Shown: positions 1 to 64,000 of the stretch, one piece after another
Layout of the letters: every line of letters starts with the position of its first letter
How positions within the stretch are numbered: position 1 is the first letter of the stretch
Source of the DNA: Bradyrhizobium sp. 200
GTDB lineage: Bacteria > Pseudomonadota > Alphaproteobacteria > Rhizobiales > Xanthobacteraceae
Reading direction: 5' to 3'
Length of the DNA: 64,000 nt
Assembly: GCF_023100945.1 (NCBI RefSeq)
Contig: NZ_CP064689.1
Location: 2,524,001-2,588,000, forward strand
The notes under the pieces: model-generated
The model's database searches: none
Told to the model about the DNA's origin: nothing
What the model saw: the letters and a program-made list of their open reading frames with translations, nothing else
Translations under genes and position numbers: made by a program

Positions 1-1
1 C

Positions 2-331
2 TCGGCCGCCAACAAGGAATTCGTCGCCGCCTACAAGAAGGCTTTCGGCTCGCGCCCGGGCTTCATGGCGGTCGGCGGCTATGACGGCATCCGCCTGATC
101 TACGAGGCGCTGAAGAAGACTGGCGGCAAGACCGACGGCGATGCGCTGATCGAGGCGATGAAGGGCATGAAGTGGGAAAGCCCGCGCGGTCCGATCTCGA
201 TCGATCCGGAAACCCGCGACATCGTGCAGAACATCTACATCCGCAAGGTCGAGAAGGTCGACGGCGAACTCTACAACGTCGAATTCGCGACCTTCGAGGC
301 GGTGAAGGATTCCGGCAAGACGAAGAAGTGA
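2..331 (+). CDS. Branched-chain amino-acid ABC transporter substrate-binding protein (C-terminal part)
   Basis: The 5' end lies outside the window; 109 residues remain, ending with the TGA at 329-331. The segment reads through GFMAVGGYDGIRLIYEAL and ends in the Lys-rich GKTKK. This pattern is typical of the C-terminal lobe of periplasmic LivK/Leu-Ile-Val-binding proteins (periplasmic binding fold type I), which capture branched-chain amino acids or related amides. The next four genes encode the matching permeases and ATPases in the same direction, so it is the binding protein of that importer. The ligand cannot be inferred; rhizobial Liv paralogues also take aromatic acids and other substrates. 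Confidence 0.85.
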   Translation, partial: SAANKEFVAAYKKAFGSRPGFMAVGGYDGIRLIYEALKKTGGKTDGDALIEAMKGMKWESPRGPISIDPETRDIVQNIYIRKVEKVDGELYNVEFATFEAVKDSGKTKK

Positions 332-340
332 CGCGGAAAG

Positions 341-443
341 CGTCATTCCGGGGCGCATCGAAGATGCGAACTATGGTGCGCAATTGCGCACCTGAGAATC
401 TCGAGATTCCGGGTCTGGTCCTTCGGACCATCCCGGAATGACG
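341..443. repeat. Palindromic intergenic repeat
   Basis: CGTCATTCCGG at 341-351 and its complement CCGGAATGACG at 433-443 form the outer arms of an inverted repeat. It fills most of the gap between the binding-protein gene and the first permease gene. Inner palindromic pieces are GAATCTCGAGATTC and GTGCGCAATTGCGCAC. This looks like a dispersed palindromic element that I associate with Bradyrhizobium. At RNA level it could fold into a stem that separates the binding-protein message from the permease message, a common arrangement for ABC operons; that role is inference. Confidence 0.75.
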
Positions 444-472
444 GGCTCCATTTAGAGGCTCAGCCCCATCCC

Positions 473-1342
473 ATGACCACGCTCTTCACCATCCTGTTCG
501 ACGGTGTCGCCTACGGCATGCTGCTGTTCGTGCTCGCCTGCGGGCTGGCGGTGACGCTGGGGCTGATGAATTTCGTCAATCTGGCCCACGGCGCCTTCGC
601 CATGACCGGCGGCTACATCTGCGCGGTATTGGTCAATAATTCCGGCTGGCCGTTTTTCACCGCGCTTCCGCTCGCCTTTGTCTCGGCCGCCGCGATCGGC
701 GTCGCACTGGAGCGCACGCTCTACCGCCACCTTTACACCCGCAGCCACCTCGACCAGGTGCTGTTCACCATCGGCCTGACCTTCATGTCGGTGGCGGCGG
801 TCGACTACGTCATGGGATCGTCGCGGATCTTCATCAAGCTGCCGGCGGCGCTCGAAGGCCAGTTCGATTTCTTCGGCGTCGGCATTGGCCGCTACCGGCT
901 GATGATCATCGTGATCTGCGGTCTGCTCACGGTGGCGCTGCAATTGATCCTGGCGAAAACTCGCTTTGGCAGCCGCCTGCGCGCAGCCGTCGATGATCCC
1001 CGCGCGGCAAGCGGCCTCGGCATCAACGTGCCGCAGGTGTTCGCCTTCACCTTCGCCTTCGGCTGCGGCCTTGCGGGCCTTGGCGGCGCGCTGAGCGCCG
1101 AGATCCTCGGGCTCGACCCGTATTTTCCGCTGAAGTTCATGATCTACTTTCTGATCGTGGTCACCGTCGGCGGTTCCTCCAGCATCACCGGGCCGTTCCT
1201 CGCTTCGCTATTGCTCGGCATCGGCGACGTCGCCGGCAAATATTACGTGCCGAAGATGGGCCCGTTCGTCATCTACACCATCATGATCGTGATCCTGATC
1301 TGGCGTCCGAACGGCCTGTTCGGCCGCACCGCTGCGCGATGA
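473..1342 (+). CDS. livH: Branched-chain amino-acid ABC transporter permease LivH
   Basis: A 289-residue polytopic inner-membrane protein of the LivH family. The N-terminus runs into GLAVTLGLMNFVNLAHGAF, the hallmark start of this permease, and the conserved GGSSSITGPF segment lies near residue 230. With the downstream LivM it would form the transmembrane channel of an amino-acid importer. It is preceded by the palindromic repeat and followed 7 nt later by livM. The Shine-Dalgarno sequence is poor (GAGGC well upstream), but no other start fits. The length is normal for the family. Confidence 0.93.
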   Translation: MTTLFTILFDGVAYGMLLFVLACGLAVTLGLMNFVNLAHGAFAMTGGYICAVLVNNSGWPFFTALPLAFVSAAAIGVALERTLYRHLYTRSHLDQVLFTIGLTFMSVAAVDYVMGSSRIFIKLPAALEGQFDFFGVGIGRYRLMIIVICGLLTVALQLILAKTRFGSRLRAAVDDPRAASGLGINVPQVFAFTFAFGCGLAGLGGALSAEILGLDPYFPLKFMIYFLIVVTVGGSSSITGPFLASLLLGIGDVAGKYYVPKMGPFVIYTIMIVILIWRPNGLFGRTAAR

Positions 1343-1349
1343 GCCTACG

Positions 1350-2381
1350 ATGACTGCAATTTCCGACGTCTCATCCCATGCCATCGCCCGCGCCCGCTGG
1401 CGCCCGGCCGAAATCGCGTTCTGGGTTCTCGCGGCATCCTGCGCGTTCCTGTTTCCGTCCCGCTACCTGATCATGACCGATATCATTCGGCTGGCGTTGT
1501 TCACGCTGTCGCTCGACCTGATCCTCGGCTACGCCGGCATCGTCTCGCTGGGGCACGCCGCCTTTTTCGGCGTCGGTGCATATTCGGCGGGGCTATTGGC
1601 CCTGCACGGCATCATCAACGAGCCGGTGATCGCGCTGGTCGTAGCCGGGCTGATCGCCATGGCGCTCGGTTTCCTCACCAGCTTCCTCGTGATCCGCGGC
1701 GTCGACCTGACGCGGCTGATGGTGACGCTCGGCATCGCGCTGCTGCTGGAGGCGCTGGCGGAACGCTTCTCCAACATCACCGGCGGCACCGACGGGCTGC
1801 AGGGCATCGAGATGCAGCCGATCCTCGGCCTGTTTGCGTTCGATATGTTCGGCAAGACCGGCTTCTTCTACTCACTGATCGTTCTGTTTCTGCTGTTTCT
1901 GCTGGCGCGCCGGATCGTGAATTCGCCGTTCGGCCTGTCGCTGCGCGCGATCAAGAACAATCCGTTGCGCGCGTCCGCGATCGGCGTGCCCGTCAACCGC
2001 CGCCTGATCGCGATCTACACCGTGGCGGCCTTCTACGCCGGCATCGCCGGGGCGCTGTTCACCCAGACCACGGCGCTGGCCTCGCTCGACGTGTTCGCGT
2101 TCGAGCGCTCCGCCGATCTGATGCTGGTACTCGTGATCGGCGGCACCGGCTATCTCTATGGCGGCCTGATCGGCGCCGTTGTCTTCAAGATGCTGCAGGA
2201 ACTGTTTCAGACCATTACGCCGCAATACTGGATGTTCTGGATCGGGCTCGTTCTGGTCGTGATCGTGCTGGTAGGCCGCGAGCGCATCCATCGCTGGGTG
2301 CTTTGGGGGCCGAACCTCGTGATCCGCCAGGTCTTCGGACGCAAGGCCGGCGTCGCCGTTCCCGAGGGCGATGCTCCATGA
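1350..2381 (+). CDS. livM: Branched-chain amino-acid ABC transporter permease LivM
   Basis: A 343-residue hydrophobic protein and the second permease of the importer. It carries the LivM signatures LILGYAGIVSLGHAAFFGVG near residue 57 and FGLSLRAIKNNPLRASAIGV near residue 194. Many transmembrane helices are evident. The N-terminus has a short polar extension before the first helix. Its TGA overlaps the ATG of livG in an ATGA arrangement (2378-2381), which points to translational coupling. Confidence 0.93.
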   Translation: MTAISDVSSHAIARARWRPAEIAFWVLAASCAFLFPSRYLIMTDIIRLALFTLSLDLILGYAGIVSLGHAAFFGVGAYSAGLLALHGIINEPVIALVVAGLIAMALGFLTSFLVIRGVDLTRLMVTLGIALLLEALAERFSNITGGTDGLQGIEMQPILGLFAFDMFGKTGFFYSLIVLFLLFLLARRIVNSPFGLSLRAIKNNPLRASAIGVPVNRRLIAIYTVAAFYAGIAGALFTQTTALASLDVFAFERSADLMLVLVIGGTGYLYGGLIGAVVFKMLQELFQTITPQYWMFWIGLVLVVIVLVGRERIHRWVLWGPNLVIRQVFGRKAGVAVPEGDAP

Positions 2382-3130
2382 CGATCGCACTGGAAACCAA
2401 GGGACTGGAGAAATCCTTCGGCGGCTTGAAGGTCACGCGCGACCTGTCGCTGCAAGTGAAGCAGGGGGCCCGTCACGCCTTGATCGGACCGAACGGCGCC
2501 GGCAAGACGACCGTCATCAACCTCCTGACTGGCGTGCTCAAGCCCAATGCAGGGCAGATCCTGCTCGAAGGCAACGACATCACCGATATGCCCGTTCACA
2601 CGCGTGTGCTGCGTGGTCTTTCGCGCACCTTCCAGATCAATCAGCTCTATGCTGACCTCACTCCGCTCGAAACGATTGGGCTCGCGGTTTCCGAACGGCT
2701 TGGCCGCGGTGGCGACTGGTGGCGGCGGATGGGCACGCGCGGCGATGTCAACCAGGAGATCGCGGAAACGCTCGGGCGCTTTCATCTGCTCGACGTGATG
2801 AACGAGCGTACCGCGACGCTGCCTTACGGCAAGCAGCGTCTGCTTGAGATCGCGGTCGCAATCGCGACGAAACCGCGCGTGCTGCTGCTCGACGAGCCGG
2901 CCGCCGGCGTGCCCGAGAGCGAGCGACACGATATTCTGGCGGCGGTTGCCGCCCTGCCGCGCGACGTCACGGTGCTCTTGATCGAACACGACATGGACCT
3001 GGTGTTCTCGTTTGCCGATCGCATCTCGGTGCTGGTCAATGGCGCCATGCTGGTGGAGGGCCCGCCGGACGAAGTGGCGCGGGACCCCCAGGTCAAGGCG
3101 GTCTATCTCGGTGAGGCGGCCGATGCCTGA
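2378..3130 (+). CDS. livG: Branched-chain amino-acid ABC transporter ATP-binding protein LivG
   Basis: A 250-residue ABC ATPase. Walker A is GPNGAGKTT, the signature region is the degenerate LPYGKQRLLEIA, and Walker B is VLLLDEPAAG, followed by the switch His in LIEHDMDLV. The degenerate signature and the C-terminal segment ending near YLGEA are typical of LivG. An in-frame extension to 2303 exists, but the ATG at 2378, coupled by ATGA to livM, is the natural start and gives normal family length. It would energise the LivHM channel together with LivF. Confidence 0.93.
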   Translation: MTIALETKGLEKSFGGLKVTRDLSLQVKQGARHALIGPNGAGKTTVINLLTGVLKPNAGQILLEGNDITDMPVHTRVLRGLSRTFQINQLYADLTPLETIGLAVSERLGRGGDWWRRMGTRGDVNQEIAETLGRFHLLDVMNERTATLPYGKQRLLEIAVAIATKPRVLLLDEPAAGVPESERHDILAAVAALPRDVTVLLIEHDMDLVFSFADRISVLVNGAMLVEGPPDEVARDPQVKAVYLGEAADA

Positions 3131-3836
3131 GCTTCTTGCCATCGATGCCTTGCGCGCCGGCTATGGCCAGGCGGTGGTGTTGCCCTCGATGTCGCTGACG
3201 CTGGGCGAGGGCCAGGTGCTGGCGCTGCTCGGGCGTAACGGCACCGGCAAGACCACGCTGATCAATTCGATCGTCGGCATCACCCGCCGCTTCGGCGGCA
3301 GCCTTGCGCTCGGGGGACTGGACATCACGGCGATGCGGCCGGACCAGCGGGCGCGGGCAGGGATCGGCTGGGTGCCGCAGGAACGCAACATCTTCCGCTC
3401 GCTGACGGTTGAGGAAAACATGACCGCGGTGGCCCAGCCCGGCCCGTGGACCGTGGATAAGGTTTACGAAATGTTTCCGCGGCTGAAGGAACGCCGCAGC
3501 AATTTCGGCAACCAGCTTTCCGGCGGCGAGCAGCAGATGCTGGCGATCGGCCGCGCGCTCACCCTCAATCCGAAGGTCCTGCTGCTGGATGAGCCGACCG
3601 AGGGCCTGGCGCCGATCATCGTTGAGGAACTGCTCCGGGCGCTCGGCACCATCACCCGTTCCGGGGGCATCTGTTCGATCATTGTCGAGCAGAACGCGCA
3701 AAAGATTCTCGGGCTGGCCGATCGGGTTGTGATATTGGAACGCGGCGCAATCGTGCATGATGCGCCAAGCCACGCGCTGAAGGCCGATCCCGCGGTGCTC
3801 GATCGCTATCTCGGCGTTGCCGGCGCAGCGCACTAG
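3123..3836 (+). CDS. livF: Branched-chain amino-acid ABC transporter ATP-binding protein LivF
   Basis: A 237-residue ABC ATPase with Walker A GRNGTGKTT, signature LSGGEQQMLAIGRAL and Walker B VLLLDEPTEGL, all in the LivF pattern. The ATG at 3123 overlaps the end of livG by 8 nt and fits LivF proteins, which begin a few residues before the first beta strand. An upstream in-frame start at 3012 would only add out-of-frame livG sequence. It closes the five-gene importer operon; a methyltransferase gene follows 20 nt later. Confidence 0.93.
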   Translation: MPELLAIDALRAGYGQAVVLPSMSLTLGEGQVLALLGRNGTGKTTLINSIVGITRRFGGSLALGGLDITAMRPDQRARAGIGWVPQERNIFRSLTVEENMTAVAQPGPWTVDKVYEMFPRLKERRSNFGNQLSGGEQQMLAIGRALTLNPKVLLLDEPTEGLAPIIVEELLRALGTITRSGGICSIIVEQNAQKILGLADRVVILERGAIVHDAPSHALKADPAVLDRYLGVAGAAH

Positions 3837-3856
3837 ATTTGATGGGAGTGGAGACC

Positions 3857-4975
3857 ATGCAGAGAACCAAAGCCCCGTTCCGTGCCGACGAGGTCGGCAG
3901 CCTGTTGCGGCCGCAGCGCATCAAGGAAGCGCGCGCCAGATTGGAGAAGGGACAGATCACGGCGGAGGACCTGCGCAAGGCCGAGGACCTCGAGATCGAA
4001 AAGGTCGTGCACAAGCAGGCCTCGATCGGCCTGAAGCTCGCGACCGACGGCGAATTCCGCCGTTCCTGGTGGCATTTCGATTTCCTCGCCAAGCTGACGG
4101 GATGTGAGTTGTTCCACCCCGAAACGGGAATCCAGTTCGCCGGCGTGGAGACGCGGCACGACGCCGTCCGCGTGATCGGCAAGCTCGACTTCCCCGACAA
4201 CCATCCGATGCTGGATCACTTCCGCTTCCTGAAAAAGCAGGCCGATACGGCCCACGTCACGGCGAAGATGACGATCCCGTCGCCCGCGGTGCTGCATTTC
4301 CGCGGTGGCCGCAAGTCGATCTCGAAGGAGGTCTATCCCGATCTCGAGGAGTTCTTCCTCGACCTCGGCAAGACCTACCGCAAGGCGGTGAAGGCATTCT
4401 ACGACGCCGGCTGCCGCTACCTGCAGTTCGACGACACCGTGTGGGCCTATCTCTGCTCGCAGGACGAGTTGCAGAAGGCGCGCGAGCGCGGCGACAACCC
4501 CGACGGGCTGCAGGAGATCTACGCGCGAATCATCAACTACGCGCTGGCCGAGCGGCCGGCCGACATGGTGGTCACCACGCATGTTTGCCGCGGCAATTTC
4601 CGCTCGACCTGGATCTCGTCCGGCGGCTATGAGCCGGTGGCCGAGACCATGCTGGCCGGCACCAATTACGACGGCTATTTCCTCGAATATGATTCCGACC
4701 GCGCCGGCGGCTTCGAACCGCTGCGCTATTTGCCGAAGGGCAACAAGGTCGTCGTGGTCGGCGTCATCACCTCGAAGTTCGGCGAGCTCGAGAAAAAGGA
4801 CGACATCAAGCGCCGCCTCGAAGAGGCCGCCAAATTCGTCCCCCTCGACCAGCTCGCGGTTTCCCCGCAATGCGGTTTTGCCTCGACCGAGGAAGGCAAC
4901 ATCCTGTCCGAGGAAGAGCAGTGGGCCAAGCTGAGCCTCGCGGTCGAAGTCGCGAACGAGGTGTGGGGGAAGTGA
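3857..4975 (+). CDS. MetE C-terminal-type (cobalamin-independent) methionine synthase family protein
   Basis: A 372-residue protein matching only the catalytic C-terminal half of MetE. The zinc ligands are all visible: H242 and C244 in THVCRGNF, E277 in FLEYDSDRAG, and C339 in SPQCGFAS. MetE catalyses methyl transfer to homocysteine. These short forms (YxjG/YxjH-like) lack the N-terminal half and their natural methyl donor is usually unknown. The ATG at 3857 is preferred because a GGGAGTGGAG ribosome site lies just upstream; TTG 3839 and ATG 3842 are alternatives. It follows the liv operon by 20 nt and may be co-transcribed. Confidence 0.85.
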   Translation: MQRTKAPFRADEVGSLLRPQRIKEARARLEKGQITAEDLRKAEDLEIEKVVHKQASIGLKLATDGEFRRSWWHFDFLAKLTGCELFHPETGIQFAGVETRHDAVRVIGKLDFPDNHPMLDHFRFLKKQADTAHVTAKMTIPSPAVLHFRGGRKSISKEVYPDLEEFFLDLGKTYRKAVKAFYDAGCRYLQFDDTVWAYLCSQDELQKARERGDNPDGLQEIYARIINYALAERPADMVVTTHVCRGNFRSTWISSGGYEPVAETMLAGTNYDGYFLEYDSDRAGGFEPLRYLPKGNKVVVVGVITSKFGELEKKDDIKRRLEEAAKFVPLDQLAVSPQCGFASTEEGNILSEEEQWAKLSLAVEVANEVWGK

Positions 4976-4996
4976 CGCGCAGCGCGCGCCCTGGGA

Positions 4997-5020
4997 TGAC
5001 GGCGTGAAGTCACGCCGTCA
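4997..5020. terminator. Hairpin between convergent genes
   Basis: A perfect 10-bp stem TGACGGCGTG / CACGCCGTCA with an AAGT loop sits between the convergent methyltransferase and caspase-like genes. It includes the stop codon of the latter. There is no clear T-run, so it is a possible rather than a canonical terminator. Confidence 0.5.
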
Positions 5021-6769
5021 CTTCTCCGCCAGATAGACTTCGCCCAATAGCGAGGAGTTCGACCACGGCACCTGCTTGCCCTTGGTCGCAGCGACGACTT
5101 CGGCGCGGACCCGCGTCAGCATCTGCTGCACTTCGAGTCCCGGCGTGCCGATATGGCGCGTCAGCGCCGCGGAGAACGGGCTGTTGGCGCCTTCGCCGTC
5201 GAGGGCGACCTGTCCGGGCGCAGTTGCAAACGCGATCAGCGTGCCCGCGCCCAGGGTCGCGCCGGCGCCAAGCGTGGCGGGGGCGGCGAGCCCCGAGCCG
5301 GCTTCGATGCCGCGGACGGGGCCGGCAGATGCGACCTTCGGCGCCATCGGGTTGTTGCGGCAGGCATCGAGGATCAGGATGTTGGTGCGGACCTGATCGT
5401 CGAGGCCGGCCAGGATCGTGTCCATGTCCATCATCGCTTCCGTCATGCCGCTGCCGGCCTGAAGCTGGATATCGATCGGCGCCAGGTAATTGCGGCCGTC
5501 GATCTGTACGCCGTGACCGGCGTAGTAGACCACCGCCACCTGCGATCGTGCGGCATCGCGCAGGAAGTCGCGGATGGTCGCCTGCATCGCCCTGCGGTCG
5601 AGGTCGGTGCCTTCGGTCACCACGAATCCGATGTCGCGCAGGCTTTTTGCCATCGCGCGCGCATCGTTGGTCGGATTGGGCAGTGCTCTGACATACGTAT
5701 AGGCGCCGTTGCCGATCACGAGCGCGACGCGCCTCACGGTCTCTCTGGCGGTCTCCGCACGCTGACGCTGCTCCGCTGCGGGAGGTGGGGACGGGCTCGC
5801 GGCGCCCGCCGGCGAAGCTGGTGCCGCTGCGCTGTCTCGCCGCGATGGCGCTGCGGTTGTAGTTCGCGGAGGTGGCGGGACTGTCTCCGACAGCAGCGAC
5901 AGCCGAACCTTCGCGGTTGCCTGGTTGGCCTTGCTGCCGGCGTCGGAGGCCTTGCCTTCGAGCGCCGCGGCGTAGTCCTGCCTGGCGCGGTCGAAATCGC
6001 CCTTGGCCTCATAGGCGAGCGCACGATGGCTGTAGGCCGAGATCAGCACGCTGCCGGGCGGCGTCATGATATTGACCGGCGCCTTGGCCTTGGCCAGACG
6101 GATCGCCTCGGTGGTGTCGGCGATGGCGCGATCGAGGTCACCCTTGGCGCGCCAGATCACCGCGCGGCTGGTCAAAGGTTGCGGCAATGTCGGGTCGAGC
6201 CGGATCGCTTCGTTGATGTCAGCCAGCGCGCCGTCGAGATCGCCGAGCGCGCGTTTTGAAATACCGCGGTTCTGCCACGAAAAGGCCGACGGCGGACCGA
6301 GCTTGATCGATTGATCGTAGTCGGCGATCGCCTTGGCGAATTCGCCCTTGGAGCGCCAGGCGTTGCCGCGGTTGTGAAAGATGATGCTGCTCGGCGGCCC
6401 GATCCGCAGCGCGTCGTTGAAATCGGCGATGGCGATGTCGTCCTCGCCCTTGTCGTAATAGGCCGAGCCGCGCAGATTGTAGGCGGCGACGGTGGGGTGC
6501 AGGCGAATCGCTTCGCCAGCGTCCGCGATCACCTGCGTGTAATTGCCCTTCTTGTTCCAGCCGACCGCGCGCCAGAAATAGATCGTCGCGAGCTTTTCGC
6601 CGGAAAACACTTTCAGCGCGACGATCTTGTTGCAGGCGTCGATCTGCTGATCCGCCGGCGTAGTGTCGGTGGTGCAGAGCGGTCCAAGCTGGTTGCGCGG
6701 TTGGGCAAGGGAGGGCGCTGACCACAGCGCGGCGGCGAGCAGGGTAAGTATCAAGATGGCGCGGCGCAT
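5018..6769 (-). CDS. Periplasmic TPR-caspase (peptidase C14) protein
   Basis: A 583-residue protein. Residues 1-23 are a signal peptide (MRRAILILTLLAAALWS, cleavage near SLAQ). Residues 60-275 hold several tetratricopeptide repeats, a Pro/Ala-rich linker spans about 295-340, and a caspase-like domain fills the C-terminus. The catalytic dyad is visible as H419 in YYAGHGV and C470 in LDACRNNP. The start is placed at the signal-peptide ATG, not the longer upstream extension. Bacterial C14 peptidases usually cleave after basic residues, and TPRs mediate protein contacts; the target is unknown. The gene is transcribed away from the helix-turn-helix gene at 6952. Confidence 0.85.
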   Translation of the reverse strand: MRRAILILTLLAAALWSAPSLAQPRNQLGPLCTTDTTPADQQIDACNKIVALKVFSGEKLATIYFWRAVGWNKKGNYTQVIADAGEAIRLHPTVAAYNLRGSAYYDKGEDDIAIADFNDALRIGPPSSIIFHNRGNAWRSKGEFAKAIADYDQSIKLGPPSAFSWQNRGISKRALGDLDGALADINEAIRLDPTLPQPLTSRAVIWRAKGDLDRAIADTTEAIRLAKAKAPVNIMTPPGSVLISAYSHRALAYEAKGDFDRARQDYAAALEGKASDAGSKANQATAKVRLSLLSETVPPPPRTTTAAPSRRDSAAAPASPAGAASPSPPPAAEQRQRAETARETVRRVALVIGNGAYTYVRALPNPTNDARAMAKSLRDIGFVVTEGTDLDRRAMQATIRDFLRDAARSQVAVVYYAGHGVQIDGRNYLAPIDIQLQAGSGMTEAMMDMDTILAGLDDQVRTNILILDACRNNPMAPKVASAGPVRGIEAGSGLAAPATLGAGATLGAGTLIAFATAPGQVALDGEGANSPFSAALTRHIGTPGLEVQQMLTRVRAEVVAATKGKQVPWSNSSLLGEVYLAEK

Positions 6770-6951
6770 CAGGTCCCCATGATTGGCGGTCGCAGTGGCG
6801 GATACCGCTTTGTTGCCCCCCGCGGGGCGGGGGTTCAAGGCCGGCCGCATGTCGGCCGCCAGCAGTAAGGGGTTTCTTTGGTGGGCAGGGTGTGGTAGGA
6901 CGCTGCCGTCGCTTGGTGTTGCCCACCGATATTTCCCAATACTCCCGCCTG

Positions 6952-8304
6952 ATGAAGAACGATCAAATTCTCAGCCAGATCACCGACTTCTGCCGCCACT
7001 CCGACATGGCGGAGACGACGTTTGGCCGCCGGTCGGTCAACGACGGCAAGCTCGTGCATCGGCTGCGCGAGGGCAAACGCATCACCATCGATACGCTGGA
7101 TCGCATCCAGGCCTATATCGCGACGTCCACCGGCACCCTCCCGCCGCCGCGCGGGCTCGAAGTGCCGCCCGAAAAGCGCGATCCGCGCGGCAATTTCCGG
7201 TTTTTCGAGAACCGGCAGAAATATCTGCTGTTCGTCCATACCTGCAGCGAGAAGCGGGTGATCGCGGAAAGGGTCGCGCTGGAGCTTTCCAGCCTGCATC
7301 CCCGCCCGCCGGCGCTTAGGGTATTCGATGCCGGCGTCGGCGACGGCACGGTGCTGGCGCGGGTGATGCGCTCGATGCACGGACGCTTTCCGCACATGCC
7401 GTTCTATATCGCCGGCAAGGAGCTGAGCCTGGAGGACGTCCGCCTGACGCTCGACAAGGTGCCGGACCGGTTGTTCGAGCACCCGGCGACCGTCTTCGTC
7501 CTCACCAACATGTACTACGCCGAAGCGCCTTGGCTGACCCCGGCCTCGCCGGCCGCAGCCGCGGGCATGATCTGGCATGAGGTCGCCCTGCGGGGGGCCT
7601 CCTCGGGGGAATTCGAGACCCAGATCGCCGAATTGGGGCCGTTTCTGGAACAAAACTGGCGGGCCAATATCAGCACCAAATCGGGCATGCCGACCTATGA
7701 GCGCCCCGTGGCGCTGGTCGTGTACCGGGAGGACCACCGGTTCCTTCTCGATTCGATCATCCCCCGGGCGGGCCGAACCGAGGCCAATTTCGACCTTGTG
7801 ATCGCTTCCCAGCCCTATCGGGCAAAATCCTCTGTGAATTTCCGCGCCAAGCGGATCATTGCACCGCTGGCGAGATCCCTGCGGGCAGGGGGACGTCTGA
7901 TTGGAATTCACTCCCACGGGCAGGATCCGGGCCTGGAAATCATCCAGTCGGTCTGGCCGGGAGAAAATCCTTTCGCGGTGAGCCGTCACGAGCTATTGCG
8001 AGCGGTGAAATACGAGCTGGGGTCGGCCGGGCGCGACCTCAACTTTAATGCCTACGCCGATAACCGTTCCATCTTCCGTTATGATATGGAAGCGCTGCCC
8101 AACGAGGTCACCGGCTCGATCGGAACCTCGACGGCCTTTGCAGCGTGGAATGCGGCGGTGTATGTCGCCCAGATCGAAGACGACCGGTTGACGGAAATGA
8201 CAGAAAACAGCCGAACCCTCGATGCCACCAGAGAGGTTCTGCGCAAGCATAACGGGCTTTGGTTTTACGACGAATCCTACGTCATTTCGCGCCGTCGCGA
8301 CTGA
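6952..8304 (+). CDS. Helix-turn-helix plus methyltransferase-like protein of unknown function
   Basis: About 450 residues. The first 55 residues resemble a Cro/C1-like helix-turn-helix, with a possible recognition segment near GKLVHRLREGKRITIDTL. The middle looks like a Rossmann methyltransferase: motif I FDAGVGDGTVLARV, then an acidic loop at GKELS and the later FDLVIASQPY. I do not recognise a named family. The start ATG at 6952 gives the helix-turn-helix at the N-terminus; its ribosome site is weak and a slightly longer form is possible. It sits 60 nt upstream of metK in the same direction, so a link to SAM supply or sensing is suggestive but only contextual. Confidence 0.7.
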   Translation: MKNDQILSQITDFCRHSDMAETTFGRRSVNDGKLVHRLREGKRITIDTLDRIQAYIATSTGTLPPPRGLEVPPEKRDPRGNFRFFENRQKYLLFVHTCSEKRVIAERVALELSSLHPRPPALRVFDAGVGDGTVLARVMRSMHGRFPHMPFYIAGKELSLEDVRLTLDKVPDRLFEHPATVFVLTNMYYAEAPWLTPASPAAAAGMIWHEVALRGASSGEFETQIAELGPFLEQNWRANISTKSGMPTYERPVALVVYREDHRFLLDSIIPRAGRTEANFDLVIASQPYRAKSSVNFRAKRIIAPLARSLRAGGRLIGIHSHGQDPGLEIIQSVWPGENPFAVSRHELLRAVKYELGSAGRDLNFNAYADNRSIFRYDMEALPNEVTGSIGTSTAFAAWNAAVYVAQIEDDRLTEMTENSRTLDATREVLRKHNGLWFYDESYVISRRRD

Positions 8305-8364
8305 CATTCGGGGAACACATTCAGAAACAAACGTCGGAGTTCGACGAAAAGAGGGGTCTGCTTG

Positions 8365-9558
8365 ATGCGCGCGTCTTACCTGTTCACCAGCGAGTCGGTC
8401 TCGGAGGGTCATCCCGATAAGGTCTGCGACCGAATTTCCGACGAGATCGTCGACCTGTTCTACCGGGAAGGGCCGAAGGCGGGCATCGATCCGTGGGCGA
8501 TCCGCGCGGCCTGCGAAACGCTTGCGACCACAAACAAGGTCGTGATCGCCGGTGAGACTCGTGGTCCGGAGTCGGTCACCAACGAGCAGATCGAAAGCGT
8601 GGTGCGCGAGGCCATCAAGGACATTGGCTACGAGCAGGATGGCTTCCACTGGAAGACCGCCGACATCGAAATTCTGCTGCATCCGCAGTCCGCTGACATC
8701 GCGCAGGGCGTCGACGCCAAGCAGCCCAGCAATCAGGAAGAGGGCGCAGGCGACCAGGGCATCATGTTCGGTTACGCCACCAACGAGACGCCCGATCTGA
8801 TGCCGGCGCCGATTTTCTACGCCCACAAGATCCTGCGTTTGATTTCCGAAGCACGCCACTCCGGCCGCGAGAAGGTGCTGGGTCCGGACTCCAAGAGCCA
8901 GGTCACCGTGCAGTACGAGAACGGCAAGCCGGTCGGCGTCCGCGAGATCGTGGTCTCGCATCAGCATCTGGTCGAGGACCTGACCTCCAATCAGATTCGC
9001 GACATCGTCGAGCCCTATGTCCGCGAGGCGCTGCCGAAGGACTGGATCAACGGCAAGACCATCTGGCACATCAATCCGACCGGCAAGTTCTACATCGGTG
9101 GTCCCGACGGCGACGCCGGCCTGACCGGTCGCAAGATCATCGTCGACACCTATGGTGGCGCAGCCCCGCATGGCGGCGGTGCGTTCTCCGGCAAGGACCC
9201 GACCAAGGTCGACCGTTCCGCGGCCTATGCCGCTCGTTATGTCGCCAAGAACATCGTCGCGGCCGGTCTCGCCGACCGCTGCACGCTGCAGCTTGCTTAC
9301 GCGATCGGCGTGGCGCGGCCGCTGTCGATCTATATCGACACCCACGGTACCGGGAAGGTGTCGGAAGACGAACTCGAGAAGGCCGCCGCGCGGGCGATGG
9401 ATTTGACGCCGCGCGGCATCCGCAGCCATCTCGACCTCAACCGGCCGATCTACGCGCGCACCTCGGCCTACGGCCATTTCGGCCGCACGCCCGACAATGA
9501 AGGCGGCTTCTCCTGGGAGAAGACCGATCTGGTCGAACCGCTCAAGCGTGCGGTCTGA
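8365..9558 (+). CDS. metK: S-adenosylmethionine synthetase
   Basis: A 397-residue cytoplasmic enzyme that makes SAM from methionine and ATP. It opens with [18 protein letters not shown], the methionine/ATP-binding start of MetK, and carries the hexapeptide region [12 protein letters not shown] and the P-loop-like [16 protein letters not shown]. The ATG at 8365 has a GAGGGG ribosome site at 8351-8356; the TTG at 8362 is a less likely start. It is followed by a strong hairpin and then ahcY, so synthesis and recycling of SAM are neighbours. No SAM riboswitch could be recognised in the 60 nt upstream. Confidence 0.97.
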
Positions 9559-9577
9559 CTTTCTCCGTAATCGTCTC

Positions 9578-9619
9578 GCGTATTCCGGAAAGCTGAATGC
9601 TTTTCGGAATACGCTTTTT
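9578..9619 (+). terminator. Rho-independent terminator/attenuator between metK and ahcY
   Basis: The arms GCGTATTCCG (9578-9587) and CGGAATACGC (9605-9614) are perfectly complementary and followed by TTTTT. It lies in the 75-nt gap, leaving only about 15 nt before the ahcY start. Either ahcY depends on read-through or its promoter overlaps this hairpin. Confidence 0.85.
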
Positions 9620-9633
9620 AAGGGATCAACCGC

Positions 9634-11064
<1,431 letters not shown>

Positions 11065-11118
11065 TTTCAGGCAGTCTGCGCTGCAGACGCCGCCCCGAAG
11101 TAACACCAGCACTTCAGA

Positions 11119-11145
11119 AGCCCCGGACCGATCCGGGGCTTTTTG
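11119..11145 (+). terminator. Rho-independent terminator of ahcY
   Basis: A 9-bp stem AGCCCCGGA / TCCGGGGCT with a CCGA loop and a run of five T (11140-11144), 55 nt after the ahcY stop. Confidence 0.9.
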
Positions 11146-11274
11146 CTGGTCGGCCGCGCAGCCCGCGAGCTTCCGTGCTAAATTTCGATACAGCCTGTAT
11201 CGTCGCGGCAACCTGACAATGCGAGTTGCAATTTCTCGCCTCTGCCCATTAGATCGGGCAGCAGGGAGATCATC

Positions 11275-12741
11275 ATGACCGATACGGCAAAGCATTTCGA
11301 CGTCCTCATCGTCGGCGCCGGCCTGTCCGGTATCGGTGCGGGCTATCACCTGCAGGAGAAATGCCCCGGCAAGAGCTACGTGATCCTCGAGGGCCGCGAC
11401 TGCATCGGCGGCACCTGGGACCTGTTTCGCTATCCCGGCATCCGTTCCGACAGCGACATGTACACGCTCGGCTATTCGTTCAAGCCGTGGATCGAGCCGA
11501 AGGCGATCGCCGACGGGCCGCGGATCTTGAACTACGTCCGTGAGACGGCTGTCGACAACGGCATCGACAAGAAGATCCGCTTCAACCATCGCGTCAAACG
11601 CGCATCGTGGTCGTCGCCGGATTCGCGCTGGACTGTGGAGGCCGAGCGCACGGTGGGCGAGGGCGCAATCGAGGTCGTCAGCTTCATCTGCAACTTCCTG
11701 TTCATGTGCTCGGGCTATTACAAATATGAGGAAGGCTACACGCCGGAATTTTCTGGCACGGCCGACTTCGCCGGCCAGATCGTGCACCCGCAGAAATGGC
11801 CCGAGGACCTCGACTATTCGGGAAAACGCGTGGTGGTGATCGGGTCGGGCGCAACCGCCGTGACGCTGGTGCCGGAGATGGCGAAGACCGCCGCGCACGT
11901 CACCATGCTGCAGCGCTCGCCGACCTATGTGGTGGCGCGGCCGGCGGAAGATGCGCTCGCCAACAAGCTGCGCAAGAATCTCTCCGCCAAGCTCGCCTAT
12001 CACATGATCCGCTGGCGCAACGTGCTGTTCGGCATGTATTTCTTCCAGCTCTGCCGCCGCAAGCCCGATCGCGCCAAGCAGTTGATCCTGGGTGGCGTCA
12101 AGATGGCGCTCGGGCCGGAATACGACGTGGCCAAGCATTTCACGCCGCGCTACAACCCGTGGGAGCAGCGGCTCTGCCTGGTCCCCGATGGCGACCTGTT
12201 CAAGTCGATCCGGGACAAGCGGGCCTCCGTCGTCACCAATGCGATCGACACCTTCACCAGGGGCGGCATCAAGCTGAAGGACGGCAGCGAGCTCGAAGCC
12301 GACATCATCGTCACCGCGACGGGGCTGAACCTGCAGGTGCTCGGCGGCCTCGAGGTCAGCGTCGACGGCCGCACGGTCGATTTCGCGCGAACGCTGAACT
12401 ACAAGGGCATGATGTATTCGGACATTCCGAACATGGCCTCGGCGTTCGGCTACACCAACGCGTCCTGGACGCTGAAATGCGATCTGACCTGCGAATATGT
12501 CTGCCGGCTGATCAACTACATGGACCGCAACGGCTACAAGCAGTGCATGCCGCATAATGTCGATCCTGACGTCACGGAACTGCCGTCGCTGGATTTCTCC
12601 TCCGGCTATGTGCAGCGCTCGATCGCCAAACTGCCCAAGCAGGGCTCGAAGCGGCCGTGGCGGCTGTATCAGAACTACGCGCTGGACATCGTCACGCTCC
12701 GCTATGGCAAGGTCGACGACGGGGTGATGCAGTATTCGTGA
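11275..12741 (+). CDS. Flavin-containing (Baeyer-Villiger type) monooxygenase
   Basis: A 488-residue FAD/NADPH enzyme. The FAD-binding motif VLIVGAGLSGIGAG is at the N-terminus, followed by GGTWDLFRYPGIRSDSDM. The NADPH-binding GSGATAVTL lies near residue 190 and VTATGLN near residue 345. This layout is shared by cyclohexanone/phenylacetone-type monooxygenases, which insert oxygen into ketones or oxidise S/N centres; the substrate cannot be deduced. It is preceded by a GCAGGGAG ribosome site and has its own intergenic region after the ahcY terminator, so it is likely monocistronic. Confidence 0.9.
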   Translation: MTDTAKHFDVLIVGAGLSGIGAGYHLQEKCPGKSYVILEGRDCIGGTWDLFRYPGIRSDSDMYTLGYSFKPWIEPKAIADGPRILNYVRETAVDNGIDKKIRFNHRVKRASWSSPDSRWTVEAERTVGEGAIEVVSFICNFLFMCSGYYKYEEGYTPEFSGTADFAGQIVHPQKWPEDLDYSGKRVVVIGSGATAVTLVPEMAKTAAHVTMLQRSPTYVVARPAEDALANKLRKNLSAKLAYHMIRWRNVLFGMYFFQLCRRKPDRAKQLILGGVKMALGPEYDVAKHFTPRYNPWEQRLCLVPDGDLFKSIRDKRASVVTNAIDTFTRGGIKLKDGSELEADIIVTATGLNLQVLGGLEVSVDGRTVDFARTLNYKGMMYSDIPNMASAFGYTNASWTLKCDLTCEYVCRLINYMDRNGYKQCMPHNVDPDVTELPSLDFSSGYVQRSIAKLPKQGSKRPWRLYQNYALDIVTLRYGKVDDGVMQYS

Positions 12742-12832
12742 GCGGTTCCACCGCGCGAGGTGCGTCCTGACGCCCCATGCGCTATTTCGCGTATACGTAG
12801 TTGCCGGCGAATCGTTCAACATGTCCTGACGG

Positions 12833-12847
12833 TTAACGCCGGATTAA
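12833..12847. promoter_or_regulatory. Putative CtrA-binding site (TTAA-N7-TTAA)
   Basis: TTAACGCCGGATTAA matches the consensus half-site spacing of the alphaproteobacterial cell-cycle regulator CtrA. It is embedded in the wider imperfect palindrome CGGTTAACGCCGGATTAACCG (12830-12850, 21 nt read as two arms). It lies about 55 nt before the start of the small gene at 12902, a good promoter position. Confidence 0.55.
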
Positions 12848-12901
12848 CCGGCGTCCCTATACGCTGCGTGGCTTGTGGCCCCTGACAGCACGAGGAAGCC
12901 C

Positions 12902-13054
12902 ATGGACGCCCAGCGAATTGCCGTCGATGCCATCGTGGCGCTGACCGATTGCGACCGCGAGGCCGCCGCCGCCTTCATCCGCAAGTTCTATCTGGCCGGC
13001 GTCCGCGACCCGAAGCGGCTGACCTTCAAGGGCCTGCAGGCGCTGCGGAGCTGA
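12902..13054 (+). CDS. Small conserved-looking protein, 50 residues
   Basis: An ATG at 12902 with a GAGGA ribosome site at 12892-12896 opens a 50-residue frame ending in TGA at 13052-13054. The protein starts MDAQRIAVDAIVALTD and ends LTFKGLQALRS. It looks like a compact helical domain with no signal peptide. Codon use is normal for the genome, with G/C in third positions. I do not recognise a function. The clear ribosome site and the CtrA-type box upstream support expression; cell-cycle control would be an inference. Confidence 0.65.
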   Translation: MDAQRIAVDAIVALTDCDREAAAAFIRKFYLAGVRDPKRLTFKGLQALRS

Positions 13055-13123
13055 AGCTGGGGCCTCTTCAGTTTTCCGATTCAATTTAGCGAACCTGTTC
13101 AGTTGTGGGCATGGATGTCTCAA

Positions 13124-13201
13124 CGTCATTGCGAGCGCAGCGAAGCAATCCATAGCGCCGCAAGCGGAAAGGTGGATTGCTTCGCTGCGCTCGCAATGAC
13201 G
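13124..13201. repeat. Palindromic repeat, CGTCATTGCGAGC family
   Basis: CGTCATTGCGAGCGCAGCGA and its reverse complement at the other end form a long stem around a short central loop. The same family recurs at 52758-52843. It is next to the longer repeat at 13257-13702, and the two form one composite unit. Confidence 0.85.
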
Positions 13202-13256
13202 GTGGATACAGTTTCGCGATCTCGCAGCGCATTGCGCCCGAGGTTTGATCTTCGTT

Positions 13257-13702
13257 GCCCTCTTCGAAATCAGAGGGCGCAGGGAAGACCGGGTGCTGGC
13301 TGCACCCGCGGTCTCGCGTGCGATTTGCGCAAACAAAACTGCACACGAGCATACAGGGCAGCGGGAGCATTCCGGCCTTCCCTGCGCAATGGCTTTACGG
13401 CTTACTTCGTGCTCTTCCCGGTGAACGGCTTTCTTGCCACCGTCGCTCCTGAGAAGCTTGCTTCTCAAAGAACTTGGCGCCAGCACCGCGGCGTCAGAAC
13501 CACACGACTTCGCCGTACGCATCCGGCGCGTACGTCTAGCGCCATCCGCGTCCATCGCATCTCACTGCGCGTTCGTGACGATCGCGAGCGCCCCTCATCC
13601 GCGGTGAGACGGACGGAGTTATGCCGGTGATTTGCGTGAGAACGAAAGCGGAATATTTTTGCGGAAAGGGCTGGACAGGTTTTGGCTGATTTGCCCGTCG
13701 TG
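13257..13702 (+). repeat. Dispersed non-coding repeat, copy 1
   Basis: About 445 nt that reappears, diverged and inverted, at 52111-52688. Shared landmarks include the start at the GCCCTC/GAGGGC stem, GGTCTCG followed by a CACACGAGCAT stretch, CGCAATGGCTTTACGGCTTA, a CACACG block near 13500 and TTCGTGACGAT. It gives open frames on both strands, but these look like spurious coding since the two copies do not share a frame. It fills most of the gene-free 13055-13791 gap; the remainder (13703-13791) shows nothing recognisable. Confidence 0.85.
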
Positions 13703-13791
13703 TTGATTTGTCGCAGGCGCTGCATGAAGCTTACGCTTGTGCGCAAGGCAAATCAGATCGCCGGGTGGCCTAGGGTAACTACGGGGCGTGG

Positions 13792-15747
13792 CTAGATCAT
13801 CACATCGTCGAGCCTGTTTAGCCACCGCGTTCGCCGGGTCGACTCAAGCCCGCCATGTGCATCGAAACGGCGGATGGCCGAGAAATCGAGGCCGGTCTCA
13901 TCCTCTATCGTACGCACCGTGGTCTGTATTTTTCGGCTTCGCAGGTCGTCCGGCCGATAGGGACGCAGCCCCGAAAATACCTTCGCTTCATACAAAGCCT
14001 TCACGTACTGAGTTTGTCCCAAAATGAAGGCGGCGACCGCGATGGTGCCGGGCTTCTTCTCAAGAACCGCGATCTTCCAGTAGCTGAGTGGTATCCTCCA
14101 AGGCCCGTCTTCTCGATCTTTCCCATACCAGGGATCATCGTCTCGAAAGATCGGTCCTTGAAAGACACTCATCTTTTTTTCGGAGGCTTGCGCCTTGTCG
14201 AGGAGGTAATCCTCCAGGTTACCCCAGTCGACATCATTGTACTTTTGGAACTGGGGCGCGGCATTGGAGTAGTGGAATGTATCTTGGTCACCTTGCTTTG
14301 CTATACCTACGGACGTGCCCCAGCTTGGATCAAACCGACGAACAAGGTGACCCCGGCTGAATTGAATCTTATCGCTGCCACGGTCTTTTTCGTAAAAGTT
14401 TCCGGCGGGCTGATACTTGGCATCCATGCGAGCGTCGACCCGCCAAACCGTTTGCCGCGCGCCAGGGTGCTGCAACTGGGCGCCGTTGATGTTCACGGCC
14501 GTGACCAGCGCAAATTTTCGCTTGGCATGAATCACCACCGAATAGCGATGATAGGCGAGTTCATGGCCTGATCCCTTCAACAGGGGAGCAAGCAAGCCCT
14601 GGGATTTAGCTTCTGCGTAGATATGGCTGAGCGGGATCCGCTCGGATAAGAAACTATCATCGTAACCAATTGCGGCGCCTTTTTTCCATCGCGTTGTGGG
14701 GTAGGGCTTTGCATCCTTCTCGTAGAAGTCCTCTACCAGCGCTCCTCCACCGTTCTCAACCCTCTGGAATCCAAGGCCAGCCTCGAGGCGCTCGAGTACG
14801 CTTGCGGCTTGAGGATTGGTAAATCGCTGCGTCTCGAGTGAATCGTAGATTGAGCTGATGCGAACACCCTCGTTCGCAAGCCATTCGGTTGGGCCGGCTG
14901 CGTTCTTTTTACGTGGCATCGGCACGGCCTTGTGGTGCAGGGCAACGACCTGCCACTGGTCATTGAGGACGGGGGAGCCCGAAGAGCCTGGCTCGGTGTC
15001 GGTCAGGTAGTAGACAAAGTGCTCGGAGGCAGTGGCAGGCACCGTTCCCTTTGGCAAAGTGACGATCATGTTGGAACGGATCGATATCTGTTTCGGGCCG
15101 CCGTTGGGATGCTGAATTATGGTAACCCATTCCTTGTCTATCGCTTTTCCTGAAGGAGGCAGCAGGGGCAGCCAACCAAAACGTTCGATGGGTGTGCCGC
15201 CGTCGGAAAGTGGTGATACAGCCACGAACGACACGTCGAGTTCGGGGCTTGTGAAGAACACTTCGTGGGGTCGCAGATTGAACTGAACAGGACGTTGCAG
15301 CACGCCATCGACATCATGTTCGAAACAAAACTCTGCTTCGGCTTGGCTTGCGTCATCGGGCGTACCAAGCACATGGTGATTGGTCATGAGAAGGCGCGGC
15401 GCCACTAAAAATGCTGTGCCATACCACTCCCCACCGTCGGCTGGAGCTCGAATGCGACACACAGCGGCGGCCGCCCGCCGACCTCGATCGAGATAATTGA
15501 TCGAAGTGAGGTCGCTTTCGCCAATAATACGTTCAAAGCCGGTCGGGTCATTGTCCCGGGATTCAACCAGATCCCTGCGCACTGCGACGCGCGCTTCATC
15601 GTCAGTTGGACGAAGGCGCTTTCCAGAAGTACGCGCGGACGCGACTTTGCGCGAGACCACCATTAGCGCCTTGACAAGCGCTTCGTTCGTGGTCGCAACC
15701 ACGTCCGGCCGTCCATCATTCTTTGCGGAGGTTGATTGCAATGCCAT
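13792..15747 (-). CDS. Trypsin-like protease fused to DNA/RNA non-specific endonuclease
   Basis: A 651-residue two-enzyme fusion. Residues 85-290 are a trypsin/V8-like serine protease with H125 in LLMTNHHVLG, D171 in LDVSFVAV and S256 in EPGSSGSPV. Residues 375-600 are a NUC1/endonuclease G-type nuclease with H467 in SRGHLVRR (Ser replaces the usual Asp of DRGH) and the metal-site region SNAAPQFQKYNDVDWGNLE, N504 being the likely ligand. No signal peptide or membrane helix is seen. The start is fixed by AAGGAG 5 nt upstream of ATG 15747; a longer frame begins at 15819. GC is visibly lower than its neighbours and a repeat patch lies downstream, both signs of transfer. Fusions of this kind are plausible defence or cell-suicide effectors, but no function is proven. 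Confidence 0.85.
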   Translation of the reverse strand: MALQSTSAKNDGRPDVVATTNEALVKALMVVSRKVASARTSGKRLRPTDDEARVAVRRDLVESRDNDPTGFERIIGESDLTSINYLDRGRRAAAAVCRIRAPADGGEWYGTAFLVAPRLLMTNHHVLGTPDDASQAEAEFCFEHDVDGVLQRPVQFNLRPHEVFFTSPELDVSFVAVSPLSDGGTPIERFGWLPLLPPSGKAIDKEWVTIIQHPNGGPKQISIRSNMIVTLPKGTVPATASEHFVYYLTDTEPGSSGSPVLNDQWQVVALHHKAVPMPRKKNAAGPTEWLANEGVRISSIYDSLETQRFTNPQAASVLERLEAGLGFQRVENGGGALVEDFYEKDAKPYPTTRWKKGAAIGYDDSFLSERIPLSHIYAEAKSQGLLAPLLKGSGHELAYHRYSVVIHAKRKFALVTAVNINGAQLQHPGARQTVWRVDARMDAKYQPAGNFYEKDRGSDKIQFSRGHLVRRFDPSWGTSVGIAKQGDQDTFHYSNAAPQFQKYNDVDWGNLEDYLLDKAQASEKKMSVFQGPIFRDDDPWYGKDREDGPWRIPLSYWKIAVLEKKPGTIAVAAFILGQTQYVKALYEAKVFSGLRPYRPDDLRSRKIQTTVRTIEDETGLDFSAIRRFDAHGGLESTRRTRWLNRLDDVMI

Positions 15748-15881
15748 TGGGACTCCTTCAAAACTGGAGATCGTCAGTCCATCACGGGCCGACGCAATAG
15801 CTCTTTTTGAAATGCACAATCCAACAGAAACCAGGAGAATAGCGAATAGATTGGCAATTGCAATCCCCGCGTGTTGAGGCT

Positions 15882-15937
15882 GCTCTGTCGGTTAGCGCTG
15901 AAAGCCGGGCCGCAAAGCGGCCCGGCTTTGACAGAGC
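15882..15937. terminator. Nested palindrome, possible bidirectional hairpin
   Basis: The inner arms AAAGCCGGGCCGC / GCGGCCCGGCTTT (15901-15929) are perfect around a 3-nt loop. The outer arms GCTCTGTC / GACAGAGC (15882-15889, 15930-15937) extend it. It lies between the ABC exporter stop and the protease-nuclease start, so it probably separates the two transcripts. Confidence 0.65.
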
Positions 15938-15985
15938 GCACCGTGGCTCAGCGAAAGCGCAGCCTTCGTGCGACTGAGGCTTCGG

Positions 15986-17752
15986 TCACAACGAAGCCCC
16001 TTCCAGGGAACGTGCATAGTCGGACCACAGCGAGGCGTACTCCGGCACGGTCTTGACGAGCTGCTCGTGCGGGCCGTCGCCGACGAGACGGCCAGCCTCA
16101 AGCACCAGGATGCGATCGGCGCTGCGCGTCGCGGCGAGATGGTGCGAGACGAGGATCAGCAGACGGTCTCGCCCCCAGACGGCAAGCCGTTTCTCCAGCG
16201 CCACTGCCGCTTCGGCATCGAGGAACGCCGTCGGCTCATCGAACAGCGCAAGCTTCGGATTGCGCACGACGGCCCTGGCGATGGACAGGCGCTGACGCTG
16301 CCCGCCGGACAGCGAGCGACCGCCCTCGCTCAGTTCGGCCTCAGTGCCATCAGGCAAGGCCTCGACAAAACCCAGCGCATCCGAGAAACCCAGGGCCTCA
16401 CGCAACGCGGCATCGTCGGCATCCGGGCCGGGCGCAAGATTCTCCCGCACCGTCCCTGAAAACAGCGCCGTGTCCTGATCGACCACGCCGATCCTGCCGC
16501 GCAGCCAGCGCGGGTCATAATGCCTGAGGTCGTGACCGAACACGTCAACCCGGCCGGAGTAATCGCCGAGCAATCCGAGCAGGATCCGGATCAGGGTCGA
16601 CTTGCCCGAACCGTTGCGGCCGACAAGCGCGACGACGCCGTGCGACGGCAACGCAACGCTGACATCGTGCAGCGCCGGCCGGTTCGCTCCGGGATAAGTC
16701 AGCGACACATTCGACAGCACGATGCCTCCGGCCGCAAATGCACGGACGGGAGGCGTGATGGTCGCCTGCTCCCGCGGCTCGGAGACGAACTGGGCGATCC
16801 GGCCGACAGCCACGTCCGCCTCCTGATAGGTCCTGTAGACATCTCCGGCAGCGAGGATCGGTCCGGTGATCCGGCCGGCGAGCAACTGCAGCGCCAGCAG
16901 TTCGCCGACGGTGAGATTTCCCTGAAACATGCGCCAGCAGCCGAGCCCGACCACTAGCAAGGTGAGGCCGCGCGAGACGACCTGCGACCTGAGGATGAAA
17001 GCGCGGTTGATATCCATCAGATGACAGAGCTTGTCGAGCATCGCGCCGGTGATGCGGTCCCATCGGCGCATACGGCCGCCTTCGAGCGCCAGCGCCTTGA
17101 TGGTCGAAATGCCGTTGACGCTCTCGGACAGAACATTCTGCCGCGCGCCGATGCTGGCGTAATAGTCATCCACGACAAGCCGGAGCGCGCCCAGATGCTC
17201 GCGCGTGAGCATGGCCAGCAGCGGGGTGACCACCAGCAAGGTCAGCCCGACGACGAGGTCGTAATAGAACATCAGGCCCAGCGCGACGATGGCGCCGCCG
17301 GTATCGAAGACGACATGCGGCAGATGATAAAGGACGAAATCGCGGACCTTTGTTGCCTGCTGAAAATGATTGAGCACGTCGCCGGAGCGGAAATCCGCGC
17401 CGTCGATGCGCGCGCGCATGAGATGCGCGAACACCTTGCGCGACACGCGCCGGTCGATGAAGGCGACAAGCCGGATCACCAGCTTCTGACGCCAGGACGC
17501 AACCGCCGCCTCAAGCCCGACGGCGGCGACCGCGGTCAGCGCGAGGCCCGCGAGCGCCCAGTCCGCCCGTCCCGCCACGATCGCATCAACCGCCTTCTGC
17601 GTACTGACGGGAAAGACGAGACCCGCGACGTACACTGCGCCCGTCATCGCAAGGATCGACGCGACCTGCTCGCGGCGCAGCAGCAGCATGTGCCCGATCC
17701 AGCGCCAGCCAAAAGACGACGGCTGGCCTGCCGGTTGAAGCCGATCGTGCAT
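15986..17752 (-). CDS. ABC exporter, type I secretion-like (fused membrane and ATPase domains)
   Basis: About 588 residues. The membrane domain occupies residues 25-300 and includes FPVSTQKAVDAIV, in the style of HlyB/LapB-type exporters but without an N-terminal C39 peptidase-like domain. The ATPase domain follows: Walker A LVGRNGSGKST, signature LSGGQRQRLSIARA, Walker B LALFDEPTAFLD and the switch His in ILVSHHLA. No HlyD-like adaptor or RTX substrate is adjacent. The start at 17752 removes a 39-residue extension of doubtful coding value; the exact start is uncertain. It lies upstream of the protease-nuclease gene on the same strand, separated by 238 nt and a palindrome. Confidence 0.82.
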   Translation of the reverse strand: MHDRLQPAGQPSSFGWRWIGHMLLLRREQVASILAMTGAVYVAGLVFPVSTQKAVDAIVAGRADWALAGLALTAVAAVGLEAAVASWRQKLVIRLVAFIDRRVSRKVFAHLMRARIDGADFRSGDVLNHFQQATKVRDFVLYHLPHVVFDTGGAIVALGLMFYYDLVVGLTLLVVTPLLAMLTREHLGALRLVVDDYYASIGARQNVLSESVNGISTIKALALEGGRMRRWDRITGAMLDKLCHLMDINRAFILRSQVVSRGLTLLVVGLGCWRMFQGNLTVGELLALQLLAGRITGPILAAGDVYRTYQEADVAVGRIAQFVSEPREQATITPPVRAFAAGGIVLSNVSLTYPGANRPALHDVSVALPSHGVVALVGRNGSGKSTLIRILLGLLGDYSGRVDVFGHDLRHYDPRWLRGRIGVVDQDTALFSGTVRENLAPGPDADDAALREALGFSDALGFVEALPDGTEAELSEGGRSLSGGQRQRLSIARAVVRNPKLALFDEPTAFLDAEAAVALEKRLAVWGRDRLLILVSHHLAATRSADRILVLEAGRLVGDGPHEQLVKTVPEYASLWSDYARSLEGASL

Positions 17753-18015
17753 GGATGAAGACCCCAGGGAAAAGCCGAGCCAGAAACAGCTTCGCTCCGG
17801 CAACATTATGGCCGATGCCGGCATTGGGCATTTGTCAGATATCGCGTGATGTCGGCAAGTAGCCCGCATGAGCCACCGGGTCGCGCGAAGGCGCGCCCGA
17901 CGACGAGCGCAATTGCACTCGCGAAGTGATGACAGGCTCCGCGATATGCGGGACCAAGACCAACCCAGAGCGTCCCGGATGCTGGCGGGCGCAATAGGCG
18001 CGCGCCTGTGAAATC

Positions 18016-18041
18016 GGCGGGTTACGCTTCGCTAACCCGCC
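18016..18041. terminator. Hairpin downstream of the EthD gene
   Basis: GGCGGGTTA / TAACCCGCC stem around CGCTTCGC, 27 nt past the EthD gene stop. It has no T-run. The rest of the 17753-18067 gap shows no gene; the 120 nt next to the exporter must hold its promoter. Confidence 0.55.
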
Positions 18042-18067
18042 TACGTATCGAGTCGGGAACTCCGCGA

Positions 18068-18382
18068 TCAGCCGACGACGACCTCACTGATCTGAATGAC
18101 CGGAGACTGGTCGGTGTAGTTCGGGATGTCGGCCATGATCTCCTTGGCGTGAGGCCCGAAGCCGGCCTGGAACGCTTCGACCGAGTCGCAGAAGATATGA
18201 CACATTCCGACATAGGTGGCGGGAGCGCCGGGTGCGCCGCCGGCCATGCCCTTGTCGACCGTGTAGGACTTGCACGCATCGCCCATCCGCGCTTTCACGA
18301 GCGGCATATGCTTGTCGCGGTAGTAGTCATGATCGAAGCGCCCGCCGGGTGTGTTGGGATACATTACGCTTACCTTGATCAT
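18068..18382 (-). CDS. EthD-family protein
   Basis: A 104-residue ferredoxin-like (dimeric alpha-beta barrel) protein. It starts MIKVSVMYPN and carries FDHDYYRDKHMPLV, the diagnostic EthD motif, with the conserved HMPL His. EthD was named from the ETBE degradation locus of Rhodococcus; most homologues have unknown roles or act as small monooxygenase- or isomerase-like folds. It lies downstream of the SDR gene on the same strand, 153 nt away, so it may share its transcript. Confidence 0.88.
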   Translation of the reverse strand: MIKVSVMYPNTPGGRFDHDYYRDKHMPLVKARMGDACKSYTVDKGMAGGAPGAPATYVGMCHIFCDSVEAFQAGFGPHAKEIMADIPNYTDQSPVIQISEVVVG

Positions 18383-18535
18383 GGACGTGCCCTCCGATCT
18401 GACGTTCGCCGTTAATCTCCGGCAATAGGCGAAATCTGTGTCAGTTTTGCGGATCTTGCAACCGGGAGGTGGCGCGCCTTCGCCTCAGCCCGCCGCCGCG
18501 GGCGCGGCGGCGACGCTCACTCGTGGAACGGATGA

Positions 18536-19246
18536 TCAATGGCCGGCGCTCTGGCCGCCGTCGACGTGCAGGATCTCACCCGTCACGAAGGCGGCACCTT
18601 CGAGATAGAGGATCGCGTCGACGATGTCCTTGATCTCGCCCATGTGGCCGACCGGATGCAGGGCGTCGAGCGCAGCGTGGGTCTCGGCGGGATGCATCGG
18701 CGTTTTGATGACGCCGGGCGCGACCGCATTCACGCGAATGCCGCGTTTGGCATATTCGATCGCGAGCGACTTGGTGGCGGCGTTCAGACCGCCCTTGGTC
18801 AGCGACGCCAGCACCGAAGGCACGCCTGACATGGCGTGGTCGACCAGGCTGGTGGTGACCTGCACGATGTGGCCGCTGCGCTGCTTCTCCATCTCGGCTA
18901 CAGCAAGCTGCGTGATGTGGAAGAATCCTGCGAGGTTGACGCTCAGCGCGGATGCGAAATCAGCCTCGGTATATTCGGTGAACGGTTTGGCGATGAAGAT
19001 GCCGGCGTTGTTGACCAGCGTATCGATGCGGCCGAACCGCGCCATGGCTTCGCCGATCACGCGCTCGGCGGTCTTGGAATCGGCGATGTCGCCGGCGACG
19101 CTGAGCACGTCATCATCGTTCGAGGGCTTGATCGAACGGGCGGTGGCGACCACGCGGTAATTGCGGTCGCGGTAGGCCTTGACCAAGGCGGCGCCGATGC
19201 CCTGCGATGCGCCGGTAATCACTGCAACTTTCTGTTCGGTACCCAT
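18536..19246 (-). CDS. Short-chain dehydrogenase/reductase
   Basis: A 236-residue classical SDR. The cofactor motif VITGASQGIG is at the N-terminus and LVNNAGIF near residue 80. The catalytic region around residues 135-155 reads SLVDHAMSGVPSVLASLTKG, in which the usual YxxxK Tyr is replaced (VLASLTK): the Lys is kept but the Tyr is not evident. The C-terminus has VTGEILHVDGG. The ATG at 19246 has a GGGAGA ribosome site; a longer frame to 19300 is unlikely. It is divergent from a LysR gene, which is its likely regulator. Confidence 0.88.
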   Translation of the reverse strand: MGTEQKVAVITGASQGIGAALVKAYRDRNYRVVATARSIKPSNDDDVLSVAGDIADSKTAERVIGEAMARFGRIDTLVNNAGIFIAKPFTEYTEADFASALSVNLAGFFHITQLAVAEMEKQRSGHIVQVTTSLVDHAMSGVPSVLASLTKGGLNAATKSLAIEYAKRGIRVNAVAPGVIKTPMHPAETHAALDALHPVGHMGEIKDIVDAILYLEGAAFVTGEILHVDGGQSAGH

Positions 19247-19440
19247 TGTCGTCTCCCGTCTGTCTGGGGCTGCAGCGAGCCTTTCGGTCCCGTGCTGCAC
19301 CGATGAGCCTGGAGTTACGCTCGTTCGGGATGCGAGCGAATACCCGCGGTTCGACAGACACTCTTTCGCTAGGCGGAAGAATGCGGGATATTGGCCGGCA
19401 TCGGGGGCGCCGCGCCCGCCATCGCGGCCGGAGGGGGATG

Positions 19441-20361
19441 ATGGACCGTATCGATGCGATGAAGGTCTTCGTCGCCGCGCTCGACGAGGGCAGTCTTGCC
19501 GGCGCTGGCCGCAAGCTCGGCCGTTCGCCCGCCGCCGTCAGCCGTGCCATCGCCTTCCTGGAATCCCATGTCGGGGCCGAGCTGCTGCACCGCACGACGC
19601 GCTCGATCAAGCTGAGCGAGGCCGGCGAGCGCTATGCTGCGGCCTGCCGGCGGGTGCTCACCGAACTTGAGGAGGCCGACATCCTGGCCGGCGGCGAACG
19701 GGCGGCGCCGCGCGGCACGCTCGCGCTGACGGCGCCGGTCATCTCGGGCGAGATGGTGTTGCGGCCGGTGCTCGACGCCTTCCTGGATGCTCACCCGACC
19801 GTGTCGGCGCGGCTCCTGCTGCTCGACCGGTCGGTGAACCTGATCGATGAGGGTTTTGACGCAGCGCTGCGCATCGGCAATCTCGCCGACTCCTCCATGA
19901 TGGCGAGCCGGATCGGCGAAGTGCGCCGGGTGGTGGTGGCGGCTCCCCGTTACCTCAAGCAAAATCCGCGCATCGAGGAGCCCGGCGATCTGGCGAAACA
20001 CCAGATCATCACGATGGCCCACCTTCCGAATTCCTGGACCTTTCCGGCGGCGGCGGGATCATCCGTCCCGCGCACCATTCAGGTGACGCCGCGGCTCGTC
20101 ACCAACAGCATCCGCGGCGCGGTGGCCTCGACCGTCGGCGGGCGCGGCGTAGCGCTGTTCTTCTCCTACCAAGTGGCCGAAGAGGTGCGGAACGGCGAGC
20201 TCGACGTCGTGCTCGCGGGCCACGAGCCTGCCGCGCTGCCGGTGCATGTGATCGTGCCGCAAGGCCGGCTCACGGTGCCGAAGGTGCGTGCTTTCATGGA
20301 TTTCGCCGTGCCGCGGCTGCGCAGCCATTTTGCGCGGCTGGAGAGGGATTCAGGTGCGTAG
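19441..20361 (+). CDS. LysR-family transcriptional regulator
   Basis: A 306-residue regulator. The winged helix-turn-helix is in residues 1-60 (FVAALDEGSLAGAGRKLGRS, AVSRAIAFLE), followed by a LysR substrate-binding domain. The helix-turn-helix resembles the DhcR/YafC-like group that often controls a divergent oxidoreductase. The ATG at 19441 is chosen because GGAGGGGG lies at a better distance than for the adjacent ATG at 19438. The divergent SDR gene starts 195 nt away, and the shared intergenic region would hold the operator. The inducer is unknown. Confidence 0.92.
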   Translation: MDRIDAMKVFVAALDEGSLAGAGRKLGRSPAAVSRAIAFLESHVGAELLHRTTRSIKLSEAGERYAAACRRVLTELEEADILAGGERAAPRGTLALTAPVISGEMVLRPVLDAFLDAHPTVSARLLLLDRSVNLIDEGFDAALRIGNLADSSMMASRIGEVRRVVVAAPRYLKQNPRIEEPGDLAKHQIITMAHLPNSWTFPAAAGSSVPRTIQVTPRLVTNSIRGAVASTVGGRGVALFFSYQVAEEVRNGELDVVLAGHEPAALPVHVIVPQGRLTVPKVRAFMDFAVPRLRSHFARLERDSGA

Positions 20362-20362
20362 C

Positions 20363-20459
20363 ATGGGTGGAGCGAAGCGATACCCATCAATGCGGTTCGT
20401 GATGGCGATTGAACCATCTATCGCGTGGCGGTGATGGGTATCGCTTCGCTCCACCCATC
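20363..20459. repeat. Inverted repeat (ATGGGTGGAGCGAAGCGATA family)
   Basis: ATGGGTGGAGCGAAGCGATA at 20363 is matched by its reverse complement ending at 20459. It forms a long stem immediately after the LysR stop and looks like a dispersed palindromic element. Confidence 0.8.
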
Positions 20460-20472
20460 CGGTTCTGCAATG

Positions 20473-20502
20473 AAAAAGCCCCGGACCTAAGTCTGGGGCT
20501 TT
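20473..20502. terminator. Bidirectional terminator between LysR and FAH hydrolase genes
   Basis: An AGCCCCGGAC / GTCTGGGGCT stem flanked by AAAAA on the left and a short TT on the right. It can serve the minus-strand FAH gene (T-run from the left flank) and the plus-strand LysR gene. Confidence 0.8.
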
Positions 20503-20529
20503 GCATCTCGATACGGCTTTCAGCTCAGC

Positions 20530-21231
20530 CTATTCCGGCTTGCCGATGGCAACCTTCAGCGTGCCGACGCCGTCGACGCCGCACTCGATCTTGTCGCCGG
20601 GGTTGAGCTGGGAGACGCCGGCGGGCGTGCCCGTCATGATGATGTCGCCGGCGGCGAGCTTTACCTGCTGCGAGAGCTGCCAGATGATCTCGGGCACGCT
20701 CCAGATCAGTTCGGTGAGATCGCCCTTTTGCGTTTCCTTGCCGTTGACCGTGAGCCAGATCTTGCCCTTGGCGGGATGGCCGATTTTCGAAGCCGGCTGG
20801 ATCGCGGAGCAGGGCGCGGAATAGTCGAACGATTTGCCGACTTCCCACGGTCGCTCCTTCTTGCGCGAAGCAAGCTGCAGGTCGCGGCGGGTGAGGTCGA
20901 TGCCGACGGCATAGCCGTAGACATGCTCAAGCGCCTTGTCGGCCGGAATGTTGAGGCCGCCGCTCTTCATCGCGACGATCAGCTCGACCTCGTGATGCAG
21001 GTCCTTGGTCAGCGGCGGATAGGGGATGGTGGCGCCATCGGGTACCAGCATGTCGGCGTGCTTGGCGAAGAAGAACGGCGGCGCGCGCTCGTCATTGCCC
21101 ATCTCGCGGATGTGCTCGAGATAGTTGCGCCCGACGCACCAGATGCGGCGGACCGGGTAGGCGCCTGTCTCGCCGACGACGGGAAGGGTGGGCTGCGGGG
21201 CTGCGGATATGACGTAGGAGGCTGCGTTCAT
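20530..21231 (-). CDS. Fumarylacetoacetate hydrolase (FAH) family protein
   Basis: A 233-residue metal-dependent hydrolase or isomerase. Typical FAH motifs are present: IWCVGRNYLEHIREM near residue 30, HHEVELIVAMKSG with the metal-binding acidic residues near residue 85, DLTRRDLQ, and IIMTGTPAGVSQLNPGD near the C-terminus. Family members cleave acylpyruvates or decarboxylate/hydrate catechol-pathway intermediates; the substrate is undetermined. It appears monocistronic, between a bidirectional terminator and a palindromic repeat. Confidence 0.9.
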   Translation of the reverse strand: MNAASYVISAAPQPTLPVVGETGAYPVRRIWCVGRNYLEHIREMGNDERAPPFFFAKHADMLVPDGATIPYPPLTKDLHHEVELIVAMKSGGLNIPADKALEHVYGYAVGIDLTRRDLQLASRKKERPWEVGKSFDYSAPCSAIQPASKIGHPAKGKIWLTVNGKETQKGDLTELIWSVPEIIWQLSQQVKLAAGDIIMTGTPAGVSQLNPGDKIECGVDGVGTLKVAIGKPE

Positions 21232-21283
21232 GAAAAAGGTCTCGGAAGGTTACAGGTGGAAATCCGGGCTCATCTTTTTATTT

Positions 21284-21332
21284 GAGCATGATCTTTTCGG
21301 AAAACCGGTACCCACTTTTCCGGATCATGCTC
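21284..21332. repeat. Palindromic repeat, GAGCATGATC family
   Basis: GAGCATGATCTTTTCGGAAA at the left and CCGGATCATGCTC at the right form a near-perfect inverted repeat around GGTACCCAC. A related, looser copy lies at 41156-41228. Confidence 0.8.
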
Positions 21333-21338
21333 CAGCTT

Positions 21339-23159
21339 TTACGCGGTTGCGCTGACGGGCGCCAGACTGGGATGGCCGGCGTCGCGCTGCTGCAGGCGGA
21401 AGAACGAGGCGTAGCGGCCGCCGCGCCGCAGCAAATCGTCGTGCTGGCCGCGCTCGACGATCTCGCCGCCCTCGACCACCAGAATGGCGTCGGCGTGCAT
21501 GATGGTGTGCAGGCGGTGGGCGATCACGATGGTGGTGCGGTTCTGGCAGAGATGCCCGATCGCCTCCTGCACGGCTTTTTCGGACTCGGAGTCCAGCGCG
21601 GCAGTGGCTTCGTCGAGCAGGATGACCGGCGCGTTCTTGAGCAGTGCCCGCGCCACCGCGATGCGCTGGCGCTGGCCGCCGGATAGCTGCGTGCCGTGCT
21701 CGCCGACCGGCGTGTCGTAGCCGAGCGGAAAGCCCATGATGAAGTCATGCGCGCAAGCCGCCTTCGCCGCCGCCACGATCTCGTCTTGTGTGGCGCCTTG
21801 CTTGCCGAAGGCGATGTTGGCGCCGATCGTGTCGCGGAACAAATAGACGTCCTGCCCCACATAGCCGATCTGGGCACGCAGCGAATGCCGCGATACGCCC
21901 GAGATGTCCTGGCCGTCGATCAGGATTTCACCGTCCTTCACTTCGTAGAGCCGCAGCAGCAGCGCAAGCACCGTGGACTTGCCGCCGCCGGAGGGGCCGA
22001 CCAAAGCGGTGGTCTTGCCGGGCTCGGCGATGAAGCTCATGTTCTTCAGCACCGGCTCGTCCGGCCGGTAGGAGAAATTGACGTCGCGGAACTCGACCCG
22101 CGCGTTGGAGAGCTTGAGCGCCGGCTTGTCGTTGTCGGCAGGCTCGCTCGCCGGGCTGTCGACGATCTCGAGCAGCATGCGCGCGCCGACCAACTGGCTG
22201 TTGAGGTCGATATTGAGCCGCGCCAGGCGCTTGGCCGGCTCGGTCGCCAGCAGGAACGCGGTCATGAACGAGAAAAACTGTCCGGGCGTGGCGCCGAGCG
22301 CGACCACGCTGTAGCCGCCATAGAGCAGGCAGCCGGCGACCGCAAAGCCGCCGAGCATTTCCATCAGCGGATTGGAGCGATTGGAGACCCGCGCCATCTT
22401 GTTGGCGTTACGCTCGACGACCGCGATATTCTCGTCGATGCGCTGCTGCATCGTCTGTTCCAGCGTGAACGCCTTCACGGTGCGGATGCCCTGCAGCGAT
22501 TCCTGCATGGTCTCCATGATATCGGCGCTGCCGGTGAACTGGTTGTGGGCGAGGCCCTTGATGCGCTTCACCAGCTTGCGCAGGATCAGCATCGCCGGCG
22601 GCACCACCACGAGGCCGATGAACGACAATACCGGATCCTGCGTCACCATCACGAATATCAGGCTGACCAGCAGCAGCACGTCGCGGCCGACGGCGTTGAT
22701 CAGCAGCGTCAGGACGTCGGTGATGGATTTTGCGCCCGATGTCAGCCGCGCCAGGAATTCGGAGGAATGCCGCTCGGAATAGAATCCGATGCTTTCGCTC
22801 ATCAGCTTGGCAAACAGCCGCCGCTGGTTGTTGGCGAGAATGGCGTTGCTGATCTTCGACAGGATCACGGTGTGGCCGTAGGTCGCCAGACCCTTGATGA
22901 ACAGCAGCACCACGGTGACGCCGGAGAGAATGGCGATGCCAACGACATTCTTGTCGATATAGGCCTGGTTGATCACCTGGCCCAGGATATAGGCCGAGCC
23001 CGCAGTGGCGCCGGCGGACACGCCCATCAGCGCGAACGCGGTCACATAGCGCCGCCAATACACAAAACCCTGTTCCATGACGAGGCGGCGGATCAGGATC
23101 GCCGCGCCGTAGGGATCGTCGGTGATTTTTCTGGTAGGCTTGCTTGGAAGTTCGGTCAT
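21339..23159 (-). CDS. MsbA-like ABC exporter (fused membrane and ATPase domains)
   Basis: A 606-residue half-transporter that should act as a homodimer in the inner membrane. Six transmembrane helices span about residues 35-310. The ATPase has Walker A LVGPSGGGKST, signature LSGGQRQRIAVARAL, Walker B VILLDEATAALD and switch His IVIAHRL. The family flips lipid A-core or other lipids, so the location at the edge of an LPS cluster fits an envelope role. A 76-residue upstream extension exists; the ATG at 23159 (MTELPSKPTRK) is chosen as it gives normal length. It is followed toward the gene cluster by galE, 103 nt upstream on the same strand. Confidence 0.88.
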   Translation of the reverse strand: MTELPSKPTRKITDDPYGAAILIRRLVMEQGFVYWRRYVTAFALMGVSAGATAGSAYILGQVINQAYIDKNVVGIAILSGVTVVLLFIKGLATYGHTVILSKISNAILANNQRRLFAKLMSESIGFYSERHSSEFLARLTSGAKSITDVLTLLINAVGRDVLLLVSLIFVMVTQDPVLSFIGLVVVPPAMLILRKLVKRIKGLAHNQFTGSADIMETMQESLQGIRTVKAFTLEQTMQQRIDENIAVVERNANKMARVSNRSNPLMEMLGGFAVAGCLLYGGYSVVALGATPGQFFSFMTAFLLATEPAKRLARLNIDLNSQLVGARMLLEIVDSPASEPADNDKPALKLSNARVEFRDVNFSYRPDEPVLKNMSFIAEPGKTTALVGPSGGGKSTVLALLLRLYEVKDGEILIDGQDISGVSRHSLRAQIGYVGQDVYLFRDTIGANIAFGKQGATQDEIVAAAKAACAHDFIMGFPLGYDTPVGEHGTQLSGGQRQRIAVARALLKNAPVILLDEATAALDSESEKAVQEAIGHLCQNRTTIVIAHRLHTIMHADAILVVEGGEIVERGQHDDLLRRGGRYASFFRLQQRDAGHPSLAPVSATA

Positions 23160-23262
23160 CCGCGTTCCATTGACGGGGCCGGTAGACCGGCGCGTCAGGG
23201 CTGCTGCGGGGGACTCATTGCCTGCTTGGCGGGGCTTTTTCAAGCCAAATAAGCGCTTGATT

Positions 23263-24276
23263 TCAGGCCGATTCCGCATGCTGCGGAAGGCCGCCGCGCT
23301 CGCGGAACAGTTTCTCCTCCCAAGCCAGCGCATGGGCGGCGATGATCTCGAGATTGTCGTATTGGGGCGTCCAGTCCAGCGTCGCATGGATCCGGCGCGT
23401 ATCGGCGACCATGGTCATGATGTCGCCGGGGCGGCGCGGCGCATATGAAACCGCGAAATTGCGCCCCGAGACGCGGCGGACGGCCTCGATGGTCTCGAGC
23501 ACGGAGTAGCCGCGGCCGTAACCGCAGTTCAGCGTGATCGACCCTCTGCCGCCGCGCAAATAGGCCAGCGCGGCGCGATGGGCTTGCGCGAGGTCGCTGA
23601 CATGGATGAAATCGCGGATGCAGCTTCCGTCCGGCGTCGGATAGTCGGTGCCGTATACGTCGATCTTGGCGCGCTGCCCGGTCGCGGCCTCGACCGCGAT
23701 CTTGAGCAGATGCGTCGCGCCAACGGTGGCAAGGCCGCAGCGGCCTTGCGGGTCAGCACCGGCGACGTTGAAGTAGCGCAGCACGACATAGTTCATGCCG
23801 TGCGCGGAAGCGACATCATGCAGCATGATTTCGGTCATCAGCTTGGAAGAGCCGTATGGCGACGCCGGCCGCGTCGGCGCATGCTCGGGCACCGGCACCT
23901 GGTCCGGATTGCCGTAGACGGCGGCCGTCGACGAGAAGATGAAGCGGTTGACGCCGCCCTTCACCGCGGCATTCAAGAGGCTGCGCGTCGTCATGGTGTT
24001 GTTGCGGTAATAGCCGAGCGGATCGCGCACGGAATCCGGCACCACGATGGAGCCGGCGAAATGAATGATGCTCTCGATGCCGTGCTGGGCAATCACGCCT
24101 GCGACGAGGTTTTCATCGCCGGCATCGCCGATGAACAGCGGCATGCCTTCCGGCAGGAAGGCCGAGAATCCGGTAGACAAATTGTCGATCACGACGACGC
24201 TTTCGCCGGCATCCACCAGCGCATGAACCATATGACTTCCGATATAGCCGGCGCCACCGGTGACAAGCACGGTCAT
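23263..24276 (-). CDS. galE: UDP-glucose 4-epimerase
   Basis: A 337-residue extended SDR interconverting UDP-glucose and UDP-galactose. It shows the NAD motif LVTGGAGYIGSHM, the catalytic FSSTAAVYG and YGSSK (Tyr and Lys), and a C-terminal region DYPTPDGSCIRDFIHVSDLA diagnostic of GalE. It supplies galactose nucleotide for LPS and exopolysaccharide. It precedes the MsbA-like gene on the minus strand and is divergent from the glycosyltransferase at 24404. Confidence 0.93.
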   Translation of the reverse strand: MTVLVTGGAGYIGSHMVHALVDAGESVVVIDNLSTGFSAFLPEGMPLFIGDAGDENLVAGVIAQHGIESIIHFAGSIVVPDSVRDPLGYYRNNTMTTRSLLNAAVKGGVNRFIFSSTAAVYGNPDQVPVPEHAPTRPASPYGSSKLMTEIMLHDVASAHGMNYVVLRYFNVAGADPQGRCGLATVGATHLLKIAVEAATGQRAKIDVYGTDYPTPDGSCIRDFIHVSDLAQAHRAALAYLRGGRGSITLNCGYGRGYSVLETIEAVRRVSGRNFAVSYAPRRPGDIMTMVADTRRIHATLDWTPQYDNLEIIAAHALAWEEKLFRERGGLPQHAESA

Positions 24277-24403
24277 GGGCCACCTCTCCCGAATTATTTG
24301 GGGCGATGCTAACTGGGGCCCGGTGAAGAGTGGGTTTCGGCGAGTGCGAACTGGCCACTATGCTTAATGTTGCGTATAGGAACTGGCCGAAACGGAGCCG
24401 GAC

Positions 24404-25450
24404 GTGCCGATCGAGAACAATTTGGCCAGTGATCTGCAACTGATCGTGCCGAATCTGCACAGGCGCTATTCGGGCGTCACGGCGACCAACCGGATGGTGG
24501 CGCCGAAACTCGCCACAATGTACCGCGCGGCGTGGCTCGGACCCCACGCGCCCGACGGCATTGCGCCGATGGGTTTTGCGGATCTCCTGAAACTCCGGCA
24601 CCACGGCACGCCGCTGATCTGGCACGCGCGGCGCAATGACGAGATGATCGCGGGCGTGTTGCTGCGCGCGCTCGGCTGGCCGCTGAAGCTCGTCTTCACC
24701 TCGGCAGCACAGCGGCACCACAAGCGGCTGACGCGCTGGCTGATCCGGCAGATGGATGCGGTGATCGCCACCTCCGAACTCTCGGCGTCGTTTCTCAAGC
24801 GCGCGGCAACGGTGGTGATGCATGGCGTCGATACCGATGCTTACGCACCGCCGGCCGACCGCGCGGCGGCGTTTGCGGCAGCCAATCTGCCGGGACGTTA
24901 CGCGATCGGCTGCTTCGGCCGGGTGCGCGCGCAAAAGGGCACGGACGTCTTCGTGGCGGCGATGTGCCGGCTCCTGCCGCGCTATCCCGATTTCACCGCA
25001 ATCATCGTCGGCGCGGTGGTGCCGGAGCAGCAGGGTTTTGCCAACAGTCTGAAGCAGCAGATCGAGGCGGCCGGACTGCAATCGCGCATCGTCATCACGG
25101 GCGAACTTGAGATCGAGGAAGTGCAGCGCTGGTATCAGCGGCTGACGATCTACGCTTTCACCTCGCGCAATGAAGGCTTTGGCCTGACGCTGATCGAGGC
25201 GATGTCCTCAGGTGCGGCGCTGGTGGCGTCACGCGCGGGTGCCGCCGAATTCGTAGTCGAGGATGGCGTGACCGGCGTGCTGACGCCGCCGGGTGACGCC
25301 GATGCGCTGGTCGCGGCGCTGGAGCCGCTGATGCAGGAGCCGGCTGCAGCAATCGCGATGGGGCAACGGGCGCGGGCGCGTGTTGTCGAGAAGTTCAGCC
25401 TGGAGGCGGAAGCGAACGCGATCGCGGCGGTCTATAAAGACTTGGTCTGA
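24404..25450 (+). CDS. Family 4 glycosyltransferase, LpcC-like LPS core mannosyltransferase
   Basis: A 348-residue GT-B enzyme. The opening IVPNLHRRYSGVTATNRMV and the segment WHARRNDEMIAGVLLRAL resemble LpcC, the core mannosyltransferase of Rhizobium. The GT4 donor-site motif EGFGLTLIEAMSSGAALVAS is near residue 250. The start codon is GTG at 24404, with a GGAG site 6 nt upstream; no in-frame ATG fits. Its 3' end overlaps the convergent gmhB gene by 19 nt. The gene probably transfers mannose to the inner core; the exact sugar is inferred. Confidence 0.85.
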   Translation: MPIENNLASDLQLIVPNLHRRYSGVTATNRMVAPKLATMYRAAWLGPHAPDGIAPMGFADLLKLRHHGTPLIWHARRNDEMIAGVLLRALGWPLKLVFTSAAQRHHKRLTRWLIRQMDAVIATSELSASFLKRAATVVMHGVDTDAYAPPADRAAAFAAANLPGRYAIGCFGRVRAQKGTDVFVAAMCRLLPRYPDFTAIIVGAVVPEQQGFANSLKQQIEAAGLQSRIVITGELEIEEVQRWYQRLTIYAFTSRNEGFGLTLIEAMSSGAALVASRAGAAEFVVEDGVTGVLTPPGDADALVAALEPLMQEPAAAIAMGQRARARVVEKFSLEAEANAIAAVYKDLV

Positions 25451-25962
25451 GCTATCACCTCAGCAATGAATGCATCGAGGTCGCCACCCGTAAACAGGAA
25501 GCCCGGCAGGCCCGCGGCCTCCGCCGCCTCGATGTCTGTCGGGCGGTCACCAACGACGAAACTGCCGGCGCGCTGTACGGGCCAGTGCTGAATCAGGTCG
25601 TGGATCATGCCAGGGCTCGGCTTGCGCCAATGATGATCTTCGAGATAGCCGGCAATCGAGCCTGCGGGATGATGCGGACAGTACCTGATGTCATCGACCA
25701 CGGCGCCCTGGGCTGCAAGTTCGGCGCACATCCAGTCATGCAGCGCATTGACCTGGTCTTCGGTGAAGTAACCGCGCGCCACGCCGGACTGGTTGGTGAA
25801 GAAGAATACGAAATAGCCGGCCTCGTTGAGGCGCCGGATCGCTCTTGCCGCATTGGGCATCCAGCGAATCCGCTCGCGTGTGGCTATGTAACCGTCGTCC
25901 CGGTTGATGACGCCGTCGCGGTCGAGAAAGGCCGCGGGTTTTTTGTTCAATTGCCCGCTCAT
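25432..25962 (-). CDS. gmhB: D-glycero-D-manno-heptose 1,7-bisphosphate 7-phosphatase
   Basis: A 176-residue HAD phosphatase. It has the nucleophile motif FLDRDGVIN (DxD), FFFTNQSGVARG, the zinc-binding loop YCPHHP and the Lys/Asp motif WRKPSPGM plus VVGDRPTDIEAA. It removes the 7-phosphate from heptose bisphosphate before HldE adenylation. The start at 25962 overlaps the waaF stop by ATGA (25959-25962), so the two are translationally coupled. An upstream extension in another gene's frame is discarded. Confidence 0.93.
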   Translation of the reverse strand: MSGQLNKKPAAFLDRDGVINRDDGYIATRERIRWMPNAARAIRRLNEAGYFVFFFTNQSGVARGYFTEDQVNALHDWMCAELAAQGAVVDDIRYCPHHPAGSIAGYLEDHHWRKPSPGMIHDLIQHWPVQRAGSFVVGDRPTDIEAAEAAGLPGFLFTGGDLDAFIAEVIAQTKSL

Positions 25963-27023
25963 GGGTGGCCCGTCTGCACGAGTATGCTCTGAGCGAGCTC
26001 GGCCACGTAGGAGGGGTCGATGTCGCGCATGCAGCGGTGGTCGTTCATGGTGCAGACGGTGCGTTGGCAGGGCTGGCAGGGCAGGACGGACTTGGTCTGA
26101 AGAACCGTGGCCGCGAGACCGTTCAGCGGCGCCCACAGATAAGGGCTGGTGGGGCCGAATATGCCCATGGTCGGCGTGCCGATCGCCGCCGCGATATGCA
26201 TCAGGCCCGAATCGTTCGAGATGGCGACGCCGGCCGCCGCCATTGCCAGGATGCCATTGCGCAGGTCGGTGCCCGTGAGGTCGCGGACCTTGCCGCGGCC
26301 GGCCGCAACGATCTCCTGCGCCAGCGCCTTCTCGCCGGGGCCGCCGACCACCCAGACGTCGAGCCCGCGCTCCACCAGCAGCCGGGCGGCCCCCGGATAA
26401 TAAGTCCAGCGCTTGGAGGCGCCGACGGACCCCGGGGCTAGCGCCACCGCGGGACCGGTGCCGAGGTCGTTGGCCTGCCGCCAGCGCGCGATTTCCTCCG
26501 GTGGCACGACGAGCTGCGGCACCGGCCATTCCGGCGGCAGCGGCGCATGGGCGGGCAGCGCCAGCGCGGCATTCTTGTCAATGAAACGGGGCAGGGCCTT
26601 CTCGCCCCAGCGCATCCGGTTGATCAGCCCGAATCGCGCCTCGCCGAAAAAGCCGACGCGCTCGGGGATCCCCGCCAGCGTGGGGGCAATCGCGGCCTTC
26701 CAGGTGCGGGGCAGGACGAGGGCGGTTCCATAACCCCGAGCGCGCAGTTCGGCGGCGAGCCCCCACTGCTTGGCCACCGCCAGCCGGCTGCGGGGCAGGT
26801 CCCAAGCGATCCCGGCGCGGACACCCGGCATGTAATCGACCAGCGGCGCACAGAGCGGGGTCACCAGCAGATCGACGGGGCGATTCGGCCAGCGCTGCTT
26901 GAGGACACGCACGACCGTATGGCCGCGGACGAAATCGCCGATCCACATATAGGGCACGATCAGGATCGGCCGGGTGTCGGCGGCATCCTCCATCTCGATC
27001 CCATTAAGTGAATTTGAGTTCAT
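25959..27023 (-). CDS. waaF: LPS heptosyltransferase (WaaF-like, family 9)
   Basis: A 354-residue GT9 enzyme that adds heptose to the LPS inner core using ADP-heptose. It includes LIVPYMWIGDFVRG at the N-terminus, LAPGSVGASKRW, and the donor-site SNDSGLMHIAAAIGTPTMGI followed by GPTSPYLWAPLN. A Cys-rich C-terminal segment with CQPCQRTVC and HRCM is a WaaF trait. The start is uncertain between 27023 and the internal ATG at 26993. It is coupled to gmhB downstream. Confidence 0.9.
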   Translation of the reverse strand: MNSNSLNGIEMEDAADTRPILIVPYMWIGDFVRGHTVVRVLKQRWPNRPVDLLVTPLCAPLVDYMPGVRAGIAWDLPRSRLAVAKQWGLAAELRARGYGTALVLPRTWKAAIAPTLAGIPERVGFFGEARFGLINRMRWGEKALPRFIDKNAALALPAHAPLPPEWPVPQLVVPPEEIARWRQANDLGTGPAVALAPGSVGASKRWTYYPGAARLLVERGLDVWVVGGPGEKALAQEIVAAGRGKVRDLTGTDLRNGILAMAAAGVAISNDSGLMHIAAAIGTPTMGIFGPTSPYLWAPLNGLAATVLQTKSVLPCQPCQRTVCTMNDHRCMRDIDPSYVAELAQSILVQTGHP

Positions 27024-27136
27024 ATCTTATTTTCGAGCCCCGTTCGATTCCCTTGGGGCGATTCCGGCTCCGGAGGTAACCGCTCTGCAAGGGCAGGTAA
27101 AGTCGAGCGATCGCCCTTGCCGCCGCAAAGAAGCTC

Positions 27137-27236
27137 GGCCTCGGTTCTGATGAAATCGGAACCGAGGTCCTATCCTTTTGGTTTGACGCGTTTTCCTAAC
27201 GCGAACCGGACGCCACTTCGCTTGAAAACGCTTTGA
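27137..27236. repeat. Dispersed repeat, two-part inverted element
   Basis: The first part is the stem GGCCTCGGTTCTGAT / ATCGGAACCGAGGTCC. The second is TTGACGCGTTTTCC...GCGAACCGG...CCACTTCGCTTGAAAACGCT. The same order and sequence recurs at 46793-46892. It lies between waaF and hldD, which are divergent, so it may affect their promoters. Confidence 0.8.
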
Positions 27237-27295
27237 GTTGCCTGCCGCGCGGGAGTGGGGCAAAGCTTTGCCGAACAATCATGGCAGGGGATGGC

Positions 27296-28273
27296 ATGTT
27301 GCTGGTGACCGGGGGCGCCGGTTTTATCGGGTCGAACGTCGTGGCTGCGTTGAATGACGCCGGCCGGGACGTGGCCGTGTGCGACGTGCTCGGCCACGAC
27401 GGCAAATGGCGCAATCTGGCCAAGCGCCGGCTCACCGATTTCGTGCCGCCTTCGGAACTGATGGATTGGCTGACGGGCCGCCGGCTGGAGGCGGTCATCC
27501 ATCTCGGCGCCATCTCCGAGACCACGGCAACCGACGGCGATCTGGTGATCGAGACCAATTTCCGGCTGTCGATGCGGCTGCTCGACTGGTGCACGGCGAA
27601 CGCCACGCCGCTGATCTACGCCTCCTCGGCGGCAACCTATGGCGACGGCAGCTCCGGTTTCAGCGACGACCAATCCATGGATGCCTTGAAGAAGCTGCGG
27701 CCGATGAACCTCTACGGCTGGAGCAAGCATCTGTTCGACATGGCGGTGGCCGAACGCGCCGCGCGCGGCGAAATGCTGCCGCCGCAATGGGCCGGGCTGA
27801 AGTTCTTCAACGTGTTCGGCCCCAACGAATATCACAAGGGCACGATGATGAGCGTGCTGGCGCGGCGCTTCGACGACGTCAAGGCCGGGCGCCCCGTGCA
27901 ATTGTTCAAGTCGCACCGCGAAGGCATCGCCGACGGCGACCAGCGGCGCGACTTCATCTATGTCGACGACGTCGTGCGCGTGACGATGTGGCTCTTGGCG
28001 ACGCCTGATGTCAGCGGCATCTTCAACGTCGGCACCGGCACCGCGCGCAGCTTTCGCGACCTGATGCTGTCGGCCTATGCGGCGCTCGGCGCCACGCCGA
28101 ACATCCAGTATATCGACATGCCCGAAGCGATCCGCGGCAGCTATCAATACTTCACCCAGAGCGATGTCGATCGGCTGCTCGGCGCCGGCTACAATGGCGG
28201 CTTCACCGCGCTGGAAGACGCGGTCGAGGGCTACGTGAAGGGTTTTCTCGATCGCGCCGATCGCTTTCGCTGA
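27296..28273 (+). CDS. hldD: ADP-L-glycero-D-manno-heptose 6-epimerase
   Basis: A 325-residue extended SDR. It has the cofactor motif LVTGGAGFIGSNVV, the catalytic SSAATYG and YGWSKHLFD, and the FFNVFGPNEYHKGTMMS segment characteristic of HldD/RfaD. It converts ADP-D-glycero- to ADP-L-glycero-D-manno-heptose. The ATG at 27296 is supported by an AGGGG ribosome site; ATG 27281 has none. It is followed by hldE 18 nt later in the same operon. Confidence 0.93.
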   Translation: MLLVTGGAGFIGSNVVAALNDAGRDVAVCDVLGHDGKWRNLAKRRLTDFVPPSELMDWLTGRRLEAVIHLGAISETTATDGDLVIETNFRLSMRLLDWCTANATPLIYASSAATYGDGSSGFSDDQSMDALKKLRPMNLYGWSKHLFDMAVAERAARGEMLPPQWAGLKFFNVFGPNEYHKGTMMSVLARRFDDVKAGRPVQLFKSHREGIADGDQRRDFIYVDDVVRVTMWLLATPDVSGIFNVGTGTARSFRDLMLSAYAALGATPNIQYIDMPEAIRGSYQYFTQSDVDRLLGAGYNGGFTALEDAVEGYVKGFLDRADRFR

Positions 28274-28291
28274 CGGGCACCAGGTGGACAG

Positions 28292-29764
28292 ATGTTCGAT
28301 TTTGAAGCCCTGAGCCAGGCGATCCCACGTCAGACCGTGCTCTGCGTCGGCGACCTCATGCTCGACGAATTCGTCTATGGCGAGGTGTCGCGCATTTCGC
28401 CGGAAGCGCCGGCGCCCGTCATCGCGGTCCAGCGCAGCGAGACCAATGTCGGCGGCGCCGGCAATGTCGCCCGCAACATCGCCTCGCTCGGCGCGCGCTG
28501 CATCTTTGCGGGCCTGGTGGGCGAGGACGAGGCGGGCGCGAAATTGAAGGCCGATCTGGCCCGGGAGAAGCTGATCGAGGCCGTGCTGGTCACGGATTCC
28601 TCCCGCCCGACCACGCGCAAGGTGCGCTTCGTCTCCGAGCATTTTTCCACCCACATGCTGCGCGCCGATTGGGAGCAGGCCGTTCCGGCCTCGGCGGATG
28701 TCGAGCAGCGGCTGATCGACGCGATCCTGCCGCAGGTCGCACGCGCCGACATCGTGCTGCTGTCCGACTATGCCAAGGGCGTGCTGACGGCGCGCGTCAT
28801 CCGCAACATCATCGACGCCGCGAAGAGCCTCGGCAAGCGTGTGATCGTCGATCCCAAGAGCGCCAATTTCGCGATCTACCGCGGCGCCACGCTCTTGACA
28901 CCCAACCGCAAGGAATTTGCGGAAGCCACCCGCAGCCGCGCCGATACCGACCAGAACATTGCCGATGCGGCGCAGGATGCGATGGTTCTCGCCGATTGCG
29001 AGGCGATGCTGGTGACGCAGAGCGAACACGGCATGACGCTGGTGGCGCGCGGCGGCGAGGCGATCCACGTGCCGGCGTTGCCGGTCAAGGTGCGCGACGT
29101 TTCCGGGGCGGGCGACACGGTCGCTGCCGTGCTGGCGCTTTCGCTTTCGGCGGGTGCCGACTGGGAGACCGCGCTGCGGATGGCGAATGCGGCGGCAGCG
29201 GTTGCGGTCGGCAAGAAAGGCACCGCGACCGTGACGCCGGCGGAACTGCGGCGGAAAATCCTGCCGCATGCGTCGCTGGCGGCCGAAGAGAAGATCGTGC
29301 CGGCAGGCGGCGATATCGATGCGCATCTGTTGGACTGGCGCCGGCAGGGGCTGCGCATCGGCTTCACCAATGGCTGCTTCGACATCCTGCATCCCGGCCA
29401 CGTCAAGGTGCTGACGGCCGCGCGCCGCGCCTGCGACCGGCTGATCGTCGGTCTCAACAGCGACGCCTCGGTGAAACGGCTGAAGGGCGAGGGGCGCCCG
29501 GTTCAGGACGAGCGGGCGCGCGGCGAAGTGCTGGCGGCGCTGGAGGCGGTCGATCTCGTCGCGATCTTCGAGGAAGACACGCCGATTAACCTGATCGCAA
29601 AGGTGAGGCCGAGCGTGCTGGTCAAGGGCGGCGACTACACCCGCGAGCAGGTCGTCGGCCACGAGATCGTCGAGGCTGCCGGCGGCGAGGTCGTGCTCGT
29701 CGACATCCTGCCCGGCCACAGCACGACGTCGCTGGTCGGCCGCGCGCGGGGAGGCAAGGCGTGA
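28292..29764 (+). CDS. hldE: Bifunctional heptose 7-phosphate kinase / heptose 1-phosphate adenylyltransferase
   Basis: A 490-residue fusion. Residues 1-320 are a ribokinase-fold kinase ([18 protein letters not shown], then [14 protein letters not shown] with the catalytic Asp). Residues 345-490 are a nucleotidyltransferase ([14 protein letters not shown] with the HxGH motif, [12 protein letters not shown]). It forms ADP-heptose from heptose 7-phosphate together with GmhB. The sugar isomerase GmhA needed upstream is not in this window. The stop overlaps the next gene's GTG. Confidence 0.95.
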
Positions 29765-31050
29765 GCGTAGGTGCGGTGCCTGTACCGAAGTCACTGATGC
29801 GGCGGTATTGGCGCGACCAAGCGACGTGGATGACGGTCGCGGATGCTTTTGCAGTTCTGGCCGCACTCACGCTGCCGTGGTCGACGACCCTGCCGGGGAT
29901 CTTCGTGCCCTGCTGGCTCGGCGCCGTGGCGTGGGTGACGGACTGGCGGGCCTTCGCGCGATTGCTGACGCAACCGATCTGCTATTTGCCACTTGCTTTC
30001 GCCTGCCTGGCCGCCGTCGGCACGCTCTGGTCGGACGCGGCGTGGGGGGCGCGTCTCTACGCCGTTGGTCCCACTCTAAAGCTCCTGGTGCTGCCCGGAT
30101 TGTTCTATCATTTCGAGCGCTCGGCGCGCGGAATGTGGGTGTTTGTCGCGTTCCTGGTTTCGTGCATCTTGTTGATGCTGATGTCCTGGATCGTCCTGAT
30201 CGATCCGAGCTTGTCGCTGAAGCCCGTCGCGGAGATGGAGCGCGGTATCTTCGTCAAGAATTATATCGACCAGAGCCAGGAATTCGCATTGTGCGCGGTC
30301 GCGCTGGCCTACCCGATCGTCCGTCTCCTGCAAGCGAACAGGCTGTGGCTGGCGATCATGCTGGTCGTGATCTCGCTCGGCTTCATCGTCAACATGTCTT
30401 TTGTGATCGTTTCGCGCACGGCGATGGTCACGTTCCCGATCATGATTGCGGTATTCGCGCTGCTTCATCTGAAATGGCGAACCAGCCTGATGATCGTCAG
30501 TGGATTGGTTGTCCTGGCGGGATTGGCTTTTGCCGGGTCGCCGCTCCTGCGGCAGAAGACGGAAACCGTCGTCAGCGACTACCAACGATACAAGCAGGAA
30601 AACGAGCCTACTTCCCTGGGGCTGAGGCTGGAATACTGGCGGAAGTCTCTGCAGTTTTTCGCCGCGTCGCCGGTCGTCGGAAACGGGACGGGCTCCACAC
30701 TCGGGCTATTCCAGAGGGTTGCCAGCGGCGAGGGGAATCTCGCCACGGCCCATGTCATCGGTAACCCCCATAACCAGACGCTTGCCGTTGCGGTTCAGTG
30801 GGGCGCCGCCGGGATCATCGCGCTGTATGCGATGTGGCTTGCGCATCTGCGGCTGTTCCGCGGCGAGGGTCTCGTGGCCTGGATCGGACTGTTGGTCGTG
30901 GTGCAAAACATCTTCACCTCGGTGTTCAATTCGCACATTTTCGATTTCCACGAAGGTTGGATGTATGTGCTGGGTGTCGGGGTTGCCGGTGGCATGACGC
31001 TCGCGGCCAAACGCCAGGCTAAGGTGGTGGATCTGATGGTACGAAAATGA
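29761..31050 (+). CDS. O-antigen ligase-like membrane protein, tandem copy 1
   Basis: A 429-residue protein with about ten hydrophobic segments, Wzy/WaaL superfamily. The conserved periplasmic loop has [18 protein letters not shown] near residue 340; the HNQTL type motif is typical of O-antigen ligases. It would attach O-chain to lipid A-core on the periplasmic face. The start is a GTG overlapping the hldE TGA. It is followed at an ATGA overlap by a second, closely related gene. Confidence 0.82.
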
Positions 31051-32363
31051 CTTTCGATCGCGCACGCAGGGAAAAGAGCGTAATCGGCTCGCTTTCTTCG
31101 CGAATATTTTCGTTTCGGCTCGATTCGGCGGCGCGGATGCGGAACGTCGATTTCATTGCGATCTTGGTTGCAGCCCTGCTGCCGTGGTCGACCAGCGGCG
31201 TGGGTATCGGCATCGTGCTCTGGCTTGCCGTTCTGGCCGCGACGCTCGAACTGCGTCCGTTCCTGCGTTCGCTGAAGCGTCCAATCTGCGCGCTGCCGAT
31301 TGCGTTCGTTGCGCTCGCCGCGATTGGTACGCTGTGGTCGGACGCATCCTGGGGCGCGCGCTTCTATGCACTCAGTCCAGCGACGAAGCTGCTCGTTCTG
31401 CCGTTCCTGTTCCATCACTTCGAGCGGTCGGCGCGAGGCTTGTGGGTATTCATTGCATTCCTGGCATCCTGCACGCTGCTGACGGTCGCCTCCTGGATCG
31501 TCGCGATCGAACCCGGCCTTTCGCTGAAGGAGCCCGGCGACCCCGCGACGTACGGCATCTTCGTCAAGAACTACATCGACCAGAGCCAGGAATTCGTGCT
31601 GTGCACGGTCGTGCTCGCTTTCCCTGTCGTCACATTGTTGCGGGACGGAAAGGTCCGGCAGGCGCTGTTGCTGACGGCGGTTGCGGCCAGCTTCATCCTC
31701 AACATGGTGTTCGTCGTCGTGTCGCGCACGGCACTGGTGACGCTGCCGGTGATGCTTGTCGCGTTCGCTATGGCGCACTTGAAATGGCGAACCAACGTGA
31801 TGCTGTTCGCCGCCGCCGTTTTGCTCGGCGCGCTGGCCTGGACGGTATCGCCTCGATTGCAGGCGACGACGGACAGGTTCGTGCGGGACTACCGGATCTA
31901 CAAAGAACTCAATGAACCGACATCGATCGGGCTGCGCCTCGAATTCTGGGAGAAGTCGCTGCGGTTCTTTGCCGAGGCGCCCATCATCGGCCACGGAACC
32001 GGATCGACGCGAGGGCTGTTCGAGGCGGCGGCGACCGGGCCTGCAGCGCTGGCGCAGGGGCATGTGATCGGCAATCCGCATAACCAGACCCTCAACGTCG
32101 CCGTCCAGTGGGGCACGATCGGAGTGGTGTTCCTGTACGCGATGTGGTTTTCGCATTTCGCGCTGTTTCGCGGCGGCGATGGTCTGGCGGCCTGGATCGG
32201 GCTGATGGTGGTGCTGCAGAACGTGTTCAGTTCGCTGTTCAACTCGCATCTGTTCGATTTTCACGAGGGCTGGATGTATGTGCTGGGCGTCGGGGTAGCC
32301 GGAGGCATGGTGCTGCGCGCCAGATCCGAAGCCACAGAATCTTCACGTGCAGCCCGGCCATGA
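31047..32363 (+). CDS. O-antigen ligase-like membrane protein, tandem copy 2
   Basis: A 438-residue paralogue of the preceding protein. Shared stretches include [47 protein letters not shown] and [15 protein letters not shown], so this is an evident tandem duplication. The first 30 residues differ from copy 1. The ATG overlaps the stop of copy 1 by ATGA. The two may act on different acceptors or O-chains, which is speculation. Confidence 0.82.
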   Translation: MTFDRARREKSVIGSLSSRIFSFRLDSAARMRNVDFIAILVAALLPWSTSGVGIGIVLWLAVLAATLELRPFLRSLKRPICALPIAFVALAAIGTLWSDASWGARFYALSPATKLLVLPFLFHHFERSARGLWVFIAFLASCTLLTVASWIVAIEPGLSLKEPGDPATYGIFVKNYIDQSQEFVLCTVVLAFPVVTLLRDGKVRQALLLTAVAASFILNMVFVVVSRTALVTLPVMLVAFAMAHLKWRTNVMLFAAAVLLGALAWTVSPRLQATTDRFVRDYRIYKELNEPTSIGLRLEFWEKSLRFFAEAPIIGHGTGSTRGLFEAAATGPAALAQGHVIGNPHNQTLNVAVQWGTIGVVFLYAMWFSHFALFRGGDGLAAWIGLMVVLQNVFSSLFNSHLFDFHEGWMYVLGVGVAGGMVLRARSEATESSRAARP

Positions 32364-32448
32364 TCGCTGGCATGCACGCCTGAGATAAGATATCAGCGGG
32401 CCCGGGACGCCCTGCAAATCCCGATCGTTTCCGAAGCCGGCCATTGGA

Positions 32449-34368
32449 ATGACGCCTCTTTCGCAACTGACCCACCGCAACTACCTGATCGCTGCGCACG
32501 ATGCGCTGGCGACTGCGGTTGCGTTGCTCGCAAGCTTCTATCTGCGCTTCGAGGGAGGTGAGGCTTTTTATTCCCGCCTGCCGCTGCTGCTGCGCATTCT
32601 GCCGCTGTTCGTCGCCTTCAGCATTGTGATTTGTTACGTTTTCAATCTGACGACGACGAAATGGCGTTTCATTTCGTTGCCGGATGCGTTGAACATCCTG
32701 CGCGTGGCGACCGTTCTGGCGGTAACGCTCATCGTGCTGGATTATGCCTTCATTTTCGGGGCATCCAACGGCAAGGCGCCGGTGCTGTTCGGCCGCATTA
32801 CCATCGTTCTCTATTGGTTTCTCCAGGTGTTCGCGCTGAGCGCGCTCCGCTTCGGCTATCGCTATTTCCGCTATTCGCGCGTTCGCCGCCATGCCCAGAC
32901 CGAAGGGGCTTCGTCGACACTGTTGATCGGGCGCGCCGCCGATGCCGAGGTGCTGTTGCGCGCGATCGAGAGCGGCGCCGTCAAGCAGCTCTGGCCGGTC
33001 GGCGTGCTATCGCCGTCGGTCGCGGACCGTGGGCAGTCGATCCGCAACGTGCCGGTGCTCGGCGGCATCGACGATGTCGAGGACGTGGTGCGCGATTATG
33101 CCGGGCGGGGAAAACCGATTTCTCGGGTCGTCATGACCCCGTCGGCGTTCGAACCCGAGGCACACCCTGAGGCGGTCTTGATGCGGGCCAAGCGGCTCGG
33201 CCTGTTCGTCAGCCGCCTGCCGTCGCTCGAAAGCGGCGACGTGCCGAGGCTGACCAATGTCGCCGTCGAAGACCTGCTGCTGCGGCCGAGCGCGAAGATC
33301 GATTACGCGCGGCTCGAGACGTTGGTGAAGGGCAAGGCGGTGATCGTCACCGGCGGCGGCGGTTCGATCGGTTCGGAAATTTGCGACCGCGTCGCGACCT
33401 TCGGCGCCGCGCGGCTATTGGTGGTCGAGCATTCCGAACCGGCGCTTTACGCGGTGACGGAGGCGCTGACGGCGCGCGCCACCAATGCCGTGATCGAGGG
33501 CCGGATCGCCGATATCCGCGATCGTGACCGGATCATGAACCTGATGCGGGAATTCGAGCCCGATATCGTGTTCCATGCGGCAGCCCTGAAGCACGTGCCG
33601 ATCCTCGAGCGCGACTGGAGCGAGGGCGTCAAGACCAATATCTTCGGATCGGTCAACGTCGCCGACGCCGCGCTGGCGGCCGGCGCGGCCGCGATGGTGA
33701 TGATCTCGACCGACAAGGCGATCGAGCCGGTCTCGATGCTCGGCCTGACCAAGCGCTTTGCCGAAATGTATTGCCAGGCGCTCGACCATGACCTGATGAC
33801 GCAGTCGAGCGGCAAGCCGCACATGCGGTTGATCTCGGTGCGGTTCGGCAACGTGCTGGCCTCGAATGGATCGGTGGTGCCGAAATTCAAGGCGCAGATC
33901 GAGGCCGGCGGCCCGGTCACGGTGACGCATCCGGACATGGTCCGCTACTTCATGACCATCCGCGAAGCCTGCGATCTCGTGTTGACAGCTGCGACCCACG
34001 CCCTGACGCCGGCGCGACCCGATGTCTCCGTCTACGTCCTCAACATGGGACAGCCGGTCAAGATCGTGGAACTGGCCGAGCGGATGATCCGCCTGTCGGG
34101 CCTCGAACCCGGCATCGATATCGAGGTGGTATTCAGCGGCATGCGGCCGGGTGAGCGGCTGAACGAGATCCTGTTCGCCAGCGAGGAGCCGACGGTGGAG
34201 ATCGGGGTCGCCGGCATCATGGCGGCCAAGCCGAACGAACCGCCAATGCCAAACTTGCGTGAATGGCTCGCCACACTGGAAAATGCGATCGCTAGAAACG
34301 ATCGCATGGTCATCAGAAGCGTCTTGAAAGACGCGATCCCTGAATTTGGGTGCGGGGATACCAACTGA
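32449..34368 (+). CDS. CapD/FlaA1-like nucleotide-sugar epimerase/dehydratase
   Basis: A 639-residue protein. Four N-terminal membrane helices precede a Rossmann-like linker and a C-terminal SDR domain with VTGGGGSIGSEICDRV near residue 300 and MISTDKAIEPVSMLGLTKR near residue 420. The long, membrane-anchored form is the WbpM/CapD type, which carries out 4,6-dehydration of UDP-HexNAc for O-antigen or capsule. It starts 86 nt after the second ligase gene. A GT2 gene on the opposite strand follows. Confidence 0.88.
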   Translation: MTPLSQLTHRNYLIAAHDALATAVALLASFYLRFEGGEAFYSRLPLLLRILPLFVAFSIVICYVFNLTTTKWRFISLPDALNILRVATVLAVTLIVLDYAFIFGASNGKAPVLFGRITIVLYWFLQVFALSALRFGYRYFRYSRVRRHAQTEGASSTLLIGRAADAEVLLRAIESGAVKQLWPVGVLSPSVADRGQSIRNVPVLGGIDDVEDVVRDYAGRGKPISRVVMTPSAFEPEAHPEAVLMRAKRLGLFVSRLPSLESGDVPRLTNVAVEDLLLRPSAKIDYARLETLVKGKAVIVTGGGGSIGSEICDRVATFGAARLLVVEHSEPALYAVTEALTARATNAVIEGRIADIRDRDRIMNLMREFEPDIVFHAAALKHVPILERDWSEGVKTNIFGSVNVADAALAAGAAAMVMISTDKAIEPVSMLGLTKRFAEMYCQALDHDLMTQSSGKPHMRLISVRFGNVLASNGSVVPKFKAQIEAGGPVTVTHPDMVRYFMTIREACDLVLTAATHALTPARPDVSVYVLNMGQPVKIVELAERMIRLSGLEPGIDIEVVFSGMRPGERLNEILFASEEPTVEIGVAGIMAAKPNEPPMPNLREWLATLENAIARNDRMVIRSVLKDAIPEFGCGDTN

Positions 34369-34386
34369 CGCGCCGCGCAGATTGCC

Positions 34387-35139
34387 TCAAGGCAAAATCT
34401 TGCGAAGCTGAAATACGCGTCGGGCGAAACGCAAGAAGAAGGCTGCGTCGATTGGCGGTGCATTCAAATGCATACGTCGTGATCGAAGACACTCGAGATT
34501 TCCTCTGATGGTGACACCAAGGCCTCGGGTACTAATTCCCCCCATCTGAAAATCGGCGATGACCTTTGGCAGGTAGCGAACGCGGAAGTCGTACAGCGCC
34601 AGGGCTCGTAACATGAAGTCATAATCTGCCGTGGTTACGTAGCTGAGGTCATATTCACCAACTCTTTCAGCGACTTCCCGACGCATATAGAACGTGGGGT
34701 GGGGAGGGACCCAACCAAGCTGGAAAGAGTAGCGCTTGAATATTCCGCCGCGCCACAAGCGCACAAGCCGCTTTGTGCGGTGATCTGTTACCATGTTGAG
34801 ATCGCCGTACACGATATCGGCATCCCGCATGGCGGTGGCGATGTCCGAGAGCACTGTGGAATTGTGAAAAGTATCGTCCGAATTGAGGAAGCCGACGGCG
34901 TTACCCTCAAACAGACGCAACCCCTTGTTCATCGCGTCGTAAACACCAGCGTCTTTGTCGGAAAACAAGCGAATTGCATTGGATCGATATGACTCGACTA
35001 TCCTGATAGTCGCGTCGCTCGAGGCGCCGTCAATTATCAACATTTCCTTTTCGGGATGAGTTTGCTCGAGAAAAGAGTCGATTGTGTAGCCGATTGTGGC
35101 TTCGGAATTGTAACTGGCTGTTACGACGCTGATCTTCAT
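34387..35139 (-). CDS. Family 2 glycosyltransferase, atypical base composition
   Basis: About 250 residues. A GT-A fold with VVTASYNSEATIGYTI at the start, LIIDGASSDATI, the DxD-like GFLNSDDTFHNS and a Trp-containing loop near PPHPTFY. GC is near 52%, well below the flanking genes, and codon use is mixed, which suggests recent acquisition. Start: the ATG at 35139; a GTG at 35151 would add four residues. It is a probable O-chain sugar transferase with unknown donor. It lies between, and opposite to, the CapD gene. Confidence 0.85.
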   Translation of the reverse strand: MKISVVTASYNSEATIGYTIDSFLEQTHPEKEMLIIDGASSDATIRIVESYRSNAIRLFSDKDAGVYDAMNKGLRLFEGNAVGFLNSDDTFHNSTVLSDIATAMRDADIVYGDLNMVTDHRTKRLVRLWRGGIFKRYSFQLGWVPPHPTFYMRREVAERVGEYDLSYVTTADYDFMLRALALYDFRVRYLPKVIADFQMGGISTRGLGVTIRGNLECLRSRRMHLNAPPIDAAFFLRFARRVFQLRKILP

Positions 35140-35264
35140 TGATATCGTCACGCCACAGATGCTATCTGAGCTGGAGCAGGCCTGTCAAAAAGGCTCGAAC
35201 TGCTTGAATTCAGCGCGTTGGCGCCTCACCCAGGATGGCTACGATAGCTGACGTCAATCTCTGG

Positions 35265-36269
35265 TCAGTTCGAAGCGGCGACTGGTTCACGATCCTTCGC
35301 TGCCTTTTCTGGACTGAGAATCCACACTAGTCCTCCGCATGCGCCGACGATGAAGTATACCGCGCCCAAGAGCAGGGAGATGTTGACGCCCTCGTTGGCC
35401 ATCAGGCCGGCATAACCGAACGCCAGCCCCATGCTGGCCTCGCGGACGCCCCAGCCGGCAATCGAAATCGGCACCATCGTGATCAGCATGACAGGCGGAA
35501 TAAGCTGGAAGATCTGGCTGAAGAGCACGGGGGCTGCGATCGACTGCACCACGCACCAGCCGATGACCACGGCGAGCACGTGCACCAGCAGGGACAGCAC
35601 GGCGACTTTCGGGCCGTGAGCGCGGCTGAACAGCACGCGATTGGCGATGACCGAACAGGCGTGGAGGTGGTGGGTGCCCCACCACCGCTTGAGCCACGGC
35701 CACGGCAGCCGGCCGAGCAGCAGAAATCCGAGGCCGCCGGCAAGGGCTGCGAAATCGACGAACAGCAGCGCCGACCTGCCGTGCGGATCGGTGATCAGGC
35801 GATAGCTCCAGGGCAGGCTCGCGACGATGATTACCGCGAGCGCGATCAGGCCGATGGCGCGGTCGACAAAGATGGAATAGGTCGCGGCCCGCCAGCCGGC
35901 GCCGCTGCGGGCCACCAGCCACAGCCGCACAGCGTCGCCGCCGATCGAGGAGGGCAGCGTCTGGTTGAAGAAGGTTCCGATCACGTTGACCCGCATCGCC
36001 TGCCGGGTCGGCAGCGGCGCGCCGCACTCCGCGCTGATCTCGCGCCATCGCAGGACGCCGATGAAGATCTGCAGGAACGCCACGGCAATCGCCACGCCGA
36101 TCCAGCCCAGGCTGGAAACGTCGATGCGGGCGACGAGTTCGGCAAGGTCGATCTTGCGCAGCGAGAAATACAACAGCGCCGCCGAGACCAGAATCTTCAA
36201 CGTCGAAAGCAGGATACGGCGCATCTCGCCCGTGCCGGGTTTGAGAAGGGGGTGCAAAAAGCGATGCAA
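35265..36269 (-). CDS. Flippase-like (UPF0104/MprF N-terminal-like) membrane protein
   Basis: A 334-residue protein with about eight transmembrane helices. It holds the family landmarks LRWREISAECG, TFFNQTLPSSIGGDAVRLWL and PISIAGWGVREASMGLAF, the last being the conserved GxGxRE-like loop. Such domains (lysylphosphatidylglycerol synthase-like, AglD) are thought to handle lipid-linked substrates. The start is 36269; ATG 36224 is an alternative. The location inside the polysaccharide cluster suggests a role in lipid-linked glycan transfer; the reaction is unknown. Confidence 0.82.
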   Translation of the reverse strand: MHRFLHPLLKPGTGEMRRILLSTLKILVSAALLYFSLRKIDLAELVARIDVSSLGWIGVAIAVAFLQIFIGVLRWREISAECGAPLPTRQAMRVNVIGTFFNQTLPSSIGGDAVRLWLVARSGAGWRAATYSIFVDRAIGLIALAVIIVASLPWSYRLITDPHGRSALLFVDFAALAGGLGFLLLGRLPWPWLKRWWGTHHLHACSVIANRVLFSRAHGPKVAVLSLLVHVLAVVIGWCVVQSIAAPVLFSQIFQLIPPVMLITMVPISIAGWGVREASMGLAFGYAGLMANEGVNISLLLGAVYFIVGACGGLVWILSPEKAAKDREPVAASN

Positions 36270-36403
36270 TTCGGCGCCTTGGTATGGTTTTCGGGCCGAT
36301 CTGGCAATAGCAGGGCTGCCAGGTGTTGCGGCCCCCTCGACAACGCGGGTAAAGAGGCCCGGACAGACAATTCAGCCTTTGAGCGGTGCCTTTCAAGGAT
36401 ACG

Positions 36404-37384
36404 ATGCCAGATCAATCCATATTGGTCACGGGAGCTGCGGGTTTCATCGGCTTCCACGTTGCTCGCCGGCTGCTTGCCGAAGGCCGCGCCGTGGTCGGCC
36501 TCGATAATCTGAATGATTATTACGATCCGGCGCTGAAACGCGCGCGGCTGGACATCCTGCGCCGGGAGCAAGGATTCGCGTTCGAGCAGATCGATCTCGC
36601 CGACCGTGCATCCATGGAACGCCTGTTCGCCAAACACCGCTTTGCCCGGGTGGTGCATCTCGCGGCGCAGGCCGGCGTGCGTTATTCGATCGATCATCCG
36701 CACGCCTATGTCGACGCCAATCTCGAGGGCTTCGTCAATGTGCTGGAAGGATGCCGGCATCATGGATGCGGTCATCTGGTCTATGCGTCATCCTCGTCGG
36801 TCTACGGCGCCAATACCAAAATGCCGTTTTCGGTGGAGGACAAGACCGACCATCCGATCAGCCTCTACGCCGCCACGAAGAAGGCCAATGAGGTGATCGC
36901 GCATTCCTACAGCCACCTTTATCGCCTGCCGGTGACGGGGTTGCGGTTCTTTACCATCTATGGGCCGTGGGGACGGCCCGATATGGCGTATTTCCTCTTT
37001 ACCAAAGCGATCGTGGAGGGCACCCCGATCAGGCTCTTTAACCATGGCAGGATGCGGCGGGACTTTACCTATATCGATGATGTGACGCGTGCCGTATTGC
37101 AATTGGTCGACCAGGCCCCACGCGAGGGCTCCGGCGCGCTGGCACGGATTTACAATGTCGGCAACAATCATCCTGAAGAGCTGACCCATTTGGTCGCGGT
37201 TCTGGAGCGGGAATTGGGCCGCACGGCGGTCAAGGAGATGCTGCCGATGCAGCCCGGAGACGTGACCGAGACCTTCGCCGATGTCGAAGAACTGATGCGC
37301 GACACCGGCTTCAGGCCGCAGACCTCGATCGAGGACGGGCTTGCCGATTTTGTCGCCTGGTATCGTGACTACTACAGGATTTGA
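36404..37384 (+). CDS. lpsL: UDP-glucuronate 4-epimerase (LpsL/CapI-like)
   Basis: A 326-residue extended SDR. It starts with the cofactor motif LVTGAAGFIGFHVA and contains GLDNLNDYYDPALKRARL, the LpsL/CapI signature for UDP-glucuronate epimerases, then SSSSVYG and the catalytic YAATK. It converts UDP-glucuronate to UDP-galacturonate, a common rhizobial core sugar. The ATG at 36404 has an AAGGA ribosome site; GTG 36386 is discarded. manC starts 8 nt later in the same direction. Confidence 0.9.
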   Translation: MPDQSILVTGAAGFIGFHVARRLLAEGRAVVGLDNLNDYYDPALKRARLDILRREQGFAFEQIDLADRASMERLFAKHRFARVVHLAAQAGVRYSIDHPHAYVDANLEGFVNVLEGCRHHGCGHLVYASSSSVYGANTKMPFSVEDKTDHPISLYAATKKANEVIAHSYSHLYRLPVTGLRFFTIYGPWGRPDMAYFLFTKAIVEGTPIRLFNHGRMRRDFTYIDDVTRAVLQLVDQAPREGSGALARIYNVGNNHPEELTHLVAVLERELGRTAVKEMLPMQPGDVTETFADVEELMRDTGFRPQTSIEDGLADFVAWYRDYYRI

Positions 37385-37391
37385 GACACCG

Positions 37392-38804
37392 ATGAACCGA
37401 CGAATTATCCCCCTGATCATGTGCGGCGGCGCTGGAACGCGGCTGTGGCCGGCCTCACGCGAGGTCCACCCCAAGCAGTTCCTGTCCTTGTTCGGGGCGC
37501 GCTCGACGTTCCAGGACACGCTGTTGCGGGTTTCCGATGCGACGTTGTTCGAACGGCCCGTCATCATCACCAATAACGCCTATCGCTTCATGGTGCTCGA
37601 GCAACTGGCCGAGATCGGGCTGGAGGCCGACGTGCTGCTCGAGCCGATGCGGCGTGATTCCGGACCCGCGATCGCGGCCGGCGCCGCCTTTGCCGAGGCG
37701 CGCGACAAGGATGCAATCGTGCTGGCGCTTGCCGCCGATCACGTGGTTTCCGACACGCCCGCTTTCCGCGCTGCCTGCCGCGAAGGGCTGGCTGGCGCGG
37801 AAGCCGGGCACATCGTGACGTTCGGCGTGCAGCCCGAACGCGCCGCCACCGAATATGGCTACATCAATCCCGGCGAAGCGATTTCCGGCAAGGTCCGCGC
37901 GGTCGCGAAGTTTGTCGAGAAGCCGGACCCGGCGACGGCTGCGGGTTATGTCGAGGCCGGCTATCTCTGGAACAGCGGCAACTTCATGTTCCGCGCCGCG
38001 GTGCTGTCGGACGAATATCGCAAGGTCGATGCGGAAAGCGTCCAGGCCGTGACCGATGCGGTGGCGAAGGCGGGCACCGACCTCGGATTTGTCAAGCTCG
38101 ACGAGGCCGCGTTCGGTTCGGCGAAGTCGATCTCGATCGATTATGCGGTGATGGAAAAGACCTCGCGCGCCGCGGTCGTGCCGGTCGCGTGCGGCTGGTC
38201 CGATGTCGGCTCCTGGCATGCGGTGTGGGAATTGTCCGGCAAGGACAGCGAGGGCAACGCGGCGCGGGGTGCTGCGGTGTTCGAGGATTCCCGCAATTGC
38301 AACGTATCGACCGACCGCGCGCTGGTCGCGCTCGAAGGCGTCGACGACCTCGTGGTGGTCGCGACCCAGGACGCCGTGCTGGTCTCCAGGCAAAAGGACG
38401 CCAACGGGCTGAAGCGGCTGGTCGCGAAGCTGAAGACGGTGGCGCCGCAGGTGACCGAAGATCACATCAGGGTGCACCGGCCCTGGGGATCCTATCAGTC
38501 GGTCGACAATGGCGACCGGCATCAGGTCAAGCGCATCATCGTCAAGCCGGGCGGGCGGCTCTCGCTGCAGAAGCACCACCACCGCAGCGAGCACTGGATC
38601 GTGGTGCGCGGAACGGCGCAGGTCACCGTCAACGAACTGGTCAAGACCGTGCACGAGAACGAATCGATCTACATCCCGATCGGCGCGGTGCACCGGCTGG
38701 AGAATCCCGGCAAGATCCAGCTTGAACTGATCGAGGTCCAGACCGGCAGCTATTTCGGCGAGGACGACATCATCCGCATCGAGGACGACTACAAGCGCAG
38801 TTGA
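37392..38804 (+). CDS. manC: Mannose-1-phosphate guanylyltransferase / mannose-6-phosphate isomerase
   Basis: A 470-residue bifunctional enzyme. Residues 1-330 are the pyrophosphorylase (MCGGAGTRLWPASREVHPKQ, then FVEKPD near 180), and the C-terminal 120 residues are a cupin with the metal-binding His set KHHHRSEHW. It provides GDP-mannose for LPS core and O-chain, consistent with the LpcC-like mannosyltransferase 13 kb upstream. The ATG at 37392 is chosen over the out-of-family extension to 37341. It is in an operon with lpsL. Confidence 0.94.
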   Translation: MNRRIIPLIMCGGAGTRLWPASREVHPKQFLSLFGARSTFQDTLLRVSDATLFERPVIITNNAYRFMVLEQLAEIGLEADVLLEPMRRDSGPAIAAGAAFAEARDKDAIVLALAADHVVSDTPAFRAACREGLAGAEAGHIVTFGVQPERAATEYGYINPGEAISGKVRAVAKFVEKPDPATAAGYVEAGYLWNSGNFMFRAAVLSDEYRKVDAESVQAVTDAVAKAGTDLGFVKLDEAAFGSAKSISIDYAVMEKTSRAAVVPVACGWSDVGSWHAVWELSGKDSEGNAARGAAVFEDSRNCNVSTDRALVALEGVDDLVVVATQDAVLVSRQKDANGLKRLVAKLKTVAPQVTEDHIRVHRPWGSYQSVDNGDRHQVKRIIVKPGGRLSLQKHHHRSEHWIVVRGTAQVTVNELVKTVHENESIYIPIGAVHRLENPGKIQLELIEVQTGSYFGEDDIIRIEDDYKRS

Positions 38805-38969
38805 GCGAGCAGTAGTTTTACTGCCCCCGGTGGCTGTAATTGTTTGAATCAAAACGTGTCTAAAAACGGTCGATGGCGTTCGCCACATCTGTGACGGCGT
38901 GCTAGAGAACCGCCGGGGACGTTATCGGCGCAGAATCTGCTCAAAGTCTGTTTTGGGGTCGACAAAATC

Positions 38970-39986
38970 ATGAGTTCCAAAGGGTCCGCATCTGACGCGA
39001 AGATCGGCGCAGATCGCGCGTTGCGTATCGGCGTGGTCGGCGCGGGCGTGATGGGCAGCAACCATGCCCGCGTGCTGGCCGGCCTGCCCGGGGTGACGCT
39101 GGTCGGCATCGTCGATCCGTTGCCGGAACACCGCGCGCGCGCCATCGCGCTCGCCGGCTGCCGCGCATTCGCTACCCTCGAAGAGCTGTTCGACGAAGGC
39201 GTCGATGCCATCACGATCGCGGCGCCGACCCATCTCCATCACGAGATTGCGCTCGCCTGCATCACGCGCAACATCCACATTCTGGTCGAGAAGCCTGTCG
39301 CCACGACGGTGGAGGAGGGACGGGACATCGTCAACGCGGCACGCAGCGCCGGCGTGACGCTGATGGTCGGCCATGTCGAGCGCTTCAATCCGGCGGTCGC
39401 TGCGATCAAGCAGGCGATTTCGGGCGAGGATATTCTTTCGATCGGCATCACCCGCGTCGGGCCGTTTCCGCCGCGGATGTCCAATGTCGGCGTCGTGATC
39501 GATCTGGCCGTGCACGATATCGACCTGATCCGCTGGTTCACCGAATCCGATATCGTCGAGGTGCAGCCGCAGCTTTCCAGCGCGGTCGCCGAGCGCGAGG
39601 ATATCGCGCTTCTGCAGTTCCGCACCGCCTCGGGCGTGCTCGCCCATATCAACACCAACTGGCTGACGCCGTTCAAGGCGCGCAGCGTCACGGTTGCGAC
39701 CCGCGGCAAATATGTGATGGGCGATCTCCTGACGCGCCAGGTGACCGAATGCTTCGGCTTCAAGCCCGACGGCAGCTATTCGATGCGGCATCTGCCGGTC
39801 GGCCATGACGAACCGCTCCGCGCCGAGCTGATCGCATTCATCGATGCCGTCCGCACCGGCAATGTGCCGGCGGTTTCCGGCGACGAGGGCGTCGCCAGTC
39901 TTGAAATCGCGATCCGCTGCCTCGAGCAGCCCGCCAAGCCCGCGGCGTCTGCCGCGCGCAAGGGCCCGCGCCGCATCGCCGGCTGA
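38970..39986 (+). CDS. Gfo/Idh/MocA family oxidoreductase, candidate UDP-sugar 3-dehydrogenase
   Basis: A 338-residue NAD(P)-dependent enzyme. The Rossmann motif GVVGAGVMGSNHARVL is near residue 13 and the catalytic EKPVATT near residue 110. Paired with the following DegT aminotransferase, this matches the two-step scheme that oxidises the 3-OH of a UDP-HexNAc and then aminates it. The best-known examples are GnnA/GnnB (2,3-diamino-2,3-dideoxyglucose for lipid A) and WlbA/WlbC. Bradyrhizobium lipid A is known to contain the diamino sugar, so GnnA is attractive, but the substrate is inferred from context. Confidence 0.85.
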   Translation: MSSKGSASDAKIGADRALRIGVVGAGVMGSNHARVLAGLPGVTLVGIVDPLPEHRARAIALAGCRAFATLEELFDEGVDAITIAAPTHLHHEIALACITRNIHILVEKPVATTVEEGRDIVNAARSAGVTLMVGHVERFNPAVAAIKQAISGEDILSIGITRVGPFPPRMSNVGVVIDLAVHDIDLIRWFTESDIVEVQPQLSSAVAEREDIALLQFRTASGVLAHINTNWLTPFKARSVTVATRGKYVMGDLLTRQVTECFGFKPDGSYSMRHLPVGHDEPLRAELIAFIDAVRTGNVPAVSGDEGVASLEIAIRCLEQPAKPAASAARKGPRRIAG

Positions 39987-40012
39987 ACTCCTCCTGATCC
40001 CAGCAAGGCCAC

Positions 40013-41164
40013 ATGAACCAGCACATGCGTCCAGAACCCGTTCCTTTCATCGACATTGCCGCGCAGCGCCGTCGGCTCGGCAAATCCATCGATGAGGCCG
40101 TTGCCCGCGTGCTCAACCACTGCCAGTTCATCAACGGGCCGGAGGTCACCGAGCTGGAAGCTGCGCTTGCAAAATTTTCCGGCGCCAAACACGTCGTGAG
40201 CTGCGCCAGCGGCACCGACGCGCTGCTGATGGTGCTGATGGCGAAGCAGGTCGGCCCCGGCGATGCCGTGCTGTGTCCCTCCTTTACCTTTTGCGCAACC
40301 GGCGAGGTGGTGGTGCTGACCGGCGCCACGCCCGTCTTCGTCGATGTCGACGAGGCGACCTTCAACATCGATGCCGGCTCGCTCAAGCGCGGTATCGCGA
40401 CGGCGAAGCAGCGCGGCCTGAAACCGCGGGCGGTGATTCCGGTCGACCTGTTCGGGCAGCCGGCCGACCATGATGCGATCCGCGCCATCGCGGAAGCGGA
40501 AGGGCTGTTCGTGCTCGACGACGCCGCCCAGGGCTTTGGCGCCAGCTACAAGGGCCGGAAGCTCGGCACCTTCGGTCTGGCGACCACCACCAGCTTCTTT
40601 CCCGCAAAGCCGCTCGGCTGCTTCGGCGACGGCGGCGCGATCTTCACCGACGACGATGCGCTGGCCGAAACGCTGCGCAGCATCCGCGTCCACGGCCAGG
40701 GCTCGGACAAATACGACAATGTCCGTATCGGTCTCACCGCGCGGCTCGATACCATGCAGGCCGCGATTCTGATCGAGAAGCTGAAAATCTTCGAGGACGA
40801 GATCGCGGCGCGCAATGTGGTCGCGGAGCGCTATGCGCGGGGGCTCGGCAATGTCGTGACCGTGCCGCGTCTTGCCAGCGGCTGCAGCTCGATCTGGGCG
40901 TGCTATACTATCCGCCTGCCCAAAGGCACGGACCGTGACCGCTTCGCTGCCGACCTGAAGGCGCAGGGGATTCCGACCGCGATCTATTACACGAAATCGA
41001 TGCATCAGCAGACGGCCTATCGCGATTTCCCGATCGCGGACGGCGGACTGCCGGCGTGCGAGAGCCTGTCCGCCGACGTCATCAGCCTGCCGATACATGC
41101 CTATCTCGACGCACCGACGCAGGAGCGGATCATCGCGGCGGTACGCGGCGCGCTTCAGGCATGA
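40013..41164 (+). CDS. DegT/DnrJ/EryC1 aminotransferase, candidate partner of the oxidoreductase
   Basis: A 383-residue PLP enzyme. It has the fold-type-I motifs CASGTDALLMVLMAKQ, VPVDLFGQPADHDAI-like PVDLFGQ, DDAAQGFGASYKGRK and TSFFPAKPLGCFGDGGA, whose Lys would bind PLP. It would aminate the 3-keto sugar nucleotide made by the preceding gene (26 nt away), as GnnB or WecE-type enzymes do. An AAGG ribosome site is 6 nt before ATG 40013. A palindromic repeat supplies the final codons and the stop. Confidence 0.88.
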   Translation: MNQHMRPEPVPFIDIAAQRRRLGKSIDEAVARVLNHCQFINGPEVTELEAALAKFSGAKHVVSCASGTDALLMVLMAKQVGPGDAVLCPSFTFCATGEVVVLTGATPVFVDVDEATFNIDAGSLKRGIATAKQRGLKPRAVIPVDLFGQPADHDAIRAIAEAEGLFVLDDAAQGFGASYKGRKLGTFGLATTTSFFPAKPLGCFGDGGAIFTDDDALAETLRSIRVHGQGSDKYDNVRIGLTARLDTMQAAILIEKLKIFEDEIAARNVVAERYARGLGNVVTVPRLASGCSSIWACYTIRLPKGTDRDRFAADLKAQGIPTAIYYTKSMHQQTAYRDFPIADGGLPACESLSADVISLPIHAYLDAPTQERIIAAVRGALQA

Positions 41165-41228
41165 TCCCGACCCGAAGGGCCGCGTTAGCGCAAAGTGGCC
41201 TTCCGGTTTTCGGACAAGATCATGCCTG
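41156..41228. repeat. Palindromic repeat overlapping the end of the aminotransferase gene
   Basis: CAGGCATGATC (41156-41166) and GATCATGCCTG (41218-41228) are exact reverse complements. Inner parts resemble the copy at 21284-21332 (AAAGTGG...CCGGTTTTCGG). The left arm contains the last codons and the TGA of the aminotransferase. Confidence 0.75.
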
Positions 41229-41281
41229 AACAAATAACTGCCTGATTTCCCCGTGCGGTGAATATGCGCTAGAAGCGGTGC

Positions 41282-42823
41282 ATGCTCGGACGCATCTTCA
41301 CCGTCGGCGGTTACACGCTGCTTTCGCGGCTGACCGGATTCGCGCGCGACATCATGCTCGCGGCCATTCTCGGCGCCGGTCCCGTCGCAGATGCGTTCTT
41401 CGTGGCGCTGCGGCTGCCCAATCATTTTCGCGCGATCTTCGCCGAGGGCGCCTTCAACGCCGCCTTCGTGCCCGCCTATGCGCATCTGCACGGCAAGAGC
41501 GAACCATCCGCGCGGCTGTTTGCCGATCGCATCTTCACGCTGCTGTTTGCCGCCCAGGTGATTCTGCTCGTCGTGGCCTGGGTATTCATGTCGGAGGTGA
41601 TCGCCATCCTCGCGCCGGGGTTCAAAGACGATCCGGCGCGCGGCGAACTCGCGATTTCGCTGACGCGGATCACGTTTCCGTATCTGCTGCTGATCACGCT
41701 GGTGACGCTGTATGGCGGCATGCTGAACGTCATGCATCGTTTCGCGAGTCCTGCCGCCGCGCCGATCTTTCTCAATCTGTCTATGATGGCGACGCTGGCG
41801 CTCGCCGCGTTCTTTCCGGGCGCGGGCTATGCCGCCGCATGGGGTGTCCTGCTCGCCGGCATCCTTGAATTCCTGCTGCTGGCTGGCGATGCGGCCAAGA
41901 CCGGCATCCTGCCGAAATTCGCGATTCCCAGGCTCGATGAGGACGTGCGGACGTTCTTCCGCGCTTTGGGGCCGGCGACCATCGGCTCGATGGGAACGCA
42001 GATTGCTATGTTTGCCGATACTATCATCGCGACCTTTCTGGCTGCCGGAGCGCTTTCGGCGCTGTACTACGCCGATCGCCTCAATCAGTTGCCGATTGGC
42101 GTGATCGGAATTGCCATCGGCACCGTTTTGCTGCCGGAAATGTCGCGACGGCTCTCTGCGAACGACGTCACGGGCGCGGCCGCCGCGCAACGGCGGGCGT
42201 TCGAGTTTTCGCTGCTGTTCTCGGTGCCGTTCGTCGCCGCGTTCCTGGTCGTGCCCGACGTCATCATGCGAGCGATGTTCGCACGCGGCGCGTTCTCGAA
42301 GGCGGATGCGGTCGCTGCGGGCGCCACATTGGCAGCCTATTCGGTGGGGCTGATTCCGTTCGTGACCATCCGCAGCGCGGTAGCGACTTTCTATGCCCGT
42401 CACGACACCGCAACGCCGGTCAAGGCGGCGCTGACCGGCGTTGCGGTCAACGTGGCGCTGAAGGTCGCGTTGATGGGCGCGCTGGCGCAAATCGGCCTCG
42501 CGCTCGCTACCGCCATCGGGGCCTGGGTCAATCTCTTGCTGGTGCTCTTCTTCGCGGTACGGGCAGGCTACCTCGAACTCGACCGCGCCTGGATGATGTC
42601 GCTCGCCAAGTTCGCGGCGGCCGGTGTCCTGCTCGCCGCCGCGCTCTGGGGCACCGCGCGATTCGCCAGCTTCTATTTCGCGCCAATGCACACGTTCCGG
42701 GACGAGACCACGTTGCTGCTGCTGATTGCGGCAGGTGCTTTCGTGTACGGGGTCTTGATCCTGCTGCTGTTTGGCAGAGGATGGATATTCTCGCTGCTGC
42801 GTGACCGGAAAATTCGCCCGTAA
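41282..42823 (+). CDS. murJ: Lipid II flippase MurJ
   Basis: A 513-residue membrane protein with about 14 helices that moves peptidoglycan precursors across the inner membrane. It opens with GGYTLLSRLTGFARDIMLA and has the family segment FRAIFAEGAFNAAFVPAY, plus Arg/Asp-rich loops typical of the MOP superfamily. Length is normal. It follows the aminotransferase gene after a palindromic repeat, so it may have its own promoter. Confidence 0.93.
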   Translation: MLGRIFTVGGYTLLSRLTGFARDIMLAAILGAGPVADAFFVALRLPNHFRAIFAEGAFNAAFVPAYAHLHGKSEPSARLFADRIFTLLFAAQVILLVVAWVFMSEVIAILAPGFKDDPARGELAISLTRITFPYLLLITLVTLYGGMLNVMHRFASPAAAPIFLNLSMMATLALAAFFPGAGYAAAWGVLLAGILEFLLLAGDAAKTGILPKFAIPRLDEDVRTFFRALGPATIGSMGTQIAMFADTIIATFLAAGALSALYYADRLNQLPIGVIGIAIGTVLLPEMSRRLSANDVTGAAAAQRRAFEFSLLFSVPFVAAFLVVPDVIMRAMFARGAFSKADAVAAGATLAAYSVGLIPFVTIRSAVATFYARHDTATPVKAALTGVAVNVALKVALMGALAQIGLALATAIGAWVNLLLVLFFAVRAGYLELDRAWMMSLAKFAAAGVLLAAALWGTARFASFYFAPMHTFRDETTLLLLIAAGAFVYGVLILLLFGRGWIFSLLRDRKIRP

Positions 42824-42944
42824 CTGATTGCAAATAAAGGAAAGTTTCGATTCGGCCGGGTTGTGGCTGTATTCTGCATGGATTTCCAAAGCTTCCGCGC
42901 CGGGACCTTCACGCTCGCGCAGGGCGGCCTCATCGGATACGCGC

Positions 42945-43013
42945 TTTCGCGGCCACGTCCTGCGCGTCGGCCTGAACTACGCCTTCGGCGGCCCGGTGAT
43001 CGCGAAGTATTGA
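42945..43013 (+). pseudogene. Remnant of an outer-membrane beta-barrel (porin-like) gene
   Basis: The frame ending at TGA 43011-43013 reads GHVLRVGLNYAFGGPVIAKY. This matches the last beta-strand of RopB/Omp25-type outer-membrane proteins of Rhizobiales, including the terminal aromatic residue. The upstream sequence shows no in-frame barrel or start, so only the 3' end survives. A terminator follows. The rest of the 42824-43189 gap has no other gene. Confidence 0.65.
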
Positions 43014-43041
43014 TTTCCGCGTTATCTTCGTCCCGTAAATC

Positions 43042-43073
43042 AAAAGCCCCGGCATTGCCCGGGGGCTTTTTTT
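43042..43073 (+). terminator. Rho-independent terminator
   Basis: AGCCCCGGC / GCCCGGGGGCT stem followed by seven T. It is placed just after the porin remnant and probably originally ended that gene; it now can stop murJ read-through. Confidence 0.88.
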
Positions 43074-43189
43074 GTTGTGCAGGCGCGAGAAGGGTTGCGC
43101 CGCTGCTGTGGCTGTTCGGCCGAAAGCGGTTTGCGCAGACGCGCGAACCGCTGCAATATGGAACGCTTCTAACGGGAATTGGAGATACG

Positions 43190-45499
43190 ATGGCAGCTCC
43201 CATCAAATTCGGCGTCGGTCAAAGCGTTCTTCGCAAGGAAGATGACGCGCTCATTCGCGGCAAGGGCCGCTATACCGACGACCATTCGCCACAGCCTGCG
43301 ATGCATGCGCTGATGCTGCGCTCACCGCATGCGCACGCGAAGTTCACCCTCAACGTCACCAAGGCCCGCGGGATGCCGGGCGTGTCGTTGATTCTGACCG
43401 CGGCCGAGGTCGGTGATCTCGGCGATCTGCCGTGCCTGTTCAACCTGGAAGTGGATCCGTTCACCGGCCCGCCCTATCCGATTCTGGCCAAAGACGAGGT
43501 TCGCCATGTCGGCGACGCCATCGCCTTCGTCGTCGCCGATACGATCGATCAGGCCCGCGACGCGATCGAGGCGATCGAAGTGAAGTGGACACCGCTTCCT
43601 TCGGTGGTCGGCGTCGTCAACGCCGTCAAGCAGGGCGCGCCGCAGGTCTGGCCCGACAAGCCCGGCAACGTGCTGTTCGATGTCTCGATCGGCGATAAGA
43701 AGGCGGCGGAAGCCGCCTTTGCCAAGGCGCATGCGGTCGCGGAAGTATCGATCGTCAACCCGCGCGTCATCACCAACTTCATGGAAACCCGCGCCGCGGT
43801 CGCCGAATACGACGCCAAGCGCGATCATCTGACGCTGACGATCGGCAGCCAGGGCAGCCATCGCCTGCGCGAAATCCTGTGCGGCATGGTGCTGAAGATG
43901 CCGATGGAAAAGATGCGGGTGATCTGCCCCGACGTCGGCGGCGGTTTTGGCACAAAGCTGTTTCCTTACCGCGAATATGCGCTGATCGCGGTCGCCGCGC
44001 GCAAGCTGCGCAAGACCATCAAATGGACCGCCGACCGCTCCGATCACTTCATGGGTGACGCGCAGGGCCGCGATAACGTCACCACCGCGAAGATGGCGCT
44101 AGCCGAGGACGGCAAATTCCTAGGGATGGACGTCGACCTGATGGGCGACATGGGCGCCTACCTCTCGACCTTCGGGCCCTACATTCCGCATGGCGGCGCC
44201 GGCATGCTGCCCGGGCTCTACGACATCCAGGCCTTTCATTGCCGCGTCCGCACGGTGTTCACCAACACCGTGCCGGTCGACGCCTATCGTGGCGCCGGCC
44301 GTCCGGAAGCTGCCTACGTGATCGAGCGTCTGGTCGATGCGGCCGCGCGAAAGCTTGGGCTGACGCCGGATGCGATCCGGCGCAAGAACTTCATTCCGCC
44401 AAAGGCGATGCCCTACACGACCGCGACCGGAAAGATCTACGATTCCGGCGACTTCACCGCGCACATGAAGCGCGCGATGGAAGTCGCCAACTGGAAGGAG
44501 TTTCCCAAGCGCGCCAAGGCGGCGAAGAAGGCCGGCCTGGTGCGCGGCATCGGCATGTCCTGTTACGTCGAAGTCTGCGGCACCATGGGTGAGGAGACCG
44601 CCAATGTCGCGCTCGATCCCAATGGCGACATCTCTATCCTGATCGGCACCCAGTCGAGCGGGCAGGGCCACCAGACCGCTTACGCGCAACTGGTCGCCGA
44701 GCAGTTCGGGGTGCCGCCGGAACGCGTCCACGTCCTGCAGGGCGACACCGACAAGATCGCCACCGGTCTCGGCACCGGCGGCTCGGCTTCGATCCCGACC
44801 GGCGGCGTCAGCGTCGAGCGCGCCACCCGAGATCTCGGCGGCAAGCTGAAGGAGATCGCCGCCGAAGCGCTGGAGACCAGCGCCGGCGACCTCGAGATCA
44901 GCAATGGCGTGGTGCGTATCGCCGGCACCGACCGCTCGATCAGCTTCGCCGATCTGGCGAAACGGCCGGGCGTCGATCCCTCGAAATTGAATGCGAGCGC
45001 GACGTTTGCGCAGGCCGACGGCACCTACCCGAACGGCACGCATCTCGCCGAGGTCGAGATCGATCCCGCCACCGGCATCATCAAGATCGTCAGCTATGTC
45101 ATCGTCGACGATTTCGGCGTGACGCTCAATCCGCTGCTGCTCGCCGGCCAGGTGCATGGCGGAGCGATGCAGGGGATCGGCCAGGCCTTGATGGAGCAGG
45201 CGGTCTACAGTTCAACCGACGGCCAGCTCGTCACCGGCACCTTCATGGACTATGCGGTGCCGCGGGCATCCGACGGTCCGTCATTCCATTTCGAAACCCA
45301 CAACGTGCCGTGCACGACCAATCCGCTCGGCGTCAAGGGCGCGGGCGAGGCGGGCGCGATCGGCTCCTGCCCCGCGGTGGTCAATGCGATCATCGAGGGC
45401 CTGTGGCGCGAGTACAAGATCGATCACATCGATATGCCGGCCACGGCCGAACGGGTCTGGATCGCGATCCGAGAGGCACAGAAACGGCATACGCTCTGA
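43190..45499 (+). CDS. Molybdenum hydroxylase large subunit, form II CoxL-like
   Basis: A 769-residue molybdopterin-binding subunit of the xanthine dehydrogenase family. It carries the form II CoxL active-site motif AYRGAGR within VPVDAYRGAGRPEAAYVIE and the C-terminal GVKGAGEAGAIGSCPA (the Glu involved in catalysis). Form I CO dehydrogenases have a different (AYRCSFR) loop, so true CO oxidation is doubtful; aldehyde or N-heterocycle oxidation is equally likely. The start at ATG 43190 has GGAG at 43181; the 109-residue upstream extension lacks family similarity. The FAD (CoxM) and 2Fe-2S (CoxS) subunits are absent nearby. Confidence 0.88.
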   Translation: MAAPIKFGVGQSVLRKEDDALIRGKGRYTDDHSPQPAMHALMLRSPHAHAKFTLNVTKARGMPGVSLILTAAEVGDLGDLPCLFNLEVDPFTGPPYPILAKDEVRHVGDAIAFVVADTIDQARDAIEAIEVKWTPLPSVVGVVNAVKQGAPQVWPDKPGNVLFDVSIGDKKAAEAAFAKAHAVAEVSIVNPRVITNFMETRAAVAEYDAKRDHLTLTIGSQGSHRLREILCGMVLKMPMEKMRVICPDVGGGFGTKLFPYREYALIAVAARKLRKTIKWTADRSDHFMGDAQGRDNVTTAKMALAEDGKFLGMDVDLMGDMGAYLSTFGPYIPHGGAGMLPGLYDIQAFHCRVRTVFTNTVPVDAYRGAGRPEAAYVIERLVDAAARKLGLTPDAIRRKNFIPPKAMPYTTATGKIYDSGDFTAHMKRAMEVANWKEFPKRAKAAKKAGLVRGIGMSCYVEVCGTMGEETANVALDPNGDISILIGTQSSGQGHQTAYAQLVAEQFGVPPERVHVLQGDTDKIATGLGTGGSASIPTGGVSVERATRDLGGKLKEIAAEALETSAGDLEISNGVVRIAGTDRSISFADLAKRPGVDPSKLNASATFAQADGTYPNGTHLAEVEIDPATGIIKIVSYVIVDDFGVTLNPLLLAGQVHGGAMQGIGQALMEQAVYSSTDGQLVTGTFMDYAVPRASDGPSFHFETHNVPCTTNPLGVKGAGEAGAIGSCPAVVNAIIEGLWREYKIDHIDMPATAERVWIAIREAQKRHTL

Positions 45500-45637
45500 C
45501 GTTTGCCGCTGCCCATGGAATGAAGCACCGGCCATGGTGTTGAAGAGATGCGACGTCGCGCCTGCCGGCGCGGCGTACCATGGATCAGGAATAATCCCGC
45601 GCAAAACCACCATGGGGCTGGAAACGGAGATTTGCCG

Positions 45638-46090
45638 ATGTGTCGAACCATCGTTTTGACTGGAACTCTACTGCTTGGCGCCAGCGTGGCGCTGGCGCAG
45701 AATCCGCGGGAGCAGGTCGACAAGACCCAGCTCGCGATGAAGTCCAACCTCACGAGTGCGATTGCGCTTTCGGATATCGTCAGGGACAAAAAGCCCTACG
45801 ATCAGGCCGCCGTCGACAAGGCACTGGCAGAGCTCGATGACGTCGCGAAGCGCTTCCCGTCATTATTCCCGGAGAGCATCAAGGGACTGAAGCCGACGAA
45901 GGGCGAGTATTACACGTCGGACAAGGCGTGGACGGAGCGAGCGGATTTCGAGGCGCACTCTGCGACCTTCGTGAAGGCCGTCGGTCAGGCCAAGGCCAAG
46001 ATCAAGGACGTGAACAGCCTGAAGGCGGAATTTCCCGAGCTCAACAAGGTGTGCTCGGGTTGCCACGAAAAATTCCGCGTCAAGGGCTGA
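45638..46090 (+). CDS. Class II cytochrome c (c'/c556 type)
   Basis: A 150-residue periplasmic protein. Residues 1-20 are a signal peptide (TIVLTGTLLLGASVALAQ) and the haem motif CSGCH is near the C-terminus, as in four-helix-bundle cytochromes c' and c556. The start ATG at 45638 gives the signal peptide; an upstream in-frame extension is discarded. It follows the CoxL-like gene by 138 nt and could be its electron acceptor, although no direct evidence exists. A terminator follows. Confidence 0.88.
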   Translation: MCRTIVLTGTLLLGASVALAQNPREQVDKTQLAMKSNLTSAIALSDIVRDKKPYDQAAVDKALAELDDVAKRFPSLFPESIKGLKPTKGEYYTSDKAWTERADFEAHSATFVKAVGQAKAKIKDVNSLKAEFPELNKVCSGCHEKFRVKG

Positions 46091-46136
46091 CGGCGCAGCT
46101 ATCGAACTGTAGCAAAATAACCGTAGCAAAACAGGA

Positions 46137-46168
46137 GGGGCGAACGCTTGCGGCATTCGCCCCTTTTT
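46137..46168 (+). terminator. Rho-independent terminator of the cytochrome gene
   Basis: GGGGCGAA / TTCGCCCC stem (46137-46144, 46156-46163) with five T after the right arm. Confidence 0.88.
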
Positions 46169-46218
46169 GGTGTCGGTCGGGCGATCCTTGTCGCCTTCAC
46201 TGCTCGCGTTGTTCGTCG

Positions 46219-46641
46219 TTACTTCATCACCTGGCCGCGGATTTCGCCGCCCGGATTGGCTGCGGTGTGAATGTTGATGTAGTACTTGCCGGCCACAAGG
46301 TCTGCGGCCTGCGCATCGGTCAGCGTCGCGCTGCCCTCGACCGGGCTCGTCGCCGCATTGGGGATGGCGACCGCCACGCCTGCGTTCTTGCCGGCTTCGG
46401 CGGGGCCGTGGAAATGCGCGGCGGTGGCAGGGCCGGACAGGCCGGAATAGTTCAGCTTCCAGCTCAGCTTCTTGCTGGCGGGATCGTAGTCGATGTCGGC
46501 GGTGCCGGTGGCCGCGCTGGTGTTGGGTGGCACCTGGGCTTTGCCGTCGAGCGTCGCCTTCATCTTGTCGGCAAGAGCGGGTCCTGCAAAAGCAATCGCT
46601 GCCCCCAGCGCAAGCGTGACAAGCATGGTCTTGTTCGACAT
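46219..46641 (-). CDS. CHRD-domain periplasmic protein
   Basis: A 140-residue secreted protein. A signal peptide (LVTLALGAAIAFAGPALA) precedes a CHRD domain with the motif ATAAHFHGPAEAGKNAGV and INIHTAANPGGEIRGQV at the C-terminus. CHRD is named from chordin; in bacteria its role is unknown, but the His-rich loop suggests ligand or metal binding. The ATG at 46641 has a GGGAG ribosome site. It is convergent with the cytochrome gene. Confidence 0.88.
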   Translation of the reverse strand: MSNKTMLVTLALGAAIAFAGPALADKMKATLDGKAQVPPNTSAATGTADIDYDPASKKLSWKLNYSGLSGPATAAHFHGPAEAGKNAGVAVAIPNAATSPVEGSATLTDAQAADLVAGKYYINIHTAANPGGEIRGQVMK

Positions 46642-46792
46642 GGTGTTTCTCCCTGTTGACGTCAAACGGCCGTGTCAGTCTCAAAACAACGGCTTCACGA
46701 ATTTATTCCCGAAATGCCGGCAACGTCCGAAAATTTCGTGGAAGCTTATGGCGTGACGTGCGTTCATACTGATCATTGAATTGAGACGCCCA

Positions 46793-46892
46793 GAGCTTCG
46801 GTCCTGATTCAATCAGGACCAAAGCCTAGATTCTTTGTTTTGACGCGTTTTCTTCATGCGAACCGGTGCCCACTTCGCTTGAAAACGCTCTA
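46793..46892. repeat. Dispersed repeat, second copy of the element at 27137
   Basis: The stem GCTTCGGTCCTGATT / AATCAGGACCAAAGC is followed by TTTTGACGCGTTTTCTTCATG, then GCGAACCGGTGCCCACTTCG and CTTGAAAACGCTC. It parallels 27137-27236 in order, spacing and sequence. It lies directly upstream of the dihaem cytochrome gene. Confidence 0.8.
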
Positions 46893-46907
46893 GTGACAGG
46901 CCGGTGA

Positions 46908-47831
46908 ATGCTGCGACGAATTCTCCTTGTCTTGATTTTGGCTGGCGCCGCCGGCGCCGGCATCTTCTGGTGGCTGACGGTCCCGGCGGTCGTTACCGCG
47001 GCCTCGCTCGCTCCCCGAATGCCGAACCTCGCCAACGGCGTCACAACGTTCAATGCCGGCGGCTGTTCCTCCTGCCATGCCGTTCCCAACCAGCCCGATC
47101 GGCTGAGGCTCGGCGGCGGGCTTGCAATGCCGTCGCCGTTCGGGACGTTTTACGTTCCCAACATCTCGTCCGATCCCACTTACGGTATCGGCCGGTGGAG
47201 CGAAGCGGATTTCGTGACGGCGGTACTCAAGGGGACTTCGCCGGACGGCCAGCATTATTTCCCGGCCTTTCCATATGCGTCCTACCAGCATGCGACGGTC
47301 GACGACGTCCGCGATCTCTTTGCCTACCTGAAGACCCTTGCGCCGGTAACCGGCAAGCCGCGCGACCACGAGTTGCCGTTTCCATTCAATATCCGCCGCA
47401 ATGTCGGCATCTGGAAGTGGCTGTTCATGGACGGCAAGCCTTATCCGGCGGATGCCTCGCGTTCGGCGTCATGGAATCGCGGCGCCTATCTCGTCAACGG
47501 TCTGGGCCATTGCGCCGAGTGCCACAGCCCGCGCAACTTCCTCGGCGGCATCGTCGAGGCGCAACGCTTCGCAGGCGGGCCCAATCCGGAAGGCGAGGGC
47601 TGGGTGCCCAACATTACCCGGAAGGGATTGGCGGAGTGGAGCGCAAAGGACATCGCCTACTTCCTCGAGACCGGGCAAACGCCTGACGGTGACACCGCAG
47701 GCGGATCGATGGCGCGCGTCATCAGGAACACGTCGCAATTGCCGCCGGAGGATCGCGCTGCGATAGCGGAATATCTGAAGTCGCTGCCGCCGGTCGAAGG
47801 ACCGCCGCGGCCGAAGAAGAAGGAAGGCTGA
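46908..47831 (+). CDS. Dihaem cytochrome c, membrane-anchored
   Basis: A 307-residue protein. An N-terminal hydrophobic segment (ILLVLILAGAAGAGIFWWL) is probably an uncleaved anchor. It has two class I haem motifs, CSSCH near residue 53 and CAECH near residue 202, each followed by a distal Met region. The layout resembles the cytochrome subunits of alcohol dehydrogenases and of some molybdenum hydroxylases, so it could take electrons from the CoxL-like enzyme upstream. That pairing is an inference. The ATG 46908 has a weak ribosome site. Confidence 0.88.
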   Translation: MLRRILLVLILAGAAGAGIFWWLTVPAVVTAASLAPRMPNLANGVTTFNAGGCSSCHAVPNQPDRLRLGGGLAMPSPFGTFYVPNISSDPTYGIGRWSEADFVTAVLKGTSPDGQHYFPAFPYASYQHATVDDVRDLFAYLKTLAPVTGKPRDHELPFPFNIRRNVGIWKWLFMDGKPYPADASRSASWNRGAYLVNGLGHCAECHSPRNFLGGIVEAQRFAGGPNPEGEGWVPNITRKGLAEWSAKDIAYFLETGQTPDGDTAGGSMARVIRNTSQLPPEDRAAIAEYLKSLPPVEGPPRPKKKEG

Positions 47832-47864
47832 CGACCTTGTTGGACAGCGTGACTTCGCGCGCCG

Positions 47865-48647
47865 TCAGGGCGTCAAGGCCGCGGTGATCGGTTCGCGCCT
47901 TTCAGGCACGGGCGGCAGAATCGTCAGCGGCTTGCGCGGCACGGGCCTCGCGTTTTTGGTTCGTTTCAATTCCGTCGGGCGCTTGGCCGGGGTGATGTCG
48001 GTGAGCGGGCGATCGAAATCGCCGATCCGGTACAGCACGACGCCGCGATCGAAATAGGCGGGGGCGGCAAAGCGCGGATAATATTGAACCCCGAGATTGT
48101 AGGTGGCGAAGCCAGGGACTGGTTCGAAGCGTCCGATTGGCGCAGCGCCGGCTTCTTTCGCTGCAGGCGCTGCGGCGGCCATCGTGACCGCTGTACCGGT
48201 TGTGGCCGGCTCGTCCTGCGCGGGAGCGTCGGGCTGCACCGCGGCAACTTCCAGCGCGCCGCCGGCGGTTCTGTCGGTGATCATTTCCGCCGCGCCGGGT
48301 GGTTTTGAAAACAGTCCGAACAGAGTGTAGCCGCCCACCAGCACCGCCGAAATGATCGTTGCCGCCATCGTGTTGGAGGCGACCTTGCGCATCGTCTCGT
48401 AGGTGTGGGTCGCCTGCGGGGCCGGAGGCTGGAGCGCAATGGCGAGCAGTTGATCGTAGGTCGCGCGCTGGTCGACATCGTTCAGGATCTCGTAGGCGCG
48501 CACCAGCTCCCGGAACCGCAGCGCAGCATCGGGATTGTCGGGATTGATATCGGGATGGGTAGCCTTCGCCGCCTTGCGGAACGCCGTCCGCAATCCTTCG
48601 GCGTCATCGCTCGGAAGCGCTCCGAGCAAATCGTACAGCGTCCCCAT
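47865..48647 (-). CDS. J-domain protein with a membrane segment
   Basis: A 260-residue protein. Residues 3-66 are a J-domain with the essential HPD motif (KATHPDINP), which stimulates Hsp70/DnaK. A single transmembrane helix (MAATIISAVLVGGYTLFGLF) lies near residue 100, followed by an Ala/Pro-rich linker and a C-terminal domain without a recognisable family. A J-domain at the cytoplasmic N-terminus with a periplasmic tail is topologically plausible. Client and purpose are unknown. Confidence 0.85.
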   Translation of the reverse strand: MGTLYDLLGALPSDDAEGLRTAFRKAAKATHPDINPDNPDAALRFRELVRAYEILNDVDQRATYDQLLAIALQPPAPQATHTYETMRKVASNTMAATIISAVLVGGYTLFGLFSKPPGAAEMITDRTAGGALEVAAVQPDAPAQDEPATTGTAVTMAAAAPAAKEAGAAPIGRFEPVPGFATYNLGVQYYPRFAAPAYFDRGVVLYRIGDFDRPLTDITPAKRPTELKRTKNARPVPRKPLTILPPVPERREPITAALTP

Positions 48648-48769
48648 GGTGGTACTCGCGACTGTTTCCCCCTCGGATGTCCCCCGCCGCGGAGCCTCCG
48701 ATTGACGACGCCTTAGCTAATCAAAAATATCAAGGCGGTAGAATGATGCTCTTATGGCAAAAGCGTGCC

Positions 48770-48790
48770 ATGGTTAACGTCGTTAACCAT
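48770..48790. promoter_or_regulatory. 21-nt perfect palindrome
   Basis: ATGGTTAACG, a central T, then CGTTAACCAT. It lies 123 nt upstream of the J-domain gene start in an AT-richer stretch, so it may be an operator. The TTAA spacing is N5, not the N7 of CtrA boxes. Confidence 0.45.
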
Positions 48791-48822
48791 ACGTTGCCGT
48801 GGAGTGCACTCCATTGGGCGTA

Positions 48823-48948
48823 TCAGGCAGCCGCGGAGGCCGTTACTACATCGTCGTCCGGCAAGCCGACCGCGGTGAGCGCTTGCTGAATGAAGGCCTT
48901 CAGCCGGTCAAAAGTGACTGGTGTTTCGGACAGGGCGGGCAACTCCAT
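48823..48948 (-). pseudogene. Possible N-terminal remnant of a malate/lactate dehydrogenase (Ldh2 type)
   Basis: A 41-codon frame contains VTFDRLKAFIQQALTAVGLP, which resembles the first helices of Ldh2-family dehydrogenases, and then stops. No continuation of that family is visible in other frames. It could also be a short unrelated gene. The rest of the gap 48648-49019 shows only the palindrome. Confidence 0.35.
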
Positions 48949-49019
48949 GCGGCCACGGGCGCAGATGCGCGCCGGGCGAAGTCGGCGGCGATTTGCAGAC
49001 AGGCGGAGCCGCGCCGTTG

Positions 49020-49265
49020 CTAACCCGTGCCGAACGCCTTGAAGGTGATGATGGTGTGGGTGTCCTGGATGCCCGGAATCACCTGCACCCTCTCGTTGAC
49101 GAAATGGCCGATGTCGGTGTCGTTGTCGACGTAGAATTTGACCAAGAGATCGTAATCGCCGGCGGTAGAATAGATCTCCGAGGCGATCTCGGCCTCCGCG
49201 AGCGCATTGGCGACGGCATAGGACTGGCCGAGCTTGCATTTGAACTGGACGAAGAAGGGAACCAT
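49020..49265 (-). CDS. Stand-alone Lrp/AsnC-type ligand-binding domain protein
   Basis: An 81-residue protein consisting solely of the RAM/AsnC effector-binding fold: [19 protein letters not shown], then [13 protein letters not shown] and [19 protein letters not shown]. There is no helix-turn-helix. Such single-domain forms may bind amino acids or modulate full-length Lrp proteins by hetero-oligomerising. The ATG 49265 has GGAG upstream. It is divergent from thiD, with 132 nt between the starts. Confidence 0.88.
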
Positions 49266-49397
49266 CGCTGTCGTCTCCGGATAGATTGGCCCCAATAGGC
49301 CAAAAACCGCTGGTAATGGCAAGCCAACTTGCTGCCAATGGCGGGGCGCGGTAGGACAATCCATGGCGCTGAACCCTGCACTTTGACGAGACTTTTG

Positions 49398-50198
49398 ATG
49401 ACGACGCCGATTGCGCTCACCATCGCCGGCTCCGATTCCTCTGGCGGCGCCGGCATCCAGGCCGACCTCAAGACGTTTGCCGCACTCGGCGTCTACGGCG
49501 CTTCCGTGATCACGGCGCTGACCGCGCAGAACACCACGGGCGTCAGCGGCATCCACCAGGTGCCGGCTGAGTTCGTCACCGCGCAGATCGATGCGGTGTT
49601 TTCCGATCTCGCGATCGGTGCGGTCAAGATCGGCATGGTGGCGCATCCGCCTGTCATCGATGCCATTGTCACGGGGCTCAAGCGCTGGTCGCCGAAGCAT
49701 GTCGTGCTCGATCCCGTGATGGTCGCAACCTCGGGCGACCGGCTGCTCGCGACCGAAGCCGTCGACGCGCTGCGGACCAAACTCCTTCCGTTGGCGTCGG
49801 TGATCACGCCGAACTTGCCGGAAGCCGCAGCGCTGCTCGACGAAGGCGTGGCGGCGGACGAAGCTGCCGTCGAGAAGCAAGGCAGGCGATTGCTGGCCCT
49901 GGGTTGCAAGGCGGTGCTGATCAAGGGCGGCCACGGGGAGGGCGCCGAGAGCATCGACTATCTGATCGATTCCTCCGGCGTCACCGCGCTCGCCGCGCCA
50001 CGCATCGCCACCAAAAACACCCACGGCACCGGCTGCTCGCTCTCCTCGGCGATTGCCGCCGGCCTGGCGAAGGGCGAGGGCATGGAAATCGCGGTGCGCA
50101 ACGCCAAGGCCTGGGTCAGCGCGGCGATTGCTGCCGCAGACCGCTTCAGCGTCGGGCACGGCCACGGCCCGATCCATCATTTTCATAGATTTTACTAG
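49398..50198 (+). CDS. thiD: Hydroxymethylpyrimidine (phosphate) kinase
   Basis: A 266-residue ribokinase-family enzyme. The substrate loop is [18 protein letters not shown] near the N-terminus, and the anion-hole/Mg region is [20 protein letters not shown] near residue 215. It phosphorylates HMP and HMP-P in thiamine synthesis. The ATG 49398 has a weak GACGAG site; an upstream in-frame extension is ignored. No other thi gene or thiamine riboswitch was seen here. Confidence 0.95.
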
Positions 50199-50410
50199 CC
50201 GCCGTCCTGCGGGCGTCTTGTAGCCCGGATGAGCGAAGAGCGACATCTGGGGTTTTGGCTATCGCCCATATCGCTGCACTCATGCGAACTATTAGCTAAC
50301 GAGCTATTAGCCAAGAAACGTCGCATTCGACGGCCGACGGTAAGGACCCACATTACGGGACAGTGCACTCAATAGACGTATCGCGCCTTCGCGAGCATCA
50401 CAGGCGAGTT

Positions 50411-50599
50411 AAGGGGTGCAGTCCAGCACTGTCACCGTAATTCCGTACAACGGAGCGGGGGCCTGAGTTCAATGGAAAGGGGCTAGGCGGACGGGGATGG
50501 ATTTTGGAGGCGAGAATGGCGGGTTTGGGCGCGGGACAGCCGATCACAGAAATTAGCGTGTCTCATTCAAGGGGTGCAGTCCAGGGTGTCACCGTAATA
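50411..50599. repeat. Direct repeats of a GGGGTGCAGTCCAG motif
   Basis: AAGGGGTGCAGTCCAG followed by TGTCACCGTAAT occurs at about 50411-50440 and again at 50570-50599; a further relic GGGTGTCATCGTAAT lies at 50610. These may be decayed ends of a mobile element. The remainder of 50199-50630 holds a CGGATGAGCGA motif and nothing coding. Confidence 0.6.
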
Positions 50600-50630
50600 G
50601 CCGGCTAATGGGTGTCATCGTAATACAATG

Positions 50631-50870
50631 TCAGTTCTCGTAATACACGATTGTGCTGTATATCGGAGAGGCGACCCATAAATCGTATTTTGAATCAAAA
50701 TCCAGTACAGCTTCCACTTCAAATTCGCCCTCCATATAAAGAAGAACGTGGGTGCCTGCGGCAATCTTGTCTTTCGAGTTTTGTATCTCATTCTTTGAGC
50801 GCGGAAGATTCAGACGAACTCTATGGAGTTCGTCTTTATTGTTAAAATCGCCGTAGATCTTGGGGAGCAT
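50631..50870 (-). CDS. Small AT-rich protein, candidate immunity protein
   Basis: A 79-residue frame from ATG 50870 to TGA at 50631. It is mildly acidic overall, with strand-rich stretches such as HVLLYMEGEFEVEAVLDFDS, and has no signal peptide. GC is clearly lower than the genome. It begins 10 nt downstream of the toxin-like frame on the same strand, the usual order for toxin and immunity genes. I do not recognise a family, so the role is inferred from position and composition only. Confidence 0.5.
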   Translation of the reverse strand: MLPKIYGDFNNKDELHRVRLNLPRSKNEIQNSKDKIAAGTHVLLYMEGEFEVEAVLDFDSKYDLWVASPIYSTIVYYEN

Positions 50871-50880
50871 GGCTTGTTCT

Positions 50881-51189
50881 TTACCATCTCGGCGTGGGGA
50901 ATGGGTTGGTTTGCGGCCTAAAAACTCCGCTGATTGCCAACGCCAAATCGGGAGGTAGTGGGCTCGGCACCTGTACCGTTGCATGATAACCCGCGCCTGG
51001 GCTAGGCACAACGGGAACTCCTAGCCCCACTAGTTCGGCTGTGGTGGTGACACTAATTTGCTTATTCGGAAAAGCACCTGCTTGCGCAAGTTCATTGATT
51101 CCCTTTCCAGGTGCAGATTGAACCGAGAACCCATATAAGCCAGGGACCGCCCTATGCTCGTCGGAGCCCGCGATCAGCTGGTCTGGCAA
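50881..51189 (-). CDS. Truncated secreted-toxin-like C-terminal fragment
   Basis: A 102-codon frame with TTG as its only possible start (a stop lies just upstream at 51202). It reads PGLYGFSVQSAPGKGINELA, then ISVTTTAELVGLGVPVVPSP and GAGYHATVQVPSPLPPDLAL. This style is like the C-terminal region of polymorphic toxins or effectors, so it may be the tail of a larger gene cut at the junction with the phage gene. No full-length parent is present. The TTG start makes independent expression doubtful. Confidence 0.45.
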   Translation of the reverse strand: MPDQLIAGSDEHRAVPGLYGFSVQSAPGKGINELAQAGAFPNKQISVTTTAELVGLGVPVVPSPGAGYHATVQVPSPLPPDLALAISGVFRPQTNPFPTPRW

Positions 51190-51196
51190 GACGGTG

Positions 51197-52036
51197 ATGA
51201 TCTATACACCCTATGTCGGCAACCAGCTTCCGATCTATAACGGTACCGGTATGGTGCCGACCACATTCGCCGAGCTTTCCATAGCGATCGCAGACACTTC
51301 GAAAAATCCCTCAGCCATCGGGGCGAATAAAATCAACGATTGGTTCGTCTGGAACGATAGTGGGACGATCAGGCTCTCACACGGACCGGATTGGACCAGC
51401 GACACGGCCAGGTCAGCAGGCACCGCGCTCACCAGGGTCAATGGAGTACTGTTGAACAGCGTCGCAATCACCAACGGCCCGGCTGCCTCGCGCGGAACGT
51501 ATGTCGGCACAACCCGAAGCAACGGATCATCGCAACTTGATTGGATCTTCGGCGCGTCCGCAGCCGGTGGCACTGCCGCATTCTTCGGCGTCTGGAATAT
51601 GCACAATCGCGTAGATGTCGATACGACTGTAACCGATAGCACGCCGTCATGGTCCACTGCTACCAGTGCGACACCTGCCGCACTCAATACTGGCGGAACG
51701 GGTAGCGGTCTCAACAATCGAGTTAGTGCCGTTTTCGGCTTGGCCGAAGACGGCATACGCATTTCATTCGGAGCAAGAATGGCAGGTTCCGGTGTGGCAT
51801 TTGCCGGCGTTGATGCAGGCTTCGCCATGGACGCAACCAACGCCTTCGATAAGGTGGCCCATTCTCAGTCAACAAGTGGCGGCGCCGCCATCGTTATATC
51901 ATGCGTGACCGAAAAAGCGTACGAGCCACAACTCGGGTTTCATTTTTGGCAGGCCACCCAAGCTGGAGATGGAACAAACGCAGGCGCCATCGCAGGCGGT
52001 GTTTTTCAGGGTCTTTCGGGTAATTTGAGGATGTAA
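51197..52036 (+). CDS. Phage structural-like protein, N-terminally truncated
   Basis: A 279-residue frame. It opens MIYTPYVGNQLPIYNGTGM and continues with VWNDSGTIRLSHGPDWTSDT, PAASRGTYVGTTRSNGSSQL and WNMHNRVDVDTT, a pattern I recognise from tail or collar proteins in prophages of Rhizobiales. Full-length relatives carry a further N-terminal stretch before the TPYVGNQ segment, which is missing here. GC is slightly low. No other phage gene lies nearby, so this is a residual fragment, possibly still open but without a partner. Confidence 0.6.
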   Translation: MIYTPYVGNQLPIYNGTGMVPTTFAELSIAIADTSKNPSAIGANKINDWFVWNDSGTIRLSHGPDWTSDTARSAGTALTRVNGVLLNSVAITNGPAASRGTYVGTTRSNGSSQLDWIFGASAAGGTAAFFGVWNMHNRVDVDTTVTDSTPSWSTATSATPAALNTGGTGSGLNNRVSAVFGLAEDGIRISFGARMAGSGVAFAGVDAGFAMDATNAFDKVAHSQSTSGGAAIVISCVTEKAYEPQLGFHFWQATQAGDGTNAGAIAGGVFQGLSGNLRM

Positions 52037-52110
52037 AAATGCCAAGGCCGCACTACGCGCGCGGTCGGGCGGCTCAGGCGTGCGCGTTGAGGCGATTTTT
52101 TCCAACAACT

Positions 52111-52688
52111 TCAAGCTGATTTTCCCCATCCAGCCTCGGTTGCAAAAATAATCCGCTTCGCCGTTACCCCAAATCAGTCCTACAAACCCGCCATCCCGTC
52201 CTAAAGAAGAGGGGCGTTGGCCATCGTCACGAACGTTGGGACGGGTTGCGGTGGACGCGGCAGCGTCAGGCGCGAGAAGCTGTTCGCAGGGCGGTTATCC
52301 GTGAGCGAGCACAGCGCGCAGACGAACGGCGCTTAAACGCTTTCGCCAGAAGTTCGGCCGGCGGCACTGGCTGGCTGGATGGTTTGGCGGAGGAAGCTGC
52401 GTACGGCAAAACCGTGTGGTCCTGGCACCCGTGGCTGGTGTCAAGTCGGCGGAGGTTTGCGAAGCCCAACCGGGCGATGCGGGCCGCGAATTCGCCGATG
52501 ACGGAGGCAAGAGGAATTCGTCTCCGGGGAGAGCTCGGCATAAGCCGTAAAGCCATTGCGCGGGGAATGTCGGGCTGCTCCGGCTGTACCTGTATGCTCG
52601 TGTGCGCATTCTTGAGTGCATCTTGCACACGAGACCGCGGGTGCTAGCCGGCACCCGGCATTCCCTGCGCCCTCTCACTTTCGAGGGC
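52111..52688 (-). repeat. Dispersed non-coding repeat, copy 2 (inverted)
   Basis: The complement of this stretch aligns with 13257-13702: GCCCTCGAAAGTGAGAGGGC stem start, GGTCTCG and a CACACGAGCAT stretch, CGCAATGGCTTTACGGCTTA, GACCACACGGTTTTGCC and TTCGTGACGAT. It is diverged but collinear, with extra sequence in the middle. It takes up much of the gene-free region 52037-53184. Confidence 0.85.
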
Positions 52689-52757
52689 CGATAACATCTC
52701 AAAGCCTCGGGCGCAATGCGTCGCGAGATCGCGGAGTCGCGTTCACAAATGATGCAA

Positions 52758-52843
52758 CGTCATTGCGAGGAGCGCTTGCGACGAAGCAATCCAGCTTTCT
52801 TTGCGCGGCACGATGGATTGCTTCGCTTCGCTCGCAATGACGG
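52758..52843. repeat. Palindromic repeat, second copy of the 13124 family
   Basis: CGTCATTGCGAGGAGCGCTT and its complementary right arm ending CGCAATGACGG. Compare 13124-13201. The spacer to the long repeat, 52689-52757, also matches the spacer 13202-13256 in reverse complement. Confidence 0.85.
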
Positions 52844-52851
52844 CAATGAGT

Positions 52852-52930
52852 TAGTAATCCGGATGAGCGACATCCGGGGCGGCCGAATCCGCTTGCGTGA
52901 CCGGCCCTGGATTTCGCTCCATCCGGGCTA
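52852..52930. repeat. Inverted repeat with ATCCGGATGAGCGACATCCG arms
   Basis: Arms TAATCCGGATGAGCGACATCCG at the left and its mirror TTTCGCTCCATCCGGGCTA at the right, each imperfect. A related CGGATGAGCGAAGAGCGACA motif is at 50226. The sequence from here to 53184 shows no gene; a small stem CCCTG/CAGGG at 53154-53177 sits before the next gene's ribosome site. Confidence 0.6.
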
Positions 52931-53184
52931 CGCATACCCCGCGGCTCATCCGTTGAATTACGGGAATGGTTAATCTTCCAGGGCAATTGACTCCGGTGAG
53001 TGATGGTTTCCTGCGCAACTGCACACCGGGCGGGCACAACGTCGAGATGTTGCCTCTCCAATGTCGCTTACCTGTCGCATCGCGCTGCTATCCGCAAGTT
53101 GTGGGGCGCGGCACTGATTCTCGTGGGGATTATCGCGGCGTGAACAGTCATCGCCCTGTCACAGAAATCTGTCAGGGGACAGGT

Positions 53185-53997
53185 ATGGGTAGTGACTCCT
53201 TAGGTGAAGAAAGCCCGGAACGGCGTTTTCGCACTTTGTTTATCTCCGATGTCCATCTCGGAGCCCGCGGCTCGCAAGCCGATCGTTTGCTGGACTTCCT
53301 CAAAAGCCATGACGCCGACACCATCTATCTCGTCGGCGATATCGTCGACGGCTGGGCGCTGAAGTCGAGCTGGTACTGGCCGCAATCGCACAACGACTTC
53401 GTGCAGAAGATGCTGCGCAAGGCGCGCAAGGGTGCCAAGATCATCTACGTGCCGGGCAATCACGACGAGTTCCTGCGCAATTATTACGGTACGCATTTCG
53501 GCGGCATCGACGTGGTGGAAAACACCATTCATGAGGGCGTTGACGGCAAGCGCTACCTCATCATCCACGGCGACATCTTCGATCTCGTCGTGCAGAACGC
53601 GCGCTGGCTCGCCCATCTCGGCGACAAAGCCTACGACTTCGCCATCCAGATGAACCGGCTGGTCAACTTCTTCCGGCGCATGTTCGGCGTGCCCTATTGG
53701 TCGCTGTCGCAATGGGCGAAGCTGAAGGTCAAGAACGCCGTGAACTATATCGGCGCGTTCGAAAAGACCCTCGCCGGCGAGGCGCGGCGGCACGGCGCCG
53801 ACGGCGTGATCTGCGGCCATATCCACTACGCCACGATCCGCGACGAGCATGGCATCCGCTACATGAATTGCGGCGACTGGGTGGAAAGCTGCACCGCGCT
53901 CGCCGAGCACGAGGACGGTCGGTTCGAGATCATCACCTGGACCGATCCACAGCGAAGGATGGCACCCGTTCCCCGCGTGGCGGCGCGCGCTGCATGA
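53185..53997 (+). CDS. Metallophosphoesterase, LpxH-like
   Basis: A 270-residue calcineurin-type phosphoesterase. All five metal motifs are visible: ISDVHLG, VGDIVDGW, PGNHDE, IHGD and GHIHYA. It resembles UDP-2,3-diacylglucosamine diphosphatases of the LpxH type, yet the coupling to a glycosyltransferase suggests another lipid-phosphate substrate is possible. The ATG at 53185 is the family-like start; a frame reaching 52966 lies in repeat-rich sequence. It overlaps the next gene by ATGA. Confidence 0.85.
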   Translation: MGSDSLGEESPERRFRTLFISDVHLGARGSQADRLLDFLKSHDADTIYLVGDIVDGWALKSSWYWPQSHNDFVQKMLRKARKGAKIIYVPGNHDEFLRNYYGTHFGGIDVVENTIHEGVDGKRYLIIHGDIFDLVVQNARWLAHLGDKAYDFAIQMNRLVNFFRRMFGVPYWSLSQWAKLKVKNAVNYIGAFEKTLAGEARRHGADGVICGHIHYATIRDEHGIRYMNCGDWVESCTALAEHEDGRFEIITWTDPQRRMAPVPRVAARAA

Positions 53998-55052
53998 CGC
54001 ATATCCTGGTCGCGACCGATGCGTGGCATCCCCAGGTCAACGGGGTGGTTCGGACGCTGACCATGATGGCAGACGCGGCCAGGGGATTTGGCGTCGAGGT
54101 GAGTTTCCTGACGCCGCAATCGTTTCGCACCTTCGCGATGCCGAGTTATCCCGATCTGCGGCTGGCTCTGCCGTACCCGGCAAAAATCGCAAAACTGATC
54201 GAGGCGGCAAAGCCCGACAGCATTCATATCGCGACTGAGGGCCCGATCGGACTATTGGTGCGGCGCTATTGCCGCAAGCGAGGCCTGCCGTTCACCACGA
54301 GCTTTCACACCCGTTTCCCCGAATATGTCTCCGCGCGTTCGCCGATCCCGGAATCCTGGGTGTGGCGGGCGCTGCGCGCCTTCCACCGGCCGAGCCAGGC
54401 GGTGATGGCGGCAACGCCGGCGCTGGCGGCCGAATTGCGCCTGCGCGGCTTTCGCAACGTGGTGCTGTGGTCGCGCGGCGTCGATACCTCGCTATTCCAT
54501 CCGCGCAGCGCCGATCTCTGCCTGCCGATGCCGGTGTTTCTCAGCGTCGGACGCGTCGCGGTTGAAAAGAATCTCGAAGCCTTCCTCGACCTCGATCTGC
54601 CCGGCACCAAGCTCGTCGTCGGCGACGGGCCGGCCCGCGCGGCGCTGGAGCGGAAATATCCGGACGCCGTGTTCCTCGGCGCAAGGCATGGCGAGGAACT
54701 GGCCGAAATCTACGCGGCCTCCGATATTTTCGTATTTCCCAGCAAGACCGACACGTTTGGCCTGGTGCTGCTGGAGGCGCTGGCCAGTGGCTTGCCGGTT
54801 GCCGCCTTTCCGGTTTGCGGTCCGCGCGACGTAATCGGCTCGGCGCCGGTAGGCGTCCTGGACGAGGATTTGCGCACGGCCTGCCTCGAGGCGTTGCAGA
54901 TTTCGCGGGAAGATTGCGTCGAATTCGCCGCCGGCTACACTTGGCAGGCTTCCGCGCGGGTTTTTGTCGATCATGCCCTGAATCTTCGCCCGGTCGAGCC
55001 GGAAGGCGAGGTGGCCGAATTTGGGGCGGAAGACCCGCATTTCGCCGCCTGA
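53994..55052 (+). CDS. Family 4 glycosyltransferase
   Basis: A 352-residue GT-B enzyme. It opens ILVATDAWHPQVNGVVRTLT, like the SqdX/MgtA-type enzymes that transfer sugars to diacylglycerol, and has FTTSFHTRFPEYV plus the donor-site FPSKTDTFGLVLLEALASG near residue 250. The ATG 53994 couples to the phosphoesterase (ATGA). A glycolipid product is likely but the acceptor is not known. An out-of-frame extension to 53697 is ignored. Confidence 0.88.
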   Translation: MTHILVATDAWHPQVNGVVRTLTMMADAARGFGVEVSFLTPQSFRTFAMPSYPDLRLALPYPAKIAKLIEAAKPDSIHIATEGPIGLLVRRYCRKRGLPFTTSFHTRFPEYVSARSPIPESWVWRALRAFHRPSQAVMAATPALAAELRLRGFRNVVLWSRGVDTSLFHPRSADLCLPMPVFLSVGRVAVEKNLEAFLDLDLPGTKLVVGDGPARAALERKYPDAVFLGARHGEELAEIYAASDIFVFPSKTDTFGLVLLEALASGLPVAAFPVCGPRDVIGSAPVGVLDEDLRTACLEALQISREDCVEFAAGYTWQASARVFVDHALNLRPVEPEGEVAEFGAEDPHFAA

Positions 55053-55123
55053 GTTCACGGCAACGCCTGAATTCACGGTAAATCGTCTTGCCCGCCCGTC
55101 GGCGACCGCGATACAAATTGCGG

Positions 55124-56113
55124 ATGCCAGAATCCATCCAAAATCCACCGATTGGCGCGGCCGATATCGAGGCTGCCGCCAAGGTGGTCGCGCCCTTTGC
55201 GGTGCGGACGCCACTATTGTCGTTCCCCGTTCTTAACGAGCGCGTCGGGACCAAGGTCTTCCTGAAGCTCGAAATGCTGCAGCGGACCGGATCGTTCAAG
55301 TTCCGCGGCGCCTTCAACAAGCTGGCCTCGATCCCGCAAGACAGACGCGGCGGCGGCGTGGTCGCGTTCTCTTCCGGCAACCACGCCCAAGGCGTGGCGG
55401 CGGCGGCGCAGATCCTCAGCATGCAGGCCACCATCGTGATGCCTGCGGACTCTCCGGTGACCAAGCGCGAGCGCACCAAGGGCTATGGCGCCGAGGTGGT
55501 GCTCTACGACCGCGACAGGGAAGACCGCGAAGCCATCGCCAACGGCATTGCCAGCAAACGCGGCGCGACGCTGGTCCGCCCCTATGACGATCCCTTTGTG
55601 ATCGCCGGACAGGGCACGGCGGGCCGCGAGATCGCCGAGGACATGGCGGCGCTCGGGCTTACCCCCGACATCGTGGTGGCGCCGGCATCGGGCGGCGGGC
55701 TGATCGCCGGCGTTGCGACGGCGGTGAAGGCAAAGTTTCCGCAAGCGCAGGTGATCGTCGCCGAGCCGAAGGACTATGACGATCATGGCCTGTCGCTGCG
55801 CGCAGGCCACCGCGAGGCCCATCACGCCGCCGGCCGCACCATCTGCGATGCGCTGATGGCGGCGATGCCGGGTGAACTCACCTTCTCGATCAACAGCAAG
55901 CTGCTCGCCAATGGCGTGACCGCATCCGACGAGGAAGTCGGCGCGGCAGTCGCCTATGCCTATCGGGAATTGAAGCTGGTGGTCGAGCCCGGCGGCGCCG
56001 TCGGCCTCGCCGCCTTGCTGGCCGGCCGCATCGATGCGAGGGGCAAGAACGTCGTCATCGTGCTCTCCGGCGGCAATGTCGACGCGGACCTGTTCGCCAA
56101 GCTGGTCGCCTGA
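55124..56113 (+). CDS. Threonine/serine dehydratase
   Basis: A 329-residue PLP enzyme. The PLP Lys is in GSFKFRGAFNK, the phosphate loop is SGGGLIAGV, and the Asn-rich FSSGNHAQGVA lies near residue 75. It lacks the C-terminal regulatory ACT-like domain of biosynthetic IlvA, so it matches the short catabolic TdcB/serine-racemase-like group. It removes the amino group from Thr or Ser to give 2-oxobutanoate or pyruvate. The start ATG 55124 is chosen over 55088. It ends before a strong terminator shared with the caspase-like gene. Confidence 0.9.
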   Translation: MPESIQNPPIGAADIEAAAKVVAPFAVRTPLLSFPVLNERVGTKVFLKLEMLQRTGSFKFRGAFNKLASIPQDRRGGGVVAFSSGNHAQGVAAAAQILSMQATIVMPADSPVTKRERTKGYGAEVVLYDRDREDREAIANGIASKRGATLVRPYDDPFVIAGQGTAGREIAEDMAALGLTPDIVVAPASGGGLIAGVATAVKAKFPQAQVIVAEPKDYDDHGLSLRAGHREAHHAAGRTICDALMAAMPGELTFSINSKLLANGVTASDEEVGAAVAYAYRELKLVVEPGGAVGLAALLAGRIDARGKNVVIVLSGGNVDADLFAKLVA

Positions 56114-56132
56114 TCATCCCGTCTCAAACGGA

Positions 56133-56163
56133 GCCGGGCAGAGCGCGTGCTCTGCCCGGTTTC
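56133..56163. terminator. Bidirectional terminator
   Basis: Stem CCGGGCAGAGC / GCTCTGCCCGG (56134-56144, 56149-56159) with a GCGT loop and TTT following on the plus strand, between convergent dehydratase and caspase-like genes. Confidence 0.75.
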
Positions 56164-56185
56164 GCAATTGGACGAAGCTCTCCCG

Positions 56186-57904
56186 TCAGCGCCGACCGAA
56201 GCCGCCGCCGCCGAACGACCGGCCGCCGAACGAGCCACCGCCGAACGAACTGCGGGCGAATGAATTGCGGGACGGGCTTGCGGCGAAGCGCTGGCTGAAG
56301 CCTCCGCCGCCCATGCCACTGTTGAAACGACGCGGCGCGGTGTTGACCATGGGCCTGTTGGTGACCCGCATCGGATGGCTGTTGAATTTGCCGGGCATGG
56401 TCGTGACCCTGCCGGTATTGCCGCTGTTTTTGCCGGCGTTGACAGGAAGCGTGTTGACCTTGCCAGGCAGGGTCGTGACCTTGCCCGCGTTGCCGTTGTT
56501 GCCGGCATTGACCGGAGTGGGGTTGATCTTGCCGGGCAGGGTGGTGATCTTACCTGGATTGCCGTTGTTGTTGCCGATGTTGGCCGGGTTGATCGTCCCA
56601 CCCTTGGCGGGAAGCGTAACGATCTTGGACGGCGAGGGCATATGAGCCTGAGCGCCAAAGTTACCGCCAAGATTGCCCTTGGAGATGCCCAGCGTCGGCT
56701 TGTTGCCAAAGTTCCCCGGCTTGAACGACGGCGACTGCTTCGCCAGATGCGTGAACTGCATCAGATGCACCGCCTTCGGCGCGACCTGCAGTTTCGCCGC
56801 AGACTTGGCGTAGGGGCTGTTGGAATAATTGTCGTGGAACGTCTTGTAGGCGAACGGCGAGTTCGCAAGCACCGCCTTGTGCCACGCCTTTGCCACCTGC
56901 AGATTGCCGAGCAGCACGCGGATGTGGTCGCACAGCGGGTCATGCGGGTAGAGCCGGATGAACTCCTCATAATATTCGGGCGAGCCTTCGGACAGCACGT
57001 AGTCGTAGGCCTGACGCACCGAACGCGACGGCAGATTCGCGGCGGCCTGCATGATCGGGGTGCGATCCGGCGCGCGGGTTGCGGCAACCGCCGTATCGCC
57101 GAAGAAATAGAAATCGGAGGTTAGCGACGAGCTTTCCCACGGCGTCTGACGGCCGTTGGTCGCGTTGTTGACCTGGAGCCGGATGCGCTTGAATAGCTGC
57201 TCGATCGGCAGGTTCGGCACGCGCGCGACATTCAGGAAAGCCGACGTATACGGGCTGTGGTTGCCGTCACCGTCCTGCGCCTCCATGCCCGGCGCAGTCG
57301 AGTAGCCGACGATCGAGCCGTTCGGCGCGTCGACGATGGCAAGACCCCGCCCGGTGTCATTGACCTCCGGGAACGGATTGTTGCGGCAGGCGTCGAGCAC
57401 CACGATACGCATTCGGCTCTGGATCGATTCCAGCGTGCCCATCAGGTCGACCAGCCGCAGCGAATTGCCGTCGAGATCGGACGGCGAGGAGATTTTTGCG
57501 TCGACCGGAAGCAGGTAGTTCTCGCCCGCGACCTGCACGCCGTGGCCGGCATAGTAGATCATGGCGACGGTGCCGGGGCCGCGCTCGGCGACCCTGGCGG
57601 AGAAGTCCTGCACGACCCTGACCATGTCGCTGCGCGTCAGGTCGGTCGCCTGGGTGACCTCGAAGCCGGCCGAGTTCAGAAGCTGCGCGACCGATTGCGC
57701 GTCGTTGCCGGGATTGGCGAGCTTTGGTGCGGTCTGGTAGTTCGAATTGCCGATCACCAGCGCGATGCGTTGATCTACCGGCGGCGGCGTTTGCATGCCG
57801 TTGCGAATGTCGGCGTTCGGGGCTTCGGCGAAAGCAGCGCCGGCGAAGCCCAACACGCCTGCCAGCAGGCTGGCAGATAGCAGCAGTGACTTGAAACGGG
57901 ACAT
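56186..57904 (-). CDS. Secreted caspase-like (peptidase C14) protein with repetitive tail
   Basis: A 572-residue protein. A signal peptide spans residues 1-26 (cleavage near AAFA). A caspase-like domain spans about 45-260 with H121 in YYAGHGV and C173 in LDACRNNP. Residues 300-400 are a helical region, then about 430-515 carry four repeats around the TTLPGK motif and Asn/Gly-rich linkers, and the end is Gly/Ser/Phe/Arg-rich (SSFGGGSFGGRSFGG). It is a second, differently built caspase homologue beside the TPR-type at 5018. The target and role are unknown. Confidence 0.85.
   Translation of the reverse strand: MSRFKSLLLSASLLAGVLGFAGAAFAEAPNADIRNGMQTPPPVDQRIALVIGNSNYQTAPKLANPGNDAQSVAQLLNSAGFEVTQATDLTRSDMVRVVQDFSARVAERGPGTVAMIYYAGHGVQVAGENYLLPVDAKISSPSDLDGNSLRLVDLMGTLESIQSRMRIVVLDACRNNPFPEVNDTGRGLAIVDAPNGSIVGYSTAPGMEAQDGDGNHSPYTSAFLNVARVPNLPIEQLFKRIRLQVNNATNGRQTPWESSSLTSDFYFFGDTAVAATRAPDRTPIMQAAANLPSRSVRQAYDYVLSEGSPEYYEEFIRLYPHDPLCDHIRVLLGNLQVAKAWHKAVLANSPFAYKTFHDNYSNSPYAKSAAKLQVAPKAVHLMQFTHLAKQSPSFKPGNFGNKPTLGISKGNLGGNFGAQAHMPSPSKIVTLPAKGGTINPANIGNNNGNPGKITTLPGKINPTPVNAGNNGNAGKVTTLPGKVNTLPVNAGKNSGNTGRVTTMPGKFNSHPMRVTNRPMVNTAPRRFNSGMGGGGFSQRFAASPSRNSFARSSFGGGSFGGRSFGGGGFGRR
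56360..56620 (-). repeat. Degenerate tandem repeat coding for the caspase tail
   Basis: Four units of about 60-70 nt that encode variants of TTLPGK followed by NxxPVNAGNNGN. Copies differ at several positions, so this is an old repeat, prone to length change. Confidence 0.7.
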
Positions 57905-57969
57905 CGCGGTGCTCCTTCTCTCCTTGGAGATTTGAGAAGCACGCTAGGTTGAGGCGGGCGTCATTGTAC

Positions 57970-59100
57970 GTGACGCCGATCACGCTGCTGCGGGAGGCGC
58001 CGCAGCCCTTGCCGCCGTTCGGTGCAACTGACAGTCTTGGGTTGCGGGAAGTCGAAGGAACCCGAGATGGGGTAAGCTTCGGGCTAAAGATCACGACAGG
58101 AATCATCGCAGCGGTGCTCATCATCGCGGCGTTGGCGCAGGCGAGCAGGGTATTCGCGCCGCTTGCGGCGGCGATCTTTATCATCGCCATCGTCTGGCCG
58201 GTCCAGAAGCAGTTGCAGTCGTGGATGCCGAAGCTGGTCGCGCTGGCGATCACCGTCATCGCCACGGTGGCAATCTGTCTCGGCTTCGCCTCGCTCGCGG
58301 CCTGGGGATTTGGTCGCGTCGGCCGATCGCTGGTCGCAGAGTTGCCGCGCTACCAGGCCCTCTATTCGGCGATGGTGATCTGGCTCGACGGCCACGGCGT
58401 TTCGGTCGCAGGGCTTTGGGCCGAACATTTCAACGTAGGTTGGCTGCTGCGCGCGACGCAGTATGTCACCGGGCGCCTCAACACCACGCTCACCTTCTGG
58501 GTGATTGCGCTGGTTTACGTCATGCTCGGACTTCTCGAAGTCGATAATGTCAGGCAGAAGATCGAGCGGCTGGATAATCGTACCGCGGCACGCGTGCTGC
58601 TCGACGGCAGCGCCGCGACCGCGGCGAAATTTCGAAGATACCTGCTGGTGCGGACGAAAATGAGCGCGGTGACCGGTCTTCTGGTCGGTGCTTTCGCAGG
58701 GATTGCCGGCTTGCCATTCGCGCTCGAGTGGGGCGTGATTGCCTTTGTGCTCAACTACATTCCATTCATTGGTCCTTTCGTCGCAACGCTGTTTCCGACC
58801 TTGCTGGCGATGACGCAGTTCGAGAGCTGGCCCGCTGTCCTGGGCCTCTTCGTCTGCCTGAACGTCATTCAGTTCGTGGTCGGCAGCTACATCGAACCGC
58901 GGGTGGCCGGCACCATGCTGTCGATTTCGCCCGTGGTTGTGCTGTTTTCGATCTTCTTCTGGACGTTCCTGTGGGGCCTGTTCGGGACCTTTATCGGCGT
59001 GCCGATCGGGCTCGCAATACTGACCTTCTGTGCCGCGCACCCGTCAAGCCGCTGGATTGCCGATCTGCTTGGCGGACCAGATCCGGCGAAGCCCGGCTAG
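57970..59100 (+). CDS. AI-2E family transporter (PerM/YdiK-like)
   Basis: About 376 residues with around eight transmembrane helices. Conserved features are the PLAAAIFIIAIVWPVQ start of the core, GVIAFVLNYIPFIGPFVATL and FFWTFLWGLFGTFIGVPIGL near the C-terminus. Members export small molecules such as AI-2 or act in Na+/H+ exchange; the substrate is not deducible. The start is uncertain: GTG 57970 is chosen, while TTG 57949 is possible. The stop overlaps that of the convergent gene at 59097 by 4 nt. Confidence 0.82.
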   Translation: MTPITLLREAPQPLPPFGATDSLGLREVEGTRDGVSFGLKITTGIIAAVLIIAALAQASRVFAPLAAAIFIIAIVWPVQKQLQSWMPKLVALAITVIATVAICLGFASLAAWGFGRVGRSLVAELPRYQALYSAMVIWLDGHGVSVAGLWAEHFNVGWLLRATQYVTGRLNTTLTFWVIALVYVMLGLLEVDNVRQKIERLDNRTAARVLLDGSAATAAKFRRYLLVRTKMSAVTGLLVGAFAGIAGLPFALEWGVIAFVLNYIPFIGPFVATLFPTLLAMTQFESWPAVLGLFVCLNVIQFVVGSYIEPRVAGTMLSISPVVVLFSIFFWTFLWGLFGTFIGVPIGLAILTFCAAHPSSRWIADLLGGPDPAKPG

Positions 59101-60839
59101 CAGTCTTTCTCGCCTGCGATCTCCACCCGCTCTGGCGGAAGCAGGCCAAGCTGTCCGTTCGGACCAGCCGTCAGCGTGTGAATGTAGAAAGAAGTCGCCG
59201 CATCGTCGGTCCCACCCATTACCGGTGAAGGCGCCGAGATGATCTTCAGGCGACCGCATGTGCCGATCCAGTCGATATGACGGTGACCATGCATCACGAC
59301 GGCGCGATCCGCCATCGCTGCCAGCCTGCGGACGAACCAGCTTCCATTGATCAATGCCGTTCCGATGCGTTCGGAAAACGCCTTCACCGGCATGGGATAT
59401 TCCACCACATGGTGGTGCAAGGCGACGATCCACCGCGCCTTCGGAAAATGTGCCGCCGCGTGCTCGAAGCGATGCGTCTGTTCAAGGGACACCAGTCCGA
59501 GCGCGTTGGTGAAGGAGAAGTGGGTTTCCGCATTGGAGTTCAGGATCGCTATTCCGAGGCCGTCATCGGTGTCCGGCGGCAGGATTATCGGAAACAGGTC
59601 GTCGAAGAGCCCGCGCAGCGCCGCCGCGCGGCGCAGGCCGCCATGCGCCGCAAGCGCCACGATCGCATCACGGTGCGGCGCTAGCGCCTGATGCAGCGTG
59701 GCGGCCGGCTTTCCTCTGGCATCGACGACGTGCACGCGATCGCCCTGTATGGCTGCGAGTGCCGACAGGGTTCGAATCTGCCGCAAACGCTTGTTCGGGC
59801 TGAAGGGCAGGTCGAGCCGGGCCGGATTCGCGCGGTCGACGATGTTGACGTCGTGATTGCCCGGCAGCAGGATCGTGCGCGCGGCAAGTTCCGGATGAAG
59901 CGCCATGGCGTCGAGGAACGCGGCCCATTCGCTGGCGCGGCCGGCGTCGGTCATATCGCCGCTGATCAGGATGTGGTCGAGCGGGTCGATCGCATGAATG
60001 GCGGCGAGATGCGTCAGGAGTCGCCCGAGCCGGCCATTGCCGCGCGGGCCCGAGCGTCCGCTTTCGATGCGGAAGCCATATTGTTCGCCGATCACGTGAA
60101 GGTCCGACAGATGCGCCACGCGCCAGCTACGGCATCCGGAGGACGCGGTATCGAACGCGGCGAGATCGACGGGTTGCGGCATGCTGGCATCCGCAAATCC
60201 CCAAACCAGCGATGCGGCCGCCAGATATGCGGACAGCAGCACGACGGCATTTGCGAGCGTCGGCACAGCGAGGCGATGGAGCAAGACCAGGTCGTTCCAG
60301 CTACCTGTCCAACGCGAGGCAGGCCAGGCCGCAATCGCGATCAGTACCGCGCATGTCGACAGCATGATGGCGGCGCCGACCGAATTGACGCTGCGCAGCC
60401 GCGCCCGGCCGGCGGGAGTCAGGTTCCTGCCCCACATCCGTTCCGTCAGGTGACGCAACGCCTCGCGGCCGAACGCGTAGCCGGGCTGCACGGCGAGTGC
60501 GTTGAGCGACCAGAAACTGGTCTCGGCGATCCGAAACAGCGGGCGCCATCCGATCCATCCCAGCGCAGCAATCGCGACCAGGACGAGGGCCGTGCCGATC
60601 CCGGTCAGTGCTGCGAGCCGTTCCGACAATTTCGAAAACCAGGCGGAAGCCAGCAACGGCGCCAGACCCAGCAGCACCGCCGGCAACAGCAGCAACACGG
60701 TCCAGGCGAACAGCAGCTTCGGAAGACTGATTTCGACGAGCAGGCTTCCGGCAATCGCGAGCAGCGACCGCTGCCCGGGACTGGCAGCATCGTCCTCGAT
60801 ATCGCCGTGGCGCGGATCGATCAGCATACGGTCTTCCAT
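59097..60839 (-). CDS. Membrane-anchored metallophosphoesterase
   Basis: About 580 residues. Several transmembrane helices occupy roughly residues 25-215, and a calcineurin-type phosphoesterase follows with HLSDLHVIG, ISGDMTD, LPGNHDVN, LHHHVVEYP and MHGHRHID. The membrane part does not match a known phosphoesterase subfamily closely. Substrate is unknown; location at the membrane suggests lipid or cyclic nucleotide. The start is uncertain: ATG 60839 is used; the ATG at 60827 has the better ribosome site. Confidence 0.82.
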   Translation of the reverse strand: MEDRMLIDPRHGDIEDDAASPGQRSLLAIAGSLLVEISLPKLLFAWTVLLLLPAVLLGLAPLLASAWFSKLSERLAALTGIGTALVLVAIAALGWIGWRPLFRIAETSFWSLNALAVQPGYAFGREALRHLTERMWGRNLTPAGRARLRSVNSVGAAIMLSTCAVLIAIAAWPASRWTGSWNDLVLLHRLAVPTLANAVVLLSAYLAAASLVWGFADASMPQPVDLAAFDTASSGCRSWRVAHLSDLHVIGEQYGFRIESGRSGPRGNGRLGRLLTHLAAIHAIDPLDHILISGDMTDAGRASEWAAFLDAMALHPELAARTILLPGNHDVNIVDRANPARLDLPFSPNKRLRQIRTLSALAAIQGDRVHVVDARGKPAATLHQALAPHRDAIVALAAHGGLRRAAALRGLFDDLFPIILPPDTDDGLGIAILNSNAETHFSFTNALGLVSLEQTHRFEHAAAHFPKARWIVALHHHVVEYPMPVKAFSERIGTALINGSWFVRRLAAMADRAVVMHGHRHIDWIGTCGRLKIISAPSPVMGGTDDAATSFYIHTLTAGPNGQLGLLPPERVEIAGEKDC

Positions 60840-60891
60840 GCTGACAGGTCCGCGCTCCACAGTCGATCTTACCCCAGTTGGCCGCAGCGCC

Positions 60892-61413
60892 TTAGGCAGC
60901 GTTCGTCTTGGGCGTTGCCTGCTCGGTCGTCGCCTTCGCGAGCGCGTCGCGAAGCTGCTGTTCCTTGGTGTCGTCCAGCGAAGTCTTGAGCACGGTGCCT
61001 CCCGCGTCCTGAATCTCGCGCAGCACCTTGTCCGGCGTCATATTCTTGATGAGTACGAACAGCGCAGCGTTGCCGGGCTGCATTTTCCCTGAGAGTTCCT
61101 TCATGAAGGCGTCATCGATGCCGTAGTCCGACAGGGCGCCGCCGAGCGCGCCCGAAGCTGCGCCGAGGGCAACACCAAGGATCGGATTGAGGAAGATCAC
61201 GCCGATCAGGAGCCCCCAGAAACTGCCCGATACGGCTCCCACGGCTGTCGTGTTGACGAGCTGGTTCAGTTTGACGGGGCCGGCTTCCGTCTTCACTGCA
61301 ATCACGGCGTCGCTGATCGTGATCAGATATTCCTTTTGCAGTTTGAACAGGCGCTGCCGCACCTCTTCGGCCTTTGCTTCGGATGGATAGATGATCGCGA
61401 CTAGATCTGACAT
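60892..61413 (-). CDS. DUF1269-family protein
   Basis: A 173-residue protein. It starts MSDLVAIIYPSEAKAEEVRQ, has a glycine-rich hydrophobic hairpin (GLLIGVIFLNPILGVALGAA) near residue 70 and a Lys/Thr-rich acidic tail. DUF1269 proteins are small membrane-associated proteins of unknown role. The ATG at 61413 is fixed by GGAGG 7 nt upstream. It follows the phosphoesterase gene on the same strand by 52 nt, in opposite order of transcription (this gene first), so they could share a message. Confidence 0.85.
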   Translation of the reverse strand: MSDLVAIIYPSEAKAEEVRQRLFKLQKEYLITISDAVIAVKTEAGPVKLNQLVNTTAVGAVSGSFWGLLIGVIFLNPILGVALGAASGALGGALSDYGIDDAFMKELSGKMQPGNAALFVLIKNMTPDKVLREIQDAGGTVLKTSLDDTKEQQLRDALAKATTEQATPKTNAA

Positions 61414-61947
61414 CTCCGTATCCTCCAGCTCGATATGATGGACATGATGGTGGCCGCGCAGGCGCTCTTGACGGGTCAAACTCCCTCGCCCGCGCAGCGC
61501 GTAACGTCGCTGCCGGCAAGTCCGTCGGCGGCGAACGACCCGGCAGGAGTCGTCGATCTATCAGCGGAAAACGGCCGGGTCGCCCGGTGGCCGTGCGGCT
61601 CAAGTACACGGTATCACAACCTGGGACTGAACGGATCACGCTTCGCTGATTGCGCTCATCAAACGGTGGGAGCACCCGGTCAAATTGATTTCTAATTCGC
61701 CTAGGTTTTGTCGGTGTATCGCCAGCGCGGCGCGATTTGTCACAAAGTGTTGTAGTAGAACACATACACCGCAAACCGACTTTAAGGTTGTGTGGTTGAC
61801 TCGATGCACCCGCGAGCACTACGTTTGCTGCAGGTCATAAGAAACTGAAGCGGTCGCCGGAGATCGTTTTCCGGTGTCTAACTTGTGTGTTGTTGAACGG
61901 CTCGGCGATCTCCAGGGGAGATTGGTCCAGCCGGGTGGAGGGGTCCA
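61414..61947. other. Gene-free region between divergent DUF1269 and glutaminase genes
   Basis: A 534-nt spacer that must hold promoters for both. The half near 61700-61850 is AT-richer and includes the direct motif TTGTCACAAAGTG. I see no convincing small gene, repeat or riboswitch. Confidence 0.5.
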
Positions 61948-62946
61948 ATGGACTTTCCTTCGATCGCAAGACAATCAGAACGGCCATACATCTCGACAGG
62001 ACATCTGCCCGAGCCGGAGATGGTGCAGAGGCTGGTGTCAGACGCACACCGGCGTTTCAAGTCGAACGGCGACGGGCAAAATTCACAGGTCTATCCAGCG
62101 CTCGCCAGGGTTCCGCGAGAATTGTTCGGGATCTGTGTGGCCGGCACCAGCGGGCGCGTCTATGAGGCCGGCGACACCGAGTTCAAATTCTCGATCATGA
62201 GCGTGTCGAAGCCGTTCGTGTTCGCGCTGGTTTGCGAGACGATCGGCCCCGAGGAGGCGCGCGCAAGACTGGGCGCGAACGCCACAGGATTGCCGTTCAA
62301 CTCGCTCGCCGCCGTCGAGCAGGGCGCCGGCCGGACCAATCCGATGGTGAATGCGGGCGCGATTGCGACGACGAGTCTGGTGCCGGGCCTGACGGCGGAA
62401 GGTCAATGGCAGTTCATTCACGACGGGCTGTCGCGCTTTGCCGGCCGCAAGCTCGCGCTCAATGAAGAGGTTTACGCCTCGGCGTCGCAGACGAACTACC
62501 GCAACCGTAGTATCGCCCGGTTGCTGCAGAGCTACGACCGCATCTATTGCGACCCCAAGCAGGCGACCGATCTCTACACCCGGCAGTGTTCGCTGAATGT
62601 AAGCGCCAGGGATCTGGCGGTGATGGGCGCGACGCTGGCGGACGGCGGCGTGAATCCCGTTACCCGGCAGCGCGTGGTCGATGCTTCGGTCTGCCACTAT
62701 GCGCTCACCGCGATGATAACAGCGGGACTGTATGAGACCTCGGGCGACTGGCTTTACGACATCGGCCTGCCCGGCAAGAGCGGGATCGGCGGCGGCATCG
62801 TCGCGGTTTCTCCGGGCAAAGGCGGCTTCGGCACTTTCGCGCCGCCGCTCGATGCGGCCGGCAACAGCGTGAAGGGGCAGCTCGCGGCAAAATTCCTGTC
62901 GCAGCGGCTGGGAATGGATCTGTTCGTCTCTCAACCGGAACCTTGA
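61948..62946 (+). CDS. glsA: Glutaminase
   Basis: A 332-residue serine-dependent glutaminase (beta-lactamase-like fold) that converts glutamine to glutamate and ammonia. The Ser/Lys catalytic motif is in SIMSVSKPFVFAL, and later motifs are NPMVNAGAIA, the Tyr-bearing QTNYRNRSIARLL and GLPGKSGIGGGIVAV. The ribosome site GGAGGGG is 3-9 nt upstream of ATG 61948. An MFS transporter gene begins 73 nt later, so the two may be co-transcribed. Confidence 0.94.
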   Translation: MDFPSIARQSERPYISTGHLPEPEMVQRLVSDAHRRFKSNGDGQNSQVYPALARVPRELFGICVAGTSGRVYEAGDTEFKFSIMSVSKPFVFALVCETIGPEEARARLGANATGLPFNSLAAVEQGAGRTNPMVNAGAIATTSLVPGLTAEGQWQFIHDGLSRFAGRKLALNEEVYASASQTNYRNRSIARLLQSYDRIYCDPKQATDLYTRQCSLNVSARDLAVMGATLADGGVNPVTRQRVVDASVCHYALTAMITAGLYETSGDWLYDIGLPGKSGIGGGIVAVSPGKGGFGTFAPPLDAAGNSVKGQLAAKFLSQRLGMDLFVSQPEP

Positions 62947-63019
62947 GGCAGATGTAAAGAGCGGTTCGCCGAGCTGACAGGCCGATCGATCCGAAAACCG
63001 AGCAATTCGGGAGGACGCC

Positions 63020-64000
63020 ATGGCAACGCACTCGATGTCGATTGGAGCAGTCCGGGAACAAGCGCGGGATTCATGGGTGCCGATGATCGCGATCGCGCTC
63101 GGCCAGATGATCATGTCCTTCAACGTCGCCTCGCTGCCGGTTGCGCTCGGCGGGATGGTCAAGAGTTTTGGTGTGCCGCCGACGACGGTCGCCACGGGCA
63201 TCGTGGCCTATTCGATGCTGGTGGCCGGCTTCGTCATGCTCGGCGCCAAGCTCGCGCAGCGGTTCGGCGCGCTACAAGTCTTCCGCTTCGCCGTCGTCCT
63301 GTTCTGTGCATCGCAAATCCTGATGACGTTTAGCCCCACGGCGACGTTGATGATATCAGCGCAGGCGCTTTGCGGCGCGGCGGGCGCGGTCATCGTGCCG
63401 TCGCTGGTGGCGCTGATCGCCGAGAACTATGCGGGGCGGCAGCAGGCGACGGCGGTGGGCGCGCTCGGCTCGGCGCGTGCGGCGGCCGGCGTGCTGGCGT
63501 TCATCATCGGAGGCGTGCTGGGCACCTATATCGGCTGGCGCCCGGCGTTCGGAATCCTGATCGCGGTTTCCGCCATCGTCTTCCTTCTGAGCTTCCGTCT
63601 CAAGCGCGACTACGGCCGCCCGGACGTGCAGATCGATGTCTTTGGCGTGGTTCTGGCTGCCTCAGCCATCGTTCTCATCAGTTTCGGCTTCAATAACCTG
63701 AACGGCTGGGGCCTTGCACTGGCGACTGCCAATGCGCCGTTCGATCTGCTCGGCCTTTCGCCGGCGCCGGTCATGATCATTCTCGGCGTGGTGCTCGGCC
63801 AGGCCTTCCTGACGTGGACGCACCGGCGGCAGGCGGCGGGGAAGACGCCGCTGCTGGCGCTTGAGGTGATCGACTCGCCGGAGGAGCGCAGCGCCGTCTA
63901 CGCGCTGTTTGCCGTGGTCGCGTTGGAGGCGGCGCTGAATTTCTCGGTGCCGCTGTATATCCAGATCGTTCAGGGCCGCTCGCCGCTCGCGACCGCCATT
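63020..64000 (+). CDS. MFS transporter (5' part, runs off the window)
   Basis: ATG 63020 with a GGGAGGA ribosome site opens a frame that stays open for 327 codons to the window end. The protein has multiple transmembrane helices: MIAIALGQMIMSFNVASLPV, the motif A-like loop AKLAQRFGALQVFRF, GALGSARAAAGVLAFIIGG and later RSPLATAI. It resembles the 14-helix DHA2-type drug exporters. The 3' end and therefore the substrate range are not visible. Confidence 0.85.
   Translation, partial: MATHSMSIGAVREQARDSWVPMIAIALGQMIMSFNVASLPVALGGMVKSFGVPPTTVATGIVAYSMLVAGFVMLGAKLAQRFGALQVFRFAVVLFCASQILMTFSPTATLMISAQALCGAAGAVIVPSLVALIAENYAGRQQATAVGALGSARAAAGVLAFIIGGVLGTYIGWRPAFGILIAVSAIVFLLSFRLKRDYGRPDVQIDVFGVVLAASAIVLISFGFNNLNGWGLALATANAPFDLLGLSPAPVMIILGVVLGQAFLTWTHRRQAAGKTPLLALEVIDSPEERSAVYALFAVVALEAALNFSVPLYIQIVQGRSPLATAI

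Follow-up and report, generated by a model that had tools for sequence, protein, structure and literature searches.

A solitary protease-nuclease fusion of the NucA-trypsin type, apparently acquired by horizontal transfer, in Bradyrhizobium sp. 200

The fusion gene and its product

The window, by which we mean the whole 64,000-nucleotide stretch of Bradyrhizobium sp. 200 that was analysed (contig NZ_CP064689.1, positions 2,524,001 to 2,588,000), contains a gene whose product joins a protease to a nuclease:

13792..15747, minus strand: protease/NucA-EndoG nuclease fusion gene, with a trypsin-like protease, 651 aa
14938..15420, minus strand: Trypsin_2 protease domain, residues 110-270 (Pfam PF13365, E 2e-21, above cut-off)
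13879..14574, minus strand: Endonuclease_NS domain, residues 392-623 (Pfam PF01223, E 1.4e-37, above cut-off)

The start codon is the ATG at position 15747, which follows AAGGAG at a distance of five bases; starting from the in-frame TTG at 15819 would lengthen the product to 675 aa, but P0001, a 96% identical protein from another dataset, is 651 aa long as well. The protease part has the chymotrypsin fold and its His-Asp-Ser triad (H125, D171, S256), with D250 six residues before the Ser. The nuclease part has the fold, RGH motif and metal-binding Asn of the EndoG/NucA family (PF01223), represented by SRGH at 464-467, H467 and N504, together with E512. The original prediction, made from the DNA alone, had named the triad, SRGH, H467 and N504, all of which lie exactly where it placed them, and the Pfam search that it proposed recovers both domains. 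It had also pointed to SRGH in place of DRGH, which is no defect, since this position is Ser in 23 and Asp in 45 of 75 sequences taken from the loci of relatives (a set whose members are not independent and in which one gene, L003/L137, is present twice). A signal peptide had been predicted to be absent; in agreement, hydropathy, the only property used here, reveals no strongly hydrophobic N-terminal segment in the fusion protein or in any of the 75 sequences, and the protein is presumably cytoplasmic. The predicted drop in GC content is equally clear, with 0.561 for the gene against a window median of 0.632, which places it in the lowest 2% of stretches of equal length.

Surroundings of the gene

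Three further features flank the fusion gene:

15986..17869, minus strand: ABC transporter gene, on the same strand as the fusion gene
15901..15929, no strand: perfect 13-bp inverted repeat with a 3-nt loop, between the ABC transporter and fusion genes
13127..13198, no strand: palindromic repeat arm, dispersed; the genome has 181 exact matches to its pattern

The neighbouring genes, identified by eye, encode the ABC transporter and, upstream, a monooxygenase. The ABC transporter gene is separated from the fusion gene by 238 bp, and the inverted repeat between them is possibly a terminator, though it lacks a long T run and is outside the list from the terminator scan; the promoter and terminator scan gave no excess over shuffled sequence. 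ABC-type proteins occur within 10 kb at 10 clustered loci of relatives, where their distance from the gene varies and most lie on the opposite strand, as expected of so common a protein class. In view of this, of its GC content of 0.653 and of the intergenic hairpin, we judged the ABC transporter to be probably incidental rather than a partner. The fusion gene stands alone, as predicted, in having no adjacent partner gene. Beside the window copy we recognised no known defence gene, no gene for secretion or immunity, and none for EAD1, STAND or a second protease, and the genome holds one Endonuclease_NS gene in all.

The dispersed repeat that the original prediction noticed next to the gene does exist; its nearness means little, given the 181 matches across the genome, and as a mobility element it was set aside as uninformative. 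Many of its genomic copies are facing pairs about 46 bp apart.

Horizontal acquisition

The site was compared in 14 near-relative genomes, those whose upstream monooxygenase gene is most similar. None of the 14 loci has a match inside the fusion gene, and in 11 of them (eight short loci and those of G031, G019 and G103) the left flank is followed by the right flank without the fusion gene; in the other three (G023, G054 and G038) the right flank is not seen in the stretch compared, which leaves them undecided. The left flank ends at 13048-13756 and the right one starts at 17855-18068, so that the part without a match at the relatives' site is:

13757..17854, no strand: stretch without a match at the relatives' site

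The ABC transporter gene is missing from the same sites and may have arrived jointly with the fusion gene or in a successive event. Across 195 congeneric genomes, the close form is found in two, the window genome and G008, whose protein is 61% identical. In a tree of 33 rows these two proteins fall into different well-supported clades, and rows from Verrucomicrobiota are interleaved with rows from sphingomonads. The low GC content, the empty sites, the separate clades and this interleaving indicate that the gene was gained by horizontal transfer, and the anomalous patch of the original prediction is best described as a horizontal island.

Relation to published systems

The architecture and the idea of a conflict effector, which the original prediction put forward, had already been published: Kaur et al. 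2020 (PMC7159879) describe a NucA-trypsin "System 3", fused or operonic and mostly from alphaproteobacteria, as a predicted conflict system released through a proteolytic cascade, and the system is named again by Kaur et al. 2021 (PMC8195603). The fusion protein, which unites a NucA/Endonuclease_NS nuclease and a trypsin-like peptidase in one polypeptide, appears from its sequence to be a solitary member of System 3; the optional accessories given in the System 3 account (EAD1, STAND, a second protease in the operon) are absent beside it. The System 3 section and related passages of PMC7159879 mention no self-activation motif. Our literature search, mainly of open-access main texts, found no experimental test of a NucA-trypsin fusion.

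Protease-opened nucleases are established elsewhere. In Hachiman, AVAST, Lamassu and DRT systems, Tuck et al. 2025 (PMC12799240) showed that a pro-nuclease is opened by protease cleavage. These pairs also combine a trypsin-like protease with a nuclease, but there the protease is fused to a defence enzyme and the nuclease, of the MBL fold, is always encoded by a separate, upstream gene, whereas here an Endonuclease_NS nuclease shares the polypeptide; the terms NucA and EndoG are absent from its main text. Known EndoG, NucA and Serratia nucleases (4qn0, 2o3b, 1ql0) are not fused to a protease, are secreted or mitochondrial, and are controlled by inhibitor proteins (NuiA, EndoGI) without a protease gate. 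V8/Esp-type glutamyl endopeptidases (1qy6, 4jcn, 6q24), which cut after Glu, are secreted and carry no nuclease. Polymorphic or secreted toxins differ as well, the window copy having neither a hydrophobic N-terminus (by hydropathy only) nor a recognised adjacent immunity gene.

Family size and distribution

The family is large, with 2739 of 7996 scored candidates matching the fusion protein at E 1e-3; both Pfam domains are present in all 120 among the matches listed (of 2739). The source names of relatives are "endonuclease G", "DNA/RNA non-specific endonuclease", "peptidase" or similar. Close copies occur in Rhizobium, Tardiphaga and others, in line with the mostly alphaproteobacterial System 3. 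Relatives, from named organisms or metagenome-assembled genomes (MAGs), come from Alphaproteobacteria, Bacteroidota, Chloroflexota, Paenibacillus, Verrucomicrobiota and an archaeal MAG, and so extend to taxa beyond the published description of System 3 as mostly alphaproteobacterial. Two stretches of viral contigs matched a pattern; neither encoded a relative.

Within the genus, 54 of 195 genomes (the window genome included) match at 1e-30. Of the 52 other matching congeners, 37 have an open reading frame of 713-802 aa whose protease is 39-47% identical, and the remaining ones have shorter, split or longer versions. The commoner genus relative of about 740 aa (L138, L140-L143) has a protease about 45% and a nuclease about 37% identical to those of the fusion protein, and an amidase is among its common neighbours. 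The five loci compared for it have neighbours in common between genomes, as would be expected under vertical inheritance, and this relative may be a sister of the mobile form that has been retained vertically.

Neighbours of the relatives

Part of the family lies among genes of defence type. Within L022-L084, 61 loci have an anchor, and three of these show the order hsdS-[gene]-hsdR, namely L063 (by Pfam), L078 (by clustering) and L084 (by clustering, with two ORFs between); these are Bacteroidota-type loci, with the fusion gene inside type I restriction operons. The nearest cultured relatives have PDC-S35 TIR and ThsB-like genes (L023), or Pycsar TIR, Pycsar-type cyclase and class XII RT genes (L025), beside them, and these two are the only ones of 17 close loci pinned as defence neighbourhoods. 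At L150 (6189-9944), a caspase gene is directly followed by a version of 1252 aa, which is about 600 residues longer at its N-terminus. Other relatives are accompanied by EAD1 (twice), nSTAND1 and trypsin (L139), by a separate trypsin, a separate nuclease and a STAND/AAA match that is weak and below cut-off (L145), by CHAT, with an S1/P1 nuclease abutting according to annotation (L151), or by patatin and PLD (L152). A Tle1-like lipase occurs at L033, L079 and, by clustering, L064, and an S1/P1 nuclease gene abuts the relative at L037.

Other surroundings are of different kinds. Close copies at L028, L032, L031 and L137 stand beside genes judged by eye to be housekeeping, and on two Cupriavidus plasmids (L159 and L181) the relative is part of a type II secretion operon, with gspF on one side of it and gspG on the other (gspDEF-[gene]-gspG). 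The L159 protein has no N-terminal hydrophobic segment by hydropathy. A protein of about 1000 aa is encoded next to the fusion gene, in divergent orientation, at seven Rhizobium/Ensifer loci (L026, L029, L041, L044, L045, L148, L149); the L149 protein, the one scanned, has no Pfam match.

With PADLOC at 1e-10, the 102 ORFs around 17 close copies gave matches to 71 families, against 37 families for 100 ORFs from 17 arbitrary places, a control drawn from one genus only; 25 of the families are listed for each set. The control's GajB, RTasHel, mad3 and MzaA matches are probably housekeeping proteins, mad3 having two members in both sets. Because related models inflate the counts, the control covers one genus and the matches are loose, we do not call the difference significant; it is suggestive of defence enrichment at most. 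Ten neighbour proteins were resolved by locus, giving a mad2-like match at L024 and none at L137, L148 and L150, and the window protein itself matches weakly an RT-fused protease.

The co-occurrence with defence islands that the original prediction proposed to look for is borne out for part of the family (hsd, TIR/Pycsar/RT and caspase/CHAT/EAD1 neighbours) and not for the several members beside housekeeping genes. Relatives confined to housekeeping operons or carrying signal peptides, the outcome named there as contrary, were not what we found.

Conservation and a candidate self-cleavage motif

The catalytic residues are conserved in both halves. In the 75-sequence set, H125, D171 and S256 are present in all 75 members, H467 and N504 in 73 each and E512 in 74, and in a 141-sequence alignment (A3) H125, D171, S256 and D250 are invariant. 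This joint conservation suggests that the family keeps both activities, and the retention of both active sites across phyla, read from the alignments, is to be counted as new. Conservation extends in front of the protease strands:

15451..15579, minus strand: conserved N-terminal protease cap, residues 57-99 (R57, E72, R73, G76, D79, N84 and R98, each in 92-99% of 141 sequences)
15529..15534, minus strand: E72-R73, candidate self-cleavage site before I74-I75-G76, proposed from conservation and the V8-type position
15466..15501, minus strand: helix 83-94, proposed from the structure model and VIA alignment ranges to lie near the aligned FAM111A dimer helix

Position 72 is Glu in 74 of the 75 sequences and position 73 is Arg or Lys in 71. 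D250 presumably occupies the place of the Asp that selects Arg/Lys in trypsin, six residues before the catalytic Ser, and being invariant it would favour cutting after Arg.

Aligned with the family profile, mature V8-type chains begin to match at their residue 20, corresponding to about residue 92 of the fusion protein (by our own count, which differs from that of the tool by 2 of 635). Without gaps, and if the matched chains begin at the mature N-terminus, as we assume, the first V8-type residue would fall at about 73-74. The pro-Esp chain matches 35 residues later, as expected of a pro-form.

The structure model built from the 141 sequences (pLDDT 87.8, pTM 0.64) places E72-R73 in a confidently folded turn rather than a floppy loop, and predicts about 95 mostly helical residues before the protease strands. 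At this pTM the arrangement of the domains is not reliable, so the gating of the nuclease cannot be read from the model. An earlier model, for which 27 close sequences were used, was of poor quality, with a pLDDT of 53.7, and was set aside. By Foldseek and VIA, the modelled nuclease best matches EndoG/EXOG-type enzymes and the modelled protease best matches FAM111A; a human antiviral protease is thus the closest solved fold for this bacterial domain in the model. FAM111A is not the closest protease by sequence (8s9k, 20% identity). It has no nuclease and carries UBL and ssDNA-binding parts in front, for which the window protein has no Pfam match; with FAM111 proteases the window protein would share the protease fold only. 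In the model, FAM111A aligns from residue 73 and V347 of its dimer helix comes near residue 86 (own count).

FAM111A is described as a protease that is activated by dimerization, cleaves itself and has an antiviral function (PMC10920703, PMC9798293). In the former account its autocleavage is independent of the dimer, its specificity is chymotrypsin-like, and the protease construct begins at its own self-cleavage site. By extrapolation, the conserved E72-R73/I74-I75-G76 would lie about at the cut of V8-type zymogens and near the self-cut of FAM111A. The V8-type, FAM111A and conservation hints may thus converge on E72-R73/I74, although the motif could instead belong to a purely structural cap. 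The linker (residues ~325-350), whose cleavage the original prediction proposed as the gate, is variable in sequence and was dropped as the main conserved cleavage site; the conserved candidate precedes the protease, which disfavours that proposal.

Proposed working and alternatives

We favour, with a probability of about 55%, the reading that the gene is a solitary member of System 3, gained by horizontal transfer, and that it encodes on its own a cytoplasmic nuclease gated by the fused protease. The fusion protein would be held in a low-activity state until a trigger, phage or another stress, joins two copies through the conserved helix 83-94. Pairing would order the protease active site, which would then cut after R73 in its own or the partner copy. 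This cut would release or open the EndoG-type nuclease, and this enzyme would then degrade DNA and RNA, leading to cell death or arrest. The defence or suicide effector of the original prediction is supported by the horizontal island, both catalytic sets, the defence-type neighbours in part of the family and the published prediction of a conflict system, and is weakened by several housekeeping and secretion neighbours.

The same machine might respond to something other than phage, as a stress- or starvation-triggered death enzyme analogous to EndoG and caspase apoptosis. The caspase, CHAT and Death-type partners of relatives and the lone copies beside apparent housekeeping genes agree with such a role, whereas the patchy horizontal spread and the restriction-operon positions suit defence better, and we regard it as unlikely. 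An exported enzyme, used for rival killing or nucleic-acid feeding through type II or other secretion, would account for the gsp position on the two plasmids and for S1/P1 nuclease, PLD and lipase neighbours; since hydrophobic N-termini are missing throughout the 75 sequences, the Cupriavidus L159 protein included, and no gene for secretion or immunity was recognised next to the window copy, this seems improbable.

Still less probable is repair of protein-DNA crosslinks, with the protease removing protein and the nuclease trimming DNA, as is thought of FAM111A and EXOG separately. The best fold matches of the two modelled domains are of just these types, but EndoG-type nucleases are non-specific, no adjacent repair partner was recognised and the gene is patchy and horizontal. 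The anomalous GC content and the missing partner would also fit a decayed or silent hitch-hiker on the island, which we consider the most doubtful reading of all in view of the intact frame, the conserved residues and the copy of equal length, 96% identical, elsewhere.

Within the favoured reading of a protease-gated nuclease, a bolder and decidedly tentative version would make the polypeptide its own caspase-and-nuclease pathway, triggered by FAM111A-like dimerization, self-cut at the motif E-R/(I/L)-(I/L)-G, which is conserved across phyla, and thereby freeing the EndoG-type nuclease; one mobile gene would then provide complete suicide immunity and could slot into restriction operons or islands without partners. 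If the self-activation site is real, the protein offers a one-gene test case of a lethal nuclease tied to the switch that sets it off, with counterparts in the recently demonstrated pro-nuclease/protease pairs and, among eukaryotes, in FAM111A and EndoG. Beyond the published system, what is fresh is that the gene occurs alone and in a mobile form, that the family is so broad, that some relatives have restriction, Pycsar and RT neighbours, and that self-activation can be put as a concrete hypothesis.

Two minor observations concern other parts of the genome. A separate ORF (L162 ~8466-9746; 8.837 Mb) has a weak EAD1-like match of 23.2 bits, against a cut-off of 24.2, and a weak protease match as well. 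A further low-GC patch (0.55-0.56) lies in the window at 50001-52000 and includes a 280-aa, low-complexity ORF with the look of a phage or surface protein.
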